Shown here: positions 1 to 64,000 of the stretch, one piece after another
Numbering within the stretch: position 1 is the stretch's first letter
Layout: every line of letters begins with the position of its first letter
Source of the DNA: Sphingobium sp. KCTC 72723
GTDB lineage: Bacteria; Pseudomonadota; Alphaproteobacteria; Sphingomonadales; Sphingomonadaceae
Assembly: GCF_014280435.1 (NCBI RefSeq)
Contig: NZ_CP060388.1
Coordinates: 3,051,501-3,115,500 of the forward strand
Length of the DNA stretch: 64,000 nucleotides
Direction: 5' to 3'
Notes under the pieces: generated by a model
Told to the model about the DNA's origin: nothing
Seen by the model: only the letters and a program-made list of their open reading frames with translations
Databases searched by the model: none
Made by a program: the position numbers and the translations under genes

Positions 1-245
1 CGCTCAAGGCATGGGGCCGGGGCGACGATGAAATCTGCGTGCTGTGCCATCACCATGGCAAGCATACCGGCGGTCCTTATATGGGCGTTCAGCCGACCGG
101 CAACGAACTCAACGTGCTGTGGTTCTCTTGGCTGCGTTTCCGCGACGGCAAGATCGACCATATCTATTCGATCTCGGACGTGCTGACCATGCTCAAGGAT
201 CTGGAAGTCATCAAGGTGCCGCAGCCGGTCGACCCCTACAAATAA
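1..245 (+). CDS. SnoaL/NTF2-like protein, 3' part only
   Basis: The reading frame is open from the window edge (first complete codon at position 3) and ends with TAA at 243-245; the true start lies outside. The visible 80 residues look like the C-terminal half of a SnoaL/NTF2-like cone fold: an H-H-H-G-K-H-T-G-G stretch, then W-F-S-W-L-R-F-R-D-G-K-I and a closing helix L-T-M-L-K-D-L. This pattern of a beta strand ending in D-G-K-I is usual in this superfamily, whose members act as cyclases, dehydratases or isomerases. It is convergent with the next gene. Function is not deducible; three other SnoaL-like genes lie in the window. Confidence 0.7.
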   Translation, partial: LKAWGRGDDEICVLCHHHGKHTGGPYMGVQPTGNELNVLWFSWLRFRDGKIDHIYSISDVLTMLKDLEVIKVPQPVDPYK

Positions 246-253
246 GACTGACG

Positions 254-283
254 CGCCCCGGCTGCTTTATAGTGGCCGGGGCG
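254..283. terminator. Hairpin between convergent genes
   Basis: A perfect 9-bp inverted repeat (CGCCCCGGC at 254-262 with GCCGGGGCG at 275-283, 12-nt loop) sits between the convergent first two genes. There is no clear T-run on either side, so it is probably a bidirectional terminator or 3'-end-stabilising hairpin. Confidence 0.6.
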
Positions 284-292
284 ATGCCTTAA

Positions 293-1210
293 TCAGTCCG
301 TCGCGCCGCTATGGTCGATCCATCGGTGCAGCATCGTCCAGCTTTGCAGCCGGGTCGATGCGAAGTTATGGCAATGGGCCGCATCGGGCAAAGTCGTCAG
401 CGTCACATGGCGCGATCTGCGATACAGCGATGGTTCCGCATGGGGATCGGGACTGACGTCGATATCGGCAAAATGCAGATAGACAGGCGTCGTGATCGCA
501 CCGGCTTGCGCCGCCACGCCACCCGGCACGATGGCCAGCCGCCCATAGCTGTTGGGGGTGAGTGACGCGCGTGCATCGTCTGCCGCTATGACGGCTTCCG
601 GCACGTCGGCAGCATGGAAATAGCCGCGCATCGCGCCGCGATTTGCCGCGCCATAGCCCGGCCCTGCAACCTGCGCGCCGATGGCGGATCGCACCTCGTC
701 CGACATGGCCAGGCCGATATTGGTAAAGCCCAGCACCGCCACCTGATCGAAACTGGCCCATTGCGCCTGCTGCACGATGGTCAGCATCCCGCCCATCGAA
801 TGACCGATGCCGGTGATCCGACGCGCGCGCGCCGCCAGATCCGCGCCCCATTCCCCGGCGTCCATCCGTTCCAGAATGTCCGCCAGCGCCAGATGATGCA
901 CCTGCGCGCTGACATGGGGCGTCAACAAATCTTCCCGGCCCGGCTGGCTGCTGTCCCCCATGCCCAGCGCGTCCAGCGCCAGCACCGCCTTGCCCTGCGC
1001 TAGGCAATGGTCGACAAAGCTATATTCCGCCCGGCCGTCAATCTGCGCGTCCCAATACCACCGGCTATAGGTGCCGCCATGCAGGCAGACGAGCAGGTCG
1101 ATCGGGCCATCTGGCAGCCTGTCGGGTATCGCCAGAGTCGCCGCGATCTGGATGGGTTCGCCGAAATCGACTATGGTCTGGACCGGCAGGGACAGTGTGA
1201 ACTTCGGCAT
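293..1210 (-). CDS. Alpha/beta-fold hydrolase
   Basis: A 305-residue serine hydrolase. The oxyanion-hole H-G-G is at residues 44-46, the nucleophile elbow G-H-S-M-G is at 136-140 (Ser138), and a likely catalytic His lies in D-A-A-H-C-H-N-F near the C-terminus. No signal peptide is visible, so it should be cytosolic. It is the last gene of the leftward cluster that holds an acyl-CoA dehydrogenase, MaoC hydratases and SDRs; 16 bp separate it from the SDR upstream. Hydrolases in such clusters cleave esters, lactones or C-C bonds of ring-fission products; which one cannot be told here. Confidence 0.82.
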   Translation of the reverse strand: MPKFTLSLPVQTIVDFGEPIQIAATLAIPDRLPDGPIDLLVCLHGGTYSRWYWDAQIDGRAEYSFVDHCLAQGKAVLALDALGMGDSSQPGREDLLTPHVSAQVHHLALADILERMDAGEWGADLAARARRITGIGHSMGGMLTIVQQAQWASFDQVAVLGFTNIGLAMSDEVRSAIGAQVAGPGYGAANRGAMRGYFHAADVPEAVIAADDARASLTPNSYGRLAIVPGGVAAQAGAITTPVYLHFADIDVSPDPHAEPSLYRRSRHVTLTTLPDAAHCHNFASTRLQSWTMLHRWIDHSGATD

Positions 1211-1226
1211 GAATCACTCTTTCGGG

Positions 1227-1982
1227 TCAGAGGCTAAAGCCACCATCGACGATCAATGTCTGGCCAGTGATGTAACGCGCGCGCTCGGACGCCAGGAAAG
1301 CGACGGCCTCTGCAATATCATCGCCATCGCCGAAGCGCTGGAGCGCGATCCGCTTGCGCTGCGCTTCCCAAATGGCGGGGGTGTAGAGAGTGGCCAGGAA
1401 ATCGGCCCCCAGTCCCGCATCGATGATGCCGGGCGCGACCATGTTGGCGCGGATGCCATATCGGCCTTCTTCCTTGGCGATAGCGCGGCCCAGCGCCTCG
1501 ATCCCCGCCTTGGGGACGGAGGACAGGGCGTCGCCCGGCGGAAAACAATAATTGGCAACCGACACCACCGACACGAAATTGCCAAAACCCTGCGCGCGGA
1601 AATGGGGGAGGGCAGCGGCGACGATGCGAGTGAAGCCGATCAGTTCGACCTCGATAACCTGCCGCCACTGGTCCTCGCCGATCTGGCTGACGAAGGGTTG
1701 CGCAATGTCCACGCCACTGGCGAAAATCACTGTGCCGATCGCACCGAACCGCGCCTTGGCCTCGGCAAAGCCGCTCTGGATGCTGGCCATTTCGGACAGG
1801 TCGCAATGGACGGGGATCGCCCGGTCATGGCCTTCGCCCAGCGTGTCTATCACCCCGCGCGCCTTTTCCGCGCTGGATCGATAGCCGATGGCGATGCCAT
1901 CCCATTCGTCCACAAGGCGACGACAAATCGCGCTGCCCAGCCCACCTGTCCCGCCCAAGACAAAGGCCGCACCCCGGTTCAT
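1227..1982 (-). CDS. SDR-family oxidoreductase with missing catalytic Tyr
   Basis: A 251-residue short-chain dehydrogenase/reductase fold. The nucleotide-binding motif is G-G-T-G-G-L-G near residue 10, and the C-terminal G-Q-T-L-I-V-D-G-G-F is typical of the classical SDR family. The active-site segment is odd: where Y-x-x-x-K is expected it reads S-S-V-P-K, so the Tyr four residues before the conserved Lys is replaced by Ser. It overlaps the upstream hydrolase by 4 bp (ATGA), which implies translational coupling. It may be a non-canonical reductase or a binding protein; see the finding. Confidence 0.8.
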   Translation of the reverse strand: MNRGAAFVLGGTGGLGSAICRRLVDEWDGIAIGYRSSAEKARGVIDTLGEGHDRAIPVHCDLSEMASIQSGFAEAKARFGAIGTVIFASGVDIAQPFVSQIGEDQWRQVIEVELIGFTRIVAAALPHFRAQGFGNFVSVVSVANYCFPPGDALSSVPKAGIEALGRAIAKEEGRYGIRANMVAPGIIDAGLGADFLATLYTPAIWEAQRKRIALQRFGDGDDIAEAVAFLASERARYITGQTLIVDGGFSL

Positions 1983-2818
1983 AGCGGCAGATGCGTGGTC
2001 AAATGGCGGAGCAGCCGTTCGGCAAAGGCGTCATTATGGTCGCCAGTGAACATATGGCCCACGCCATGCGCGACCTCGACCTCCAGTTGCGGAGTCAGTG
2101 CCTGAAATCGGCGGACGCTCTCGTCAGACACGATCTCGCTCAGTTCCGCTTTCACCAGCACGACCGGCACGGTGACGCGCATCGCGGCGGCCACCAGCGC
2201 TTCGCCTTCCGACAGCGGATGCAGAAATTCGTGCGACGTGGTGCGTGGATCCCAGTGCCAGAACAGCCGACCGGCCTCCGTCCGCATTGCCTTGGCCAGG
2301 CCCGACACATCGGGCAGGCGGGGCTGGCCGAGATGATGATGCAGCGCATCGGCGGCTTCGTCCAGCGAAGCGAAGCCGGCTTCGCTGGCACGGAAGAATC
2401 CGCGTATCTCCTCTACTCCGTCATCGTCGATATGCGGCGCAACATCGGCCAGCATGATCAGGCGCACGAGGCCCGGATGGCGCGATCCACCTACCAGCGC
2501 CGATTGGCCGCCGCGCGACGCACCCACTAGCGCCACCGGACGGTCAAGCGCGGCCATGATCGACTCGACATCGCGGCCATAGGCCTCGAGCAGATAGTCG
2601 CCGTCGCTGGCCCAGCCGCTGTCGCCATGGCCGCGCAGGTCGAAGGTCAGGCCATAATAGCCCGCCTGTGCCACGCGCCGCGCCGACCCGGCCCAGGATC
2701 GGCGGCTCTGGCCGCCGCCGTGGAAGAAGCAGACGGGCTGCGCGGCGGGATCGCCATAGGCGTCCGCAACCATCGTCACACCATCGCCCGGCAGGGTTAT
2801 CCGGGTGGGGGACATCAT
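1979..2818 (-). CDS. Alpha/beta-fold hydrolase
   Basis: A 279-residue hydrolase if started at the ATG at 2818; the frame is open further upstream to 2947 but that extension would overlap the VOC gene and has no similarity to the family. Oxyanion H-G-G-G is at residues 33-36, the elbow G-A-S-R-G-G at 99-104 (Ser101), and the probable catalytic His lies in A-H-G-V-G-H-M-F. An acidic residue candidate sits in the strand before it. It lies 16 bp after the VOC gene and overlaps the SDR that follows by 4 bp. It resembles epoxide hydrolase / C-C hydrolase type proteins; the substrate is unknown. Confidence 0.82.
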   Translation of the reverse strand: MMSPTRITLPGDGVTMVADAYGDPAAQPVCFFHGGGQSRRSWAGSARRVAQAGYYGLTFDLRGHGDSGWASDGDYLLEAYGRDVESIMAALDRPVALVGASRGGQSALVGGSRHPGLVRLIMLADVAPHIDDDGVEEIRGFFRASEAGFASLDEAADALHHHLGQPRLPDVSGLAKAMRTEAGRLFWHWDPRTTSHEFLHPLSEGEALVAAAMRVTVPVVLVKAELSEIVSDESVRRFQALTPQLEVEVAHGVGHMFTGDHNDAFAERLLRHLTTHLPL

Positions 2819-2834
2819 GCCGGGCGTTCCGTGC

Positions 2835-3389
2835 TTATTCGGCGGCGATCGGCGGCGCGATCTCGGCGAAACATTCATGTTCGCCGGGACCGGCATAGGC
2901 GAATTTGCCCGGCGCATGATGCCATTTGCCGTCATTATGGCTCTCATAGGGTGAGGCCACTTCGATCATTGCGCCATGCGTGCTCTTATGGCCGACCCAG
3001 CTCCATTTCTGCCAAGTCATGTCGGGGTCGTTATAGGTCTGGCCACCACCCGGCAAATGCAGCCCCTCGGCCTTCAGCTTTTCCATCGCACCCGGCACGT
3101 CGTCGGTCGAATAGCACAGGTGATGGACATGCTCGCCTACCTTGTCCAGCCGGTCGCCCATCGGCGTACCGGGGGCGGGCTGAATGAACTGGATTTCCGT
3201 GCCGCCGTCGTTGACGAAGGTGGCCCATTTCATCCCGGCATCGGCACCGCTGGAAAATTCGTCATATTTGACGATGCGCTTCTCCAGGCTAGCAGGGTCC
3301 AGCACCCGCAGGATCTTGGTCCAGTCGACGATTGCGGTGTCCAGATCGCGCACGACCATGCACACATGGGCAAAAGGTCCGCTAGGCAT
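2835..3389 (-). CDS. VOC-superfamily protein (glyoxalase/epimerase-like)
   Basis: A 184-residue protein with the vicinal-oxygen-chelate fold: strands with F-A-H-V-C-M-V-V-R-D-L near the N-terminus and H-V-H-H-L-C-Y-S-T-D-D in the second module, the spacing seen in methylmalonyl-CoA epimerase-like proteins. Family members bind a divalent metal through His and Glu and carry out isomerisation, epimerisation or dioxygenation. A strong ribosome binding site (AAGGAGATAAGATT) precedes the ATG at 3389. It is the fourth gene of the block starting with the acyl-CoA dehydrogenase; the reaction remains unknown. Confidence 0.8.
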   Translation of the reverse strand: MPSGPFAHVCMVVRDLDTAIVDWTKILRVLDPASLEKRIVKYDEFSSGADAGMKWATFVNDGGTEIQFIQPAPGTPMGDRLDKVGEHVHHLCYSTDDVPGAMEKLKAEGLHLPGGGQTYNDPDMTWQKWSWVGHKSTHGAMIEVASPYESHNDGKWHHAPGKFAYAGPGEHECFAEIAPPIAAE

Positions 3390-3410
3390 AATCTTATCTC
3401 CTTGGATTTT

Positions 3411-3800
3411 TTAGATTTCTATCGTTGCTGTGCCGGAATTGACGGTGCCGCGCCCTTCAATATCCAGCGTGAATGCGCAGGTAATGCTGTTGCCGTCGAT
3501 CGCCGTCACCGTGCCGGTCACGGTCGCACGGTCGCCGCCATAGACATTGTCCAGAAAGCGCGAATCCATCGTCGTGATCCGCCCGCCGGGGAAGGCGCGC
3601 ATCAACATGTTCATCATATAGGCGACGTTGGCCGGTCCCTGGTTGATGACCCGGTCGCCCAGCCCCTTGGCCTTCACCACTTCCACATCCAGATGGATGG
3701 GATTGGGATCTGCCAGGAAAACCGCCCATTGCTGCATCGCTTGGGGGCTGACGCTCTCGATGGCGAAGGGCGGCAACGTGTCTCCGACGGCATAGCTCAT
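3411..3800 (-). CDS. MaoC-like hydratase subunit
   Basis: A 129-residue single hot-dog protein. The hydratase-2 motif is visible as A-D-P-N-P-I-H-L-D (Asp and His at the catalytic spacing), so this subunit should carry the active site. It overlaps the gene upstream by 4 bp (ATGA). Together the two genes look like the split enoyl-CoA hydratases of steroid side-chain degradation (ChsH1/ChsH2 type), in which a FAS1-like half and a MaoC half form a heteromer that hydrates a 2-enoyl-CoA made by the neighbouring acyl-CoA dehydrogenase. Confidence 0.82.
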   Translation of the reverse strand: MSYAVGDTLPPFAIESVSPQAMQQWAVFLADPNPIHLDVEVVKAKGLGDRVINQGPANVAYMMNMLMRAFPGGRITTMDSRFLDNVYGGDRATVTGTVTAIDGNSITCAFTLDIEGRGTVNSGTATIEI

Positions 3801-4255
3801 GCGGCAAACTCCTTGCGCGGCAGCACCCAGACATTGTCGGTTTCCAGAACCTGCGTCCCGTCCAGCAGATGCAGGCGCAGGCGATAGGTCAGCACGTCCA
3901 TCACGCCCAGCTTGCGGCTGCGCTTGCGAATGAGGCTGAGGATTTCGCCCGTGACCTTGTAGCTTGTCCCGACCATCAGCGGCGCGTCGAACCTGACCCC
4001 GCTACTGCCCATCATCGGCCCGTCATCGACATCGAACGCGCACGCTGCGCACACGCCCGCGACGGTCTTGCCCATCGCGACCTGGGTGGCGACATAATAA
4101 TAGATCGGGTGCGCCGTGCCGTCGCTGGCCGGTTCGATCCCGGTGGATCGGCATAGCGCGGCATTCTCCTCCGCGCTGATCGTGAAGACAGTCGTGCCGT
4201 CCAGCGATATGCCGGCGGCGTCGGGAGCGGGGGGCAGGGTGTCGAGATCGCTCAT
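3797..4255 (-). CDS. FAS1-like/MaoC N-terminal dehydratase subunit
   Basis: A 152-residue hot-dog protein of the FAS1-like dehydratase type (segments H-P-I-Y-Y-Y-V and G-V-R-F-D-A-P-L-M-V-G). It lacks the D-x-N-P-x-H catalytic motif, which its coupled partner gene has, so it probably is the non-catalytic, substrate-shaping half of a heteromeric enoyl-CoA hydratase. Nine bp separate it from the acyl-CoA dehydrogenase upstream. Confidence 0.78.
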   Translation of the reverse strand: MSDLDTLPPAPDAAGISLDGTTVFTISAEENAALCRSTGIEPASDGTAHPIYYYVATQVAMGKTVAGVCAACAFDVDDGPMMGSSGVRFDAPLMVGTSYKVTGEILSLIRKRSRKLGVMDVLTYRLRLHLLDGTQVLETDNVWVLPRKEFAA

Positions 4256-4264
4256 GGCTGGTCC

Positions 4265-5428
4265 CTAGTAAGAGCGCGGCAGGCCGAGGCTTTCGGCGAT
4301 CGAGTTGCGGACCATTTCGTTGCTGATCGGCGTCATCCGCAAAATCCGGTGATCGCGCCAGTAACGCTGCATGTCGGTTTCCGCCGAATAGCCCATGCCA
4401 CCCAATATCTGGATGCCAAGGTCGGCGGCCTTCACCGCATTTTCGGTCGCCACCATCTTGAGCATGTTGGCCTCGACGCCGCAATTCATGCCGTTCGACT
4501 GCATCCATGCGACATTGTTGAGCAGTAATTCGGTCGTTTTCTGCCAGGTTGCGATGTCCGCGACATAATGCTGCAACACCTGGAACCGCCCGATGATGCC
4601 GCCAAACGCCTTGCGCTGGAGCATATAGGCCAGTGCATCTTCCAGCACGCCGTCGATCGCGCCCAGGCACTGCGCGCCGACCATGATCCGCTCGTTATTG
4701 AGCGTCGGCAGCATCGCGTACCAGGCCTGGCCCGGTTCCCCCAGAACATCTTCGTCGGGGACGAACACATCCTCATAATGAACCTCGCACGATCCCATCG
4801 CGCGCATCCCCAGCTTTGGCAGCAGCGACGCGGTGATGCCCGGCGTCTTGGCATCGACGAAGAACATAGTCAGGCCATGATGCTTCTTTTCGACATTCTT
4901 GTCGGTGCGGGCCAGAACGAGCAGGCGGTCGGCCGCCTTTGCGCCGGTCGTCCACATCTTCGCGCCATTCAGCTTCCAGCCGCCATCGACCTTTTCGGCA
5001 TGGGTCTTCATTGCGCCCAGCACGTCGGTCCCGCCATCGGGTTCGGTCATGGAGAGCGACACGCGCAGCTTGCCCTGTGCCATCGGCCGCAGCCAGCGGT
5101 TCTTCTGTTCTTCGCTGCCTACCGAACTGATCGTCTTGGCCCCACCGAAGGAGGTCAGACCCCAGACCCACAACAGTCCGCCCGCCGTCCGCGCGAATTC
5201 GCGCGCGAAGATCATCTGCATCATGACGTCGCCACCCAGGCCGTCATATTCCTCCGGTATGCCGATGCCGAAGAAGCCCTGCTCGGCGATCTTGTCCCAC
5301 AATGCGTAGGGGTAATTTTCCTCGTCGGCCTCCAGCGCGCGCATCCAGTCCTTGGGCGCTTCTGCATCGACCCAGCGGCGCACGATGTCGCGAAACGCCT
5401 GCTGCTCCTCGGTGAGCGAAAAATCCAT
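4265..5428 (-). CDS. Acyl-CoA dehydrogenase
   Basis: A 387-residue FAD-dependent acyl-CoA dehydrogenase. The start at 5428 (M-D-F-S-L-T-E-E-Q) is chosen because AGGAAAGACA precedes it; the frame is open further upstream to 5563. The FAD/substrate loop S-M-T-E-P-D-G-G-T-D-V and the C-terminal G-G-M-G-Y-S-A-E-T-D are present, the latter with the position of the catalytic Glu. It probably makes the alpha,beta-double bond of an acyl-CoA that the next two genes hydrate. It starts a transcription block: a copy of the shared palindrome lies at 5484-5499, 55 bp upstream. Confidence 0.9.
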   Translation of the reverse strand: MDFSLTEEQQAFRDIVRRWVDAEAPKDWMRALEADEENYPYALWDKIAEQGFFGIGIPEEYDGLGGDVMMQMIFAREFARTAGGLLWVWGLTSFGGAKTISSVGSEEQKNRWLRPMAQGKLRVSLSMTEPDGGTDVLGAMKTHAEKVDGGWKLNGAKMWTTGAKAADRLLVLARTDKNVEKKHHGLTMFFVDAKTPGITASLLPKLGMRAMGSCEVHYEDVFVPDEDVLGEPGQAWYAMLPTLNNERIMVGAQCLGAIDGVLEDALAYMLQRKAFGGIIGRFQVLQHYVADIATWQKTTELLLNNVAWMQSNGMNCGVEANMLKMVATENAVKAADLGIQILGGMGYSAETDMQRYWRDHRILRMTPISNEMVRNSIAESLGLPRSY

Positions 5429-5483
5429 TGTCTTTCCTGTTCTCTTTGCCCGCCCGTTAGGCACCTGTCGGGCGCGTTGAGAA

Positions 5484-5499
5484 CCTATCGTCCTATAGG
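5484..5499. promoter_or_regulatory. Shared 16-bp palindrome, copy 1
   Basis: CCTATC-GTCC-TATAGG, one mismatch from the consensus CCTRTC-N4-GAYAGG. It lies in the 82-bp gap between the SDR stop and the acyl-CoA dehydrogenase start, so it most likely controls the block read leftward from 5428. Confidence 0.6.
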
Positions 5500-5510
5500 G
5501 TAGGCGGGCG

Positions 5511-6287
5511 TCAGATGGACAACCCGCCTTCGACCGGGATGACTGATCCGGTGACGTAGGCACCCGCGCGAGACGCCAGATAGATCGCCGTCCCGGCCAA
5601 GTCTTCCGGCGTTCCCACGCGCCCCCGTGGCACCATGCCCACCACCATCTTGCGCATTTCGTCCGATGCGATCACGGTCATTTCGGACTCGAAAAAGCCC
5701 GGCGCAATGACATTGGCAGTGATGTTGTCGCGGCCCAGTCGCTTGGCCAGTCCCTTGGCCATCCAGTGGATCGCGCTCTTGGACGCCTGATAGGCGTAAT
5801 TTTCCTTCGGCCCGACCTTGAGCGCGCCCACCGACCCGATGTTGATAAGTGAAGCCGGGCGATCCGCCGTGCCGCCTGCGCGCAGCAGCGGCAGGAATTT
5901 CTGGAGGATGAAGAAGGGCGCTTTCAGGTTCAGGTCGATCACTTGGTCCCAGTCGTCCTCGCTATAATCGTCGATCGGCGCATCGGCCATCGTCCCGGCA
6001 TTGTTGACCAGCATGTGCAGCGCGCCTTCGCGCGCCGCGACCTGCGCCACCAGCGCGTCGATCCCCGCCAGCGTCGACAGGTCGGCCGTCAGCCCGACGC
6101 ACTTGCCGCCGGTCGCCTCACTGATCGCCTGCGCCGCGGCCAGCACCTTGGCCTCGGTCCGGGCGCAGATATAGACCTTGGCCCCCGCTGCCGCGTATCC
6201 GGTGGCGATGTGGCGGCCAATCCCGCTCGACCCGCCGGTGACGAGCGCAACGCGGCCCTGGACGGAAAACAGCGCGTCGATGTTCAT
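5511..6287 (-). CDS. Classical SDR oxidoreductase
   Basis: A 258-residue NAD(P)-dependent SDR. T-G-G-S-S-G-I-G is the cofactor loop, V-N-N-A-G the structural motif, S in N-I-G-S-V-G and Y-Q-A-S-K the catalytic residues, and the C-terminus has the P-V-E-G-G-L pattern. It closely resembles the SDR at 19170-19946 in this window (shared layout of an L-L-P-E/L-L-R-A-G loop, T-A-D-R/D-P-A-x-I-I-N-I-G-S-V), so the two are probably paralogues. It overlaps the hydrolase upstream by 4 bp. Likely oxidises or reduces a hydroxyl/keto group of a pathway intermediate. Confidence 0.88.
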   Translation of the reverse strand: MNIDALFSVQGRVALVTGGSSGIGRHIATGYAAAGAKVYICARTEAKVLAAAQAISEATGGKCVGLTADLSTLAGIDALVAQVAAREGALHMLVNNAGTMADAPIDDYSEDDWDQVIDLNLKAPFFILQKFLPLLRAGGTADRPASLINIGSVGALKVGPKENYAYQASKSAIHWMAKGLAKRLGRDNITANVIAPGFFESEMTVIASDEMRKMVVGMVPRGRVGTPEDLAGTAIYLASRAGAYVTGSVIPVEGGLSI

Positions 6288-7024
6288 GCCCCGCCCCTCG
6301 ATGCTGCGATCTTCAGGATCAGGTCCACTGTCCCTTCGGGATCGCCCACCAGCAGCGCATGATCGCCCGGATGGTCGTGGATAGTCCAGCCCAGCGCGCG
6401 CGCGCGATCATGCATTGCGGTCATGACGGTGATAGCCGCCGCGATATAATCGACTGGCTTGGTGATCGTTTCCGCGCCGACCGGAATGACACAGGATGTC
6501 GCCCGCATCGGCTGGTCGGTCAGATTATCGAGCAGCCATTGCTGACGGTCCGCGTCCATCAGGTGGGGATGGGCTTTTGCCGCTTCACGCTGCATCACAT
6601 CGACGCCAGAGCCGATCGGTCCCTCGCCCGCGTCCAGCATGGCGTCCAGACCAGCAAGCTGATCTTCGGGAACATAGCCCATAAGCGATGCTATACGTTC
6701 GCCCGAATGCGGCACGATGGCGTCGAGATAGATGACGCTGGCGATGCGGTCGCCCACCTGCGCGACTACGCCCGGCGCGACCGTTCCGGCATAGCTGTGC
6801 GCGACCAGAACGACATCGTGCAGATCCTCAAAATGAAAGACGTTGACGATGTCCTGCACATGCGTTGCATTACCAACATTGCGACCGATCAGATGCGCGC
6901 GCTCACCAAAGCCAGTGAAGGTCGGCGTATGGACCTTGTGCCCCTGCGCTTCGAGCAGGTCGCGGACATATTTCCAGGTCCAGCCGCCCATGCCGCCGCC
7001 GTGGAGTAAAACAAATGTGGTCAT
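6284..7024 (-). CDS. Alpha/beta hydrolase, salicylate-esterase/HNL-like
   Basis: A compact 246-residue hydrolase of the small plant-esterase/hydroxynitrile lyase type: the protein starts almost directly with the oxyanion motif L-L-H-G-G-G (residues 6-11), the nucleophile elbow is A-H-S-Y-A-G (Ser77), and the catalytic His is in H-P-G-D-H-A-L-L near the end. It follows the extradiol dioxygenase by 6 bp and overlaps the SDR by 4 bp. Given its place it may hydrolyse a meta-cleavage product or an ester, but the subfamily is functionally broad. Confidence 0.84.
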   Translation of the reverse strand: MTTFVLLHGGGMGGWTWKYVRDLLEAQGHKVHTPTFTGFGERAHLIGRNVGNATHVQDIVNVFHFEDLHDVVLVAHSYAGTVAPGVVAQVGDRIASVIYLDAIVPHSGERIASLMGYVPEDQLAGLDAMLDAGEGPIGSGVDVMQREAAKAHPHLMDADRQQWLLDNLTDQPMRATSCVIPVGAETITKPVDYIAAAITVMTAMHDRARALGWTIHDHPGDHALLVGDPEGTVDLILKIAASRGGA

Positions 7025-7030
7025 GGCAGT

Positions 7031-7987
7031 TCAGGCCTCCGCAGCTTCTGTATTCTGAATAAATTCGGGGAAAGGATCCGGTCCCCACAGGAACATGCTG
7101 TCCTCTGGCGCATGATTGGCTGATGGCCAGTCCACGTCATGGGGTATGAAGTCGATGTCGGCGGAATATTCGCTGAAACTGCCCCATGGGTCGCGGACAT
7201 AATAGAAATAATTGGCACCCAGCACATGCTGGCCCAGCCCCCAGTTGGGACCATAGCCCGCCCGCGCCATGGTCGCGCCGCCCAGGCCCACTTCCATAAC
7301 GGAGCCTACGTCCCAGCTATTATGATGCATCCCGCGCCGGTCGGACAGGACGAGCGCAAGGAGATGATGGTCGCTGCCATGGACGCCGTGCAGGAAGGCG
7401 ACGCCCGGCTCGCTCTTGTCCGACAGGCGCAGGCCCAGCGTCTTTTCATAATAGGCGATCGCCGCGTTCACATCGGTCGTGAAGATCGCGAAATGCGACA
7501 GGCGGCGGGGGTGAACCTTGGGCGCCTGGCTGTTGGGGATCGCGCCGGACTGGCCGGGCGGGGCGCTGACGAAGGAGAAGTGGCTTTTTTCCGCCGGTGT
7601 CGCCTTGTCGGCGGCGCAGACATTGATCGGCAGGCCGTCAAAGCCGCTGAACCAGATGCCCTGCGCCTCCGTACCCGCAGGCGCGTCGATATAGGTGACG
7701 CCACAGGCATCGAGATGCGCGGCAAAGGCGTCCATCTCGTCGGCATAGACGCCAAAGCTGAGATAACGCAGTTGCTTGGCTGTGCCGCCTTTGGCGATGA
7801 CGCCCCAACGATGGGGATTGCCCTGTGTGTAAAGATGCAGCGCGCCGTCGCCGTCGCGCACATCCAGACCAAAGAGGCTGTAGAAGCGGCGTGCATCCTC
7901 CAGATCGGGGACGGCCAGCGCGAAATGGTCGATCGAATGGACGCCCAGCACATTGGCGCGCCGCCCGGCGATGCTCTTGTCGTTCAT
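7031..7987 (-). CDS. Type I extradiol ring-cleavage dioxygenase (VOC fold)
   Basis: A 318-residue, two-module VOC protein. The start at 7987 is supported by GAAGGAGGACAGT just upstream. The catalytic C-terminal module has the three iron ligands of type I extradiol dioxygenases in order: His in R-L-S-H-F, His in G-M-H-H-N-S-W-D-V, and Glu in G-S-F-S-E-Y. These enzymes cleave catechols next to the hydroxyls using Fe(II) and O2. The gene sits between an FAH-fold gene and an alpha/beta hydrolase, the standard meta-cleavage neighbourhood, so it likely opens an aromatic ring produced by the pathway. The exact catechol is unknown. Confidence 0.87.
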   Translation of the reverse strand: MNDKSIAGRRANVLGVHSIDHFALAVPDLEDARRFYSLFGLDVRDGDGALHLYTQGNPHRWGVIAKGGTAKQLRYLSFGVYADEMDAFAAHLDACGVTYIDAPAGTEAQGIWFSGFDGLPINVCAADKATPAEKSHFSFVSAPPGQSGAIPNSQAPKVHPRRLSHFAIFTTDVNAAIAYYEKTLGLRLSDKSEPGVAFLHGVHGSDHHLLALVLSDRRGMHHNSWDVGSVMEVGLGGATMARAGYGPNWGLGQHVLGANYFYYVRDPWGSFSEYSADIDFIPHDVDWPSANHAPEDSMFLWGPDPFPEFIQNTEAAEA

Positions 7988-8007
7988 ACTGTCCTCCTTC
8001 GTCGGCC

Positions 8008-8031
8008 GGGCGGCGGATCGCGCCGCCGCCC
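8008..8031. other. GC-rich intergenic hairpin
   Basis: A 9-bp stem (GGGCGGCG/CGCCGCCC plus one G-C pair) lies between the FAH-fold gene and the extradiol dioxygenase gene. No T-run follows on the minus strand, so it may be a partial terminator or an RNA-processing/stability element within the operon. Confidence 0.4.
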
Positions 8032-8040
8032 TTGCGTTAT

Positions 8041-8892
8041 TCAGGCCGCCTTGATCGGGTTGACCAGCAGGCCAATCTTCTCGATCTCCACTTCGCACAC
8101 ATCGCCATCCTTCATGAACAGCGGGGGCTTGCGCGCCAGGCCGATGCCCGACGGCGTCCCCATCACCAGCACGTCGCCTGCCTCCAGAGTGAAGCAGGTC
8201 GAAAGCAGGGCGACGGTATCCACCACGTCGAACACCATGTCGGACGTGTTGGCGCTCTGTACGGTCTGGCCATTCAGCCGCGTCTCGATCTTCAGGCCCG
8301 CGCCGCCCGCGGGCAGCTCGTCCGCCGTCACCAGCCATGGTCCGAACGCGCCGGTATCGTCGAAATTCTTGCCCACGGTCCATTGCGGGGTCTTGAGCTG
8401 ATAATCGCGGATCGACCCGTCGTTGAATACCGAATAGGCGACGATGTGCGACAGCGCGTCTTCCTTGGCGATGTCCTTGCCGCCCTTGCCGACGACTGCG
8501 ACCATTTCGGCTTCATAGTCGAGCTGGTCGGAACAGGGCGGCTTGATGATGGGCGCGCCATGGCCGATCAGGCTGCTATTGAAACGGCCGAATATGGTCG
8601 GGAAATCCGGCACCTGAAAGCCACCTTCGGCGGCATGGTCCTTATAGTTCAGGCCCAGACACAGGATCTTGGGTGCCTTGATCAGCGGCGGCAGGAAGGT
8701 CAGGTCGTCGATCGCGACATTTGCGCCACCGGACACGACCGCATCGCCCGCCTGCGTCAGCGCGTCACCGCCCTGCGCGATCAGCGCGTCGAGATCATAG
8801 AGCGCGGCGTCGCCGAACAGCGCCTTGACGCCCGCGCCGGTATCGACCGCCAAACCTGTCTGTCCATCTTTTACAACCTTAGCCAAACGCAT
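8041..8892 (-). CDS. FAH-family hydrolase/hydratase/isomerase
   Basis: A 283-residue fumarylacetoacetate-hydrolase-fold protein. The start at 8892 is set by AGGAGGACAGAATC. Metal ligands of the family are visible as D-Y-E-A-E-M (Glu-x-Glu) and the Asp of N-D-G-S-I-R-D-Y; L-G-L-N-Y-K-D-H-A-A-E is the family signature, and G-T-P-S-G-I-G the C-terminal one. Members hydrate or isomerise 2-hydroxydienoates or cleave acylpyruvates, and typically act downstream of extradiol dioxygenases, which matches the next gene. It is first in the leftward block, divergent from the GntR gene. Confidence 0.87.
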   Translation of the reverse strand: MRLAKVVKDGQTGLAVDTGAGVKALFGDAALYDLDALIAQGGDALTQAGDAVVSGGANVAIDDLTFLPPLIKAPKILCLGLNYKDHAAEGGFQVPDFPTIFGRFNSSLIGHGAPIIKPPCSDQLDYEAEMVAVVGKGGKDIAKEDALSHIVAYSVFNDGSIRDYQLKTPQWTVGKNFDDTGAFGPWLVTADELPAGGAGLKIETRLNGQTVQSANTSDMVFDVVDTVALLSTCFTLEAGDVLVMGTPSGIGLARKPPLFMKDGDVCEVEIEKIGLLVNPIKAA

Positions 8893-8945
8893 GATTCTGT
8901 CCTCCTGATACCCTGCCACCGTGGGGCGGCGCGTTGTCCGGGTCA

Positions 8946-8976
8946 ATATGAAATATATTCTAGGATATGAAATATA
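8946..8976. promoter_or_regulatory. A+T-rich direct repeat between FAH gene and GntR gene
   Basis: Two exact copies of ATATGAAATATA, at 8946-8957 and 8965-8976, are 19 bp apart centre to centre, in a strikingly A+T-rich patch of the 117-bp divergent gap. The position and helical spacing of nearly two turns suggest an operator for the GntR-type regulator transcribed to the right, controlling itself and the leftward ring-cleavage block. Confidence 0.55.
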
Positions 8977-9009
8977 CTATATGGATTTGCCTATGGTTTC
9001 AAAACTGCT

Positions 9010-9714
9010 ATGGCTTTTGCGATGATGAAGAAACTGAGCCTGACCGAGCGGGCCTATCGCCAGTTGCGGGACGATCTCCTGACGTGTCGGCTGGTGCCGG
9101 GCGACCGGATCAATATCAAAGACGTATCCGACAATCGCGGCTTCAGCCTGGGCGCGGTGCGGGAGGCTTTGTCCCGCCTGACGTCCGAAGGCTTCGTGAC
9201 GCAGGATGATGCGCGCGGTTTTCGCGCGACGCCGATTTCGATCGGCGACCTGATGGATCTGGTGACGGTGCGCAGCGATATTGAGGGGCAATGTTTGCGC
9301 CGCGCGATCGCGCGCGGTGGGCTGGATTGGGAGTCGGCGATCGTCAGCGCCGCCCATCGCCTGAGCAAGACGCCGACCCGCGATCCGGCCGATCCGGCCC
9401 GCCTGAACGAGGAGTATGCCGACGCCCATGGCGCGTTCCACCATGCGCTGGTGGCCGCCTGCGACAGCCCGTGGCTGCTGCGGATGCGCGACTGGCTCTA
9501 TGCCCAATCGGAACGCTATCGCTACCTGACCGTTCCGTTGGCGACTGGCGATCGCGATCTTGTCCACGAACATAGCGATATCGTCACCGCCACATTGGGC
9601 CGCGACGCCGATCGCGCGGTGGCGCTGTTGGGCGATCATCTGATGGCGACCGCGCGTCTGCTGGTCGATGCGCAGCACGGAGCGATGCGCCTGCCAGGCG
9701 AAAGAGCGGCCTGA
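9010..9714 (+). CDS. GntR-family regulator (FCD/FadR-like)
   Basis: A 234-residue regulator. Residues 8-75 form the winged helix-turn-helix (L-T-E-R-A-Y-R-Q-L-R-D-D-L, then S-L-G-A-V-R-E-A-L-S-R-L), and the rest is an all-helical FCD-type ligand domain with the D-L-M-D-L-V-T-V-R opening and conserved His residues (H-G-A-F-H-H-A-L, H-S-D-I-V, G-D-H-L) that usually bind a metal and carboxylate ligand. The start is the first of three in-frame ATGs (9010, 9022, 9025); no good ribosome binding site distinguishes them. Likely a repressor of the divergent ring-cleavage block, sensing an acidic intermediate. Confidence 0.88.
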   Translation: MAFAMMKKLSLTERAYRQLRDDLLTCRLVPGDRINIKDVSDNRGFSLGAVREALSRLTSEGFVTQDDARGFRATPISIGDLMDLVTVRSDIEGQCLRRAIARGGLDWESAIVSAAHRLSKTPTRDPADPARLNEEYADAHGAFHHALVAACDSPWLLRMRDWLYAQSERYRYLTVPLATGDRDLVHEHSDIVTATLGRDADRAVALLGDHLMATARLLVDAQHGAMRLPGERAA

Positions 9715-9721
9715 ACCCATA

Positions 9722-10504
9722 TCAATTCTGCCGCTTCTGCCCGGTGCCGCCGCCACTGGCGGGCATCAGCATATTGCTCATCCCGCCATCGACCAATATG
9801 TCGATGCCGCTGATATGCCCGGCATGGGGACCGATCAGGAACAGAATGGCATTGGCGACATCGTCTGCCATGCCCAGCTTGCGCAGCGGGATGGTCGCTT
9901 CGCGCTGATCGCGTCGCGCCTTGTCCTCATAGCCCGCCGCCGTCATCGGCGTATAGGTCGGGCCGGGGGACACGGTGTTGCACCGGATGCCGTCCGGTCC
10001 CCATTCGATGCTCAGTTGCCGGATCATCATCAGCAACGCCGCCTTGCTGCATGAATAGAAACCCAGCGCGGGCGTCGGCGCGGTGGCTGACATCGACGCG
10101 GTCGCGACGAACGCCCCCCCGCTGGCCTTCAGATGCGGATGCGCCGCTTTGCCCAGCAGCCAGGCGGACCTTGTGTTGATCGCGAATATGCGGTCGAAAT
10201 CGCCTGCGGGCAGATCGACCAGCGCGCCGCCCATGATGATCCCGGCGTTACTGATGACCGCGTCGATCCCGCCCATATGCGCCATCGCCGCTGCCACGAT
10301 CCGATCGCCGCAATCCAGCTCCGCCAGGTCGACCACGCAGGTCGCCGCCGCCGGGCCGATCGCATCGGCCACGCTTTGAAGATTGGCGGCATCCCGATCG
10401 GCCAGCAGCAGTTGATGCTCGCCCGCGATCACGCTGCCAGCCGCCAGCAATTGCGCGCAGGCGCGACCGATGCCGCTCGCCGCGCCTGTGATGATGACCC
10501 GCAT
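9722..10504 (-). CDS. SDR oxidoreductase
   Basis: A 260-residue classical SDR: T-G-A-A-S-G-I-G cofactor loop at residues 6-13, S-N-A-G, S-M-S and Y-S-C-S-K active site, and a G-I-D-I-L-V-D-G-G end followed by a Gly/Ser-rich tail. It lies 18 bp downstream of the acyl-CoA synthetase gene and is convergent with the GntR gene, only 7 bp away. Probably acts on a hydroxyl or keto group of the free acid or CoA ester handled by the synthetase. Confidence 0.86.
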   Translation of the reverse strand: MRVIITGAASGIGRACAQLLAAGSVIAGEHQLLLADRDAANLQSVADAIGPAAATCVVDLAELDCGDRIVAAAMAHMGGIDAVISNAGIIMGGALVDLPAGDFDRIFAINTRSAWLLGKAAHPHLKASGGAFVATASMSATAPTPALGFYSCSKAALLMMIRQLSIEWGPDGIRCNTVSPGPTYTPMTAAGYEDKARRDQREATIPLRKLGMADDVANAILFLIGPHAGHISGIDILVDGGMSNMLMPASGGGTGQKRQN

Positions 10505-10522
10505 TCAACCTCTCCTGTTTTT

Positions 10523-12193
10523 TCAGTCTTTCAGGCCCAGTTCGTCCATCAGCGCCGCGCGCAGCTTGAACTTCTGGATCTTCGATGCCGACATCGGCCA
10601 TTCGTCGATAAATCTTATGTGGCGCGGCACCTTGAACGACGCCAGGCGCGCCTTGGTGTAGGCGATCAGTTCGTCCGGCTCCACCGCAACGTCGCCATCG
10701 CGTTCGATATAGGCCGCCGGAATTTCCGCCAGCCGATCGTCGGGCAGGCCGACGACCTGCGCCAGCCGCACGGCGGGGTGGCTGGCCAGCACCGCCTCGA
10801 CTTCGGCCGCCGCGACATTTTCGCCGCCGACTTTCAGCATATCCTTGAACCGGCCATGGAACATCATGTGGCCCTGCGCATCGACCGATCCGATGTCGGC
10901 GCTGTGATACCATCCGTCAGCGTCGATCGCTTCGGCGGTCTTTTCCGGGTCGCGATAATAGCCGTCGAACAGATTATAGCCCCGGATCAAAATCTCGCCA
11001 CGCTCGTCCACGCCACGTTCCACGCCGGTATCGGGATCGACGATCTTCATTTCGATCCCGGCCAGCGGATAGCCCAATTTCCTGAACCCCATTTCCGGGT
11101 CCATCGCCGGGCCGCCGGTGGTGACGATGCCGGTCGCTTCGGTCATGCCCATCGTGCCGACTTGCAGCATATCGGGTGCCTTGTCGCGATACGCCTGCCC
11201 GACCCGGTCCGGCATGAAGGCAAAGCAGCTATTTTGCAGGCGGACGGACGACATATCCGTCTTGTCCCATTCGGGATGGGCGATCATCGCCTGATGGAAA
11301 GTGACGAAGGGCAGGAACATCATCGTGACCTGCTCCGCCTCGATCTGGCGCAGGCTTTCCCCGGCGTCGAAATGCGGCTGGCCAATGAAGGTGCCGCCGA
11401 CATCCATCGCCCCCAACATGCACAGCATCGCCGCGATATGGAATAGCGGCAGCGGCGACCATGCGCGCTCGTCAGGCTGGAAGCCCCAGCGATAGCGCGC
11501 CAGGTTGTTCGCCTCGCGCGTCACAGCCTCATGACTGAGCAGGCAGCCCTTGGGATTGGCGGAAGTGCCGGAGGTGTAGAGGATCATCGCCGTGTCGCGC
11601 ACGCGCACGGTCAGACGGGCGTCATGTATGTCTCTCTCGCTGACGCTATCGGCAGCGGCATCGAACCGGGCCTGATCGACAAAGCCGGGGGCAGAACGCC
11701 CGCCCAGCATGATGATCTGCGTCAGCAGCGGCGTGCCGGACAGCGTCAGGGCGGCAGGATCGACCGCTGTCGGCAGATCGGGAAAGGCCTTAACCAGTTG
11801 CGCGCCGAAATCGACATGTTCGGTCACCAGATCATTGGTCACGATCGCGCGCAAATCGGCATTTTGCGCGACATAGGCCATTTCGGGTGCCTTGTAGCGG
11901 GCATTCATCAGCACCGACACCGCGCCGCACATGGCATTGGCGAACAGCGTTTCGACAAATTCGATGCTGGACGGCAGCAATATGCCGACATGATCGCCAC
12001 GCCCGATGCCCAGCGCTTTCAGCCCGCGCGCGCGGCGCAGCACGCCTGCGACCAGATCGTCATAGTTCTTGCGCTCGCCGGGGAAGATCAGTGCGTCCTT
12101 GTCGCGCCCCTTGTCCCACCCTTTCAGCAGAAGATCGCCCAGTGTCGTCGCCGTTATGCGAATTGCGGCGCTGTCTTCGCCCTTGATGCCCAC
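10523..12193 (-). CDS. AMP-forming acyl-CoA synthetase
   Basis: A 556-residue ANL-superfamily ligase. The ATP-binding loop reads Y-T-S-G-T-S-A-N-P-K-G, the later motif D-G-W-Y-H-S-A-D-I-G and G-R-F-K-D-M-L-K-V-G-G-E-N are present, and the C-terminal catalytic Lys is in S-K-I-Q-K-F-K. It would activate a carboxylic acid to its CoA ester, the entry step for the beta-oxidation enzymes encoded divergently. GTG is the start, preceded by TAGGAGCGGGCTTTC. The shared palindrome at 12263-12278 is exactly midway between this start and the thiolase start. Confidence 0.93.
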   Translation of the reverse strand: MGIKGEDSAAIRITATTLGDLLLKGWDKGRDKDALIFPGERKNYDDLVAGVLRRARGLKALGIGRGDHVGILLPSSIEFVETLFANAMCGAVSVLMNARYKAPEMAYVAQNADLRAIVTNDLVTEHVDFGAQLVKAFPDLPTAVDPAALTLSGTPLLTQIIMLGGRSAPGFVDQARFDAAADSVSERDIHDARLTVRVRDTAMILYTSGTSANPKGCLLSHEAVTREANNLARYRWGFQPDERAWSPLPLFHIAAMLCMLGAMDVGGTFIGQPHFDAGESLRQIEAEQVTMMFLPFVTFHQAMIAHPEWDKTDMSSVRLQNSCFAFMPDRVGQAYRDKAPDMLQVGTMGMTEATGIVTTGGPAMDPEMGFRKLGYPLAGIEMKIVDPDTGVERGVDERGEILIRGYNLFDGYYRDPEKTAEAIDADGWYHSADIGSVDAQGHMMFHGRFKDMLKVGGENVAAAEVEAVLASHPAVRLAQVVGLPDDRLAEIPAAYIERDGDVAVEPDELIAYTKARLASFKVPRHIRFIDEWPMSASKIQKFKLRAALMDELGLKD

Positions 12194-12262
12194 GAAAGCC
12201 CGCTCCTAAATATCCGCCGATCCTTGATTGTCGTCAGATTGCAGCGTGCGTCTCATCATGCG

Positions 12263-12278
12263 CCTTTCGTTGGATAGG
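12263..12278. promoter_or_regulatory. Shared 16-bp palindrome, copy 2
   Basis: CCTTTC-GTTG-GATAGG lies in the divergent gap between the acyl-CoA synthetase (GTG at 12193) and thiolase (ATG at 12348), 69 bp from each start. One central position deviates from CCTRTC-N4-GAYAGG. The symmetric position suggests joint control of both operons. Confidence 0.65.
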
Positions 12279-12347
12279 TGCAGACCTGCCCTGCCGCATC
12301 AAGAGCAGAGACAGCAAAGTATCGGATCACGGGTCGGGAATTTTACG

Positions 12348-13550
12348 ATGGAAGCCTATATCTACGATCATGTTCGCACACCGCGCGGCAAGGGCCGCCC
12401 GGACGGCGCGCTGCACGAGATAACGTCGGTCGAAATGGCGACGCAATTGCTCAAGGCGCTTCAGGCGCGCAACAATCTCGACACGGCGCTGCTGGACGAC
12501 GTAATCATCGGCATGGCCCAGCCGGTCGGCGAACAGGGCGGCGTTCTTGCCCGCGCGGCGGTGTTGCAGGCAGGCTATGCGCAGACCGTTGCGGGCCAGC
12601 AGATCCATCGTTTCTGCGCGACCGGGCTTGATGCCGTCAGCCTGATCGCGGCGCAGGTCCATGCCGGGATGATAGACGCGGGCATCGGTGGCGGCGTTGA
12701 ATCGATGAGCCGCACGGTGATGGGTTACGACTCCGGGGCATGGACGTCAGACCCGGCGGTTGCATTCGGCAATTATTACGCGCCGCAAGGGATTGGCGCG
12801 GACATCATCGCCACGCTCGACGGCTATACCCGCGAGGATGTCGATCGCTTTGCCGTTGAGAGCCAGCGCAAGGCCGCCCATGCGTGGGAACAGGGTTATT
12901 TCAAGCATTCGATCGTGCCGGTGACCGACGTGCTGGGCGACGTCATTCTGGACCGTGACGAACATATGCGTCCCGGCACCACGGTCGAAAGTCTCGCCAA
13001 GCTCAAGCCCGCCTTCGAAGGCTATGGCAAGGCCGGGTTCGAGGCTGTGGGCAAGGCGAAATATCCTGAACTGGAAGAGATCAACTATGTCCATCACGGC
13101 GGCAACAGCTCCGGCATTGTCGACGGTTCGGGACTGGTGCTGGTCGGGTCTAAGGCATTCGGCGAGAAGGCTGGATTGAAGCCGCGCGGCCGCATCCGTT
13201 CCTATGCCAATATCGGGTCGGAACCCACGATCATGTTGACTGCGCCGACCGCCGTGTCGCGCAAGGCGTTGAAGGCAGGCGGCATGACCGAAAAGGACAT
13301 CGACCTGTGGGAATTGAACGAAGCCTTCGCCAGCGTCGTGATGCGCTTCCAGCGCGACCTCGACATCCCCGATGATCGGATCAACGTGAATGGCGGCGCG
13401 ATCGCCATGGGTCATCCTTTGGGCGCGACGGGGGCGATGATCCTGGGCACCGTGCTGGACGAACTGGAGCGCCGCGACGCCGCAACTGGCCTCATCACGC
13501 TGTGCGCCGCCAATGGCCTGGGCACGGCCGCCATCATCGAGCGCGTCTGA
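12348..13550 (+). CDS. Thiolase (acetyl-CoA C-acyltransferase)
   Basis: A 400-residue thiolase. The acylated Cys is in H-R-F-C-A-T-G-L, the W-E-L-N-E-A-F-A motif and the His in A-M-G-H-P-L-G-A-T-G are intact, and the C-terminal catalytic Cys is in L-C-A-A-N-G-L-G-T-A, a variant of the usual C-x-G-G-G. The frame is open upstream, but the ATG at 12348 gives the normal thiolase N-terminus. It would cleave a 3-ketoacyl-CoA with CoA. First gene of a five-gene rightward operon; resembles FadA/FadA5-type enzymes. The atypical third motif might mean an unusual substrate. Confidence 0.92.
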   Translation: MEAYIYDHVRTPRGKGRPDGALHEITSVEMATQLLKALQARNNLDTALLDDVIIGMAQPVGEQGGVLARAAVLQAGYAQTVAGQQIHRFCATGLDAVSLIAAQVHAGMIDAGIGGGVESMSRTVMGYDSGAWTSDPAVAFGNYYAPQGIGADIIATLDGYTREDVDRFAVESQRKAAHAWEQGYFKHSIVPVTDVLGDVILDRDEHMRPGTTVESLAKLKPAFEGYGKAGFEAVGKAKYPELEEINYVHHGGNSSGIVDGSGLVLVGSKAFGEKAGLKPRGRIRSYANIGSEPTIMLTAPTAVSRKALKAGGMTEKDIDLWELNEAFASVVMRFQRDLDIPDDRINVNGGAIAMGHPLGATGAMILGTVLDELERRDAATGLITLCAANGLGTAAIIERV

Positions 13551-13583
13551 ACGCGCCCACCCAACCATAGAGCGGGACATTCC

Positions 13584-15752
13584 ATGAAGACCATGCAACT
13601 GCAAAAGGCCGATGACGGCTTTGCGATCCTGACCCTCAATGCCGAAGGGTCGATGAACGTCGTCAATGATGCTTTCATCGCCGACATGGAAGCGGCGACG
13701 AAGCAGATCGCGGAAGATGACGGCATCAAGGGCGTCATTCTGACATCGGCCAAGGCCAGCTTCATGGCGGGCGCGGACCTCAAGCAACTGGTCAACGGCT
13801 TCGGCACGCTGACTGCAGGCCAAGCCTACGCCTTTTCCAAGCGCGCGACTGACATGCACCGGGCGATCGAACAGTCGGGCAAGCCATGGGTCGCGGCGAT
13901 CAACGGGCTGGCGCTGGGCGGCGGGTTCGAACTCGCGCTCGCCTGCCATCGACGGATATTGGTGGACGATGCAAAGGTGCAGGTCGGCCTGCCCGAAGTC
14001 AATGTGGGCCTGCTCCCCGGATCGGGCGGCACGGTGCGTCTGGGCCTGATCGCGGGCATGAAGACCGCGCTCGACCTGCTGCTGTCGGGTCGTTCGGTCG
14101 GCCCGGCTGAAGCGCTGAAGCTGAGAATCGTGGACGAAGTCGCGCCCGCCGATGCGCTGATCGGTGCGGCCAAAGCCTGGCTTGCGACCGCGCCCGATCC
14201 GGTCAAGCCATGGGACGTCAAGGGCTGGACCCCGCCGCAGAAAAAGGGGCTGACCGTCCCTGAAGACTCGACCGCTTACATGATGGCGGCAGGGGGCATC
14301 GCCAAGGTCGGCTATAATCAACCCGCCCCGCTGGCGATCCTCAACTGCGTGTTTCAGGGGCTGCAATTGCCGTTCGACAAGGCACTGACCGTCGAGGGCA
14401 AATATTTCGCCAAGCTGCTGACTGATCCGGTCGCGCGCAACATCATCCGCACCACTTTCATCTCGAAACTGGCCGCCGAAAAGGGTGCGCGCCGTCCCGA
14501 AGGCTTCCCCAAATTCGCGGCGAAGAAGGTCGGCGTGCTGGGCGCAGGCATGATGGGCGCTGGCATCGCCTATGTCTCCGCCAATGCAGGGATAGAGGTC
14601 ATCCTGATCGACCGCGACACCGCGACCGCGCAAAAGGGCAAGGATTATGCGGCCAAAGTGTTGGGCAAGCTGATCGAAAAGGGCAAGACGACGCAGGACA
14701 AGGCCGACGCCATCCTGGCCCGCATCACCCCGACCGACGATTTCGCACTGCTCAATGGCTGCGACCTGGTGGTAGAGGCCGTGTTCGAGGATACCGGGAT
14801 CAAGGCCGAAACGACACGCAAGGCCGAAGCGGTCCTGCCCGACCATGCCGTGTTTGCCTCCAACACGTCGACCCTGCCGATTTCGCAACTGGCGCAGGCA
14901 TCGCAGCACCCCGACCAGTTTATCGGTCTGCACTTCTTCTCGCCGGTCGAACGCATGGGGCTGGTCGAAGTCATCATGGGCAAGCAGACGAGCAAGGCAA
15001 CGCTGGCCAAGGGGCTGGATTATATCGCCCAGTTGCGCAAGACACCGATCGTCGTCAACGACAGCCGGGGCTTCTACACCAGCCGCGTGTTCCAGATGCT
15101 GATCCACGAAGGCGCGGCGATGCTGGCCGAAGGGGTGCCGCCTGCGGTGATCGAGAACGCTGCCAAGGCGGTGGGGATGCCCGTCGGCCCACTGGCGCTT
15201 CTGGACGAACTGACGCTCGACCTGCCGCTCAAGATTGTGGATCAGGCTATTGCCGAGGAAGGCGACGCCTATACGCCGCCTGCTGGCGTTGCCGTCATGC
15301 GCCGGATGAAGGACGAGATTGGCCGCTCCAGCCGCAAAGCAGGCGGGGCGTTTTACGACTATCCTGAAGGCGGCAAGAAGCATCTGTGGAAGGGGCTGGC
15401 CGATCATTTTCCCACCAAAGCTGGCTGGGATATCGAGGAAATCAAGCAACGATATCTCTATGCGCAGGCGATGGAAACCGCCCGCTGCCTGGAAGAAAAT
15501 GTGCTGGAAACGCCGCAGGATGCCGACCTTGGCGCCATTTACGGCTGGGGCTTCCCGGCGTGGACCGGCGGCACAATCAGCTATATCGACACCATCGGTA
15601 TCGAAACATTCGTGCAGGAATCTGATCGTCTGGCGCAGCTTTACGGCCCGCGCTTCCTGCCGTCCGCCTGGCTGCGTGACAAGGCGGCGCGGGGCGAAGA
15701 TTTCTACACCCCCGCCAGCGAAACCACGGTCAAGGAGCCGGTCCCGGCATGA
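13584..15752 (+). CDS. Bifunctional enoyl-CoA hydratase/3-hydroxyacyl-CoA dehydrogenase (FadJ-like)
   Basis: A 722-residue fusion. Residues about 1-200 form the crotonase domain (A-G-A-D-L-K-Q-L, N-G-L-A-L-G-G-G-F-E-L-A and L-P-E-V-N-V-G-L-L-P-G, with both acidic catalytic positions). Residues about 310-500 form the NAD-binding domain (G-V-L-G-A-G-M-M-G-A-G) and S-N-T-S-T-L-P with H-F-F-S-P-V-E-R-M, followed by the C-terminal helical dimerisation domains. It hydrates 2-enoyl-CoA and oxidises the 3-hydroxy product. Length is as for FadJ/FadB. It follows the thiolase by 33 bp and overlaps the next gene by 4 bp. Confidence 0.93.
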   Translation: MKTMQLQKADDGFAILTLNAEGSMNVVNDAFIADMEAATKQIAEDDGIKGVILTSAKASFMAGADLKQLVNGFGTLTAGQAYAFSKRATDMHRAIEQSGKPWVAAINGLALGGGFELALACHRRILVDDAKVQVGLPEVNVGLLPGSGGTVRLGLIAGMKTALDLLLSGRSVGPAEALKLRIVDEVAPADALIGAAKAWLATAPDPVKPWDVKGWTPPQKKGLTVPEDSTAYMMAAGGIAKVGYNQPAPLAILNCVFQGLQLPFDKALTVEGKYFAKLLTDPVARNIIRTTFISKLAAEKGARRPEGFPKFAAKKVGVLGAGMMGAGIAYVSANAGIEVILIDRDTATAQKGKDYAAKVLGKLIEKGKTTQDKADAILARITPTDDFALLNGCDLVVEAVFEDTGIKAETTRKAEAVLPDHAVFASNTSTLPISQLAQASQHPDQFIGLHFFSPVERMGLVEVIMGKQTSKATLAKGLDYIAQLRKTPIVVNDSRGFYTSRVFQMLIHEGAAMLAEGVPPAVIENAAKAVGMPVGPLALLDELTLDLPLKIVDQAIAEEGDAYTPPAGVAVMRRMKDEIGRSSRKAGGAFYDYPEGGKKHLWKGLADHFPTKAGWDIEEIKQRYLYAQAMETARCLEENVLETPQDADLGAIYGWGFPAWTGGTISYIDTIGIETFVQESDRLAQLYGPRFLPSAWLRDKAARGEDFYTPASETTVKEPVPA

Positions 15753-16906
15753 AACGCCTGATCTTCGAAGCGGAGCATGAACAGTTTCGCGACAGCGTCG
15801 TCAAATTCATGAGCGCCGAAGTCGGCGCCCATGCCGAGCGGTTCCGTGAACAGGGCATCGTTGATCGCGAACTCTATCTCAAGGCCGGGGCGCAGGGTTT
15901 GCTCTGCACCTGGGCAGACGAGAAATATGGCGGCGCGGGGATCGACGATTTCCGCTTCGAACAGATCATCATCGAAGAAAATATGCGCCATGGCGATGTG
16001 GGTTTCTACATCAACCTGCATAATGATCTCGTCGCGCCCTATATCGCCAAGCTGGGCAATGATGAACAGAAGGACCGCTGGATGCCCGGCATCGTCAGCG
16101 GGGAAAAGATCCTTGCCGTCGCGATGACCGAGCCTTCGACCGGCAGCGACCTGGCCGGGATGCGCACCAGCGCCACCGATCAGGGCGACCATTGGCTGCT
16201 CAATGGCGCGAAAACCTATATTTCCAACGGCATATTGGGCGACCTGATCGTCGTCGCCGCGCGCACCGATCCCAACAGCCGCCACGGCCTGGGCCTGTTC
16301 GTGGTCGAACGCGGCATGGACGGGTTCGAACGCGGGCGCAAACTCGCCAAGATGGGCCTGAAGGCGCAGGATACCGCCGAACTCTTCTTCAACGATGTGA
16401 AGGTGCCAAAGGCCAATGTGCTGGGTGATCCGACCCAGGGCTTCAAATATCTCGCCCGCTTCCTGGCGCAGGAGCGGCTGGTGGCCGCAATCGGCTTCAT
16501 GGCGACGGCGCAGACCGCCTTCGACATCACGCTGGATTATGTGAAGGAGCGTAAGGCGTTCGGCAAACCGATCGGCGCGTTCCAGAATACCCGGTTCAAG
16601 ATGGCGTCGATGCGCGCCGAACTGGATGCACTCCAGACCTATGTCGACCAGTGTGTCCTGCTGCTCAACGCGGGCGAATTGACGGCGGAAGATGCGTCGG
16701 CAGCCAAGTTGTTGAGCAGCGAACTGGAGGGTCGGGTGATGGACGAATGCGTCCAGTTGCACGGCGGCGCGGGCTATATGGAAGAATATCGCATCAGCCG
16801 GATGTATACCGACGCGCGGATCAGTCGTATCTTTGCTGGCACCAGCGAAATCATGCGCGAAATTATCGGGCGCGGGCTGGGGCTGGACGAGCGCAAGCTG
16901 TCCTGA
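15749..16906 (+). CDS. Acyl-CoA dehydrogenase
   Basis: A 385-residue acyl-CoA dehydrogenase with the A-M-T-E-P-S-T-G-S-D-L flavin/substrate loop, R-K-A-F-G-K-P-I, and the C-terminal H-G-G-A-G-Y-M-E-E-Y holding the likely catalytic Glu, then R-I-F-A-G-T-S-E-I-M. Its start overlaps the FadJ-like stop (ATGA). It is distinct from the enzyme at 4265-5428, so the island has two dehydrogenases, presumably for different acyl-CoA intermediates. Confidence 0.92.
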   Translation: MKRLIFEAEHEQFRDSVVKFMSAEVGAHAERFREQGIVDRELYLKAGAQGLLCTWADEKYGGAGIDDFRFEQIIIEENMRHGDVGFYINLHNDLVAPYIAKLGNDEQKDRWMPGIVSGEKILAVAMTEPSTGSDLAGMRTSATDQGDHWLLNGAKTYISNGILGDLIVVAARTDPNSRHGLGLFVVERGMDGFERGRKLAKMGLKAQDTAELFFNDVKVPKANVLGDPTQGFKYLARFLAQERLVAAIGFMATAQTAFDITLDYVKERKAFGKPIGAFQNTRFKMASMRAELDALQTYVDQCVLLLNAGELTAEDASAAKLLSSELEGRVMDECVQLHGGAGYMEEYRISRMYTDARISRIFAGTSEIMREIIGRGLGLDERKLS

Positions 16907-16926
16907 ATCGCTGCCGGAGAATGTAG

Positions 16927-17781
16927 ATGTTGAACCTGGATCGCCTGCGGGGCTTCACCATTCCGGCTGCCGAGGATATGTGCGATCCGCGCAGCGCCAT
17001 CCTCTATGCGCTGGGCGTGGGTGCCGGGTTGGGTGCGATCGACGAGCAGCATCTGGTCTTCGAACGCGATCTGGCGGTGCTGCCGACTATGGCGCTGGTG
17101 CTGGGTACGCCGGGTTTCTGGCCGATGGCCGGCGAACTGGGCTGGGACTGGCCGCGCATCCTGCACGGGGAACAGAGTTTGCGGCTGCTGCGTCCGCTGG
17201 AACTGGGCCAGTTGGTGCATGGCCGGATCGAGATTGGCGATGTCGCCGACAAGGGGCCGGGCAAGCCTGCGCTGGTGCGGGCAAAGCGAACGCTGATGAC
17301 CCCGACCGATCTGGTGATTGCGGAGATGGAAGAGACTTGGGTGCTGCGCGGCGCGGGCGGTTTTGGCGGGCCGCGCGATCTGCCGGGTCAGATGGCGACC
17401 GCGATGCCCGACGAACCGGCCCATGTCCTGCTCGACCTGCCGACAGCGATCAATCAGGCGCTGCTCTATCGCCTGACCGGAGATCGCAATCCACTGCATA
17501 GCGACGCAGGGACGGCAGCTTTGGCAGGGTTCGATCGACCCGTTTTGCATGGGCTGGCGACTATGGGGCTGGTAAGCCGGGCGCTGGTTCACCTGTGTTG
17601 CGGCGGCCAAGCGGCGCTGTTGACCGGGATGAGTGGGCGTTTCACGGCACCTGTTTGGCCGGGGGAAACGGTGCGGACCGAAATCTGGCGCGATGGCGAT
17701 GACATATTGTTTCGGGCAAGCGTCCCCGACCGCAGCGTCGTGGTAATGGATGGCGGACGTGCTTGCGTCGCCGGATTTTGA
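16927..17781 (+). CDS. MaoC-type enoyl-CoA hydratase 2, double hot-dog
   Basis: A 284-residue protein resembling the hydratase-2 part of peroxisomal multifunctional enzyme 2: an N-terminal hot-dog half (about 1-140) without the motif, and a C-terminal half with Y-R-L-T-G-D-R-N-P-L-H-S-D and H-G-L-A-T-M-G. It would give the (3R)-hydroxyacyl-CoA, which the SDR gene 18 bp downstream could oxidise; such a hydratase 2 plus SDR pair reproduces the two activities of MFE-2. GGAGAATGTAG precedes the ATG. Confidence 0.88.
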   Translation: MLNLDRLRGFTIPAAEDMCDPRSAILYALGVGAGLGAIDEQHLVFERDLAVLPTMALVLGTPGFWPMAGELGWDWPRILHGEQSLRLLRPLELGQLVHGRIEIGDVADKGPGKPALVRAKRTLMTPTDLVIAEMEETWVLRGAGGFGGPRDLPGQMATAMPDEPAHVLLDLPTAINQALLYRLTGDRNPLHSDAGTAALAGFDRPVLHGLATMGLVSRALVHLCCGGQAALLTGMSGRFTAPVWPGETVRTEIWRDGDDILFRASVPDRSVVVMDGGRACVAGF

Positions 17782-17799
17782 AGAAGAACGGGAAGCAAC

Positions 17800-18627
17800 G
17801 TGAAGATATTGGACGGTAAGGTCGCTCTGGTTTCCGGGTCAGGTCGCGGGATCGGCAAAGCGATCGCACTTAAGCTGGCGCGCAATGGCGCGCATATTGT
17901 CGTCAACGACCTAGACGATGATGTCGCCAACGCGACGGCCGCAGAGATAGAGGCGCTGGGCGTGCGTGCGGTGGTGTGCGTGGGGGACGTGACTGCGCTG
18001 GATTTTGGCGAAAAATTCGTTGCCGCTGCCGTCGAAGCCTTTGGTACGATCGACATCATCATTAACAATGCCGGCTATGCCTGGGATTCGGTGCTACAGA
18101 AAACCAGCGACGAACAATGGATGGCGATGCTGGACGTGCATCTGAGCGCACCGTTCCGTATTTTGCGTGCTGCGCAGCCGGTCATTGCGGCAGCCGCCAA
18201 GGCGGAAATCGCGCAGCATGGTCGCGCGACGCGGCGCACCGTCGTCAATATTTCTTCGGTCGCCGGGCTGGGCGGCAATCCGGGGCAGGCGGGCTATGCT
18301 GCGGGCAAAGCGGGGATCGTGGGCCTGACCAAAACGGTGATGAAGGAATGGGGCCGCTATAATGTGACGGTTAACGCCGTCGCATTTGGTGCGATCATGA
18401 CGCGGATGACGGCCGGCGAAGCGGGCAGTTCGACCATCAAGGTCAAGGGCAAAGATATCAAGGCCGGGGTCAGCGACGAAATATTGGAAGCGATGGAAAA
18501 GGGTATCCCATTGGGTCGCGCCGGAACGCCGGAGGAAGCGGCGGGCGCGGTCTATCTGCTGTGCCTGCCCGAAGCGGACTATATCACAGGGCAGGTCATC
18601 GTCGCGGGTGGCGGGTGGCAGCTATAG
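17800..18627 (+). CDS. SDR oxidoreductase (MFE-2 dehydrogenase-like)
   Basis: A 275-residue SDR starting with GTG at 17800 after GAAGAACGGGAAG. Motifs: G-S-G-R-G-I-G-K-A, N-N-A-G, S-S-V-A-G and Y-A-A-G-K. The general look (D-G-K-V-A-L-V-S-G-S-G-R-G-I-G and V-V-N-D-L) matches the 3-hydroxyacyl-CoA dehydrogenase domain of MFE-2, so it may oxidise (3R)-hydroxyacyl-CoA produced by the preceding hydratase. An insertion around T-I-K-V-K-G-K-D-I-K is unusual for a plain FabG. Last gene of the operon, followed by a good terminator. Confidence 0.87.
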   Translation: MKILDGKVALVSGSGRGIGKAIALKLARNGAHIVVNDLDDDVANATAAEIEALGVRAVVCVGDVTALDFGEKFVAAAVEAFGTIDIIINNAGYAWDSVLQKTSDEQWMAMLDVHLSAPFRILRAAQPVIAAAAKAEIAQHGRATRRTVVNISSVAGLGGNPGQAGYAAGKAGIVGLTKTVMKEWGRYNVTVNAVAFGAIMTRMTAGEAGSSTIKVKGKDIKAGVSDEILEAMEKGIPLGRAGTPEEAAGAVYLLCLPEADYITGQVIVAGGGWQL

Positions 18628-18634
18628 GATGTGG

Positions 18635-18659
18635 GGCGGGGTATTGCACCCCGCCTTTT
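18635..18659 (+). terminator. Rho-independent terminator
   Basis: Perfect 8-bp stem GGCGGGGT/ACCCCGCC with a 5-nt loop followed by TTTT, directly after the rightward beta-oxidation operon and before the convergent SnoaL gene. Confidence 0.8.
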
Positions 18660-19165
18660 CAGGCTGGCCAGGTCGGCGATCGCCCCTGCATCCCTGCAAA
18701 GATAGGCCGCATGGCTTCGGGCACCTGCCCCGCGCCCACGCCTGTGCCGAAATTCAGACCACGCCGTTCATGGATGCGCCAGCCGTCAGGCGTGCGCCGT
18801 AGCCGGTCTTCATATCCGCCCACGGCCAGCAGATCGGTAGGGCGGAGCGGGTCGGCGTCGGGAATGGCGAACCAGTGCCAGGCCAGGATGCGACTGGCCG
18901 CGCGGGCCTCGTCACCATCCACCTCGATCACGACATTGGTGACATTATGGGAGCAGCCCAGCAAAGCGCCCTGATAGGTCATGCATTGCGCATGGATGGC
19001 ATCCCGCCCCACGGCCAGCGCTCCGCCGAAATCGATGATCCCGTCGGGCGTGAATATTTCGTCGGCAATCCGGTGATATTGCATTGCATCGATCAGATGC
19101 GCGTAGCGATACAGACATTCCTCTATCGCGATACGATCTGCCAGAATTTGGGGGCTGTGCGTCAT
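18659..19165 (-). CDS. SnoaL/NTF2-like protein
   Basis: A 168-residue SnoaL-like protein: I-A-I-E-E-C-L-Y-R-Y-A-H-L-I-D opening helix, D-F-G-G-A as first strand region, H-N-V-T-N-V-V-I-E-V and G-G-Y-E-D-R-L-R-R-T-P-D-G-W-R-I-H-E-R as the usual strand pair. Members include steroid isomerase-like and dehydratase enzymes (for example the 7-hydroxysteroid dehydratases of bile-acid degraders), but also non-catalytic proteins. It is the third gene of the leftward quinone-reductase/SDR operon, 4 bp from the SDR gene. A role in double-bond isomerisation or dehydration of a ring substrate is possible, not proven. Confidence 0.82.
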   Translation of the reverse strand: MTHSPQILADRIAIEECLYRYAHLIDAMQYHRIADEIFTPDGIIDFGGALAVGRDAIHAQCMTYQGALLGCSHNVTNVVIEVDGDEARAASRILAWHWFAIPDADPLRPTDLLAVGGYEDRLRRTPDGWRIHERRGLNFGTGVGAGQVPEAMRPIFAGMQGRSPTWPA

Positions 19166-19169
19166 GACG

Positions 19170-19946
19170 TCAGCCGCATCCTACCACGCCGCCATCCACG
19201 GGAATCTGCGCGCCGGTGACATAGGCGCCCGCCCGCGAACATAGAAACACGACGATCCCGGCGATGTCGTCCGGCTTGCCCAGGCGACCCAGCGGAATAT
19301 GGGCCAGCAATCCCGCGTCAACGCTGTCCTCATCGCGCATATGCGCCGTCATCTTGGTCGGGAAGAAGCCGGGAATGACCGCATTCACCGTGATGTTGCG
19401 CGCGGCCAGATCGCCCGCCAGATCGCGGGTCATCATATGGACAGCCGCCTTGCTGGCGGCATAGCTGTAGGCGCTCAGCCGCTCGGTCTTCATGCCCGCG
19501 ACTGACCCGATATTGATGATCCGCGCCGGATCGTCAGCCGTCCCCGCGGCGCCCAGTTCGGGCAGCAATTCGCGCACCATGGTAAAGGGCGTCTGGACAT
19601 TGACGGCCATCACGCCGGGCCATGCCTTGTCGGGGAAGCTGTCTATCTCGCCGCCCCAGGTCTTGCCTGCATTGTTGACGAGAATGTGGCACGCGCCCAC
19701 CGCAATGCGATAGCGGGCGACCAGATCGACCGCCGCTTCGGGTGTCGAAAGATCGGCGGGCAAAGGGATGCAGTTTCCCAGTACGGACATTTCGCTGGCG
19801 GCCGCTTCGCAAATATCCGCCTTGCGCGACGTGATCGCTACAGTCGCGCCCGCACGCAGCAGCCCTTCGGCAATCATCCGGCCAAGCCCCTGCGCCCCGC
19901 CGGTAACGAGCGCAGATTTACCCGCCAGACTGAACAGGTCGCTCAC
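19170..19946 (-). CDS. SDR oxidoreductase
   Basis: A 258-residue classical SDR: T-G-G-A-Q-G-L-G cofactor loop, V-N-N-A-G, G-S-V-A-G and Y-A-A-S-K active site, I-P-V-D-G-G end. The start is GTG at 19946, overlapping the quinone-reductase stop by 4 bp. It is a likely paralogue of the SDR at 5511-6287. Probably an alcohol/ketone oxidoreductase for a pathway intermediate. Confidence 0.87.
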   Translation of the reverse strand: MSDLFSLAGKSALVTGGAQGLGRMIAEGLLRAGATVAITSRKADICEAAASEMSVLGNCIPLPADLSTPEAAVDLVARYRIAVGACHILVNNAGKTWGGEIDSFPDKAWPGVMAVNVQTPFTMVRELLPELGAAGTADDPARIINIGSVAGMKTERLSAYSYAASKAAVHMMTRDLAGDLAARNITVNAVIPGFFPTKMTAHMRDEDSVDAGLLAHIPLGRLGKPDDIAGIVVFLCSRAGAYVTGAQIPVDGGVVGCG

Positions 19947-20944
19947 ATCGTCACCACGACTTTGCCGAATTTATGGGCGTCGCGCAGGTGGAGCAGCGCT
20001 TCCTTGGCCTGAGCCAATGGATAAGTGGCTTCGATGACCGGCTTGATCTGATGTTCGTCCGCAAACGCCAGCATTTCCTGAAAATCCTGCGGGTCGCCGA
20101 CCTGACTGCCGACGATGCTGGCGCTTTTGAGGAAGATGTCAGTCGCGTTGACCTTGATCTCATTGCCTGCGGTCGAACCGTAGATGACGATGCGCGCGCC
20201 CGGATTGATGGCGCGGACATAGTTGGAAAAGCTGGGCGAAGGTGCGCCGTCCAGCACGACGTCGATGCCGCCGGTCAGCTTGCCGACCTGTTTGCGCCAG
20301 TCGGGATCGGTGTAGAGCAGGCCGCCCTTGGCCCCCATGGCGATGGCGCGGTTGATCACGTCCTGATTTTCGCCGGTTACATAGACATTAGCCCCCTTGG
20401 CGACCGCAAAGGCCAAGCCAAAGGTTGCGACACCGCCGCCTACGCCGCTGATCAGCAGCGTCTCGCCTGCCTGCAACCGGCCCTTGAACATCAGCGCGCG
20501 CCATGACGTGAGCGCGGTCAGCGGCATCGCACCAGCTTCCTCGAAGCTCATGAAGGCCGGTTTGGGCGCCAGATTTTCGACCGGCACGCAGATATATTCG
20601 GCGATCGTCCCGGCAAAGGGCATCCCCAACAGGCCGAAATCGGCGGCAGGGGCATGGCGGCTTGGACCCCAGTTGCGCGCGGGATAGAGGACGACCTCGT
20701 CGCCTTCGTTCACGCCGGAAACGCCTGCGCCGATCATGTCCACGACACCCGCGCCGTCGCAACCCAGCGTCGCTGGAACGGTCATGCCCGGATATTGGCC
20801 GTGGGTGATGAACAGTTCGCGATGATTGATCGACGCAGCCTTGATCGCGACGCGAACCTCGCCCGGACCCGGCACGGGGGTTTCGACATCCGTCACTACT
20901 ACGGAATCGGGTCCGTCGATCTTTTCGAGATACAGCGCCTTCAT
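19943..20944 (-). CDS. Zinc-free MDR oxidoreductase (quinone reductase-like)
   Basis: A 333-residue medium-chain dehydrogenase/reductase. Start at 20944 is supported by TCAGGAAAGGTTGACC; the frame is open to 21043 without need. N-terminal GroES-like part has S-I-N-H-R-E-L-F and G-C-D-G-A-G-V-V; the Rossmann part has I-S-G-V-G-G-G-V-A-T-F. The usual structural-zinc Cys cluster is absent, which fits NADPH:quinone or enoyl reductase members. First gene of a three-gene leftward operon with the shared palindrome 119 bp upstream. Confidence 0.86.
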   Translation of the reverse strand: MKALYLEKIDGPDSVVVTDVETPVPGPGEVRVAIKAASINHRELFITHGQYPGMTVPATLGCDGAGVVDMIGAGVSGVNEGDEVVLYPARNWGPSRHAPAADFGLLGMPFAGTIAEYICVPVENLAPKPAFMSFEEAGAMPLTALTSWRALMFKGRLQAGETLLISGVGGGVATFGLAFAVAKGANVYVTGENQDVINRAIAMGAKGGLLYTDPDWRKQVGKLTGGIDVVLDGAPSPSFSNYVRAINPGARIVIYGSTAGNEIKVNATDIFLKSASIVGSQVGDPQDFQEMLAFADEHQIKPVIEATYPLAQAKEALLHLRDAHKFGKVVVTM

Positions 20945-21062
20945 GGTCAACCTTTCCTGATGCGTCGGCCCGGCGGTTCGGGTCGCCTGCCTTTTTTCAT
21001 GGGCGGCGCGTATGGGACGCAGCCTGTTGTGGCATCTGGACAATGTTCTGCCGATTTGATGA

Positions 21063-21078
21063 CCTATCTGTGGATAGG
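21063..21078. promoter_or_regulatory. Shared 16-bp palindrome, copy 3 (perfect)
   Basis: CCTATC-TGTG-GATAGG is a perfect inverted repeat in the 225-bp divergent gap between the quinone-reductase operon (start 20944) and the LuxR-type regulator (start 21170). It would allow autoregulation if the regulator is the binding protein. Confidence 0.75.
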
Positions 21079-21169
21079 AAAAGGGGATTGCATTTCAGAT
21101 TTCACAGATCAGAATATATTTAGAAGAATAAAACGAATCGTGCCAAGCAGCACGAACAGGAGAGACTGA

Positions 21170-23851
21170 ATGGCCGTTGTCCCGACAATCGTCCTGCCGC
21201 CCCGTATAACGCCGACGCTGATAAAGCGTCCGGCGCTGGCCGCATTGACCGACAAGGTCGCCCAATCACGCATGACGATGGTGGCTGCGCCCGCAGGCAG
21301 TGGTAAAACTACCGCAATGCTGTTTTGGGCGGAATTGCTGCGCGCGCAGGGGCGGCCCATATTGTGGCTCGCGGCAAGGGCGGGGATTGGCAACAAGATT
21401 TCGTTCCTGCTCGCGCTCAAAGCTGCCGGGGTTGCAGCCCGATTGGACTGGACAAATCTGGACGGTGATACCGATGATGCGGTCTGGCTGAAAACCCTGT
21501 CGACCGTGACAGAGCCAAAGCCGGTTATCATCATAGACGATGCCCAGTTGCTGGACGAGCCTACGTTGGCGTTCATCGCGCAATTATCCTCCAGCGCCCG
21601 TGACGGGTTGACCATGATCGTCGCGGCGCGGGGTGTCGTTGGCCTGCCCCTGGCGCGGATGCGGGCGCTCGGCTTTCTGGTCGAAGTCGGCAATGCCGAT
21701 CTGTCGCTCACTCTGGCCGAAGCTACCCAGTTAGTGACGATGAGCGTCGGCGCGCCGATCGATTCGCAGAATTTGCAGGATATTGTCCGCGATACCCAGG
21801 GTTGGGTGTCGGGCGTCGTGATTGCCTGTGATCTCTACCGGCGCGGCGGACAGGGCGGTGGCAATATGCGGCTGACCGGGTTGCGCCCGGAATTTGCCGA
21901 ATATTTCCATGAAGAAGTGGTTGGCCAGCAGCCCGACGATGTACGCCGCTTTCTGGTCGATACATCGATATTGGACGATCTGACCCCTTCGGCTTGCGCG
22001 GCGGTGACCGGCGACGAAGACGCGCGGGTTATGCTGGATCGCGTCTTTCGCCAGGGTTTGTTCCTCAACGCCATCGATCAGGAACATAGCCGCTACGCCT
22101 ATCACCGCCTGTTCCGCGAGATGGTGCTTGGCCGCCTGATGGATCGCGCGCCGGCCCGCGCGGCCATGATGCATTGCCGCGCGAGCGATCATTTCGCTGC
22201 GACTGGCGAAATCGTCAAAGCCATCGAACATGCGCGACTGAGCGGTGATCAGGCCTTTCTGGCGGGGCAACTGGACCGGCTGGCGGAACAGTTGACCTAT
22301 TCGGGCTATCTTTACAGGATCGACGAACTGGGGGCGGAACTGCCCTGGTCGGTGCTTGCCCAGCATCCCTATCTGCTGCTGGCATTGGCGTGGCGACGGA
22401 TACGGCAATTATCCTTCGCTGCTGCCGACCGGCTGATTGCGACGGCACGGTCGATCCATGACGCACGCATCAAGAATGACGATATATCCGCGCATGATGC
22501 CGAACAGCTCGACCTGATGATCCGGCATCGTCTGGTCATGCTGGCGGCGGCGCGCGACGATATGGTGAAAGTGGAGGCGGAGGCCGAGCCTTTGCTGACG
22601 GAAATGGCCGAAAGCCATGCCTATCTGAGCTGCACTTTGCTGGCGCAATTAATGTCGGCGCGGCGCGAACTATATCATTTTCAGGACATGCTGAAACTGG
22701 AGGCGGAAACGCGGCGCGCGCTTTCGCGCCCCGGATCGGACTTTGCTTCGATTGCGCTCAAGGCATCGGTCGCACCGACCCTGATGGCGCAGGGCAAGAC
22801 GCAATTGGCGCAGCGTTTCCTGGATGAAGCGCTGACTTTGGCCAGGGAAATCCATGGTGAAGGTTCCGGTCTGGCTGCGCTGCCTGCGCTGCCGATGGCA
22901 GAATTATTATATGATGCGGGGGATATGGACCGTGCGGCAGAACTGGTCGAACGTCATTTGCCCGTCGTGCGGCAATGGGGTTTTGCAGACCAGATGGCGT
23001 CGGGCTATATCGTCAATGCCCGGCTGCGCGCCGCGCGCGGCGACATGCCCGGCGCGCTGTCCACGCTTAACGATGCGCATCTGGTCGCGATCGAGTGTGG
23101 GCTGGACCGGATGCGGGCGTTCATCGTGGCGGAAGAAGTCCGGCTGCTGATCAAGGCAGGGCAGATCGAGGAGGCCGAACGGCATTTTGCGGCGGGCGAC
23201 CTGCAACTGGAAGGGGAACCGATCCCGACCTTGCATCCCACGCGCCGTAACGAAAGCATTGCCATTGCCTGGCTGCGGATCGAGATGCAGCGCCACCGCC
23301 TGGGCCGCGCGCGCAAGGTCGCCTATCGCTGGCTGGAATTTGTAAAGCGCGCGGGCGCTGTGCGATCGGCAGTCACGTTCGAACTGTTGCTGGCGGAAAT
23401 CGCGGTGTTGCAGGGCAATCGTTCGGAAGCCCGGCGTGCCGTGCGAACCGCCGTCGAAATGGCCGAGCCGGCGGGATGGGTCCGCACCTTCATCGACGAA
23501 GGCGAAGTCATCTCTACGCTGTTGACCGAAGCCTATTCGCAAGGGCCGGAACTGGAAACGCCGGCCGACCGCTTCGCCGTACGGCTCGTGTCGATGATGC
23601 GCAGCGGCCCGCAGATCGAAACCGATGAGGAGGGTGACGAGGATTTTGGCCTGACCGGCCGCCTGGCCAACCGTGAAGTCGACATATTGACCATGGTCAG
23701 CGGGGGATTACGCAACCGCGAAATCGGCGATCGCCTCGGCCTGACCGAAGGCACGGTCAAATGGTATATGCAGCAGATCTACGACAAGCTGGGGGTGCGG
23801 CGGCGCCCTCAGGCGGTGTTGCGGGCGCGCCAATTGGGCATCCTGCCCTGA
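21170..23851 (+). CDS. Large LuxR-family ATPase regulator (MalT/LAL-like)
   Basis: An 893-residue regulator of the LAL type. Residues about 35-45 give the Walker A loop A-P-A-G-S-G-K-T-T, about 120 the Walker B V-I-I-I-D-D-A-Q; a long helical, TPR-like middle (about 330-790) follows; and the last 65 residues are the LuxR helix-turn-helix (L-A-N-R-E-V-D-I-L, G-L-R-N-R-E-I-G-D-R-L, T-E-G-T-V-K-W-Y-M-Q-Q-I-Y-D-K-L). MalT-like proteins activate transcription when ATP and an inducer are bound. It is a plausible master activator of the island; the site at 21063-21078 lies in its promoter. AGGAGAGACTGA precedes the ATG. Confidence 0.92.
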   Translation: MAVVPTIVLPPRITPTLIKRPALAALTDKVAQSRMTMVAAPAGSGKTTAMLFWAELLRAQGRPILWLAARAGIGNKISFLLALKAAGVAARLDWTNLDGDTDDAVWLKTLSTVTEPKPVIIIDDAQLLDEPTLAFIAQLSSSARDGLTMIVAARGVVGLPLARMRALGFLVEVGNADLSLTLAEATQLVTMSVGAPIDSQNLQDIVRDTQGWVSGVVIACDLYRRGGQGGGNMRLTGLRPEFAEYFHEEVVGQQPDDVRRFLVDTSILDDLTPSACAAVTGDEDARVMLDRVFRQGLFLNAIDQEHSRYAYHRLFREMVLGRLMDRAPARAAMMHCRASDHFAATGEIVKAIEHARLSGDQAFLAGQLDRLAEQLTYSGYLYRIDELGAELPWSVLAQHPYLLLALAWRRIRQLSFAAADRLIATARSIHDARIKNDDISAHDAEQLDLMIRHRLVMLAAARDDMVKVEAEAEPLLTEMAESHAYLSCTLLAQLMSARRELYHFQDMLKLEAETRRALSRPGSDFASIALKASVAPTLMAQGKTQLAQRFLDEALTLAREIHGEGSGLAALPALPMAELLYDAGDMDRAAELVERHLPVVRQWGFADQMASGYIVNARLRAARGDMPGALSTLNDAHLVAIECGLDRMRAFIVAEEVRLLIKAGQIEEAERHFAAGDLQLEGEPIPTLHPTRRNESIAIAWLRIEMQRHRLGRARKVAYRWLEFVKRAGAVRSAVTFELLLAEIAVLQGNRSEARRAVRTAVEMAEPAGWVRTFIDEGEVISTLLTEAYSQGPELETPADRFAVRLVSMMRSGPQIETDEEGDEDFGLTGRLANREVDILTMVSGGLRNREIGDRLGLTEGTVKWYMQQIYDKLGVRRRPQAVLRARQLGILP

Positions 23852-23865
23852 GCGCTTTCCCTACG

Positions 23866-23881
23866 CCTATCGAAGGATAGA
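23866..23881. promoter_or_regulatory. Shared 16-bp palindrome, copy 4
   Basis: CCTATC-GAAG-GATAGA, one base off the perfect dyad, 51 bp upstream of the BKACE gene and 15 bp after the regulator stop codon. Confidence 0.7.
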
Positions 23882-23932
23882 TTGCGCACCCGCAGGTGCC
23901 TGTCATCGCCCTGCTGCGCGAAAGGAACCATC

Positions 23933-24862
23933 ATGGCCAAACGTAAAGTCATCATCAGCTGCGCCATTACCGGCGCGATCCACACCCCTTCCATGTCGCC
24001 CTACCTGCCCGTAACGGCGGAAGAAATCGCGCAATCGGCGATCGGCGCCGCCGAGGCGGGCGCGGCGATCATTCACCTGCACGCGCGCAATCCGGTCGAT
24101 GGGCGGCCCGACCAGAATCCCGATCTGTTCACGCCTTTCCTGAAAGTCATCAAACAGCGCAGCGACGCTGTGCTGAACCTGACAACAGGCGGTCATCCCT
24201 CCATGACCGTGCAGGAGCGCGTCCGCCCAGCCCGGACCTTCGCGCCAGAAGTGGCCAGCCTGAACATGGGGACGATGGGCTTTGGCCTGTTTCCGATGCT
24301 GGATAGGTTCAAGGATTTCAAACATGCCTGGGAACCCGCCGCGCTGGAAGCGTCGCGCGACCTTGTGTTCAAAAATACCTATGCCGACATCGAACATCTG
24401 CTGGAGACGCTTTCACCGCTCGGCACCCGGTTCGAATTTGAATGTTACGACACCAGCCATCTCTATAATCTGAAATATTTCTTCGATCGCGGACTGGTGA
24501 AAGCCCCTTTGTTCATCCAGACCTGCTTTGGCATATTGGGCGGGATCGGCAGCCACCCCGACGACATCATGCACATGAAGCGCACGGCCGACCGGCTATT
24601 TGGCGACCAGTATCAATGGTCGGTGCTGGGGGCGGGCGCGCGTCAGATGAGCATCGTCGCCATGGCCGCGTCCATGGGCGGCAATGTGCGCGTCGGGCTG
24701 GAAGATTCGCTGTGGGGCGGTCCGGGTCGACTGGCGCAGACCAATGCCGAACAGGTCACGACCGCGCGGCAGATCATTGAAGGCATGGGGCTGGAAGTGG
24801 CTACGCCGGACGAGGCCCGCGTTATCCTCGACCTCAAGGGTGCGGACCGGACCAACATCTGA
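23933..24862 (+). CDS. BKACE-family 3-keto acid cleavage enzyme
   Basis: A 309-residue protein of the beta-keto acid cleavage family (Kce/BKACE). The start M-A-K-R-K-V-I-I-S-C at 23933 follows GAAAGGAACC. Family signatures: C-A-I-T-G-A-I-H-T-P near residue 10, the zinc ligands in I-H-L-H-A-R-N, and G-G-I-G-S-H-P. These enzymes condense a 3-keto acid with acetyl-CoA to give acetoacetate and a new acyl-CoA. In this setting it may remove a two-carbon unit from a keto acid without prior CoA activation. It overlaps the racemase-like gene by one base (TGATG). Confidence 0.87.
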   Translation: MAKRKVIISCAITGAIHTPSMSPYLPVTAEEIAQSAIGAAEAGAAIIHLHARNPVDGRPDQNPDLFTPFLKVIKQRSDAVLNLTTGGHPSMTVQERVRPARTFAPEVASLNMGTMGFGLFPMLDRFKDFKHAWEPAALEASRDLVFKNTYADIEHLLETLSPLGTRFEFECYDTSHLYNLKYFFDRGLVKAPLFIQTCFGILGGIGSHPDDIMHMKRTADRLFGDQYQWSVLGAGARQMSIVAMAASMGGNVRVGLEDSLWGGPGRLAQTNAEQVTTARQIIEGMGLEVATPDEARVILDLKGADRTNI

Positions 24863-25956
24863 TGACCACGGCATTGGGGCCGCTGGCCGGTATCCGCATC
24901 GTCGAGATCGACGCGATCGGCCCTGTGCCGCTGGCCGCGATGCTGCTGGCGGATATGGGCGCGGAGATCGTGCGCGTGGCGCGGCCGCCATCGGCGGGTG
25001 CGGGCGATTGGGAGGATGTCGGCGGCGATATTCTGCACCGCAGCCGGACGGTGACCTATCTGGACCTGAAGCAGGAGAGCGACCGGGCGCAACTGCTCGA
25101 CCTGATCGCATCCGCAGACGGTTTGATCGAGGGGTATCGACCCGGCGTGATGGAACGGCTGGGCGTTGGTCCCGACATCTGCCTGGCGCGCAATCCGCGC
25201 CTGGTCTTCGGGCGGATGACCGGGTGGGGCCAGTCGGGTCCGCTGGCGATGCGCGCGGGGCATGACATCAACTATCTCTCGATCACCGGCGCGCTCCACG
25301 CGATGGGCGATAAGGGCGCGCCGCCGCCGGTGCCGCTCAATCTGGTCGGCGACTATGGCGGCGGAGCGATGTTCCTGATCTTCGGTCTGCTCAGCGCATT
25401 GCTGTCCGCGCAGAAAACGGGGCAGGGGCAAGTGGTCGATGCCTGTATAACGGATGGCGTGGCATCCCTGATGAGCCTGTTTTACGCCTGGCAGCCCAAG
25501 GGATTGTGGACGGATGCCCCGGCGTCCAACCTGCTGGACGGGGCTGCACCTTATTATCGCTGTTATGCCTGTGCGGATGGGCGGCATGTCGCTGTCGGCT
25601 GTCTGGAACCCAAATTCTTTGCCCAGATGGTCGACGGGCTTGGCTTGGCCGATCGCAATTATGACCAGAATGATCGCGCCAAATGGCCCGCGATGCAGGC
25701 GGACTTTGCAGCCGTTTTCGCCACCCGAACGCGCGACGCATGGGCCGATCATTTCGCGGCGACCGATGCGTGCATCACGCCGGTTCTGTCCATGGCCGAA
25801 GCACCGGACCACCCGCATAATCAGGCACGCAACAGCTTCCTTCACCGGGGTGGCATGGCCCAGCCAGCGCCTGCGCCACGGCTCGATCGCACAATGGGGG
25901 CGATCACCGAACCGGGAAGCGCGGACATAGCCGACCTGATCCGCCGCTGGTCCTGA
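24862..25956 (+). CDS. CaiB/BaiF family, alpha-methylacyl-CoA racemase-like
   Basis: A 364-residue class III CoA-transferase-fold protein. G-P-L-A-G-I-R-I-V-E-I opens it, and R-M-T-G-W-G-Q-S-G-P-L with A-G-H-D-I-N-Y-L-S-I-T-G-A-L resembles alpha-methylacyl-CoA racemases more than formyl-CoA type transferases; the Asp of G-H-D-I-N is the racemase base. AMACR enzymes invert the 2-methyl centre of branched acyl-CoAs, e.g. in sterol side chains. A CoA-transferase role cannot be excluded. Cotranscribed with BKACE. Confidence 0.86.
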   Translation: MTTALGPLAGIRIVEIDAIGPVPLAAMLLADMGAEIVRVARPPSAGAGDWEDVGGDILHRSRTVTYLDLKQESDRAQLLDLIASADGLIEGYRPGVMERLGVGPDICLARNPRLVFGRMTGWGQSGPLAMRAGHDINYLSITGALHAMGDKGAPPPVPLNLVGDYGGGAMFLIFGLLSALLSAQKTGQGQVVDACITDGVASLMSLFYAWQPKGLWTDAPASNLLDGAAPYYRCYACADGRHVAVGCLEPKFFAQMVDGLGLADRNYDQNDRAKWPAMQADFAAVFATRTRDAWADHFAATDACITPVLSMAEAPDHPHNQARNSFLHRGGMAQPAPAPRLDRTMGAITEPGSADIADLIRRWS

Positions 25957-25957
25957 T

Positions 25958-25980
25958 TGCCGCATAATGAGCGTGCGGCA
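25958..25980 (+). terminator. Short hairpin after racemase-like gene
   Basis: TGCCGCA/TGCGGCA 7-bp stem with 9-nt loop immediately after the stop codon; no T-run, so at most a weak terminator. The following 150 bp also hold a 6-bp dyad ACAGAT/ATCTGT at 25996-26015 of unknown role. Confidence 0.4.
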
Positions 25981-26024
25981 TAAATGCCACGATAGACAGA
26001 TTAGTTTTCATCTGTGCAACGATT

Positions 26025-26040
26025 CCTGCCGGACGGTAGG
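26025..26040. promoter_or_regulatory. Shared 16-bp palindrome, copy 5
   Basis: CCTGCC-GGAC-GGTAGG, two transitions from CCTRTC-N4-GAYAGG, in the 177-bp gap before the first TonB-dependent receptor, 93 bp upstream of its ATG. Confidence 0.5.
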
Positions 26041-26133
26041 TGGAGAATCGCGGCCGTGACGGCCTCTATACATCGGTAAGGATGATGCCTGCGAACAGAA
26101 CAGGCTATCCGCATCGACCACGGGAGAGAGAGA

Positions 26134-28515
26134 ATGAAATTAGGCATTTTGAAACTTGCGCTGTTGTCGACCGGGGCAACGATGGCGACCCCGATCTGGG
26201 CGCAGGATGCCGCAAATGGCGCTCCCCAGGTTGAGAGTGCGGGCAGCGGTGACATCGTCGTGACTGCGCGCCGCCGCGAAGAGCGGTTGCAGGACGTGTC
26301 GGTTTCCATTTCCGCCTTTTCGGCTGCCGCGCTGGAACGTAGCACGGTCCAGACCATAAGCGACGTCAAGACGATCGCGCCGGGCTTCACCTTCTCGTCC
26401 GAAGGCGGCAAGGATAATGTGGCGCTGACGCTGCGCGGTATCGGCCAGTTGCCGCTGGGCGAAGTGACGCCGGGTGTGGTCATCTACCTGAACGACACGC
26501 CGCTGCCCGCCGTCGGTTCCAACGTCCCGACCTATGATATCGGCAGCATTCAGGTGCTGAAAGGACCGCAGGGGACGTTGTTCGGCCGGAATACGCTGGG
26601 CGGCGCGGTGGTCGTGGGCAGCCAGAAGCCGACCTACGAGTTTGAAGGCTATGTCGAAGGCACCTATGGCAGTTTCGACTATCGCGAACTGGAAGGCGCC
26701 ATCAACGTGCCGATCATCGCCGACAAGGTGGCGTTCCGGGCGGCCGGTCAGATCCGTCGGCAGGATCCGCGCACGATCGCGTTCGATGGCGGGCCGGGTT
26801 TCGACAATATCAAACAGGACGCTTTCCGCCTGTCCTTGCTGCTGGAGCCAATCGAAGGGCTGAAAAGCACGACCATCTATGAATATTTCAAGAGCGACGA
26901 GCTGGCCGGTGGTCTTTACCTGCTGCGCCAGAATTTCTCGCTTGCAGCGTTCGGGCTTGGGGTACTCGACCCGCAGGCAGCCACCGCGCTGGCGACACAA
27001 CGCGCCAATCGTCGTGGCTCCTTCGACGGTGGCATCAACGGCGGTCGTTCGTCGCGCAAGATGACGTCGATCACCAATGATACGTCGTTCAGCTTCGGCG
27101 ATCTGACGCTGCGCAACATCTTCGGCTTCCGCAAGAATTTCAGCGATCAGTTGATCAATACCGGCGCATTGCAGGATCTGTCGATCCCGACTGGCCTGCC
27201 AGCGCCATTCCCCGCTGCCGTACCTTTCACTCTATTCCATGCCGCGTCGGTCCTTGATCGCCAATATCTGACCAACGAAACTCAGTTGCTGGGCGATTTC
27301 GGATCGTTCAACTTCATCACCGGCGCATTTTACAATAATGACAAGTCCGCTGGTCCAACCGGATCGCAATTCACGGCATTTTCTGTCGGTGGCGTGCCTG
27401 CGCCTGCGGTCAGCGCCCATGTTCGGAACAAGAATTTCGCGGTCTATGGCCAGATCGGCTATGAAATCACCGAGAAGCTGAAGCTGAACCTAGGCGCGCG
27501 TTATAGCTGGGACAAGGTATCGGCCTGTGGCGGCACGATCGGCACCACCTATGTGGACGAAGAAACCTGCCTCGCCACGGCGAGCCTCGGCCTGGCCGAC
27601 GGCGTGGGTACGGTCGCCAACAAGGGTAAGGAGCCTAGCTGGACCATTGGTCTGGACTATAAGGCCACGCCTGACTGGCTGCTCTACATTGCTTCGCGGC
27701 GGGGCTATCGCGGCGTGAACATCAACACGCCGCTGTTCGAAACGCCCTTTACAACGGGTGGCCGCAACGCAGCTTGTGTAGCGACCGGCGGTATCTGCCC
27801 CGATTTGCGCGCGTTCCAGAAGACGGACGAAGAAACGATCACCGACGTCGAACTGGGTTCGAAATATGACTATCATGTCGGGTCGGCGCGTGGCCGGTTG
27901 AACGTTGCAGCCTATTACAGCAAATATAAAAATGCGCTGCAATTCCTCAATACCCAGACGATCGTTCCCAACGGTACGCCGGATTCGCCGACTAACGGAT
28001 CGCTGGCGGCCAATGTCGCCAACCTGCGGATCTGGGGCATCGAACTGGAAGCGTCGATCAGTCCGAGCCGGAACCTGACGGCAGCGTTCAACGCCGCCTA
28101 TACCAATGTGAAGGTGGAAAGCGTAAACGTACCAGCCGGATTGCCAGCGGCGGTGACGCTGGGCGAGGCGCAGATCAATACCTACTCGCCCAAATTCTCC
28201 GGTACGGCGAGTGTCAGCTGGATCCTGCCGATCAAGCCTGCCGACGGCGACATCGCCTTTAACGCGGACCTGTTCATGACCGACGATTTCGGTGGTCAGA
28301 ATGGCGAAAAGCTGCCGGGTTACAAGCTGGCCAATGCCCGCCTCGACTGGCGCGGCATCGGCGGAACGGGGCTGGATCTGGGTGTATTCGTCAAAAATCT
28401 ATTCAAGGAAGAATATTTCTCGGCATCCAGTGTGCTGCTGGCCTCCTTCCCGCTCAGCTCGGTCTATGCCGGCGAACCGCGGACATGGGGCGTCAGCGCC
28501 AAATACAGCTTCTGA
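26134..28515 (+). CDS. TonB-dependent outer-membrane receptor
   Basis: A 793-residue receptor. A signal peptide ends near A-T-P-I-W-A-Q, the TonB box/plug start D-I-V-V-T-A-R-R-R-E-E follows at about residue 46, then the plug domain with I-Q-V-L-K-G-P-Q-G-T-L-F-G-R-N-T-L-G-G-A and a 22-strand type barrel ending in the aromatic K-Y-S-F. It would import a large or poorly soluble nutrient through the outer membrane. GGGAGAGAGAGA precedes the ATG. Placed directly before the FO synthase operon, with a stable hairpin in between. Confidence 0.94.
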   Translation: MKLGILKLALLSTGATMATPIWAQDAANGAPQVESAGSGDIVVTARRREERLQDVSVSISAFSAAALERSTVQTISDVKTIAPGFTFSSEGGKDNVALTLRGIGQLPLGEVTPGVVIYLNDTPLPAVGSNVPTYDIGSIQVLKGPQGTLFGRNTLGGAVVVGSQKPTYEFEGYVEGTYGSFDYRELEGAINVPIIADKVAFRAAGQIRRQDPRTIAFDGGPGFDNIKQDAFRLSLLLEPIEGLKSTTIYEYFKSDELAGGLYLLRQNFSLAAFGLGVLDPQAATALATQRANRRGSFDGGINGGRSSRKMTSITNDTSFSFGDLTLRNIFGFRKNFSDQLINTGALQDLSIPTGLPAPFPAAVPFTLFHAASVLDRQYLTNETQLLGDFGSFNFITGAFYNNDKSAGPTGSQFTAFSVGGVPAPAVSAHVRNKNFAVYGQIGYEITEKLKLNLGARYSWDKVSACGGTIGTTYVDEETCLATASLGLADGVGTVANKGKEPSWTIGLDYKATPDWLLYIASRRGYRGVNINTPLFETPFTTGGRNAACVATGGICPDLRAFQKTDEETITDVELGSKYDYHVGSARGRLNVAAYYSKYKNALQFLNTQTIVPNGTPDSPTNGSLAANVANLRIWGIELEASISPSRNLTAAFNAAYTNVKVESVNVPAGLPAAVTLGEAQINTYSPKFSGTASVSWILPIKPADGDIAFNADLFMTDDFGGQNGEKLPGYKLANARLDWRGIGGTGLDLGVFVKNLFKEEYFSASSVLLASFPLSSVYAGEPRTWGVSAKYSF

Positions 28516-28521
28516 CAATGG

Positions 28522-28553
28522 GCGGGCGGGGCGATGAAAGTCGCTCCGCCCGC
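28522..28553 (+). other. Strong 13-bp hairpin between receptor and FO synthase genes
   Basis: Bases 28522-28534 pair with 28541-28553 (12 Watson-Crick pairs plus one G-T, 6-nt loop). There is no T-run, so it may be an imperfect terminator or an mRNA 3'-end protector that lowers expression of fbiC relative to the receptor. Confidence 0.6.
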
Positions 28554-28584
28554 ATCATGGGTTAGTGCAACCGCGGAGTAAGAT

Positions 28585-30927
28585 GTGACGTTGGACAATC
28601 TACATCGCATGACAGCCTCTGCTGGCGATATTGCGGCTTTGCTGGGTGCCAGCACGCTGGGCGCGATGATGAAGGCGGCTGAAGCGCTGACGCTGGAGGG
28701 TCATGGCGCGCGCGTCACCTATTCGCGCAAGGTGTTCATTCCGCTGACCAAATTATGCCGCGACGTCTGCCATTATTGCACCTTCGCCACCACGCCTGCA
28801 CGGGCAGGCGACGCTTATCTCAGCCGCGACGAAGTGCTGGTGATCGCAAGGGCAGGGGTTGCGGCAGGATGCCGGGAGGCGCTGTTCACGCTGGGCGATC
28901 GGCCCGAAGATCGCTATGGCGCGGCGCGTGAGGCGTTGGCGCGTCTGGGCCATGACTCCACCTTGTCCTATCTCGCCGAAATGGCCGAACTGGTGCTGCA
29001 AGAGACAGGCCTGCTGCCGCACCTTAACCCCGGTTTGATGGATGGGGCGGACTATGCCCTGTTGCGGCCCCATGCCGCGTCGATGGGCATCATGCTGGAA
29101 AGCAGCGCCGATCGGCTGTGCGCGCGCGGCGGCCCGCATTTCGGGTCGCCCGACAAGGAGCCTGCGCGCCGTCTGGCCACGATCGCCGAGGCGGGCCGCG
29201 CCAAAGTGCCTTTTACCACCGGGCTGTTGATCGGCATCGGAGAAACCCGCGACGAACAGGTCGAAGCGCTGGTCGCCATCCGCGACCTGCATCGCCAATA
29301 TGGCCATGTTCAGGAAGTTATCATCCAGAATTTCCGGGCCAAGCCCGGCACGCGGATGGCCGATCATGCCGAACCGGCGCTCGACGATCATCTCTGGGCG
29401 ATCGCCGCCGCGCGACTGATCCTTGGGCCGGACATGACGATCCAGGCGCCGCCCAACCTGCACGACCAGGTCGATCTCGCCCCGCTGATCCGCGCCGGGG
29501 TCAATGACTGGGGCGGGGTGTCGCCGGTGACGCCCGACCATGTAAATCCCGAAGCGCCCTGGCCGCATCTGGAGACATTGGCGCAGGCCACCCGCGCCGC
29601 TGGCCGCACCCTCGCCCAGCGGCTCGCCATCGGACCACGTTATGCGCTGGCGGCGCCGGATTGGGCTGCGCCGGCGGTCGCGACTAACATCCTCCATGCC
29701 ATCGACGGACGTGGCTTGCCCAAGCCCGACGATTGGGCCGCCGGACATGGTGACGACGCCGCGCCCGCCCTGATCGGGGCCGATGTCGGCCAGGCATCGG
29801 CATCGGTTCTGGCGCTTTTGCGCGATGCCGAAGCCGGTGCGCGATTAAGCGAACGTGACATAGTCACGCTGTTCGATGCGGATGGCCATGATCTTTCCGC
29901 TATCGTCGCGCAGGCCGACCGGCTGCGGCAGGAGAGCGTCGGCGACACTTTGACCTATGCCGTCAACCGTAACATCAACTACACCAATATCTGCCTCTAC
30001 AAATGCGGCTTCTGCGCCTTTTCCAAGGGCAGTACGAAGGCGATGCGCGGCCCCGCCTACCGGCTCGACTATGCCGAGGTCGGACGGCGCGCGGCGGAAG
30101 CCTGGGATCGCGGCGCGACCGAAGTCTGCCTGCAAGGGGGCATCCATCCCGACTATGACGGCAACACCTATCTGGCGGTGCTGAAGGCCGTGCGTGAAGC
30201 CGCGCCCGATATTCATATCCACGCCTTCTCCCCGCTGGAAGTCACCCATGGCGCGCAGACGCTGGGCCTGCCGCTGGAGGATTATCTGGCGCAGTTGAAG
30301 GCGGCGGGCCTCTCTACCTTGCCCGGTACAGCGGCCGAGATACTCGACCCTGAAATCCGCGCCTTGATCTGCCCGGACAAGGTCAGCGCGGACGAGTGGA
30401 TCGAAGTGATGCGCGTCGCCCATGGCATCGGCCTGCGCAGCACCGCGACGATCATGTTCGGCCATGTCGAGGGATATCGCCACTGGGCGCGCCACCTGCT
30501 GCGCATCCGCGCCTTGCAGGAACAAACCGGCGGCTTCACCGAATTTGTCCCCTTGCCCTTCGTCCATATGGAAGCGCCGATCTGGCGCAAGGGGCTGGCC
30601 CGGTCGGGACCAAGCTATCGCGAGGCCGTGCTGATGCACGCCATCGCCCGCATCGTCCTGCACCCGCTGATCCCCAATATCCAGGTATCCTGGGTCAAGA
30701 TGGGGCCGGAGGGGGCCGCCGCGATCCTGAACGCGGGTGCCAACGATATGGGCGGCACGCTGATGGACGAATCGATCACCCGCGCGGCGGGCGGCGTCAA
30801 CGGCCAGGAATTCGGCCCCACGCAAATGCGCGCGCTCGCCGCATCGGTCGGACGCCCCGTCTGCCAGCGCACCACCCTCTACGAGCCGGTATCGCCCCGG
30901 CAAACCCACATCACGGAGTCCCTATGA
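28585..30927 (+). CDS. fbiC: FO synthase, CofG-CofH fusion (coenzyme F420 biosynthesis)
   Basis: A 780-residue double radical-SAM protein, GTG start after GCGGAGTAAG. The CofG half (about 40-370) has the cluster motif C58-R-D-V-C62-H-Y-C65; the CofH half (about 430-770) has C470-L-Y-K-C474-G-F-C477. FbiC joins tyrosine and 5-amino-6-ribitylaminouracil to make FO, the 7,8-didemethyl-8-hydroxy-5-deazaflavin chromophore of F420. The fused form is typical of Actinobacteria; separate CofG and CofH occur in archaea. It is translationally coupled to an SDR and to an F420:NADP oxidoreductase gene. Genes for the later steps (CofC/FbiD, FbiA, FbiB) are not in the window. Composition is like that of its neighbours. 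Confidence 0.93.
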   Translation: MTLDNLHRMTASAGDIAALLGASTLGAMMKAAEALTLEGHGARVTYSRKVFIPLTKLCRDVCHYCTFATTPARAGDAYLSRDEVLVIARAGVAAGCREALFTLGDRPEDRYGAAREALARLGHDSTLSYLAEMAELVLQETGLLPHLNPGLMDGADYALLRPHAASMGIMLESSADRLCARGGPHFGSPDKEPARRLATIAEAGRAKVPFTTGLLIGIGETRDEQVEALVAIRDLHRQYGHVQEVIIQNFRAKPGTRMADHAEPALDDHLWAIAAARLILGPDMTIQAPPNLHDQVDLAPLIRAGVNDWGGVSPVTPDHVNPEAPWPHLETLAQATRAAGRTLAQRLAIGPRYALAAPDWAAPAVATNILHAIDGRGLPKPDDWAAGHGDDAAPALIGADVGQASASVLALLRDAEAGARLSERDIVTLFDADGHDLSAIVAQADRLRQESVGDTLTYAVNRNINYTNICLYKCGFCAFSKGSTKAMRGPAYRLDYAEVGRRAAEAWDRGATEVCLQGGIHPDYDGNTYLAVLKAVREAAPDIHIHAFSPLEVTHGAQTLGLPLEDYLAQLKAAGLSTLPGTAAEILDPEIRALICPDKVSADEWIEVMRVAHGIGLRSTATIMFGHVEGYRHWARHLLRIRALQEQTGGFTEFVPLPFVHMEAPIWRKGLARSGPSYREAVLMHAIARIVLHPLIPNIQVSWVKMGPEGAAAILNAGANDMGGTLMDESITRAAGGVNGQEFGPTQMRALAASVGRPVCQRTTLYEPVSPRQTHITESL

Positions 30928-31754
30928 CTGATCTCTTGCACCCCCTGAAGGACAAGGTGGCGATCATCACGGGCGGCGGCAGCGGCATTGGCCGCGCCAC
31001 CGCGCTGATGATGGCGCAGCGCGGCGCGAAGGTCGCGATCACGGGCCGCACCGAAGCGCGGCTCGCGCATGTCGTCGAAGAAATCGCGGCGCAGGGCGGG
31101 CAGGCGCTGGCCGTCGCCATGGACGTCATGGAGGAAGCCTCGATCGCGGCGGGGATAACCAAGGTGGTCGATCGTTTCGGACGCCTCGACATTCTCCACA
31201 GCAATGCCGCCCAGACCGGCCTGATGCACGAAGATGCGCTGATCGCCGACATGGACGTCGCCTTCTGGGACCGCACCTTCGCCACCAACCTGCGCGGGTC
31301 GATGCTGTGCGCCAAGCACGCCATCCCCCATCTCCTGTCGGCAGGCGGCGGGTCGATCGTCTTTACCGGTTCCGGCAAGGGGCTGGCGGGCGACCTCGAT
31401 TATCCCGCTTATGGCACGACCAAGGCGGGGATGCTGGGCCTCTCCAAATATATTGCCACCCAATATGGCAAGCAGGGCATCCGCTCCAACGTCGTCGTAG
31501 TCGGGCTGGTGATGACGGAGGCGCTGGACGACAATATGCCGCCCGAAGCGCAGAAGCTGATGACCGAACATAATCTGGTCGATTATCTGGGTCGCCCCGA
31601 AGATATCGCCGAAGTCGTCGCCTTCCTGGCATCCGATCAGGCCCGCTATGTCACCGGCGCATCGATCGTCGCCGATGGCGGCTTCACATCCCATTCGGCG
31701 GTCTATGCGGACATGATGCGCTTCGCCGCCATGCAGACGGAGACACAGTCATGA
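30924..31754 (+). CDS. SDR oxidoreductase in F420 operon
   Basis: A 276-residue classical SDR; the ATG at 30924 overlaps the fbiC stop by 4 bp, and an upstream extension of the frame is only a shadow of fbiC. Motifs: T-G-G-G-S-G-I-G, S-N-A-A, G-S-G-K and Y-G-T-T-K. After the usual A-D-G-G-F it has a C-terminal extension S-H-S-A-V-Y-A-D-M-M. The SDR at 56417-57217 shares this extension pattern and much of the body, so they are probably paralogues. Likely substrate: a ring hydroxyl/keto group that is also handled by the F420 enzymes. Confidence 0.88.
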   Translation: MTDLLHPLKDKVAIITGGGSGIGRATALMMAQRGAKVAITGRTEARLAHVVEEIAAQGGQALAVAMDVMEEASIAAGITKVVDRFGRLDILHSNAAQTGLMHEDALIADMDVAFWDRTFATNLRGSMLCAKHAIPHLLSAGGGSIVFTGSGKGLAGDLDYPAYGTTKAGMLGLSKYIATQYGKQGIRSNVVVVGLVMTEALDDNMPPEAQKLMTEHNLVDYLGRPEDIAEVVAFLASDQARYVTGASIVADGGFTSHSAVYADMMRFAAMQTETQS

Positions 31755-32407
31755 GCCTTCCTGCTATCGCCATCGTCGGCGGCACCGGCAATCTGGGCGC
31801 GGCGATCGCCTGGCGGCTTGCCCGCGCGGGCTATCCCGTCGTCATCGGATCGCGCAGCGCGGACGGCGCGCAACAGGCGGCCGCAGAGCTTGGCCACGGC
31901 CTATCGGGTGCCACCAATATCGACGCGGCGACGGGGGCGGACATCGTCTTCGTCACCGTGCCCTTCGCCGCGCAGGACGCGACGCTGCGCGACATCGCGC
32001 CGCATGTTATGGGCAAGATCGTCGTGGACACCACCGTCCCGCTGGTCCCGCCCAGGGTGATGCGCGTCCAACTCCCCGCCGAAGGATCGGCCGCGCTCCG
32101 TGCGCAGGTCGCGCTGGGCGAAGGCGTGACTGTCGTTTCCGCCTTCCACAATGTCGCCGCGCACAAGCTGGCCAAGGATGTCGATGTCGGCTGCGACGTG
32201 CTGGTGTTCGGCGATGACAAAGCGGCGCGCGGCCAAGTGGTCGCCCTTGCCGACGCGATGGGCCTGCGCGGCCTGCACGGCGGCGCGCTGTGCAATTCGG
32301 CGGCAGCCGAAGCGCTGACTTCGATCCTCATCTTCCTCAACAAGACCTACAAGGTCGACGGCGCGGGCATCCGCATCACCGGCGACCTGATCCCGCCTGC
32401 CGATTGA
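31751..32407 (+). CDS. npdG: F420-dependent NADP oxidoreductase-like (NpdG/Fno)
   Basis: A 218-residue Rossmann protein with I-V-G-G-T-G-N-L-G-A-A-I at the N-terminus and V-I-G-S-R-S, the G-G-T-G-N-L-G and G-S-R pattern typical of F420H2:NADP oxidoreductases, as well as A-G-A-L-x-N-S-like G-A-L-C-N-S-A-A-A-E-A-L-T-S near the C-terminus. It would transfer hydride between NADPH and F420, giving F420H2 for the LLM reductases nearby. It overlaps the SDR by 4 bp (ATGA). Short length (218) matches the family. Confidence 0.85.
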   Translation: MSLPAIAIVGGTGNLGAAIAWRLARAGYPVVIGSRSADGAQQAAAELGHGLSGATNIDAATGADIVFVTVPFAAQDATLRDIAPHVMGKIVVDTTVPLVPPRVMRVQLPAEGSAALRAQVALGEGVTVVSAFHNVAAHKLAKDVDVGCDVLVFGDDKAARGQVVALADAMGLRGLHGGALCNSAAAEALTSILIFLNKTYKVDGAGIRITGDLIPPAD

Positions 32408-32489
32408 GCGCCCCCTTCCGGGCGGAAGGTGCGACCGGGCCACCGGGCGCGCCATCCTGCCGGGCATAAACGATACAGGGGATAGAGGA

Positions 32490-33410
32490 ATGAAGCTCAA
32501 CATCGGCGTGCCCAATTCGATGCATGTGGCGGCGATGACCCAGCCATGGGAACATGCGCTCACCGGCGACGATATCGGCCGCGCGCTCAAGGTCGCCGAC
32601 GATCTGGGCTTCAACAAATGCATGTTGGGTGAGCATTTCATCATCCCGCAGGAACATATCGCGCTGTCGGGCGACCATTATGTCCATGGCACGGTGGCGC
32701 TCGCCTTCCTCGCCGGGCGGACGTCGAAAATGCGGGTCAGCTCGTCCGTTTCCATCCTCCCGCTGCAAAGCCCGATCGTACAGGCCAAGGCCTGGTCTAC
32801 GCTCGACTGGCTGAGCGGCGGCCGCGCGACCGCTTTGTTCGGCGTCGGCTGGCTGAAGGAGGAATTCGACATGCTGGGCGTCGATTTCCACAATCGCGGG
32901 CGCATGGCGGACGAATATGTCGCCGCGATCATCGAACTATGGACGTCGGACACGCCGACGTTCGAGGGCGAATTCGTCTCCTTCAAGAATGTCGGCTTCG
33001 CGCCCAAGCCAGTGCAGCAGCCGCGCCTGCCGATCTGGTTTGGTGGCGATGCGGAGCCTGTGCTCAAGCGCGTCGCGAAATTCGGCGACGGCTGGTCGCC
33101 TTTCCGCACCCCGCCGGAAAAATTCCCCGCATGTCTCGACCTCATCCGCGCGCAGCCGACCTATGATGGCCGCCCGATCGACCTGTTCTTCGCGCTGGAA
33201 ATGCTCAATGTCGGCGCCCATCACGAAATCATGGACGACCCCCGCGCGCCCGGCACGCGCAACGCGCAAAAGATCATCGACCAGATCGGCTGGCTGAAGG
33301 ATCTGGGCGTCAATGAGACGATCGTGCCGCTGCCACCGGGCATGACGGGCCTTACCGAATATATCGAACGGCTGCACTGGGTGGCCGAAGAGATCATGCC
33401 CAAGGTGTGA
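32490..33410 (+). CDS. LLM-class F420-dependent oxidoreductase (1)
   Basis: A 306-residue luciferase-like monooxygenase (TIM-barrel) family protein. V-A-D-D-L-G-F near residue 40, S-S-V-S-I-L-P-L-Q-S-P, L-S-G-G-R, G-V-G-W-L-K-E-E-F and P-I-W-F-G-G are the usual barrel motifs of the F420-type subgroup (TIGR03619-like). With fbiC and npdG directly upstream, F420 rather than FMN is the likely cofactor. An 82-bp gap separates it from npdG; AGAGGA precedes the ATG. Probably a reductase or dehydrogenase for a pathway intermediate. Confidence 0.86.
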   Translation: MKLNIGVPNSMHVAAMTQPWEHALTGDDIGRALKVADDLGFNKCMLGEHFIIPQEHIALSGDHYVHGTVALAFLAGRTSKMRVSSSVSILPLQSPIVQAKAWSTLDWLSGGRATALFGVGWLKEEFDMLGVDFHNRGRMADEYVAAIIELWTSDTPTFEGEFVSFKNVGFAPKPVQQPRLPIWFGGDAEPVLKRVAKFGDGWSPFRTPPEKFPACLDLIRAQPTYDGRPIDLFFALEMLNVGAHHEIMDDPRAPGTRNAQKIIDQIGWLKDLGVNETIVPLPPGMTGLTEYIERLHWVAEEIMPKV

Positions 33411-33445
33411 GCATTGCCCACCCGCACGATGAATCGGAGTAGATA

Positions 33446-35113
33446 ATGAGCCAATATGATGTGGTCGTCGTCGGATCGGGTGCGGCGGGCCTGACGGCGG
33501 CGCTGCGGGCCGCTGCGGCGGGCCTGTCTGTGCTGGTGCTGGAAAAGGCCGCGCATTTCGGTGGCACCACCGCCATATCGGGCGGCGGCATCTGGGTGCC
33601 GGGCAGTCCGCAGGCGCAGGCCGCCGGGGTCGATGATAGCGCGGCGGTGGCGCGCCAATATGTCCTCGACGTCATCGGGCCGAGCGCCGACCCCGCGCTG
33701 GTCGACGCCTATCTGGACGCCGCGCCCGAAATGGTCGCCTGGCTGGACAGCAACAGCGCCGTCCGCTTCCTCCTCTCGCCACCCAGCAGCGACTGGTATC
33801 CCGACATCGCGGGGTCCGCCGATCATGGCCGCCTGCTGTCGCCGCAGGAATATGACGGCAAGAAACTGGGTGCCCATTTCGCCGACCTGCGGCCAGCGCG
33901 TGAGGAGTTCAACGCACCGGGCGGCTTCATGATCGACCTGTTCGATCTGCCCTATCTGGCCGACATGCCATCGGCCAAATCCCTGTTCCATTTCGGCAAG
34001 CTGGCCGCCAAGTTCGGTGCGGACAAGCTGCGCCGCTACCCGCGCGGCACCCGGCTGACGATGGGCAATGCCCTCATCGCGCGGCTGATGCGGTCGGCGC
34101 TCGACGCGGGCATCACCCTGCGCAAGGACGCGGCCGTCGATCGCCTGTTGGTCAGTGACGGCCGCGTGACCGGCGTGCGCGTGGGTGGAGAGGATATCGC
34201 GGCCAAGGTCGGCGTGCTGCTGGCGGCAGGCGGCTTTTCCGCCAGCGAACAATTGCGCAAAGCCTATATCCCCTATGCCGAGGACCATGTCTCCATCCTC
34301 CCCTATGAAAATACCGGCGACGGCATGAATATGGCGTTGGATGCTGGCGCTTCATTGGACGGCGAAAACCTCGTCAACGCGGTGTGGGCCGTGGTATCGA
34401 CCATGACCCGGCCCGACGGCTATGTCGCTCGCTACGCCCATCTGATCGACATGTCGAAACCCGGCTGCATCGCCGTCAACGCGAAGGGCGAGCGATTCGG
34501 CAACGAAGCCTCCGTCCACTTCGTCGAAGCCATGCACGCCACCGGCACCGTCCCCGCCCACATCATCGGCGACGCGCATTTCGTGAAGACCTATGGCATG
34601 GGCATGGTGCTGCCCGGCGGCGGCGGCCTCAAGAAGCTGATCGCGGCAGGCTATGTCATCGAGGCACCCACTTTGCGCGAACTGGCCGACAAGATCGGCG
34701 TCGATGGCGACGGCCTGCTTTCGACCGTGGCCAAGATGAACCGCTATGCCGAAACCGGCAAAGATCCCGAATTCGGGAAGGGCGATACCCAGATCGACAT
34801 CGAAATCGGCGATCCCAAACACAAGCCCAATCCGTGCCTGGGCCGTGTCGAGAAGGCGCCCTTCTACGCGATCAAGATCCATCCCGGTGATGGATCGACC
34901 ACGGTGGGACTGAAGATCGACACGCATTGCCGGGTGATCGGCACCGATGGCGCGCCGGTTGCGGGCCTCTATGCCGCAGGGCTGGACGCCAACTCGATCT
35001 GGCGCGGCAAGTCGCCCGCCCATGGCTGCAATGTCGGCCCGGCGATGGTCACAGGCTATATTGCGGGGCAGGCGATGGCCGCAGTCGGGGCCGAGGCGTT
35101 GGTTCCCGCCTGA
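33446..35113 (+). CDS. FAD-dependent oxidoreductase, KstD/fumarate reductase-like
   Basis: A 555-residue flavoprotein. V-V-V-V-G-S-G-A-A-G-L-T-A-A is the FAD-binding loop, F-G-G-T-T-A-I-S-G-G-G-I-W-V-P-G-S the signature of 3-ketosteroid dehydrogenase-like proteins, and G-L-Y-A-A-G-L-D-A-N-S-I with N-V-G-P-A-M-V-T-G-Y-I-A-G ends it. The Y-P-G-P-G segment that in KstDs carries the tyrosine stabilising the 3-enolate reads S-P-A-H-G here. It may therefore act on another ring or be a reductase. Follows LLM gene 1 by 35 bp with a good GGAG site. Confidence 0.86.
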   Translation: MSQYDVVVVGSGAAGLTAALRAAAAGLSVLVLEKAAHFGGTTAISGGGIWVPGSPQAQAAGVDDSAAVARQYVLDVIGPSADPALVDAYLDAAPEMVAWLDSNSAVRFLLSPPSSDWYPDIAGSADHGRLLSPQEYDGKKLGAHFADLRPAREEFNAPGGFMIDLFDLPYLADMPSAKSLFHFGKLAAKFGADKLRRYPRGTRLTMGNALIARLMRSALDAGITLRKDAAVDRLLVSDGRVTGVRVGGEDIAAKVGVLLAAGGFSASEQLRKAYIPYAEDHVSILPYENTGDGMNMALDAGASLDGENLVNAVWAVVSTMTRPDGYVARYAHLIDMSKPGCIAVNAKGERFGNEASVHFVEAMHATGTVPAHIIGDAHFVKTYGMGMVLPGGGGLKKLIAAGYVIEAPTLRELADKIGVDGDGLLSTVAKMNRYAETGKDPEFGKGDTQIDIEIGDPKHKPNPCLGRVEKAPFYAIKIHPGDGSTTVGLKIDTHCRVIGTDGAPVAGLYAAGLDANSIWRGKSPAHGCNVGPAMVTGYIAGQAMAAVGAEALVPA

Positions 35114-35128
35114 CCGGCACAGGACAAG

Positions 35129-35155
35129 GCCCGCGCTATCGGCGATAGCGCGGGC
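35129..35155. terminator. Bidirectional terminator hairpin
   Basis: Perfect 12-bp stem GCCCGCGCTATC/GATAGCGCGGGC with 3-nt loop between the convergent KstD-like and LLM genes; only short T-runs are nearby. Confidence 0.7.
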
Positions 35156-35170
35156 ATCTTACATGCATTC

Positions 35171-36247
35171 TCAGACTGGTTCGGCGACCGCCCCGGCACG
35201 CGCTTTCGCTGTGGCGACCAGCGCGTACAGACCCGCATTATATTGCGTCATCTGCTCCATCGTCAGGTCGCGATAGGGCGTCATCGGGCAGAGCGAATCC
35301 ACCACATCCCAGAAGGGCTCTATCTTCTCCAGCACTTCGTCGACCGGGCCGCAGGTCACGAACGCCTCGACCATATCGTCCGACACATTGCCGATGACCT
35401 TGGCGATATCGCCATGTTCGCCCAGGCTGAGCTGGCAAGCGCGGGCCTGGTCGCCAAAGCCGGTCGCTTCGAAGAACGGCTCATATTCCTTATAGCCCGA
35501 ATAGGCGGCGACAGTGGCACGGCTGTCGTCGATCGCCTTTTGCTTGTCGTCATTGATCGCGATCCACGGCCAGGCATTGATTTCGATGTCCGCGCGGCTG
35601 CGACCATATTTGGCCAGCGTCGTTTCGATGAAGGGCAGCTTGCTGCGCGTATAGGCCGCCGACCACAGCGCATGGACCATCAGCCCGTCGCCAACCTCCA
35701 GCGCCAGCGCCGTCATCTTGTCCTGCAACGCAGCGATCCAGATCGGGATTTCCGGGCGCACCGGCGGCGCGGTCAGCATCATCTCGCCAAAATCGGCGGA
35801 GAAATATTCGCCCTCAATCGGGTCCATGCCCGTATGCGCATTGGCGATGACATAGCGGATCACCTTCACGCTCTCGCGCAAATGGGTCAGCAATTTGCGT
35901 TCCGGCTCGCCATACATGCCGGTGACGCAACTCTTGATGCTGGACCCCAGCCCCAGCACGAAGCGCCCGCCCGAAATCCGGTCGACGTCCATCGCCGCAT
36001 AGGCGGTTTCGACTGGGCTGCGCGTGCCCGCGATCGCGACGCCGGTGCCGACTTTCAGATTGCTGGTCAATGCGGCCGTTGCCGCCATCGGCACGAAGGG
36101 CGGGCCGTAGATCTGGAGCGAAAAACAGCCCTCGAAGCCGACCTGTTCCATCTGCTGCCCGATCCCGCCCATCATGGGGGCGGGCAGGGTCGGCATGACG
36201 CCCCACCAGCGGCGTTCGCCGCCGACGGCATTGGCGAGCTGTGTCAT
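35171..36247 (-). CDS. LLM-class F420-dependent oxidoreductase (2)
   Basis: A 358-residue luciferase-like family protein: Q-V-G-F-E-G-C-F near residue 40, K-V-G-T-G-V-A-I-A, R-I-S-G-G-R-F-V-L-G-L-G-S and I-P-I-W-I-A-A-L are the barrel motifs. It belongs to the long F420-type subgroup (TIGR03617/03857-like). Convergent with the KstD-like gene and last of the leftward set that begins with the Rieske-like pair; a terminator with T7 lies just upstream of it, so it may depend on read-through or its own promoter. Substrate unknown. Confidence 0.84.
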   Translation of the reverse strand: MTQLANAVGGERRWWGVMPTLPAPMMGGIGQQMEQVGFEGCFSLQIYGPPFVPMAATAALTSNLKVGTGVAIAGTRSPVETAYAAMDVDRISGGRFVLGLGSSIKSCVTGMYGEPERKLLTHLRESVKVIRYVIANAHTGMDPIEGEYFSADFGEMMLTAPPVRPEIPIWIAALQDKMTALALEVGDGLMVHALWSAAYTRSKLPFIETTLAKYGRSRADIEINAWPWIAINDDKQKAIDDSRATVAAYSGYKEYEPFFEATGFGDQARACQLSLGEHGDIAKVIGNVSDDMVEAFVTCGPVDEVLEKIEPFWDVVDSLCPMTPYRDLTMEQMTQYNAGLYALVATAKARAGAVAEPV

Positions 36248-36258
36248 GGAAATTTCCC

Positions 36259-36291
36259 GAAAAAAATCGGGCGGACCGTCATGGTCCGCCC
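36259..36291 (-). terminator. Rho-independent terminator after Rieske-like pair
   Basis: On the minus strand a 9-bp stem GGGCGGACC/GGTCCGCCC (5-nt loop) is followed by a run of seven T. It ends only about 12 bp before the start codon of LLM gene 2. Confidence 0.8.
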
Positions 36292-36309
36292 TTCAGGGGG
36301 AGGGGGAAA

Positions 36310-37383
36310 TCAGAACTGGAACAGTTCCTTACGCAGGCCGATGATATCGCTGCAATCGGCGCTCACATTATCGCGATAGGCAAAATCGCCCTTCGCCTGC
36401 CGATCGCTCAATTCCATCATCGCCATGCGATACCGCTGGCCGGCCTGGTCAAACTTGCTGTGCAAATCCTTGCGATCGGTATGGCGCATATAGCGGGGGC
36501 TTTGTGGGGAGGTCATATAGCTGTCCTGCCGCGACACTTTGTAACCGGCCTTGGGCATGACATAGCTGAACATGCGCCCGGCATTGCTGGTATTCATGAC
36601 CATTTCCATCCGGGTGCGGTCCCGCGTTTCGGGGGTGCATGGGTGGAACAGCGGCACGTCGTCACCGGGGCTGAACCGGCCATAGGCGATCGCGCAGTGC
36701 GACCGCAGATAGATGCGGATCACCTGCCGCACATTCTGGGTCGGCTGCTTGATTCCGCTGAAGAATTTCATCACCGGCGCGACCGATTTGTTGACGCAGG
36801 TGCGGACCATGGTGACAGTCTCGCTGTCGTAAAATGTCTCGATCGTTTCGCTATCCGACCGTTCGTCGCCGACCACGTCGGCGTGCAGGAAATCGGCATG
36901 GGTCAGGTCGATCAGATTCTCCAGGCTGATCGGCGCGGAGCTTTCGAAACGCACCGTCGCCGTCATATGGCGGGGCAGGCCACCCTTGGGCGGAAGGAAG
37001 GGCAGGCTGGGCAAATGGCGCGGATCGGCAGCCAGCGGATTGCCCAGCCAGGCCCAGACGACGCCATAATGTTCCATCACCGGATAACGGCCGCGCGCGT
37101 CGGTGTAATCGCTCTTGTCGCGCACCACGCGCTCATTGGGGTGGAACTCGCTCGCCACGACCACGCCATTGTCGCGCCACAGGAAGATAGGGTTGGAATA
37201 GACGGCGCGGCGCACCGGCTTGCCCGTCACCGAATAATCGTGGGCAACCGGGAACCAGCTGTCGCGCATTACGATATTGTGCGGCACCCAACGGTTGACG
37301 ACATTCATGGCGATGGGGCTGCCACCCGATGGCGGCGCGCTATGGTTTTCGTCAGAGACGGGGCGATCGGCGATTTCCAACAT
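36310..37383 (-). CDS. Rieske-oxygenase-like alpha subunit lacking the Rieske cluster
   Basis: A 357-residue homologue of ring-hydroxylating oxygenase alpha subunits. The N-terminal framework is recognisable (R-D-S-W-F-P-V-A-H at 40-48, G-K-P-V-R-R, P-I-F-L-W-R-D), but the stretch that should hold C-x-H...C-x-x-H is shortened to about residues 75-99 and has no Cys. The mononuclear iron motif is intact: N156-L-I-D159-L-T-H162-A-D-F-L-H167. It should therefore bind O2-activating iron but needs electrons from another subunit, presumably the adjacent Rieske-bearing protein. The ATG at 37383 is chosen because GGAGG lies 8 nt upstream. Confidence 0.85.
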   Translation of the reverse strand: MLEIADRPVSDENHSAPPSGGSPIAMNVVNRWVPHNIVMRDSWFPVAHDYSVTGKPVRRAVYSNPIFLWRDNGVVVASEFHPNERVVRDKSDYTDARGRYPVMEHYGVVWAWLGNPLAADPRHLPSLPFLPPKGGLPRHMTATVRFESSAPISLENLIDLTHADFLHADVVGDERSDSETIETFYDSETVTMVRTCVNKSVAPVMKFFSGIKQPTQNVRQVIRIYLRSHCAIAYGRFSPGDDVPLFHPCTPETRDRTRMEMVMNTSNAGRMFSYVMPKAGYKVSRQDSYMTSPQSPRYMRHTDRKDLHSKFDQAGQRYRMAMMELSDRQAKGDFAYRDNVSADCSDIIGLRKELFQF

Positions 37384-37397
37384 GTTCAAATCCTCCT

Positions 37398-38336
37398 TCA
37401 GGCCGCTACGGTCTGGTCATGGGTATCCTGCGTTGCGTCGAGCAGGGCGTTGCGCAAATCCTCGCCATGGAGCGATACGGTCGGTTTGGTGGTCCGCAGC
37501 TTCGATCCGTCGATGGACGAAAGGACGGTCAGCGGATTGACCCCGCGCAACATCGCGCCGCGCAGCCCGGCCCGGCGGACGCCCAGTTCCGCGCGCCAGC
37601 GCACTGCGGTCACACCGCGCGCTGCTGGGACGGGCGACAGGACGGCATGGAGCAGGTCGTTGAAGGCGTCGTCGCGCAGCGTCAGATGCGTCTCGCCGGT
37701 CAGCGGATGGGTGCGGGTCAGCAGCGTCAACGGAAATTCGGCGACGAAATGGGATGGCCAGTGCAGCGGATACCACTGGCAACTGCGCTCCATCACCAGC
37801 ATCCCGCCCTCTTCATGCAGTTCGGACATGATATAGGGGCTGAACCGCACACCGCGGATCGACAGGATCAGCGCGGGATCATCATATAGCGCATCCAGAT
37901 ATTCCTGATGGCTGCAACTGACATTGACGGTGCCGATATAGCGATATTTGGGTTCCGCGCTCAGCGGCGCTTCCGCCTTGGGGTTCAGACAGACGCGCAC
38001 GAAACCGGCCTGTTCGCTGACGCCAAAGGCATTGGCCTTGTAGATCGGCGGAAATTTCTGCTGATCCTTCATGTTCGGGATCTCTTTCAGCCGCCCCGTC
38101 TCGCCATCATAGCTCCAGCCATGATAGCCGCACTGGATCAGCCCATTGTCGCGGATACAGCCCAGCGACAACGGTGCGCGGCGGTGCGGACAGCGGTCCT
38201 CCAGCGCGCGGGCAATGCCCTGATTGTCGCGCCACAGCACCACCGGCTGCTCGCCAATATCCACCGACAGCGGCTTTTTGGACGTGACTTCCTCAGACCG
38301 GGCGACGGCCCACCAAAGATCGGTATCGAGACTCAT
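37398..38336 (-). CDS. Rieske-oxygenase-like subunit lacking the mononuclear iron site
   Basis: A 312-residue protein with a full Rieske [2Fe-2S] motif, C49-P-H51 and C69-G-Y-H72, in a standard N-terminal Rieske domain (P-V-V-L-W-R-D, L-E-D-R-C-P-H-R-R-A-P-L-S-L-G). Where the catalytic domain should have D-x2-H-x4-H, the sequence is L-D-A-L-Y-D-D-P-A-L-I-L (about 147-158) with no His. It would carry electrons but not react with O2 itself. Start at 38336 after AAGGATAAGCGCC. It precedes the Rieske-less partner by 14 bp and is divergent from the TetR gene. Confidence 0.87.
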   Translation of the reverse strand: MSLDTDLWWAVARSEEVTSKKPLSVDIGEQPVVLWRDNQGIARALEDRCPHRRAPLSLGCIRDNGLIQCGYHGWSYDGETGRLKEIPNMKDQQKFPPIYKANAFGVSEQAGFVRVCLNPKAEAPLSAEPKYRYIGTVNVSCSHQEYLDALYDDPALILSIRGVRFSPYIMSELHEEGGMLVMERSCQWYPLHWPSHFVAEFPLTLLTRTHPLTGETHLTLRDDAFNDLLHAVLSPVPAARGVTAVRWRAELGVRRAGLRGAMLRGVNPLTVLSSIDGSKLRTTKPTVSLHGEDLRNALLDATQDTHDQTVAA

Positions 38337-38364
38337 GGCGCTTATCCTTACTCCTGTGATTAAA

Positions 38365-38390
38365 TTGACGTATGACAATTTATATGTCAA
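38365..38390. promoter_or_regulatory. Probable TetR operator
   Basis: In the 66-bp divergent gap between the Rieske-like operon and the TetR gene, TGACA (38373-38377) and TGTCA (38385-38389) form a perfect dyad with a 7-nt A+T spacer; an outer TTGAC (38365) and GTCAA (38386-38390) extend the symmetry. Position just upstream of the regulator start suggests autoregulation and control of the oxygenase pair. Confidence 0.6.
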
Positions 38391-38402
38391 CGTCTTTTCA
38401 CT

Positions 38403-39068
38403 ATGGATCAGCTGATGCTCGATCGACCCCCGCGCGCCCGTGGCCGCCCCGCCCTCAACGCCGTCCAGGCCGTGGACGAGGACAAGCTGCTGGGCCTGGC
38501 CTTTGCGACCTTCGCCGAACGCGGCTATGAAGGGACGACGCTGCGCGACCTGTCGAAACGGTTGGGCGTCAGCCACAATCTGCTCAACGTGCGTTTCGGG
38601 CGGAAGGAGGATCTGTGGGTTCGCGCGGTCGATTGGCGCATGGCGCAAGCGTCGCCCTTCGTTGAAGCCGCGTTCGACGAACCGGCTGATGCCGAAGTCC
38701 GGTTGCGTCACCTGATCCAGCGCTTTTGCCTGTGGGCGACCCGCAATGGCGACATCGTCTCGCTCACCAATGTCGAAGGATGCCGCTCGACCTGGCGGCT
38801 CGACCATATCGTCGAACATTTCGTGTTGCCATTTCAGCGGCGGCTCGATGACCTGCTGGACGCGGTGCGGCGGCAGCGGTCGGTGCATGGCCTGTCGACT
38901 CCGGCGCTGATGGCGCTGCTGGTGCAGGGTGTGGGCTATTATTTCTGCGCCGTGCCGATGCAACAGCGTTTGGGCGCTGGCGGCGAAGTGGATGACGCCC
39001 ATGCCGCCGCGCAGGCCGACCGGCTTGCCGACTTCCTGCTCGCCGCGCTGCTTCCTCCCATTGCCTGA
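38403..39068 (+). CDS. TetR-family regulator
   Basis: A 221-residue TetR protein. Residues about 25-70 are the DNA-binding domain (L-A-F-A-T-F-A-E-R-G-Y-E-G-T-T-L-R-D-L, R-L-G-V-S-H-N-L-L-N-V-R-F-G-R-K-E-D-L). The C-terminal helical domain is the ligand pocket. Divergent from the Rieske-like pair, which it likely represses. ATG at 38403 used; an ATG at 38415 is possible. Confidence 0.88.
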   Translation: MDQLMLDRPPRARGRPALNAVQAVDEDKLLGLAFATFAERGYEGTTLRDLSKRLGVSHNLLNVRFGRKEDLWVRAVDWRMAQASPFVEAAFDEPADAEVRLRHLIQRFCLWATRNGDIVSLTNVEGCRSTWRLDHIVEHFVLPFQRRLDDLLDAVRRQRSVHGLSTPALMALLVQGVGYYFCAVPMQQRLGAGGEVDDAHAAAQADRLADFLLAALLPPIA

Positions 39069-39080
39069 CTTGCGCCGCCG

Positions 39081-39398
39081 TCAGTCTTCCGGCGCGATGG
39101 TAACGGTCAGGCCGGATAATGCGTCGCTCATCATCACCTGGCAGGACAGGCGGGAGTTTTCGTTACGATGGGGCGATCCGTCGAGCAGGTCGCTTTCATC
39201 CTCCGTTACCGGCGGCAGGATCGCGGCGACCGCCGGATCGACATAGACGTGGCACGTCGCGCAGGAACAGCAACCACCGCACAGCGCCAGCAATTCGTCG
39301 AATCCGGCATCACGAATGGCCTCCATCACCGAAACATTGGCGGGCGCATCAATCGTCTTGCAGGTGCCGTCGCGGGTGATGACGTTCAGTTCGGGCAT
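39081..39398 (-). CDS. Adrenodoxin-type [2Fe-2S] ferredoxin
   Basis: A 105-residue ferredoxin with the ligand pattern [14 protein letters not shown] (C-x5-C-x2-C) and the fourth Cys in S-R-L-S-C-Q-V, as in putidaredoxin/adrenodoxin. Such ferredoxins deliver electrons to P450s and some Rieske oxygenases. The only P450 of the window (57726-58946) and the Rieske pair are candidate partners; no ferredoxin reductase gene is present. GAGGAATATC precedes the ATG and the shared palindrome lies 62 bp upstream. Confidence 0.92.
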
Positions 39399-39450
39399 GA
39401 TATTCCTCGTCTGGAATCGGAATGATCGGCCAGTCCTATGCGCCCGGACG

Positions 39451-39482
39451 CCCCGCCCTGCCTGTCGAAAGACAGGGCGGGG
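39451..39482 (-). terminator. Hairpin after sulfotransferase gene
   Basis: CCCCGCCCTG (39451-39460) pairs with CAGGGCGGGG (39473-39482), 10 bp, 12-nt loop, just after the sulfotransferase stop codon. No T-run. The inner part contains the palindrome listed separately. Confidence 0.55.
39461..39476. promoter_or_regulatory. Shared 16-bp palindrome, copy 6 (perfect)
   Basis: CCTGTC-GAAA-GACAGG, a perfect dyad, 62 bp upstream of the ferredoxin ATG. It overlaps a terminator-like hairpin, so part of its symmetry may have another reason. Confidence 0.6.
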
Positions 39483-39488
39483 CAGGGC

Positions 39489-40778
39489 TTATTTCACTTC
39501 GACCTGGACCGGAAACCGATCGAAATAGAAGCCGAAGGGGCGCCGCAATTCTTCCCCGGTGACGTGGAAATCCCGCTCCAGGTCATAGACGATCTTGCCC
39601 TTCGTCTGCTCGCCATGTTCGGCCAGATAGACATGCAGGTCGGCCAGCGCCTCGTCGGTCAGGGGAATGTCGGCGATGCGGTAAATCTCTTTCAGGATCG
39701 GATCGGGATTTTTGATCCAGTCATGGAAATAGACGTCGATCGTCTGTTCGGGCGGTAATATGTCGCGGTCCCGCACGCAGGCGCGCAACAGTTTTTCGTA
39801 GCGGTCGGGCCAATAGCCAAGCGGCTCCTGAATATCCACGGACATGCGAAGCATCCGTGCGGCATAAGTGTACATGGTCAGTTGCGACCGGATCGACCCG
39901 ACAGGATCGCGATGGGTGATGACGAAAGTTGCGTCGGGAAAAGTCTTATAGAGGGCAGGCAATTGCTCCATATGCTGGGGGCATTTGATGACCCAGCGAT
40001 TGGGGCCGTTCAGGAAGGTCAGCACCTGGAGCGCCTTCTTGAGATAGGCATAGGTGCCCGACTGGTCGTGGCTCAGATAATAGTCGCGCCAGCGTGGCAC
40101 CATCGCCAGCCATTCGATCAGGTAGGATGAGAAATCGGGCGCCTGCAACTCGATATCCTCACTGATATGGTCGGGCGAAAATTCATGCATGATCGCCATG
40201 TGCGGCAGGATAGACTCCATCATCCGCCATCCCTGTTCCGCCTTGGTCCAGCGCGGATTGGCGTCGTCTGGCGTCGGTGCCTCGTCGGGCGCTGGCACCG
40301 GCGCGATCGCTTCCCACCAGGGTAGCGACCGGAAACGGCGATCGGCGGACAGCAGTCCCAGCAGGTGCGTCGTCCCCGACCGCGGCAGGCCCGCGACGAT
40401 GATCGGCCGGTCGATCGGAATGTCCAATATATCCGGGTGGCGCTTGACGATATCCTCGATCCGCAGCCGGGTCGCGGCATAGCGTATCATCATCTGGAAC
40501 AGGTTGGCGCGCGTGACGGCGGAGGCATTGGCGTCCTCGTCTATCGCCTGGCACCACACCGCCAGCCGTTCGCGAAAATCCGCCGCGCCGAAATCCGACA
40601 GGCCAGTCTGGGCCTGCGCCGCGCCCAAAATGATCGCGGGCTGGAAGGCGATCTGGTCCGCTGCTGCCTCGGCCCCGGCCATCACCTGTTTCTGAACCTC
40701 CGTCAGCACCGGATGATGCAGGTCGGTAATGTCGATGATGTTGCGGCGCGCTGCCGCTTCCTGCGCGGGACTGCCCAT
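39489..40778 (-). CDS. Sulfotransferase-family protein
   Basis: A 429-residue protein with a C-terminal sulfotransferase domain: the PAPS 5'-phosphosulfate loop G-L-P-R-S-G-T-T-H-L-L is near residue 135 and the 3'-phosphate motif R-D-P-V-G-S-I-R-S near 293. An N-terminal helical part of about 120 residues precedes. These proteins transfer sulfate from PAPS to hydroxyls; bacterial members are functionally diverse. AGGAGAGCGAC precedes the ATG. A sulfotransferase inside a catabolic island is unusual; it may detoxify or tag a hydroxylated intermediate. Confidence 0.86.
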   Translation of the reverse strand: MGSPAQEAAARRNIIDITDLHHPVLTEVQKQVMAGAEAAADQIAFQPAIILGAAQAQTGLSDFGAADFRERLAVWCQAIDEDANASAVTRANLFQMMIRYAATRLRIEDIVKRHPDILDIPIDRPIIVAGLPRSGTTHLLGLLSADRRFRSLPWWEAIAPVPAPDEAPTPDDANPRWTKAEQGWRMMESILPHMAIMHEFSPDHISEDIELQAPDFSSYLIEWLAMVPRWRDYYLSHDQSGTYAYLKKALQVLTFLNGPNRWVIKCPQHMEQLPALYKTFPDATFVITHRDPVGSIRSQLTMYTYAARMLRMSVDIQEPLGYWPDRYEKLLRACVRDRDILPPEQTIDVYFHDWIKNPDPILKEIYRIADIPLTDEALADLHVYLAEHGEQTKGKIVYDLERDFHVTGEELRRPFGFYFDRFPVQVEVK

Positions 40779-40818
40779 GTCGCTCTCCTGTTATGATGCG
40801 CCATCTAATCTCCTTGAC

Positions 40819-40834
40819 CCTGCCGTCGGCAAGG
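40819..40834. promoter_or_regulatory. Degenerate copy of shared palindrome
   Basis: CCTGCC-GTCG-GCAAGG lies 40 bp upstream of the sulfotransferase start. Three positions deviate from the consensus; the right half GCAAGG recurs in front of the P450 gene. Confidence 0.35.
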
Positions 40835-40852
40835 TGCGCGGCCATCGCCGCT

Positions 40853-40898
40853 GCGCCAATTGCTGCGTCATCGCGCCAAAGGAGCAGCCAAGCGCCAA
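40853..40898 (+). promoter_or_regulatory. Three tandem GCGCCAA repeats upstream of AraC gene
   Basis: Exact copies of GCGCCAA start at 40853, 40873 and 40892, i.e. 20 and 19 bp apart, about two helical turns. Such direct repeats are typical AraC-family operators, and they end 13 bp before the AraC start codon, so autoregulation is likely. Confidence 0.6.
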
Positions 40899-40911
40899 GC
40901 GGAGAGGATGA

Positions 40912-41775
40912 ATGGACGCTGTTTCCCAAGTCTATGACCTGCCGGTCACGCCCGCCATGGATTGCATGGTCAAGGGACGGATCGCGCTGCCCGGCGTAGT
41001 TATGGAACTGCACCATTATCGCTTTCGCGGAGCGCAGGGCGGGGTCTTTTCCTCGCCGCGCAGCTTCCTCGATCTGGCGCTGTCGCCAAGGCCGGGTCGG
41101 CCCTGCGGCGGCTATGACGGCCCGACCAGCGCGTTGGGCGACATCATTTTCATTCCGGCGGGAAACCCGTTGCACACAGCATGGGGGGAGGGGGAGCAGA
41201 CGTCGATCTGTTGCGGATTCGACGGCGCGGCGTTGGACGGCGACGCACTGGCTTTGTCGGATGACGCCTTGCAGGCATCGCTCAATTTGCGCAGCCCGCT
41301 GGTGCGCGACGCGCTGCGGCGGATTGCGGGCGAGATTGCCACGCCGGGCTTTTGCAGCGAGATGCTGGCCCAGGCGATCTGGATGCAGGCATCGATCGAC
41401 CTGCAACGTTATCTGCGCCTGTCGGTCGAAAGTTATGGCGCGCGGAGCGGCCTGTCCCGTGCGCAGATCAGGCAGATAACCGATTGCATCGAACAGCCCG
41501 GCAAACCCCCATCCGTCGCCGATCTGGCGGCTGAGTGCGGCCTGTCCACTCGCCATTTCTTTCGCCAGTTCCGCGCCGCCACTGGTCAGACGCTGACTCA
41601 TTATGTGACCGACCGCAAGATCGACCGGGCCAGGCAGTTGCTGCGGCAGGGGAGCGTAGCGATCAAGGTGGTCGCGTGGGAATGTGGGTTCGACAGCGCA
41701 GCGGCCTTTTCTGCCGCTTTCCGCAAGGCGACTGGCACGACCCCCCGGCAGTTTCGGGAATCTGTGATGCATTGA
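40912..41775 (+). CDS. AraC-family regulator (1)
   Basis: A 287-residue regulator. The N-terminal 170 residues are a ligand/dimerisation domain; the last 100 hold the double helix-turn-helix (S-V-A-D-L-A-A-E-C-G-L-S-T-R-H-F-F-R-Q-F and V-A-W-E-C-G-F-D-S-A-A-A-F-S-A-A-F-R). GGAGAGGATGA precedes the ATG. It resembles the second AraC gene at 52907-53785 in layout. Likely controls the SDR/VOC genes that follow and itself through GCGCCAA repeats. Confidence 0.9.
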   Translation: MDAVSQVYDLPVTPAMDCMVKGRIALPGVVMELHHYRFRGAQGGVFSSPRSFLDLALSPRPGRPCGGYDGPTSALGDIIFIPAGNPLHTAWGEGEQTSICCGFDGAALDGDALALSDDALQASLNLRSPLVRDALRRIAGEIATPGFCSEMLAQAIWMQASIDLQRYLRLSVESYGARSGLSRAQIRQITDCIEQPGKPPSVADLAAECGLSTRHFFRQFRAATGQTLTHYVTDRKIDRARQLLRQGSVAIKVVAWECGFDSAAAFSAAFRKATGTTPRQFRESVMH

Positions 41776-41799
41776 GGGCAGGGCAGTTTCGCGATGGCT

Positions 41800-41863
41800 T
41801 TGGCGCAACTGCGAAAGCCAGCTTGCTTGTCGCCAAGCGCCTTCGCCCGCACTGTTACGCCAA
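41800..41863. promoter_or_regulatory. Further GCGCCAA-like half sites before SDR gene
   Basis: TTGGCGC (41800-41806, inverted), CGCCAA (41831-41836) and ACGCCAA (41857-41863) lie in the 127-bp gap before the SDR gene. They resemble the repeats at 40853-40898, so the same AraC protein may act here. Confidence 0.4.
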
Positions 41864-41902
41864 AGCGTCGCCCCATGACGAGCGGCCATCAGGAGAAGCG
41901 CG

Positions 41903-42688
41903 ATGCCGGAAAATCTGTTCGACCTGACTGGCAAGGTGGCGCTGGTCACGGGCGCCAATTCGGGATTGGGATTTGGCTATGCCCGTGGGCTGGCCCGCGC
42001 GGGCAGCGACGTCATCCTGTGGGGCCGCCGCGCCGACAGGAATGAAGAGGCCGCGCAGGCGCTGCGTCAATATGGGGTCCGCGTGTTCGCCGATAGCGTG
42101 GACGTAGCCAGCGAACCCGCGATCGTGGCCGGATTCGCGCGCGCGATCGACGCGATGGGCCGGGTCGATACGCTGGTCGCCAATGCGGGGATCGCCAGCC
42201 AGGTGGCCTTTACCGACATGGACGTTGCCACCTATCGCAAGCTGATCGACGTCAATCTGGACGGTGCGGTATTCACCCTGCGCGAAGGTGCGCGGCATAT
42301 GAAGGCGCGGGCGGAGGCTGGCGATCCGGGCGGGTCGCTCATCATCTGCGGCAGTGGCTCGATATTTCAGGGCGTGCCGACCATGGCCCATTATGGCATC
42401 GCCAAGGGCGCGCTAAATTCGCTGGCCAAGGCGCTGGCCGCTGAACTGGGACCGATCGGGGTGCGGTGCAACGTCATTGCGCCAGGCTTCATCGAAACGG
42501 ACATGACCTTTGCCGACCCCGCCATCGGCCAGATGCTGGCCGACATGGTCGCGGCCAAGACGCCGCTGGGCCGTGCGGGTAAACCCGCCGATCTGGAGGG
42601 AGCGGTCGTCTATCTGGCCAGTGACATGGCCGCATATCACACGGGCGACACGCTGGTGGTGGATGGCGGCAAGCTGTTCGCCAACTGA
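41903..42688 (+). CDS. SDR oxidoreductase
   Basis: A 261-residue classical SDR: T-G-A-N-S-G-L-G cofactor loop, A-N-A-G, C-G-S-G-S and Y-G-I-A-K active site, V-V-D-G-G end. The ribosome site AGGAGAAGCG is repeated before the VOC gene downstream. Probably acts on an intermediate shared with the VOC protein. Confidence 0.87.
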   Translation: MPENLFDLTGKVALVTGANSGLGFGYARGLARAGSDVILWGRRADRNEEAAQALRQYGVRVFADSVDVASEPAIVAGFARAIDAMGRVDTLVANAGIASQVAFTDMDVATYRKLIDVNLDGAVFTLREGARHMKARAEAGDPGGSLIICGSGSIFQGVPTMAHYGIAKGALNSLAKALAAELGPIGVRCNVIAPGFIETDMTFADPAIGQMLADMVAAKTPLGRAGKPADLEGAVVYLASDMAAYHTGDTLVVDGGKLFAN

Positions 42689-42752
42689 TCGTCCGGCAGG
42701 TGCCACCTTGGCCCCGTTGCGGCTGACCAGACAAGTCCCACAGGAGAAGCGC

Positions 42753-43271
42753 ATGTTCGCCCGGCCCAATAGCCATCATTCCCAGATTGCCTACGTCACC
42801 AACGACCTGGCCGCCGCGATGGCGCGGCTGACGGCCGACTATGGCACGCCCGGTTTCTTCGAGATGTCGAATATCCAGCCGGGGGAAGACCCGACCGGCA
42901 AGCCTGTGCTGAAGATCGCGCTGGCCGTGGTCGGCGGAGTGGAAATCGAACTGATCGAGCCGGTCGGCGATACCGCGCCGTTGTTTAGCGACGTCCTGCC
43001 CGATAGCGATGGTCTAGCCATCTGCTTCCACCATATCGCCAGCCGGATCGAGGGGCCGATCGCGCATTGGGACGCGCATGTCGCCTCGTTGGACCTGGCG
43101 CGGCATCCAGTCGTGTTCGAAGGGGCGCTGGGTGACATGCTGCGCTACATCTACACCGACGAGCGGGCGACGCTGGGCCATTATGTGGAGCATGTGTGGA
43201 TGTCGCCCGATTTGCTGGCGCAGATGCGTGGCATCGTGCCTGCCTATCCTGCTGTGGAGGACGCGGCATGA
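42753..43271 (+). CDS. VOC-superfamily protein
   Basis: A 172-residue glyoxalase-fold protein: H-S-Q-I-A-Y-V-T-N-D-L-A-A-A-M near the N-terminus, V-E-I-E-L-I-E-P-V-G in the middle and I-C-F-H-H-I-A-S-R-I opening the second module. Start at 42753 after CAGGAGAAGCGC; the frame is open further upstream through the SDR end. Overlaps the phosphatase gene by 4 bp. Function unknown; possibly an isomerase or epimerase. Confidence 0.78.
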   Translation: MFARPNSHHSQIAYVTNDLAAAMARLTADYGTPGFFEMSNIQPGEDPTGKPVLKIALAVVGGVEIELIEPVGDTAPLFSDVLPDSDGLAICFHHIASRIEGPIAHWDAHVASLDLARHPVVFEGALGDMLRYIYTDERATLGHYVEHVWMSPDLLAQMRGIVPAYPAVEDAA

Positions 43272-44032
43272 CGATCGCACTTTCCCGTCTCAACTTCCGC
43301 GACATTGGCGGATTGCCGACGATCCATGGTGGGCAGGTGCGACCCGGCATCCTGTTCCGGTCCGAAGGGCCAGCCAGTTTCGTCGCCGAGCATCATGCCG
43401 AACTGGTCGCACTGGGCTTTCGCGCGGTGGCGGACCTGCGGTCGGAAATGGAGCGCGATAAGGCACCGCATGACTGGTGCGGCGCGGATTGCCGCATCCT
43501 TGACCTCGACATGAACACCGACCTGCGCGCGCAGGGGGAGGATATGTGGATGACGCTGGGGCGTGATCCGACACAGGCGCGGGCCATTGCGGTCATGACC
43601 CATAATTACGGCCTGATGCCGCAGGCGTTCCTGCCTCATGTCGCGCCGATGGTCGACGCCCTGCTGGCGGGCGATACGCCGATGCTGGTCCATTGCACCG
43701 CTGGCAAGGACCGCACCGGCGTGGTGGTCGCGCTGGTCCTCGACCTGCTGGGCGTGCCGCGCGATGTGATCGATGCGGATTATCGCAAGTCCGACGTTTT
43801 CGGCCAGAATCTGGTGATGTCGGGCCATTTGAAGGGCGATCTGCAAAAGACGTTCGGCTTTGTTCCGCCCGACGAGATGGTCGCGGTGCTGATCGGCGTC
43901 CATGCCGATTTCCTGAACCGCGCGCTCGACGTCGTGGCCGCGCAATGGGGCGGGATCGACGGCTATTTCCAGGCGGCGGGCGTCGGTGCGGATCGGCGCG
44001 ACGCACTCCGGCAGCTTCTTGTCGCCGACTAG
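43268..44032 (+). CDS. PTP-type (tyrosine/lipid) phosphatase
   Basis: A 254-residue protein of the MptpB-like dual-specificity family. N-F-R-D-I-G-G-L opens it, and the P-loop is V-H-C-T-A-G-K-D-R-T-G (nucleophile Cys, Arg six residues on, a general C-x5-R). A Lys/Asp pair in the loop is typical of phosphoinositide-capable members. It is coupled to the VOC gene by ATGA. A phosphatase within a catabolic operon is unexpected; it might hydrolyse a phosphorylated intermediate rather than a protein. Confidence 0.88.
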   Translation: MTIALSRLNFRDIGGLPTIHGGQVRPGILFRSEGPASFVAEHHAELVALGFRAVADLRSEMERDKAPHDWCGADCRILDLDMNTDLRAQGEDMWMTLGRDPTQARAIAVMTHNYGLMPQAFLPHVAPMVDALLAGDTPMLVHCTAGKDRTGVVVALVLDLLGVPRDVIDADYRKSDVFGQNLVMSGHLKGDLQKTFGFVPPDEMVAVLIGVHADFLNRALDVVAAQWGGIDGYFQAAGVGADRRDALRQLLVAD

Positions 44033-45320
44033 GCGCGACTTGTGCCTGGGGGCGTCTGTAATGCTGCTGACCAGCGGTGCAGGCTGGTCGCGGGCCGCCA
44101 GCGATATGCAATCCGTGGAGAATGAGATGACGGACATGGCGATTTACGAATGGGAGCAGTTGCTGGACCAGTTGCGCCCGTTGGGGCAGCAGATGCGCGA
44201 TCGGATTCCGGCGCGGCTGCATGGCGACCCGCAGGTGATGCAGGAAGCGATGCGGCTGTTGCTGGCGGGCGTGCTGCGCACCACCAACGACGCGATCATG
44301 CATGATCGCAGCCACCCGATGTTCGTGCCGGAACTCAATATCTGCCAGAATATCTTTCAGCCCAACGCGGATACCATCTACAAGGCGGCGCTGATCGAAA
44401 AGGGTGGAACCTACCGTATTCGTGGCGATCGCGGCACGGTGCGGATGATGATCCTGGCGCAGCTTGGCCCCGACACGCTGCGCACCGGGCAGCATCATCC
44501 CGCACAGGACGCCAATGATTTCGATGATCTGGCGATCGGTGCGGATGGCGGGTTCGACGTGATCCTCTCGCCCGCCCGGCCCGACGGCTACAGCGGCGAC
44601 TGGTGGGAGCTGAAACCGGACACCGAAAAGCTGATGGTGCGGATCGTCGGTTGCGACTGGGGCGTGGAGCGGGAGCCGCGTTTCGGCATCGTCCGGCTGG
44701 ACGCGGAGCGCGCGGCCAAGGGGCGGCCGACGCTGGCGCAACTGGCGCATCGCTTTGCCGAGATACCCAGGACTGCGGCGGTTTGCGCGCTGGCCTTCCC
44801 CGACAAGGTGCAGAAACTGCGCGAGGAAGGGTTGATCAACACGCTCAAAGTCGTGGACTTCTCGCAGATGACGGGGCTGGCCCGCCAGTCCTATTATGAG
44901 GGCGCCTATGATCTGGCCGAGGACGAAGCACTGATTACCGAAGTGCGGATTCCGGGCGATGTCGCTTACTGGTCGCTGATCCTGACCAACGAACTTTACG
45001 AGACGACCGACTGGTATCACAACCAGTCGAGCCTGAACGATGCGCAGGGGGTGGTCGATGGCGATGGCGTGTTCCGCGCGGTCATTTCGGCGCGCGATCC
45101 CGGCGTTCACAACTGGCTCGATACGGCAGGCTATGCCAGCGGCGCTGTACAGGGGCGCTGGTTCAACAGCGACGCACGACCGACGCCGACGATGCGCAAG
45201 GTAAAGCTGGCCGAGGTGCGCATCCATTTGCCGGCCGACACGGTGTTGGTGACGCCACAGGAGCGCGACGCCGCGATCCGCGAACGGACATTGCGCGCGC
45301 AGATGCGCGTCATCTGGTGA
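43986..45320 (+). CDS. DUF1214-like protein, possible Tat substrate
   Basis: Up to 444 residues. From the GTG at 43986 (or TTG at 44019) the N-terminus reads P-T-R-R-D-L-C-L-G-A-S-V-M-L-L, a twin-arginine plus hydrophobic stretch ending near S-R-A-A-S, which fits a Tat signal. A start at ATG 44127 (M-T-D-M-A-I-Y-E-W) has a better GGAG site and would give a cytosolic protein of 397 residues. The C-terminal 120 residues look like the DUF1214 domain (V-A-Y-W-S-L-I-L-T-N-E-L-Y, W-F-N-S-D-A-R-P). Function unknown. Confidence 0.68.
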   Translation: MRIGATHSGSFLSPTRRDLCLGASVMLLTSGAGWSRAASDMQSVENEMTDMAIYEWEQLLDQLRPLGQQMRDRIPARLHGDPQVMQEAMRLLLAGVLRTTNDAIMHDRSHPMFVPELNICQNIFQPNADTIYKAALIEKGGTYRIRGDRGTVRMMILAQLGPDTLRTGQHHPAQDANDFDDLAIGADGGFDVILSPARPDGYSGDWWELKPDTEKLMVRIVGCDWGVEREPRFGIVRLDAERAAKGRPTLAQLAHRFAEIPRTAAVCALAFPDKVQKLREEGLINTLKVVDFSQMTGLARQSYYEGAYDLAEDEALITEVRIPGDVAYWSLILTNELYETTDWYHNQSSLNDAQGVVDGDGVFRAVISARDPGVHNWLDTAGYASGAVQGRWFNSDARPTPTMRKVKLAEVRIHLPADTVLVTPQERDAAIRERTLRAQMRVIW

Positions 45321-45333
45321 GGGAAAAAATATC

Positions 45334-45789
45334 ATGAGCGACGCACTGGCCATGCTGCTGGATTATGAAGCGATCCGTCAGGTGAAGGCGCGCTATTGCC
45401 GCCTGCTCGATACCAAGGATTGGGACGGCTTCATCGGCCTGTTCACGCCCGACGCGGTGATGGACGTGCAGGAGGATACCGGAAATCCGCCGATCAGCGG
45501 TCATGCCGCGATACTGGAGCAGGTGCGATCCGCCGTCATCGATGCGCAGACCGCACATCAAATCCATTCGTCCGAAATCACACTGCAAGGCGACAGCGCC
45601 GATGTCGTCACCGCCATGCAGGACCGGGTGGTGTGGGCGCCGGGCACATGCCCCATCCCCGGCGGCGCATCGATCACCGGCTTTGGCCATTATACCGAAC
45701 GCTATGTGCGCGTGGACGGCGCGTGGAAGATCGCCTTCCTCAAACTCACCCGCCTCTATGTCGAAGTGCATCCCGCGCCTGTCCTTTGA
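45334..45789 (+). CDS. SnoaL/NTF2-like protein
   Basis: A 151-residue SnoaL-like protein: Y-E-A-I-R-Q-V-K-A-R-Y-C-R-L-L-D-T-K-D-W opening, L-F-T-P-D-A-V-M-D-V, and G-H-Y-T-E-R-Y-V-R-V-D-G-A-W-K-I-A as the core strand pair, like the bile-acid-baiE-type dehydratases and SnoaL_4 members. Thirteen bp after the DUF1214 gene; GAGGG precedes the ATG. Its last codons overlap the shared palindrome at 45778-45793. A dehydratase or isomerase role is plausible. Confidence 0.83.
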   Translation: MSDALAMLLDYEAIRQVKARYCRLLDTKDWDGFIGLFTPDAVMDVQEDTGNPPISGHAAILEQVRSAVIDAQTAHQIHSSEITLQGDSADVVTAMQDRVVWAPGTCPIPGGASITGFGHYTERYVRVDGAWKIAFLKLTRLYVEVHPAPVL

Positions 45790-45793
45790 CAGG
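45778..45793. promoter_or_regulatory. Shared 16-bp palindrome, copy 7 (perfect)
   Basis: CCTGTC-CTTT-GACAGG, a perfect dyad that spans the stop codon of the SnoaL gene and ends 57 bp before the LLM gene 3 start. Placement suggests control of the LLM/phosphotransferase pair. Confidence 0.7.
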
Positions 45794-45850
45794 TTGCGAA
45801 GTGTCCGCTGCGCGGCAATCCTGCCCGCCATAGATTTGAGAGGACAGGAT

Positions 45851-46933
45851 ATGACGGCAGCAATGGAACCCGGCGCGCAGGCGTTGTTCGACAAGTTCGG
45901 CACCTATATCCTGCCCGGACGTGTCACCGATCCGCGCCGGGGTATTGAGGAGGCGCAGGAGGCCGAGCGGATCGGGCTGGGTTGCGTGTGGATTTCCGAA
46001 CGCTATGCGCTGAAGGAACCGGCGGTGCTGGCGGGCGCGGTATCGCAGGCGACGTCGAAGATCCGCATCACCGGCACCATGTATGCGACGATGCGCCACC
46101 CGCTGGTCACTGCCAGCGTCGCGGACCTGATGCAGGCGATGAGCGGGGACCGTTTCCGCCTGATGTTCGCGCGGGCGGTGCCTGCTTATATGAAGATGCT
46201 GGGGTCGCCGCCGATCACGATGGAGCGGCTGGCCGACCTCATTTCCATCTGCCGTCGCCTGTGGGCGGGGGAGAAGGTCGATTATGAGGGCATATTGGGC
46301 AAATTCCCCGCGATCAGCCTGACCGATCGCCATGGCGGCACACCGCCGCCGATCATCTTTACCGCCATCGGTCCCAAGAGCCTGGAATTTGCCGGCGAAC
46401 ATTGCGACGGGGTGCTGCTGCATCCCTTCGTATCGGCGCAGGGGGTGAAGAACAGCACGAAGATCGTGCGCGATGCCGCCGAAAAGGCCGGGCGCGATCC
46501 GATGGCGGTGCGCATCTATCATAATATCATCGTCGCCCCCGACCTGCCCAAGGATGAGGAGGAAGCGGTCGTTGGCGGCCGGGCCATCACCTATTTCGAG
46601 CTGCCCGGTTTCGGCGACCTGATCGTGGATATCAATGGCTGGGACAAGGGTGTGCTGGACCAGATCCGCGCCCACCCCAAGATTGCCAGCCTGAACGGCA
46701 AGCCCGCGGACCAGGCCTATACGCGGCAGGAACTGGTCGATGTCAGCAAGCTGATCCCGCAACATTGGCTGGACGAGGGCGCGGCCGTCGGCACGGCGGC
46801 GCAGTGCGCCGACCAGTTGATGGCGTTTCTGGATGCCGGGGCGGACGAGATATTGCTGCATGGTTCATCGCCCAAGGACATGGGTCCGCTGACCGTCGAG
46901 CTGAAGCGCGCTCTGGCGGCGAAGGGGCTGTAA
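45851..46933 (+). CDS. LLM-class F420-dependent oxidoreductase (3)
   Basis: A 360-residue luciferase-like family protein. A-E-R-I-G-L-G-C-V-W near residue 40, R-I-T-G-T-M-Y, M-S-G-D-R-F-R-L and P-P-I-I-F-T-A-I-G-P are the barrel motifs; it matches the TIGR03857-like F420 subgroup. The ATG at 45851 follows GAGAGGACAGGAT; longer forms of the frame are shadows of the SnoaL gene. Followed after 3 bp by the phosphotransferase gene. Third member of this family in the window. Confidence 0.85.
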   Translation: MTAAMEPGAQALFDKFGTYILPGRVTDPRRGIEEAQEAERIGLGCVWISERYALKEPAVLAGAVSQATSKIRITGTMYATMRHPLVTASVADLMQAMSGDRFRLMFARAVPAYMKMLGSPPITMERLADLISICRRLWAGEKVDYEGILGKFPAISLTDRHGGTPPPIIFTAIGPKSLEFAGEHCDGVLLHPFVSAQGVKNSTKIVRDAAEKAGRDPMAVRIYHNIIVAPDLPKDEEEAVVGGRAITYFELPGFGDLIVDINGWDKGVLDQIRAHPKIASLNGKPADQAYTRQELVDVSKLIPQHWLDEGAAVGTAAQCADQLMAFLDAGADEILLHGSSPKDMGPLTVELKRALAAKGL

Positions 46934-46936
46934 GTC

Positions 46937-48067
46937 ATGGAATATCTGACGCCGGAGCGCATTACCACGCAGTTGCAGGGCTGGCTGGCGAGTGAAAAGC
47001 CGGACTGGCGCGATATCGTCGTCAGGCCGCTAAACGTCACGCTGGGGGCGGGCTTTTCCGCCGATATCTTCTTCGTCGATGTCGATTATGTCGACCCCGC
47101 CGGGGCGCAGAACCAGACGTTGGTGGTGCGCCGCCAGCCGATGGACCTGGAGGTGGTATTCGGCAGCAGCCTGGCGTTGCAGGGCAAGATGATGGCCGCG
47201 CTCTATGCGCGTGGCGACCTGCCCGTGCCGCCGTGGATCGGCATGTATCTGGAGTCCGATATTCTTGGCCTGCCGTTCCTGGTGATGGGCAAGGTCGAAG
47301 GGGAATGCGCCAAGCAGAAGCCCAATTATAATCTGGACGGCTGGCTGGTCGAAATGACGCCGGACCAGCGCCGGGCCAGCTTTGCCAACGCCATTTCCGC
47401 CTTTGCCAGCATGGCGACGATCGACTGGCGCGACGGGTTCGATTTTCTGGCGCAGCCCGAAAATGGCCAGCCGGGGCTGGACCAATATGTCGGCGCGCTG
47501 GAGGCGTGGCACAGGGCGGCGGGGCGCGGGCGGGCGATGCCGATCGTGGATGCGGCGATGGCCTATGTGCGGGCGAACATGCCCGATGATGCGGGCGTCA
47601 ATGTGCTGTGGGGCGATCCCACGCCGTCGAACGTGATGTTCGCGCCGGACGGCAGCGTCAATGCGCTGATCGACTGGGAACTGGCCGCGCTTGGCCCGGC
47701 GGAGCTGGATCTGGCCTGGTGGCTTTATTTCGACGATCTGTTCGGGCGGCGTTTCGGCGTGACCCGGCTGGAGGGGTTGCCGAGCCGGGACGAGACGATC
47801 GCGATCTGGGAAGCGGGGTCCGGGCAGAGTGCGAAGCATCTGGATTATTACGATATTGTGGCCGCGTTGCGCATGGCGCTGGTCGCGGTCGGGGCGTTCG
47901 ACCGGCAGGTGGGGATCGGCAATATTCCGGCGACCAACAAGTCGCTGAACGACAATTTCATGACCCAATATCTGGCCGAGAAGCTGGGCCTGCCGGTGCC
48001 GCAATTCGGCCCGGATTTCGTGGCTTTCATGAAGAATCTGACGCCGGTCGAGGAGCAGGCGGCCTGA
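46937..48067 (+). CDS. APH-like phosphotransferase (ACAD10/LvaA-like)
   Basis: A 376-residue kinase-fold protein. The nucleotide-binding strands are near N-V-T-L-G-A-G-F-S-A-D-I; the catalytic loop is L-W-G-D-P-T-P-S-N-V-M-F (Asp and Asn kept, usual His replaced by Trp), and I-D-W-E-L-A-A-L-G-P-A-E-L-D-L-A is the metal-binding Asp motif. Homologues next to acyl-CoA dehydrogenases, such as LvaA of the levulinate pathway, phosphorylate hydroxyacyl-CoAs so that the phosphate can leave. A similar task is likely, with substrate unknown. Confidence 0.85.
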   Translation: MEYLTPERITTQLQGWLASEKPDWRDIVVRPLNVTLGAGFSADIFFVDVDYVDPAGAQNQTLVVRRQPMDLEVVFGSSLALQGKMMAALYARGDLPVPPWIGMYLESDILGLPFLVMGKVEGECAKQKPNYNLDGWLVEMTPDQRRASFANAISAFASMATIDWRDGFDFLAQPENGQPGLDQYVGALEAWHRAAGRGRAMPIVDAAMAYVRANMPDDAGVNVLWGDPTPSNVMFAPDGSVNALIDWELAALGPAELDLAWWLYFDDLFGRRFGVTRLEGLPSRDETIAIWEAGSGQSAKHLDYYDIVAALRMALVAVGAFDRQVGIGNIPATNKSLNDNFMTQYLAEKLGLPVPQFGPDFVAFMKNLTPVEEQAA

Positions 48068-48180
48068 GCGGAAGGGCGCCATCGGTAGACAGCGAGATGG
48101 ACATATGTAGCGATAAAGACGTTTATTCGTTAGCGTGCTAAGTAATAAATGAGATATTCCCATTTATAGCGGCGAAATGG

Positions 48181-48219
48181 AAAAAAAGGGCGGCAGGGAA
48201 ATGCCCAGCCGCCCTTTTT
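48181..48219. terminator. Bidirectional Rho-independent terminator
   Basis: Stem GGGCGGCaGGG/CCCaGCCGCCC with loop AAATG, seven A before and five T after, between the rightward LLM/phosphotransferase pair and the convergent PRC-like gene. The 70 bp before it are markedly A+T-rich with no gene. Confidence 0.85.
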
Positions 48220-48236
48220 ACAATGCTTCGCCCGGT

Positions 48237-48506
48237 TCAGAGCTTTTTGAGGTCAGCGTTCGACAGGCTGGTCATCACGCCCTTTTCGCCCGCGCTGAGC
48301 GTGGTGGCGGGGATGGTGATGAACTTGCCGCGATAGATGACGCGGATGGCGGTCAGGGCGCCGTCGTCGGCATTCAGCACCTTGTCGACCTTGCCGATCT
48401 TGGTCCCTTCGGCGGAAAAGATCGCGGCGTTGCGATCGACAGCGGGTGCCTGCGCCAGCGCCGGTGCGGCCATGGCGAGAGCGGCGAGCGCGATGATCAT
48501 CTTCAT
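48237..48506 (-). CDS. Small periplasmic PRC-barrel-like protein
   Basis: An 89-residue protein with a signal peptide M-K-M-I-I-A-L-A-A-L-A-M-A-A-P-A-L-A-Q and a mature part F-S-A-E-G-T-K-I-G-K-V-D-K-V-L-N-A-D-D-G-A-L that looks like a PRC-barrel strand pattern. Start at 48506 after AAGAGGATATTGGAC; the frame is open further upstream without support. Divergent from the MFS gene. No link to the pathway is visible. Confidence 0.75.
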   Translation of the reverse strand: MKMIIALAALAMAAPALAQAPAVDRNAAIFSAEGTKIGKVDKVLNADDGALTAIRVIYRGKFITIPATTLSAGEKGVMTSLSNADLKKL

Positions 48507-48656
48507 GTCCAATATCCTCTTGTCGATAATGGTCATCTGTTGGCGCAGGCGAGAGCGAGTTTCAAGAGAAAACCAATACACATCGGAAAGAATCTGTTCT
48601 ATCTGTATTGATATGACCAGCGGCAAGACGACCGCGAACGAGGGATGAGGGCGGAA

Positions 48657-49967
48657 ATGACGGGTTTTGGCGCACGCGATCGCTGGTTTTTGCTGCTGTT
48701 GGGCGCAATCTACATGTTCAATTTCATCGATCGCACCATCATTGCGGTGGTGGGCGAAGCGATTCGCCATGACCTGCGGCTGAGCGACCTTCAGCTTGGC
48801 TTGCTGGGCGGGCTGGCCTTTTCCTTCTTCTATGCGATTCTGGGCATTCCGCTGGCACGGCTGGCCGAACGTTACAGCCGGGTGCGCATCATCGCGGTGG
48901 TGACGGTGCTATGGTCGTTCATGACGGCGCTGTCGGGCATGGCGGGCAGCTATGTTCAACTGCTGCTGTGCCGGATGGGCGTGGGCGTGGGGGAGGCGGG
49001 TTTTACGCCTGCGCTGGTGTCGATGATTTCGGACCGATTCGATGCCGGGCGGCGCGCGGTCGTATTTTCGCTGATTGCGCTGGGCGTGCCGCTGGGCGGG
49101 GCGATCGCCGCAATCGGTGGCGGGGCGATTGCGCAGCATTTCGGCTGGCGCATGGCATTGGTGGCGGTCGGTGCGCCGGGCCTGTTGCTGGCGGCCCTGT
49201 TGTTCCTGACCATAGCCGAACCTGTTCGTGCCGATGCGGGCGACCGGGCGGATACGCCGCCATTTGGCGCAGTGTTGCGCCGTCTGGGCCGGTCGCCTGC
49301 TTTCCTGCACCTGACCTTTGGCAGTGGCTTTGTCGGCATGGTCGGTTTTGGCACCAACCTGTTCCTGATCCCGCTGCTGGTGCGGCGATACGACCTGCCA
49401 TTGGCGCAGGCGGGGATGATATTCGCCCTGTCGTTCAGCCTGGCGACGATGGTGGGGCAAGTGAGTGGCGGCTATCTGATCGGCCATCTGATCCGTCGCG
49501 ACATGCGCTGGGGCGGGTGGGCGCCCGCAATTGCGATAGGGCTGGCGTTGCCGCTCTATCTGCTGGCGATCCAACAGGCCGACTGGCGCTGGCTGATCGG
49601 CTTCCTGTTCATGGCGACGGCATTATTATATGCGTTCATTCCTGCGATCATGACGATCACCCAGTCGCTGGTCGAACCCCGGATGCGCGCGTCGGCCGCC
49701 GCGCTGCACAGTTTCGGCCAGACCGTGGCGGGGCTGGGGCTGGGTTCTGTCGTGCTGGGCTATCTGAGCGACCGGCTGGCCGTCTTTCTCTATGCCGGTG
49801 ACTATGCCGCCGATTGCCAGACGGGGCAGGCTGCGCCCGCCTGCCTGAGTGCGGCGGCCGATGGTTTGCAGCTGAGTATGCAGTTGGCCGCGTCCGTGCT
49901 GTTGCTGGCGGTGGGCCATTATCTGCTGGCTGCGCGCCAGTTGCCGCGTGAGGCAAATGCGTCGTGA
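48657..49967 (+). CDS. MFS transporter (spinster-like)
   Basis: A 436-residue major facilitator with about 12 membrane segments. Motif A-like L-A-R-L-A-E-R-Y-S-R-V-R after TM2 and G-V-G-V-G-E-A-G-F in TM4 are typical of the spinster-like group common in sphingomonad catabolic clusters. The ATG at 48657 is preferred because GAGGGCGGAA precedes it at good distance; an ATG at 48645 has GAGGG directly against it. Probably takes up the substrate or exports intermediates across the inner membrane. Confidence 0.88.
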   Translation: MTGFGARDRWFLLLLGAIYMFNFIDRTIIAVVGEAIRHDLRLSDLQLGLLGGLAFSFFYAILGIPLARLAERYSRVRIIAVVTVLWSFMTALSGMAGSYVQLLLCRMGVGVGEAGFTPALVSMISDRFDAGRRAVVFSLIALGVPLGGAIAAIGGGAIAQHFGWRMALVAVGAPGLLLAALLFLTIAEPVRADAGDRADTPPFGAVLRRLGRSPAFLHLTFGSGFVGMVGFGTNLFLIPLLVRRYDLPLAQAGMIFALSFSLATMVGQVSGGYLIGHLIRRDMRWGGWAPAIAIGLALPLYLLAIQQADWRWLIGFLFMATALLYAFIPAIMTITQSLVEPRMRASAAALHSFGQTVAGLGLGSVVLGYLSDRLAVFLYAGDYAADCQTGQAAPACLSAAADGLQLSMQLAASVLLLAVGHYLLAARQLPREANAS

Positions 49968-50094
49968 GCGGCGACAAAGCTGTCGATGTTCGGCCACCGC
50001 GTTCGGTGCGGGATGACGCCGGGGGCATGGCTGTGTCAGGCTGTCGCCATCACGACCACAGTATCGCTAACAAGCGACGGAAAGGATGTTGAGG

Positions 50095-50943
50095 ATGAAA
50101 AATGCAGGCGTAATCGGATTGGGACAGATTGGGGCGGGCGTCGCCATCTGTCTGGCGCGCAGCGGTCAGCTGGCGGCGGTTTATGACGTGCGGGCCGATG
50201 CGGCGGACACGCTGGAGGGTGTGCCGCCCGTGGTCGCCAGCCCGGCGGAACTGGCGCGGCAGGCCGATGTCGTCATCATCGCCGTGGTCAATGCCAAGCA
50301 GACGGTGGACGTCCTGTCCGGTCCCGACGGCGTGCTGTCGCAGGCGCGACCGGAGATGAGCATCGTGCTGGTCGCGACCGTTTCGATCGAGGATCTGAAC
50401 GCCATTCGCGCGCTGACCGACGCGGCGGGCGTCGCCCTGGTCGACAGCGGTGTGACCGGCGGTCCCAAGTCGCGCGAAAATGGTCTGGTCTGCCTGGTCG
50501 GTGGCAGCGACGAAAGCGTGGCGCGGGTGCGCCCGGTGCTGGACGGCTTTGCCAAGCAGGTCGCGCATATGGGCGGGCCGGGCGCTGGCATGGCGGCCAA
50601 GATCGCGCGCAACGTCATCGTCTTTGGCGGGTTGCGTGCCGGTTATGAAGCGGCGATCCTGTGCCGCAATGCGGGCGTGGACGTGCGCCAGTTGAGCGAT
50701 GTGATCGACGCGAGTTCGGACAGCGTGGGCGGCCCGTTGATGCTGGCGATCCGCGACGATCCGGCGACTAGCGCGCAGGAAGCGGCGATCCGCGAATATA
50801 CCCGCGCGCTGATGATCAAGGATCTGGACGCGGCGATCGACCTGGCGCGCAGCTATGGCATCACGCTGCCGCTGATCGAATTGACCCGGCGGACCGATCA
50901 GGCGGTCGTGGGCATGGCCGATGTGATGGGAGAGAAGGCATGA
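50095..50943 (+). CDS. 3-hydroxyisobutyrate-dehydrogenase-family oxidoreductase
   Basis: A 282-residue beta-hydroxyacid dehydrogenase: G-V-I-G-L-G-Q-I-G-A-G-V-A cofactor loop, substrate loop D-S-G-V-T-G-G-P-K-S-R-E-N-G, catalytic Lys in G-A-G-M-A-A-K-I-A-R-N. The start at 50095 is used; ATG at 50086 is possible. It would oxidise a 3-hydroxy acid or reduce its semialdehyde with NAD(P). Coupled by ATGA to the CMD-like gene. Confidence 0.87.
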   Translation: MKNAGVIGLGQIGAGVAICLARSGQLAAVYDVRADAADTLEGVPPVVASPAELARQADVVIIAVVNAKQTVDVLSGPDGVLSQARPEMSIVLVATVSIEDLNAIRALTDAAGVALVDSGVTGGPKSRENGLVCLVGGSDESVARVRPVLDGFAKQVAHMGGPGAGMAAKIARNVIVFGGLRAGYEAAILCRNAGVDVRQLSDVIDASSDSVGGPLMLAIRDDPATSAQEAAIREYTRALMIKDLDAAIDLARSYGITLPLIELTRRTDQAVVGMADVMGEKA

Positions 50944-51335
50944 AGGTCGACGAAGCACAGTGGCAGAAGGGTCTGGAGGTTTTCGACAAGGTCTATGGGC
51001 CGGGCATGTCGGCCATGACGCTGCCGTTCCGCGATTCCGCCTTCAATCAGGAAATCGTGGGCAACCAGTTCGCCAATCTGTGGGCGAGCGAGACGTTTTC
51101 GATGCGCGAGAAGCGGTTGATGGTGTTGGGCGCGACGGCAATGCTGGGGCGGCCCGACCTGGTCGAGATCCAGATGAACGGCGCGCTGATCAATGGCGAA
51201 TTTACGGATGAGGAGCTGGATTTCCTGCCGCTGTTCCTGCTGTTCTACGCCGGGGCGGGCAATACGACCACGGTGTTCCGGGGGATAGAGGCGGCCAAGG
51301 CACGGCGCAAGGAGCGGGAAGCCGCAGCCGAATAA
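50940..51335 (+). CDS. Carboxymuconolactone-decarboxylase-like protein
   Basis: A 131-residue all-helical protein of the AhpD/CMD superfamily. The R-E-K-R-L-M-V-L-G-A-T-A-M-L core helix is typical; no C-x-x-C is present, so it is not an AhpD-type redox protein and more like a 4-carboxymuconolactone decarboxylase. In this context a decarboxylase or lactone-processing role is plausible. Ends before a strong terminator. Confidence 0.76.
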   Translation: MKVDEAQWQKGLEVFDKVYGPGMSAMTLPFRDSAFNQEIVGNQFANLWASETFSMREKRLMVLGATAMLGRPDLVEIQMNGALINGEFTDEELDFLPLFLLFYAGAGNTTTVFRGIEAAKARRKEREAAAE

Positions 51336-51360
51336 GCCAGCGGACATGAGGAAAAAGGGG

Positions 51361-51393
51361 CGGCCCGGTCGGAAACGACCGGGCCGTTTTTTT
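51361..51393. terminator. Bidirectional Rho-independent terminator
   Basis: An 11-bp perfect stem CGGCCCGGTCG/CGACCGGGCCG with GAAA loop and seven T after it; A5 before it serves the leftward MFS gene, whose stop codon lies at the T-run edge. Confidence 0.9.
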
Positions 51394-52678
51394 ATGCGTT
51401 TGCCTCTGCCCGGCGGATGGTGCGCGACGCCATCAGCAGCATCAGGCCACCGGCGAAGGTGAACAGCATGGCGGTGCCGATGCCCCAGGCGACGCCTTCA
51501 TTGCCGCCGACATAATCGCTGACCGCGCCGATCAGATAGGTGCCGGCGCCCACGCCGATCAGGTTCGCGCCCAGTTGCACCATCGACACCGCCAGCCCGC
51601 GCAGGCGTGGTCCGGCGATGGTGACGATGACGGCATAGATGGGACCATTGTAGGAGGCGCTGAGGAAGCCGCAGGCCATCATCAGGATGAGCATGGGTTG
51701 CAGGTCGTGGACCAGCATGGTGCCGATGCCGGTGATGGCGGTCAGCAGCGGAATGAACGCACCGAACAGCGCCGTGCGCGCAGGGTCGAAGCCGCCCCGG
51801 CGGCGGTTGATGGCGTCGATCACCCAGCCCGCCAGAAATCCGCCCAGTGACCCCAGTCCGCCATAGGCTATGGCGATGAGGATGCCTGCTCGTGCGATCG
51901 GCATGTCGTGGACGCGGATGAGGAAGGTGGTGAGCCAGGTACTCATGCCGTAAATGCCCGCCGCGATCAGGACGATCGCGCCGATGCAGTAGAGCAGGCC
52001 CGGCCGTGCGGCGAGCAGGCCGATGCGCTGCATCAGGCCGACGCGATCATCCTGTTGCGCCGGGGCAGGGCCATCGAGCGCGCCGCGTCGGGGTTCGCGC
52101 ACGGTCAGCAGAAGGATGGGGGCAAGCAGCAGCCCCGGTACGCCCGCCGCGACGAAGGCCCAGCGCCAGCCGACGCTCTGAACAATCGCGCCGCCGACGA
52201 TGAAGGCGATGGCCAGGCCAATGCCGGAACTCAGATACCAGATGCCGATCGCGGTGGCGCGGCGATCCTGCCCGAAATAGTCGCTGAGCAGCGACATGCC
52301 GGTGGGCGATCCGCCCGCTTCGGCCGTGCCGACCGCCGCGCGCCCGATCACCAGCGTCCAGAAGCCGGTCGCCAGCCCGCATAGCGCCGTCGCGCCGCTC
52401 CACAGCGTCAGCGCTGCGGCCATCAGGTTGCGCCGGTTCCAGCTGTCGACTGCCACGCCAAAGGGCAAAGCGGCAAGCGCGAAGAAGATGCCATAGGCAA
52501 AGCCCGCCAATATCCCCAATTGCCCATCGGACAGGGCAAATTCGCGCCCGACAGGCGCCAGCACCAGCCCGATGATCGCGCGGTCGATGCCGTGGCAGGT
52601 CTGCGCCAGCGTCAATATGCCCAGCACATACCAGGGATAGCGGCCCATATCGGTCGGCTTTTCCACCCGCGCTTTCAT
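51392..52678 (-). CDS. MFS transporter
   Basis: A 428-residue major facilitator with about 12 membrane segments. W-Y-V-L-G-I-L-T-L-A-Q-T-C-H-G-I-D-R starts TM1, V-A-V-D-S-W-N-R-R-N is the TM2-TM3 loop, and G-T-A-E-A-G-G-S-P is in TM4, again of the spinster-like/hexuronate-type group. The start ATG at 52678 has no strong ribosome site. Divergent from the second AraC gene across a 228-bp gap, so probably regulated by it. Confidence 0.87.
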   Translation of the reverse strand: MKARVEKPTDMGRYPWYVLGILTLAQTCHGIDRAIIGLVLAPVGREFALSDGQLGILAGFAYGIFFALAALPFGVAVDSWNRRNLMAAALTLWSGATALCGLATGFWTLVIGRAAVGTAEAGGSPTGMSLLSDYFGQDRRATAIGIWYLSSGIGLAIAFIVGGAIVQSVGWRWAFVAAGVPGLLLAPILLLTVREPRRGALDGPAPAQQDDRVGLMQRIGLLAARPGLLYCIGAIVLIAAGIYGMSTWLTTFLIRVHDMPIARAGILIAIAYGGLGSLGGFLAGWVIDAINRRRGGFDPARTALFGAFIPLLTAITGIGTMLVHDLQPMLILMMACGFLSASYNGPIYAVIVTIAGPRLRGLAVSMVQLGANLIGVGAGTYLIGAVSDYVGGNEGVAWGIGTAMLFTFAGGLMLLMASRTIRRAEANA

Positions 52679-52827
52679 GCCGCGCGCCGTCGTTGGATAA
52701 AGGGGATGTGCATCGCGGGCCTCTCCGTCTTTTTTGATTGGCGCAGCCTAGCTGTCTGCGGGGCGCAAGCCACCGGGGGCTATGCCGCCATCTGGCCAGA
52801 TCATGTCGTATATGGGCCACGCCAATA

Positions 52828-52843
52828 CCTACCCGAAGATAGA
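52828..52843. promoter_or_regulatory. Shared 16-bp palindrome, copy 8
   Basis: CCTACC-CGAA-GATAGA, two bases off the dyad, in the divergent gap between the MFS gene (start 52678) and the AraC gene (start 52907), 63 bp upstream of the latter. Confidence 0.55.
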
Positions 52844-52906
52844 GGCAAAGTAGGACTAATGGCCTATGCAGGGGGAAAGACAGAATAGAAACGGACGGAG
52901 GAAACG

Positions 52907-53785
52907 ATGTTTCGACCGGAGAGCGACTGGACCGGACAGGAAAGGTTCGGGGTCAACGACTTCTATATAGAAGCGATGGCGACCATGGGCGATGCGCAGG
53001 TCGATGTGCGTCATTTCAACTGGGTTTTGCCCTGCACCGGCGTGTTCAGCCCGGAAAAACATTATCTCGACTATTCGCTCGACAGCCAGCCGCGCCGCAG
53101 CATCGTGAGCATGGGCGGGCCGAACCGGCGCGCGGCGGCGGGCGACATTCTCTATATGCCGCCGCATCGCCAATATGTCGGCGAACCTGCCTTGCAGGAA
53201 CGGCATCTGGTGTGCGTTGCGCTGGGCGACCTGTTTCTGGAAGAATTGTTCGACGGGCAGCGGCCGCTCCAGGGGCTGGACCCGTGCGCGGACGTGCAGA
53301 ATATCGCGATGCGCCGGATGTTCGAGGGGCTGGCGGCGGAATTGCGCGCGCCCGGTTTTGCCAGCCAGACGCTGATCGAATCCATGATGATGGGGCTGGC
53401 GGTCGAACTGGTGCGGCATATGGGACCGCAGGATCTGGGCGCGGGCGCTTCGCGGTGCGGGCGGCAGGTGCGCCATATCGTGGATTATGTGATGGATAAC
53501 CTGTCCGGTTCGCTGGGCGTCGCCGACATTGCGCGCGGATGCAATATGAGCGTGCGGCACGTCGCGCGCGTGTTCAAGGATGGCACCGGCGTCAGCCTGG
53601 GCGAATTTGTGGCGCGCAGCCGCATCGCGCTGGCCAAGGAATTGCTGCGCGGTGACAGCAGCCGGATCAAGGAAGTCAGCTGGCGCTGCGGTTTCAGCAG
53701 CACGTCGGCCTTTTCCGCCGCGTTTCGCGCGGCGACGGGGCAGACGCCCAAAGATTATCGCTGCCAGCCCACGCAGGTACATTGA
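52907..53785 (+). CDS. AraC-family regulator (2)
   Basis: A 292-residue regulator with an N-terminal ligand domain (about 1-185) and the C-terminal double helix-turn-helix (G-V-A-D-I-A-R-G-C-N-M-S-V-R-H-V-A-R-V-F and V-S-W-R-C-G-F-S-S-T-S-A-F-S-A-A-F-R). GGAGGAAACG precedes the ATG. Between the second MFS and the second TonB receptor it likely controls substrate uptake. Confidence 0.9.
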   Translation: MFRPESDWTGQERFGVNDFYIEAMATMGDAQVDVRHFNWVLPCTGVFSPEKHYLDYSLDSQPRRSIVSMGGPNRRAAAGDILYMPPHRQYVGEPALQERHLVCVALGDLFLEELFDGQRPLQGLDPCADVQNIAMRRMFEGLAAELRAPGFASQTLIESMMMGLAVELVRHMGPQDLGAGASRCGRQVRHIVDYVMDNLSGSLGVADIARGCNMSVRHVARVFKDGTGVSLGEFVARSRIALAKELLRGDSSRIKEVSWRCGFSSTSAFSAAFRAATGQTPKDYRCQPTQVH

Positions 53786-53814
53786 GCAGGCAAAATATCG
53801 GACAGCGGCCAAAA

Positions 53815-53830
53815 CCTGTCGCTGCACAGT
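53815..53830. promoter_or_regulatory. Degenerate copy of shared palindrome
   Basis: CCTGTC-GCTG-CACAGT, with the left half exact and two deviations at the right, 106 bp upstream of the second TonB receptor start. Confidence 0.4.
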
Positions 53831-53936
53831 CAATCAGGGTCCGGTCCCTATGGGCGCGATCCGCCGCCCGCTAGGACGGTTTCGTAACAAAGTGCTGTCG
53901 AAGGCACCGATCACAAAAAATAAGCAGGGAGGATTT

Positions 53937-56330
53937 ATGACCAAAGCCGTCACTCTGGGAACCATTGCCACAGGCGCGCTGATTGCCGCCATGGCACAGC
54001 CCGCCTACGCGCAGCAGCCGCAGACAGGTGCCGTCACTGGCATTCAGGACATTGTCGTCACCGCGCGGCGGACCGAGGAAAGCCTTCAGACCACGCCGAT
54101 CGCAGTCACTGCGCTAAGCCCCGAAGCATTGACCACGGCGAAAGTCGAAAATGTCGTCGATCTTCAGCGCACGGCACCGGGCCTGGTCATCGGGCGCGGT
54201 TCGGCGGGCGGCGACGGCATCGTGTTCGTCGCCATTCGCGGGCAGGGCAACCTCCAGCCGATCCTGGCCAATGACCCCGCCGTCGCCACCTATATCGACG
54301 GCATCTACATCCCCCGTCCTTCGACCGGCATGACCGACCTTCAGGACATTCAGCGTCTGGAAGTGTTGCGCGGGCCGCAGGGTACGTTGTTCGGCCGTAA
54401 TACCACAGGCGGCGCGATCAACATCATCACCAGCGAGCCGGACGACCAGCTGAGCGGCACGTTCAAGGCCGAATATGGCAATTATAACAATCTGGGCGTG
54501 TCGGCGAGCGTCAACGTGCCATTGGCGCAGGATCTGGCGATCCGCGTCAGCGGCGCGATCAACGACCGCGAAGGCTATGGCAACAATCCGCTCAACAACC
54601 GCGATTTTTCCGACAACAAGTCGAAATTCCTGCGCGGCAAGATGAAATATGACGGCAATGGCTGGGATCTGACCCTGTCGGCGGACTGGAACCGCCAGAC
54701 CAACCAGGGCCAGCAAACCGCGCTCTATGCCTTCAACCCCGCGATCGTCCCGGCCGCGTTCCAGCCCGGCCTGACCGCCGGTCTGCTCAAGAAGGCCAAT
54801 TGGTGGGACAATATGGCGACCGGCACGTCGATCGCGGCGGGCATCGGCACGCTGACGCCCGAAGCGCAGGCGCTTTATGGCGTGCAGCCGTTCAACACGC
54901 TGGAAGTCTATGGCTTTTCCGGCACGATCAACGTCGAACTGGGTGGGCTGAACCTGAAATCCATCACTGGCTATCGCCATTCGATGAATTACGGGCTGAG
55001 CGATACCGACGCGACGGCGGTGCCGCTGCTTGGCACCTTTGCCGGTTCCGGTTCCTATTATGTGTCGCAGGAATTGCAGGTTTCGGGTAATATTACCGAC
55101 AGCCTGAGCTTCATCACCGGCGCCTATGCGGGCAAGGAAAGCGGATATGAATTCAGCCGTTCGCAGATTTTCGGCGGGTTGATCCGCGATTCCAACGCGG
55201 ACGTCACCAACAAGACGTTCGGTCTGTTCGCGCAGGCCTATTATGAGATCACGCCCACGCTGCGCGCGGTCGGCGGGTTCCGCTACACATGGGACACGCG
55301 CAACAGCGTGCTGCATAATGCGCAGGTTCTGGGTCGCCCCTATAATGTCCCGGTGGCAGGCACGCCGACCGGCATCAATTGCACCGTGACCCCATCGGAG
55401 CCTGTGACGGCCACGACCTGCAACCAGGTGCAGAATGCCAAGTTCAACTATCCGGCATGGAATCTGGGCGTCGACTGGCAGGCGGCCGACAATATCTTCC
55501 TCTACCTCGCCACGCGCGGCGCGGCCAAGGCTGGTGGCTGGAACCTGCGTGCAGGTGGTCTGCCCGCCTTTTCGCCCGAAAAGGTCAAGGATGTCGAAGC
55601 AGGTTTGAAGGTCGACCTGTTCGACCGGCGCGTGCGGTTCAACACCGCAGTGTTCCATACGTGGAAGGATGACAATCAGGCGATCGTCAACAGCTTCGTC
55701 ACGGGCATCGGTGTCACCCAATATATCCAGAATAACGGCAAGGTCCGCATCTGGGGCATCGAAAACGAACTGACGGTCGTCCCGTGGGAAGGCATGACGT
55801 TGAGCGTCAATGGCAGCTTGCAGAACGGCAAATATGTCAAGGGCAGCTTTAGCGAGACGCAGGTGATTGCCGGTAGCGGCTGCACCAATTCCGCAGGCGT
55901 GGTCAATGGTTGCGTCGTCGACCTGAGCGGTCTGCCGCTGCTGCAATTGCCCAAGAAGCAGTTGAACATCAGCGCGACGCAGAAAATACCGCTGGGCGGC
56001 GGCACGTTGGCCGTCACGGGTGCCTATGCCTATATCGGCGCGCAGCATTTCGATGCGGTCAAGGCCGCGGATCAGGCTTCGGCCGCGACCAAGGCGGCCT
56101 ATGAAGTTGAAAATACGCTGGGCCGGGTGCCGGGCTATGGCATCTTCAACGGCCGTATCGCGTTCCAGCTGGAAAATCCCAATGTCGAGATTGCGGTCTA
56201 TGGCCGCAACATCGGCGACAAGAAATATCTGCTGCGGCGCTTCCCCGATCTGTACCGGACGCTGGGGATTGCGGCGGCCTATGTCGGTCAGCCAGGTACT
56301 TATGGCGTTGAAACGACGTTCAAATTCTGA
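53937..56330 (+). CDS. TonB-dependent outer-membrane receptor
   Basis: A 797-residue receptor. Start at 53937 after AGGGAGGATTT; longer frames are shadows of the AraC gene. Signal peptide ends at Q-P-A-Y-A-Q, TonB box D-I-V-V-T-A-R-R-T-E-E, plug with R-L-E-V-L-R-G-P-Q-G-T-L-F-G-R-N-T-T-G-G-A, barrel ending T-T-F-K-F. It is only distantly like the first receptor outside the plug motifs, so the two may take up different compounds or different sizes of one. Confidence 0.94.
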   Translation: MTKAVTLGTIATGALIAAMAQPAYAQQPQTGAVTGIQDIVVTARRTEESLQTTPIAVTALSPEALTTAKVENVVDLQRTAPGLVIGRGSAGGDGIVFVAIRGQGNLQPILANDPAVATYIDGIYIPRPSTGMTDLQDIQRLEVLRGPQGTLFGRNTTGGAINIITSEPDDQLSGTFKAEYGNYNNLGVSASVNVPLAQDLAIRVSGAINDREGYGNNPLNNRDFSDNKSKFLRGKMKYDGNGWDLTLSADWNRQTNQGQQTALYAFNPAIVPAAFQPGLTAGLLKKANWWDNMATGTSIAAGIGTLTPEAQALYGVQPFNTLEVYGFSGTINVELGGLNLKSITGYRHSMNYGLSDTDATAVPLLGTFAGSGSYYVSQELQVSGNITDSLSFITGAYAGKESGYEFSRSQIFGGLIRDSNADVTNKTFGLFAQAYYEITPTLRAVGGFRYTWDTRNSVLHNAQVLGRPYNVPVAGTPTGINCTVTPSEPVTATTCNQVQNAKFNYPAWNLGVDWQAADNIFLYLATRGAAKAGGWNLRAGGLPAFSPEKVKDVEAGLKVDLFDRRVRFNTAVFHTWKDDNQAIVNSFVTGIGVTQYIQNNGKVRIWGIENELTVVPWEGMTLSVNGSLQNGKYVKGSFSETQVIAGSGCTNSAGVVNGCVVDLSGLPLLQLPKKQLNISATQKIPLGGGTLAVTGAYAYIGAQHFDAVKAADQASAATKAAYEVENTLGRVPGYGIFNGRIAFQLENPNVEIAVYGRNIGDKKYLLRRFPDLYRTLGIAAAYVGQPGTYGVETTFKF

Positions 56331-56362
56331 TCCGCTACGGCTGATCGGATAGAAGGGGCGAC

Positions 56363-56388
56363 GGGAGAGGGCGAAACGGCCTTCTCCC
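56363..56388 (+). terminator. Hairpin after second TonB receptor
   Basis: GGGAGA/TCTCCC plus an inner GGC/GCC stem (one G-T pair) between the receptor and the SDR gene; no T-run. Possibly a weak terminator. Confidence 0.45.
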
Positions 56389-56416
56389 CAAGCCTGTAGA
56401 AGGAGAATGTTCGGGC

Positions 56417-57217
56417 ATGATGCGGTTGGAAAACAAGGTTGCGATCATCACCGGCGGCGGTGGCGGCATCGGTTCCGCCGTAGCCGCACGCTTCGTCGCC
56501 GAAGGCGCGTGCGTCGTGATCGCCGACCTGTTCGAGGATGCAGCCATCCGCGCTGCACAACCGCTGGGCGACAAGGCGCTGGCGGTGCAGTTCGATGCGG
56601 CCGATCCGGTGTCGGTCAAGGCGCTGGTGGACCGTTGCGTCGATCATTTCGGCGGCCTTCACATATTGCACAATAATGCGGCGATGACCGACCCGGCCAA
56701 AAGCCCGCAGGATACGACCGCCGTCGATATACCCATCGCCATCTGGCGCGAAATATTGGACGTTAACCTGACGGGTTATCTGTTGGGGTGCAAATATGCG
56801 ATTCCCCATATGGTTGCGGGCGGTGGCGGGTCGATCATCAACACCGCTTCCAATTCCGGCACGGCAGGCGATCTGGCGCGGATTGCCTATGGATCGTCCA
56901 AGGCGGCGATCATCGGCCTGACCAAATATGTCGCGACCCAGCATGGGCGGCAGAATATCCGCTGCAACAGCATCGCGCCGGGCGTGGTGTTGACCCCCGC
57001 GCTGGAAAAAACGGTGCCGGGCCTGAAGGAAATCATCAAGCGGCACATATTGACGCCCGAATTCGGCACGCCCGAAGATATTGCCGCGCTGGTCGCTTTC
57101 CTGGCGTCCGATGAATCGCGCTATATCACCGGCGAGAATATCTCCATTTCCGGCGGCGGGCTGGTGCATCAACCCCATTATGCCGACCTGCTGGCCTTCA
57201 TGCAGGCAGCGGACTGA
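56417..57217 (+). CDS. SDR oxidoreductase
   Basis: A 266-residue classical SDR: T-G-G-G-G-G-I-G cofactor loop, N-N-A-A, N-T-A-S-N-S and Y-G-S-S-K active site, and an extension L-V-H-Q-P-H-Y-A-D-L after the G-G-G end. It matches the SDR at 30924-31754, including the extension. Start ATG at 56417 (ATG at 56420 possible). Convergent with the SnoaL gene. Confidence 0.87.
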   Translation: MMRLENKVAIITGGGGGIGSAVAARFVAEGACVVIADLFEDAAIRAAQPLGDKALAVQFDAADPVSVKALVDRCVDHFGGLHILHNNAAMTDPAKSPQDTTAVDIPIAIWREILDVNLTGYLLGCKYAIPHMVAGGGGSIINTASNSGTAGDLARIAYGSSKAAIIGLTKYVATQHGRQNIRCNSIAPGVVLTPALEKTVPGLKEIIKRHILTPEFGTPEDIAALVAFLASDESRYITGENISISGGGLVHQPHYADLLAFMQAAD

Positions 57218-57240
57218 CCATGTCCGCTGCCTGCCGATCC

Positions 57241-57606
57241 TTAATGCGCGGCCCGGTGGAAATAGCGGATGGTCAGCTGTCCGTCCTTAACCTTATAGGT
57301 TTCCAGGCTAGGCAAGGTGACGATGCCGTCCGGCGTCTGAAGCCGGTTGAGGACATAGGCGGCCCCTTCCGATCCGTTGACGATGACCTCCACCGGCTCG
57401 GTGATGCACTGGCCGCCATATTGCGTCCACATTTCCGCCATGGCGACCGGACCGTCCATGACGGGCGCGCCGACATATTCGATGGTGAAGCCGTTCGGTC
57501 CCATCGCGGCGAACAGCCGGTCGAGCGCATCACGCTCGCCCTCGTTCCACAATCGGTAATTGTCGCGGATCGCCTGTTCCAGATCCAGCGTCGCTGCTTC
57601 GCTCAT
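57241..57606 (-). CDS. SnoaL/NTF2-like protein
   Basis: A 121-residue small SnoaL-like protein: L-E-Q-A-I-R-D-N-Y-R-L-W-N-E-G-E-R-D-A-L opening helices, G-P-N-G-F-T-I-E-Y-V-G and E-T-Y-K-V-K-D-G-Q-L-T-I-R-Y as strands. The ATG at 57606 is 8 nt after AGGAGG; the frame is open up to 57741. Divergent from the P450 gene across 119 bp, so the two may be coregulated. Confidence 0.8.
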   Translation of the reverse strand: MSEAATLDLEQAIRDNYRLWNEGERDALDRLFAAMGPNGFTIEYVGAPVMDGPVAMAEMWTQYGGQCITEPVEVIVNGSEGAAYVLNRLQTPDGIVTLPSLETYKVKDGQLTIRYFHRAAH

Positions 57607-57675
57607 GTTCATCGCCTCCTGTCGTCGCGGTCGATCCGCGTGCGTGCCAAATTGGCGCGGGTGGCGATGGCCGCA

Positions 57676-57696
57676 CCTGTCTTTGGCAAGGACAGG
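57676..57696. promoter_or_regulatory. Inverted repeat upstream of P450 gene
   Basis: CCTGTC (57676-57681) and GACAGG (57691-57696) form a perfect dyad with 9-nt spacer; read with 4-nt spacer the right half is GCAAGG as in the sulfotransferase promoter. It ends 29 bp before the P450 start. It may be a variant of the shared palindrome. Confidence 0.45.
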
Positions 57697-57725
57697 CTTT
57701 ATCCCATCCCCCTTCGGAGAGTTAA

Positions 57726-58946
57726 ATGACCGCACTCGCACAAAAGCCCCTGCCAGCCCATGTGCCGGCGGAACTGGCGATGGCCCTGCCGCTGTTCGCG
57801 CGCAAGGTGACCTATGACAATCCGCAGGACGTGCTGATCCCCCAGATGCACGCCGACCTGCCGCCGATCACCTATGTCACCAACATTTTTCCCGGCGACC
57901 AGCCCGGATGGCTGCTGAAAAATGCCGAGGACGTGCAGGCGATGCTTCGCGACGCGGATAATTTCACCAAGAATGGCATGGGCAAATGGGCGCAGAATAT
58001 CGGCGAAAACTGGCTGGTGATCCCGACCGAGGCCGATCCGCCAGTCCACACCGCCTATCGCAAGGCGCTCAACAGCCATTTCGCCCCGCAAAAGATGTTC
58101 GCCATGAAGGAACAGGTGCGTGAACGCGCCCGCACCCTGATCGACGAATTCAGGGACAAGGGCGGGTGCGATTTCATTGCCGATTTTTCGGAGAAATTCC
58201 CGATCTTCATCGTGCTGGACCTGCTGGGCCTGCCGCAGGCGCGGATGGGCGAATTCCTGAAATGGGAAAAGGAGCTGCTCCACAGCAATGACTGGGAAGT
58301 GCGCGGCAATGCGGTGCGCTGCGTCAAAAACTATCTGATGGAGGAAATCGAGGCGCGCCGGGTTGCACCGCGCGACGATTATATCAGCAAGATTTTGACG
58401 TTCGAGGTGGATGGCCGCCTGTGGAATGACGACGAAGTGCTGGGCCATTGTTTCAACCTGTATATCGGCGGGCTGGACACGGTCACGTCGCTGCTGGGCA
58501 ATATCTTTAACTATCTGGCGGCAAACCCCGACAAGCAGCAGGAGTTGCGCGCCAACCCGTCGCTGATCGTGCTGGCGGTGGAAGAATTTCTGCGTGCCTT
58601 CGCGCCCGTCACGGCGTTCCGCATCGCCACCAAAGTGATCGAAATTCAGGGGCAGACGATCATGCCGGGCGATTATGTCGCTTTCTGTTCGCCAGTCATC
58701 GGCCGCGACCCGGCCTATTATGAAGACCCGCAGGCGATCCGTTTCGACCGCAAGGCTGCGCATATGGCGTTGGGCAGCGGTATCCACAAATGCCTGGGGA
58801 TGCATCTGGCGCGGCTGGAATTGCAGATTGCGGTGGAGGAATTCGTCACGACATTGCCGGAATTCCGCATCAAGGACGGGTTCAAGGTGCCGTATTTCGT
58901 CGGCAACATCCTGCATGTTCCCGACCTGCACCTGCAATGGGGGTGA
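57726..58946 (+). CDS. Cytochrome P450
   Basis: A 406-residue soluble bacterial P450. I-helix G-G-L-D-T-V near residue 246, the E-E-F-L-R (E-x-x-R) near 288, and the heme-binding L-G-S-G-I-H-K-C-L-G with Cys near 358; the usual Phe of the heme motif is Leu. It would hydroxylate a hydrophobic substrate with electrons from a ferredoxin such as the one at 39081-39398, since no reductase domain is attached. Bacterial P450s of this size act on terpenoids, steroids and fatty acids. Confidence 0.92.
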   Translation: MTALAQKPLPAHVPAELAMALPLFARKVTYDNPQDVLIPQMHADLPPITYVTNIFPGDQPGWLLKNAEDVQAMLRDADNFTKNGMGKWAQNIGENWLVIPTEADPPVHTAYRKALNSHFAPQKMFAMKEQVRERARTLIDEFRDKGGCDFIADFSEKFPIFIVLDLLGLPQARMGEFLKWEKELLHSNDWEVRGNAVRCVKNYLMEEIEARRVAPRDDYISKILTFEVDGRLWNDDEVLGHCFNLYIGGLDTVTSLLGNIFNYLAANPDKQQELRANPSLIVLAVEEFLRAFAPVTAFRIATKVIEIQGQTIMPGDYVAFCSPVIGRDPAYYEDPQAIRFDRKAAHMALGSGIHKCLGMHLARLELQIAVEEFVTTLPEFRIKDGFKVPYFVGNILHVPDLHLQWG

Positions 58947-59053
58947 TCTGCCGGGGGTGATCGGCGTCCTTCGGCCCGGCACCCCTTCCCCCTATCTCCC
59001 ACAACACCGGAACCGCAGGATCGCCTGAGAGTTTTGCCAGACGAAAGGGGATC

Positions 59054-59275
59054 ATGATGATCGGTAATCTGATAGGCGCTCTGGTAGGCAAGAAGGTCGC
59101 GAGCCACACGGCGGGCATGAGCGAAACCGGCGGGCTGGTGGCGGGTCTGGCCGCGACCACGCTGCTCAAGCGGGCGGGGCCGGTCGGCCTCATCATGGCG
59201 CTTGCGGGCGGTTATGCGATCAAGCATCATCTCGACCGGAAAAACAGTGGGGCCAGCCGTGCGCGGCGCTACTGA
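59054..59275 (+). CDS. Small membrane protein, unknown
   Basis: A 73-residue protein with hydrophobic stretches L-I-G-A-L-V-G and L-V-A-G-L-A-A-T-T-L-L, then V-G-L-I-M-A-L-A-G-G-Y, and a basic tail R-A-R-R-Y. CGAAAGGGGATC precedes the ATG pair. Function unknown; a small inner-membrane protein, outside the catabolic gene set. Confidence 0.65.
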   Translation: MMIGNLIGALVGKKVASHTAGMSETGGLVAGLAATTLLKRAGPVGLIMALAGGYAIKHHLDRKNSGASRARRY

Positions 59276-59320
59276 TTTTCCCGACGGTTTGCGGATAGTT
59301 TCGACAGAAGGGGTAGGAAT

Positions 59321-59587
59321 ATGGGCTGGATCATCGCACTGATCGTTGGCGGCATCGCCGGTTGGCTGGCAAGCATCGTCATGAACCGCAATGCGTCGAT
59401 GGGGATTTTCCTTAACATCGTCGTGGGTTGCGTCGGGTCGGTCATTGGCAACGCATTGGCCGGGCCGTTGCTGGGCGTGCGGGGCAGCGTGCAGCAATTT
59501 TCGCTGACCGGCCTGATCATCGCCTTTGTCGGCGCGGTCATTTTGCTGGCGGTGGTCAACTGGTTCCAGCGCAAGCGGTTTCGCTGA
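59321..59587 (+). CDS. GlsB/YeaQ/YmgE-family membrane protein
   Basis: An 88-residue transglycosylase-associated/stress-response membrane protein family member. The repeated small-residue membrane segments G-G-I-A-G-W-L-A-S, I-V-V-G-C-V-G-S-V-I-G-N and G-A-V-I-L-L-A-V-V are the family pattern. AGGAAT precedes the ATG. General stress role assumed from the family. Confidence 0.86.
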   Translation: MGWIIALIVGGIAGWLASIVMNRNASMGIFLNIVVGCVGSVIGNALAGPLLGVRGSVQQFSLTGLIIAFVGAVILLAVVNWFQRKRFR

Positions 59588-59592
59588 CCGGG

Positions 59593-61188
59593 TCAGGGCG
59601 CTCTATTCGTCGGAGCGCCCTTTTCCGTTAGCTTATTGGCGATCGTGGCGCCGATTTCCGCGCTGGCGGTGATTCCCTGCGTAAAGGGATGGTCGCGCAT
59701 CAGATAGGGTATCGCGCCAAAGGCTATCCGGCCCGCGATGATGGCGGGCGATTGCAGGATATAGTCGTCCCCCACATCGGGGACATCGTCGCCCTCTTCG
59801 AGCAATTGGGCCTTGAGCCGGGGGAAAGGCAGATCCTTCGTCTCCAGCGGCTTTTGGCCACGCGCGTCGATGAAGATGGCATAATGATGGGTCGTGCCAT
59901 CGACAGTAATGGATGTGCCGTCTTCGGCCACGTCCATATCATAATCGGTTCCCAGTTCGAGCAGCGCGATCACGCCCGCCTTGTTCAGCGCCAGCAGACG
60001 GCGAATGGATTCCGACGGGATGGCCGCATAATTATCGATAAAGACGCGGCTTAGCCCCGCGTCGAACCGTGCGCGGTCATCCTCACTCAGATGGGCGACG
60101 ATTGCCTGCACCGCTTCATGCAGGCGCAGGATGGCGTAGCGCCACGGGACGGTGTGGCGTTCCGCCTTGTTCCGTTCGACATCCGCCAGATTATAATGCG
60201 CCCAGCGGAACGGGTCGTGCCGGTTGCGATCGGCGAAATAGGCGTCGGCAAATATATCCGCGTTCAGGCCGGGCAGGGCGATGCGCGCGCTCCATGCCGG
60301 ATCGGCCTGCGCGATTTCCGCCGCCGCCAGCGCGAAGACGCGGTCGAGCAGGCCATGTTCGCCAACCTCTATTTCCTGCGCGATGGCTTGCGGCGTGGCG
60401 ACACGCAGCGGTTCGTAAGGGATGGGGCAATAGAAATCGGCTTCGGGCAAGATGCCCGACCGCGACATCAGCGTGATGGACAGCGCCTGGCTGCCCGCAT
60501 CCCGATCGAACCGCAGGATGCCATCGGCTTGTCTGGCGAAATGGCCATGCTGGGCGGCAACGGCCATGGCCGCGTCGATCGCGCTGAGCGATGTTCCCAT
60601 GATGCCGACCTTGCACGGCGGGATCTGTGCATCGAGCAGGCCGGACCAGGGGCTGGGGAAGAAAGCGCGGGTCGCTTCTTCCTCATCGGGCCAGACATGG
60701 CCAGTTGCGATGACGACGCGATCGAAACGGTGCGGGTCGATGCCCGGCCCGGCCCAGAGCAGGACAGCATCCTCCCGCGCCTCTATATCGGTAACGGCGC
60801 AGGATTCATGGACGTCGATGGCAAAGCCACGCGCCCGGCCGATGTCCAGCAGCGCCAGAAACTGGTCGCGGAAATATTCGCCCAGCAGGATGCGCGGCAG
60901 GAACTGGCGGTCGTGCAGGCCAGTCTTTTCCACGCCATAGCGCGCAAGGCGCGCTGCATCCTGACCCTGCAACCAGTCGAGATAGGTGCAGGTGAGCGGG
61001 GGGATTTCGATGCTGGCGATATTGGCCAGCATCAGGCGGATATTGTCGTTATCATTATAAGGTATACCGACGCCCGCCTGCTCCCCCTGTTCGAAGATCG
61101 AAATGGCGAGCGGCGCGTCCCCGTTAAGAAGCGAGAAGAAACTGTAAAGCCCCGTCGGCCCTGCGCCGACAATGGCAATGCGCTGCAT
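59593..61188 (-). CDS. FAD/NAD(P)-binding protein
   Basis: A 531-residue flavoprotein. The ATG at 61188 gives the normal dinucleotide-binding start R-I-A-I-V-G-A-G-P-T-G-L-Y; a GTG at 61257 would add 23 residues and overlap the catalase end. The N-terminal half has the FAD fold and G-I-M-G-T-S-L-S-A-I-D-A as second Rossmann loop. It resembles the FAD-NAD(P)-binding protein family of unknown function found next to stress genes. Not clearly part of the pathway. Confidence 0.77.
   Translation of the reverse strand: MQRIAIVGAGPTGLYSFFSLLNGDAPLAISIFEQGEQAGVGIPYNDNDNIRLMLANIASIEIPPLTCTYLDWLQGQDAARLARYGVEKTGLHDRQFLPRILLGEYFRDQFLALLDIGRARGFAIDVHESCAVTDIEAREDAVLLWAGPGIDPHRFDRVVIATGHVWPDEEEATRAFFPSPWSGLLDAQIPPCKVGIMGTSLSAIDAAMAVAAQHGHFARQADGILRFDRDAGSQALSITLMSRSGILPEADFYCPIPYEPLRVATPQAIAQEIEVGEHGLLDRVFALAAAEIAQADPAWSARIALPGLNADIFADAYFADRNRHDPFRWAHYNLADVERNKAERHTVPWRYAILRLHEAVQAIVAHLSEDDRARFDAGLSRVFIDNYAAIPSESIRRLLALNKAGVIALLELGTDYDMDVAEDGTSITVDGTTHHYAIFIDARGQKPLETKDLPFPRLKAQLLEEGDDVPDVGDDYILQSPAIIAGRIAFGAIPYLMRDHPFTQGITASAEIGATIANKLTEKGAPTNRAP
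59596..59624 (+). terminator. Rho-independent terminator
   Basis: GGGCGCTC/GAGCGCCC 8-bp stem with 9-nt loop followed by TTTT, right after the GlsB-type gene and overlapping the 3' end of the convergent flavoprotein gene. Confidence 0.75.
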
Positions 61189-61253
61189 GGTCTGTTTGCC
61201 CCCGGACAGGTGGGCGGCGGGCGATGGTTGCATCATCCCGCCGCCGGTCATGT

Positions 61254-63398
61254 TCACGCCAGATCGCGGACCTTTGGCTCACGCGCCCAGTGGCGCTTGG
61301 TCCCGACCTTGATGAAGGATTCGATCGGCACGACGCCCTCGTCCGGTTCGACATTGGCCTTGTCCAGCAAGATCTGCGTCCCCTTGCAATGGGCGATGGT
61401 CTTGCAATGGGCAAAGGCATCCATGAACCATTGCACCGCCGCGCCGTCCTTCGTCAGCTTCTCCGCTGCATCGGGCATCAGGATGGAGGCGATGGCGTCG
61501 AACATGACGGACGGCGACCCGGCCAGTTGTCCGTCAGCCTTGAGCGTGCCGCCCTTCACCTTGATCCCGCCGACCTTGGGCGCGACGAGGAAGGCAGTGC
61601 CGCCCGCCTTTTCGATCTGTCCCTTGAGCGTGTCGATGGCGGCCTTGTCCGACCCGTCGGCAAACAATATGCCGACCTTGCGCCCGGTCAGTATGTCCTT
61701 CGCCTGTTTCTGGATCGACAGCGCGTCGGACACTGCCATGTCGATGGGGGTCTTCGCGGCTTTCGCAGCGTCCGGCAGGTCCATGGCCAGACCTTCCGCG
61801 ACACGCTTGGCCAATGTCTCATCGACATTGCGCAGGCGCGACAGCACGCGGGCGCGGACATGCTCCAGACTGACCTTGGACAGTTCGAACACGATGGCCG
61901 ACGCGATATGTGCCTGCTCATTGTCCGTTTGCGACCGGAAGAACAGCCGCGCCTGGCTGTAATGATCGGCGAACAGGTCGGGGCGGATGCGCAGCTTTTC
62001 CGATCCGTCGTTGCGCTCGTCATTGACGGCGAAGGACGTAAAGCCAGTGGCAGGCGATGCGCGCGGGCCGGCATCCTCGCCCGCTTCGTTCAGGCTGTTG
62101 GGTTCGTAATTGGCGCGGCCGGTCGGCACCAGAGTCTGCATCATGCCGTCGCGCTGCATATTGTGGAACGGGCATTTGGGCGCGTTGATCGGGATCTGGT
62201 GGAAATTGGTAGTGCCGAGCCGCGATTTTTGCGTGTCGAGATAGGAGAAGAGACGCCCCTGCAACAGCGGATCGTTGGAGAAATCGATGCCGGGAATGAT
62301 GTTGCTGGGCAGGAAGGCGACCTGTTCGGTTTCAGCGAAGAAATTATCGACATTGCGGTTCAGCGTCATGCGACCGACGATCTGGACCGGCACGACTTCT
62401 TCGGGGATCAGCTTGGTCGCGTCCAGCACGTCATAGGGCTGCTTGGCGGCCCATGCCTCATCGAACACCTGTATGCCCAGATCCCATTGCGGATAATCGC
62501 CGCCCGCAATCGCTTCGAACAGGTCGCGGCGGTGGAAATCCGGGTCTGCGCCCGCGATCTTGACCGCTTCGTCCCATGTCGTGGATTCGATGCCCAGCAC
62601 CGGCTTCCAGTGGAATTTGACGAAGCGCCCCTCCCCCTTTTCATTGACGAAGCGGAAGCTGTGGACGCCGAATCCTTCCATCATGCGCAACGAGCGGGGA
62701 ATGGCGCGGTCGGACATGGCCCACATGACCATGTGCAGGGTTTCGGGCATCAGGCCGACGAAATCCCAGAAAGTGTCGTGGGCGGAACCAGCCTGCGGAT
62801 AGCCGCGATCCGCCTCCATCTTCACGCTGTGGACCAGATCGGGGAATTTGATCGCGTCCTGAATGAAGAAGACCGGGATGTTGTTGCCGACCAGATCCCA
62901 ATTGCCTGCCTGGGTATAGAGTTTGACGGCAAAGCCGCGCACGTCGCGCGGCGTATCGACCGAACCTGCGCCGCCCGCGACGGTGGAAAAGCGGACGAAC
63001 ACCGGGCAGGTGTCGCCCTTCTTTTGCAGGATCGCGGCCTTGGTCAGTTCCGGGATGGGATTGGTACATTCGAACACGCCATGCGCGCCGGACCCGCGCG
63101 CATGGACGATCCGTTCGGGGATGCGTTCATGGTCGAAATGAAAGATTTTTTCGCGGAGGATGAAATCTTCCAGCAGGGTGGGGCCGCGCGCGCCGGCTTT
63201 CAGGCTATTCTGATTGTCGGCGATGGCATGGCCGTGATTGTCGGTCAGGACCGTGGAGGGATCGTCGCCCTTGACCGTCTGGTGCGTTTCCCCGGCATTG
63301 CCGGTGCCGGTGGAAAAGCCGGGATTGCCTGCGCCGGGCTGATGATCGTGCAGGGCGTTTTCGTTCGCCGGTGAAGTCTTGTCGCCGTTCGCGGGCAT
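61254..63398 (-). CDS. katE: Large-subunit catalase (HPII/KatE type)
   Basis: A 714-residue catalase. Distal His in [12 protein letters not shown], Asn in V-G-N-N-I-P-V-F-F, proximal heme Tyr in [13 protein letters not shown] (the D-T-Q form of HPII-type enzymes), and a C-terminal DJ-1/flavodoxin-like domain of about 150 residues ([11 protein letters not shown]). CAGGAGAATCAGCG precedes the ATG. Removes H2O2; housekeeping stress gene. Confidence 0.94.
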
Positions 63399-63514
63399 CG
63401 CTGATTCTCCTGTGGGATGCAGCGATGTGATCGCCGCCAGATTACACAGGGTAACCGTGGGCGAAGCGGGCGGTTCCTCCCCGTGCGATTAAATCGGGCG
63501 GGGCGCAACCTGCA

Positions 63515-64000
63515 TCAAGAGGCCATCACCATGGCGCGACATTCGCCAAGGCCAATGGCGACGCGACCCGGCGCGCTGGCGGTGGCGCGCAGGATGATTT
63601 CGTCGCCATCGGCGATGAAGGCGCGCGTTTCGCCATTGGGCAGCGTGATGGGCGCGGTGCCGCCGACGCTGAGTTCCATCATGCTGCCAAAGCCGTCGCG
63701 CGTAGGGGCGGACAGGGTGCCGGTGCCAAGCAGGTCGCCGGGGTTGAGGTCGCAGCCATTGGATGTGTGGTGCGCGATCATCTGGTGAATGGTCCAGTAC
63801 ATAGAGGTGGCTGGCCCGACGCTCAGGCGCGTTGGCGCTTCGCCCGCATCGCGCATTTTTGTCGTTAGCAGACAGGCTTCGAGCGTCAGGGCAAGCGCGC
63901 CATGCTGCTGATCGTCGGCGTCGTGCAGATAGGGCAGGGGGGCGGGATCGTCATCGGGCCGTGCGGGCTGGGGCAGGCGAAAGGGGGCCATGGCTTCGGC
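63515..64000 (-). CDS. fahA: Fumarylacetoacetase, 3' part only
   Basis: The 162 visible residues are the C-terminal part of fumarylacetoacetase: Y-W-T-I-H-Q-M-I-A-H-H-T-S-N-G-C, L-N-P-G-D-L-L-G-T-G-T-L and I-A-D-G-D-E-I-I-L-R are family signatures. The frame runs off the right window edge, so the start is missing. It cleaves fumarylacetoacetate to fumarate and acetoacetate in the homogentisate route. The last residues are A-M-V-M-A-S. Confidence 0.9.
   Translation of the reverse strand, partial: AEAMAPFRLPQPARPDDDPAPLPYLHDADDQQHGALALTLEACLLTTKMRDAGEAPTRLSVGPATSMYWTIHQMIAHHTSNGCDLNPGDLLGTGTLSAPTRDGFGSMMELSVGGTAPITLPNGETRAFIADGDEIILRATASAPGRVAIGLGECRAMVMAS

Follow-up and report, generated by a model that had tools for sequence, protein, structure and literature searches.

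Two adjacent genes of a Sphingobium genome, here called A and B, each encode a protein resembling a Rieske oxygenase alpha subunit with only one of its two metal sites, which raises the question of whether the two proteins make up a single enzyme. Electron transfer in Rieske oxygenases runs between subunits, from a Rieske cluster to the neighbour's iron about 12 Å away, the distance within a subunit being 45 Å (PMC12445004). The genes lie in a window of 64 kb, the whole stretch of DNA analysed, and the coordinates, strands and residues that the initial annotation had given for them agree with the sequence (Table 1). The answer reached here, with considerable confidence, is that A and B probably make up a single Rieske non-heme iron oxygenase as its two subunits, which would have arisen by duplication and opposite loss of the metal sites and would pass electrons from A to B, a reading that genomics supports well.

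Table 1. Features of the A–B locus, in window coordinates
Feature	Position	Strand	Remark
Luciferase-like (LLM) oxidoreductase downstream of B	35171..36247	-	below F420-family cut-offs
Terminator-like hairpin after B, 9 pairs (8 G-C) and T run	36269..36291	-	between B and LLM gene
Gene B, putative mononuclear-iron subunit, 357 aa	36310..37383	-	VanA_C domain; Rieske fingers missing
Codon of B D287, putative third iron ligand	36523..36525	-	invariant
B D159-L-T-H162-A-D-F-L-H167, putative bridging Asp and two iron His	36883..36909	-	
A–B gap, 14 nt, with AGGAGG ribosome-binding-like site	37384..37397	-	
Gene A, putative Rieske-cluster subunit, 312 aa	37398..38336	-	alpha-subunit fold (predicted) without iron ligands
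Rieske ligand stretch of A, C49-x-H51 ... C69-x2-H72	38121..38192	-	invariant, 47/47 aligned pairs
TetR-family regulator, divergent from A	38403..39068	+	PF00440; 66 bp from A
[2Fe-2S] ferredoxin	39081..39398	-	possible electron donor to A

Protein A contains the Rieske motif C49-P-H51 + C69-G-Y-H72 and reads L-D-A-L-Y-D152-D-P-A-L-I-L at the position of the iron motif, where the iron histidines are absent, as is also seen in its alignment to full-length Rieske oxygenases. Rieske (PF00355, 3.8e-25) is the only Pfam domain above cut-off, and the predicted fold of A is a complete alpha-subunit fold, degenerate catalytic domain included. Residues C49, H51, C69, H72, D152 and P154 are invariant over 47 aligned A–B pairs. 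Two of the 47 A proteins (L076 and L083) match the loose iron pattern [DEN]xxHx4-5H, but 9–17 residues ahead of the aligned iron position. D152 and P154 are encoded at 37875–37883 (minus strand), and D152, which occupies the place of the bridging Asp, persists in every one of the 47 although the iron histidines are lost.

Protein B contains D159-L-T-H162-A-D-F-L-H167, and its only cysteines are at 196, 230, 249 and 344, none of them in the shortened N-terminal Rieske region; the finger region is likewise missing in the alignment to six full-length Rieske oxygenases (four from this genome, two from elsewhere). VanA_C (PF19112, 1.4e-31) is its sole Pfam domain above cut-off. Invariant residues over the 47 pairs are N156, D159, H162, H167, Q286 and D287, and D287 is probably the third iron ligand, as it aligns with an aspartate in all six full-length enzymes. 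The solved structure closest to the pair is DdmC (dicamba monooxygenase, 3gb4/3gke), the best solved relative of A in its Rieske half and whole fold and of B in its iron-site segment; in alignments, D159 of B corresponds to D157 of DdmC. The aspartate at this position presumably bridges the Rieske histidine to the iron histidine of the next subunit.

Compared with a canonical alpha subunit, A has the two-domain fold (predicted) and the CxH...CxxH motif, the latter present in 47/47 A and 0/47 B proteins and thus held by A alone and by the pair jointly, while an iron site and bridging Asp on the same chain as the cluster are found in neither. The complementary loss that had been proposed, A without an iron site and B without a Rieske cluster, is borne out by the Pfam domains and by the alignment, where a Rieske motif in A, its absence from B and D-L-T-H-x4-H in B are seen in every one of the 47 pairs. 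The host genome has 25 Rieske matches in total, among which 18 other open reading frames that extend 291 residues or more beyond the first Rieske cysteine all carry [DEN]xxHx4-5H, and six with at most 66 such residues all lack it. A, with 264 residues and no such motif, is the sole case of a large C-terminus without the iron motif among the 25.

A one-per-species genome collection was scanned with the alignment of B after pre-filtering by two peptide patterns, so that divergent members are missed, and gave 49 loci, one of which, L112 (Mycobacterium), was excluded as a normal Rieske oxygenase of full length. The iron motif is present and the Rieske motif absent in B at all 48 remaining loci, and a Rieske-bearing A lies directly upstream of B at 46. 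Of the other two, L095 is on a contig that ends 102 bases upstream, the same genome having an A at the end of a different contig, and L111 has its A 10.5 kb from B on the same contig and the opposite strand. A further 24 loci, several of which lead back to genes already counted, include both genes in 22 cases, the rest being the L095 and L111 genes. Of 150 genomes, 16 (own included) contain matches to A and the same 16 contain matches to B; there are 19 for either gene, and all of them form adjacent pairs (19/19). G006 has two paralogous pairs and G035 three, the second and third pairs being down to 32–36% identical. Seven distant genomes contain 15 full-profile A and 15 B, 13 of the pairs being adjacent, and four further A-profile matches there are other open reading frames with the Rieske part only (model positions 4–133 at most). 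The 47 aligned pairs comprise 45 from the pattern-based scan and two paralogue pairs from G035, and many are close relatives, so that they do not represent 47 independent events. L101 (a Paraburkholderia MAG, 5968–7074) was left out of this set, as its reading frame for B is interrupted: B stands in two overlapping frames, the context is much like that of L105 (Novosphingobium resinovorum), and the locus is probably an assembly error or a contaminant contig.

The dN/dS ratios (NG86, three comparisons each) are 0.06–0.10 for A and 0.04–0.08 for B and indicate that both genes are under purifying selection. Distance matrices of A and B correlate with r 0.96, a value reached in none of 2000 permutations but expected for linked genes anyway. 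Conservation in other genomes, the paralogous pairs in G006 and G035 and the dN/dS ratios rule out a sequencing error, which had been named as a possible source of the missing ligands, as well as a pseudogene or chance. Since the losses are complementary and the pair stays together in many bacteria, A and B very probably work only as a team.

Named hosts are Sphingobium, Novosphingobium, Croceicoccus, Sphingomonas and Acidocella, and one pair is on a complete Massilia plasmid; MAG hosts are labelled Acetobacteraceae, Caulobacteraceae, Porticoccaceae, Cellvibrionales and Verrucomicrobiaceae, labels that can be wrong. B is found in 8/396 genomes of the order (own included) and 1/398 of the phylum (the own genome), where at most five candidates per genome were scored and divergent copies may thus be missed, and in 5/112 genomes of the family of a gammaproteobacterial MAG, three of these five being already known. 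The A–B pair looks patchy and rare. Three or four paralogous pairs per genome occur in G155, G154 and G153 (Porticoccaceae, Gammaproteobacteria BRH_c0 and Verrucomicrobiaceae MAGs), which suggests expansion to different substrates.

A and B are probably translationally coupled, as judged from the 14-nt gap with its AGGAGG, and the distance between them at 46 loci is -17 to 33 nt with a median of 15 (starts picked by script). Terminator-like sites in the region number three, against 2.3 expected from shuffles. Hairpins that look alike with changed stems are seen by eye in Sphingobium relatives. The stop codon of B lies within ATGA at 17/48 loci, most of which fit an overlapping start of the LLM gene; at 16 loci from other genera this gene seems to overlap the stop of B. 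The operon had been placed under a TetR regulator, and a TetR gene is indeed nearby; its control of the pair is possible and something we only infer, because the gene is divergent and 66 bp from A. A promoter scan found no sigma-70-type site between the two.

The LLM gene downstream of B probably belongs to the same pathway as the pair. Further neighbours are a sulfotransferase-family protein, an AraC-like regulator, an SDR, LLM oxidoreductases and a KstD-like flavoprotein (below family cut-offs). In the fetched flanks of the 48 loci, genes similar to these neighbours are LLM1 (35), TetR (33), ferredoxin (30), SDR (30), flavoprotein (29), sulfotransferase (28), AraC (17), LLM2 (14) and F420-oxidoreductase-like (10), and in divergent members the pair persists while the surrounding genes change. 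The window encodes FbiC/CofGH (1136 bits, cut-off 1018), an F420_oxidored-domain protein and two LLM proteins over F420-family cut-offs, and about 195 kb beyond it CofD adjoins a match to F420 ligase. The ligase family matches 3/14 control genomes, all archaea, and CofD is less telling, as it matches 10/14. F420-related sites are at 28585–30927, 31751–33410 and 45503–46933 of the window (all plus strand) and at G000:C1:3310801-3312335. At the level of sequence, these matches are signs that a sphingomonad makes and uses F420, and on the Novosphingobium plasmid pSA2 the pair is beside annotated cofC, npdG and cofH. The LLM and F420 genes, the KstD-like flavoprotein, the SDRs and TonB receptors suggest that a lipophilic alicyclic compound is catabolised, perhaps one of terpenoid or steroid-like type.

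At seven loci A, a TGA stop and B share one frame, and an artificial A–B fusion was made by reading the TGA as Trp. The L071 fusion, with an alignment of 31 rows (seven fused, 19 A-only and five B-only), gave a model with a mean pLDDT of 76.7, a moderate pTM of 0.73 and a disordered linker. This pTM is judged above expectation for two independently floating halves, which lends weak support to association, as the tether can favour contact, the alignment with its seven fused rows is shallow and coordinates were lacking. Structural matches of the model cover mainly A (1–303). The KshA matches 2zyl, 4qck and 4qdf_B span fusion residues 1 to 592–618, which could comprise the Rieske domain of A and part of B; only end points are given, and no conclusion is drawn from them. 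The hhalign probability, only 83%, counts against the best explanation.

In the proposed mechanism, an ancestral alpha-subunit gene would have duplicated and the copies would have lost opposite metal sites, A becoming an electron-transfer subunit with a Rieske [2Fe-2S] cluster and a dead catalytic domain, and B an oxygenase subunit with the iron site and a finger-less Rieske domain, neither homomer being active on its own. NAD(P)H would supply the electrons, which a reductase and a ferredoxin (probably that at 39081–39398) would hand on to the cluster of A; at the A–B interface they would leave A by its Rieske H72 and reach the iron ligand H162 of B by way of D159, and the iron of B would activate O2 and monooxygenate the substrate. 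With clusters on A only and irons on B only, A-to-B would be the sole working route. The structurally characterised Rieske oxygenases are described as C3-symmetric (PMC12445004), and A and B cannot take turns around a ring of three. Either only a part of the interfaces would work, or the enzyme would be something other than a simple C3 trimer.

A heteromer of this kind, in which one alpha-like subunit transfers electrons and the other has the iron site only, is what the initial annotation had proposed, and it is supported by the linkage, the equal copy number, the invariance of the ligands and the predicted fold of A. The same evidence bears on the idea that A is a stand-alone Rieske ferredoxin-like donor docking transiently to B or to several oxygenases, which appears unlikely, as A keeps the complete alpha-subunit fold with its degenerate catalytic domain, whereas ferredoxins have about 105 residues, and as its linkage to B is nearly 1:1. 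A loss of redox function in A, in B or in both, leaving structural or regulatory pseudo-oxygenases, would fit the fact that each is without a site essential to the parent enzyme, but is hardly credible with the remaining metal ligands invariant in all 47 pairs and both genes evidently under purifying selection.

A and B could also act separately, each joining one or several full-length Rieske oxygenases of the cell in mixed trimers. An independent full-length alpha subunit as partner was an objection that the initial annotation had foreseen; it finds nothing in the window, where A is the only Rieske match of the genome, but the 18 complete alpha-sized open reading frames elsewhere are in principle conceivable partners for A or B, and annotated dioxygenase alpha/beta genes are found a few kb from the pair on the Massilia plasmid (L134, 8227–10238). 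Apparent dioxygenase genes, judged by eye, are also a few kb from the pair at L103 (8445–10453). What travels, plasmids included, is the pair itself, and mixed trimers are thus considered very improbable.

The two-subunit enzyme proposed here has its closest counterpart in the chlorophyllide a oxygenase of the alga Micromonas, where, as Kunugi et al. reportedly found in 2013, the Rieske motif is on CAO1 and the iron motif on CAO2, with neither chain dispensable. The same separation of the two motifs on two chains is seen in A and B. PMC9615114 describes MpCAO1/MpCAO2 as two chains earlier suggested to be a heterodimer, proposes a trimer of dimers as one conceivable architecture and reports activity with the non-native reductase VanB. 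The likeness, a Rieske oxygenase in two chains, concerns the presumed way of working, and MpCAO serves algal chlorophyll b biosynthesis, whereas the bacterial genes are in tandem and, in the window, among F420 and LLM genes.

The initial annotation had taken NdmC for the nearest precedent, a place that passes to the Micromonas enzyme. NdmC is described as an iron monooxygenase without a Rieske cluster, probably served by one on a different protein (PMC4408171). In NdmCDE, however, the reductase NdmD itself carries the Rieske domain as a fusion, and the system also depends on a GST-like protein, NdmE, whereas in the pair the cluster is on an alpha-subunit paralogue with Rieske as its only Pfam domain, and a Pfam scan of 28 proteins of the window gave no GST-like match. 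An NdmC-type system as the closest relative is rejected on Pfam content, the alpha fold of A and these NdmCDE features. DdmC, an alpha3 enzyme, has both metal sites on one chain, and NdmA/NdmB (alpha3 alpha'3) is, like the proposed pair, a heteromer of two alpha-type chains (PMC12445004), but both its chains carry both metal sites (PMC4408171). By analogy, the pair may work like the two-chain CAO and more loosely like NdmC with NdmD, and it is filed in neither family. No bacterial pair of this kind was found in the open-access literature on two-chain or incomplete Rieske oxygenases and on the steroid/F420 context, judged by titles and abstract starts among the matches listed, most subscription papers being outside this scope.

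The pairing is hidden by unrelated-looking product names in the two annotated gene tables examined at such a pair, 'Rieske 2Fe-2S domain-containing protein' and 'oxygenase' on the Massilia plasmid, and 'Rieske (2Fe-2S) protein' and 'aromatic ring-hydroxylating dioxygenase subunit alpha' on pSA2. Every subunit of ordinary Rieske oxygenases is both donor and acceptor, and the inter-subunit path is therefore hard to dissect without mutants, whereas cluster and iron on separately purifiable chains would allow a clean measure of inter-subunit electron transfer, redox states and stoichiometry. Such an enzyme would show in bacteria the complementary division reported for algal CAO and would test the generalisation that Rieske oxygenases are C3-symmetric. 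On balance, we lean towards the view that these proteins represent a patchy bacterial lineage, in several phyla or classes, of obligate Rieske oxygenases with two alpha-type subunits that arose by duplication and complementary loss. As A-to-B-only transfer rules out a uniform C3 trimer with all interfaces working, this lineage would have a new quaternary architecture (an A–B dimer, A2B2 or (AB)3), and in sphingomonads it may serve F420-linked catabolism.
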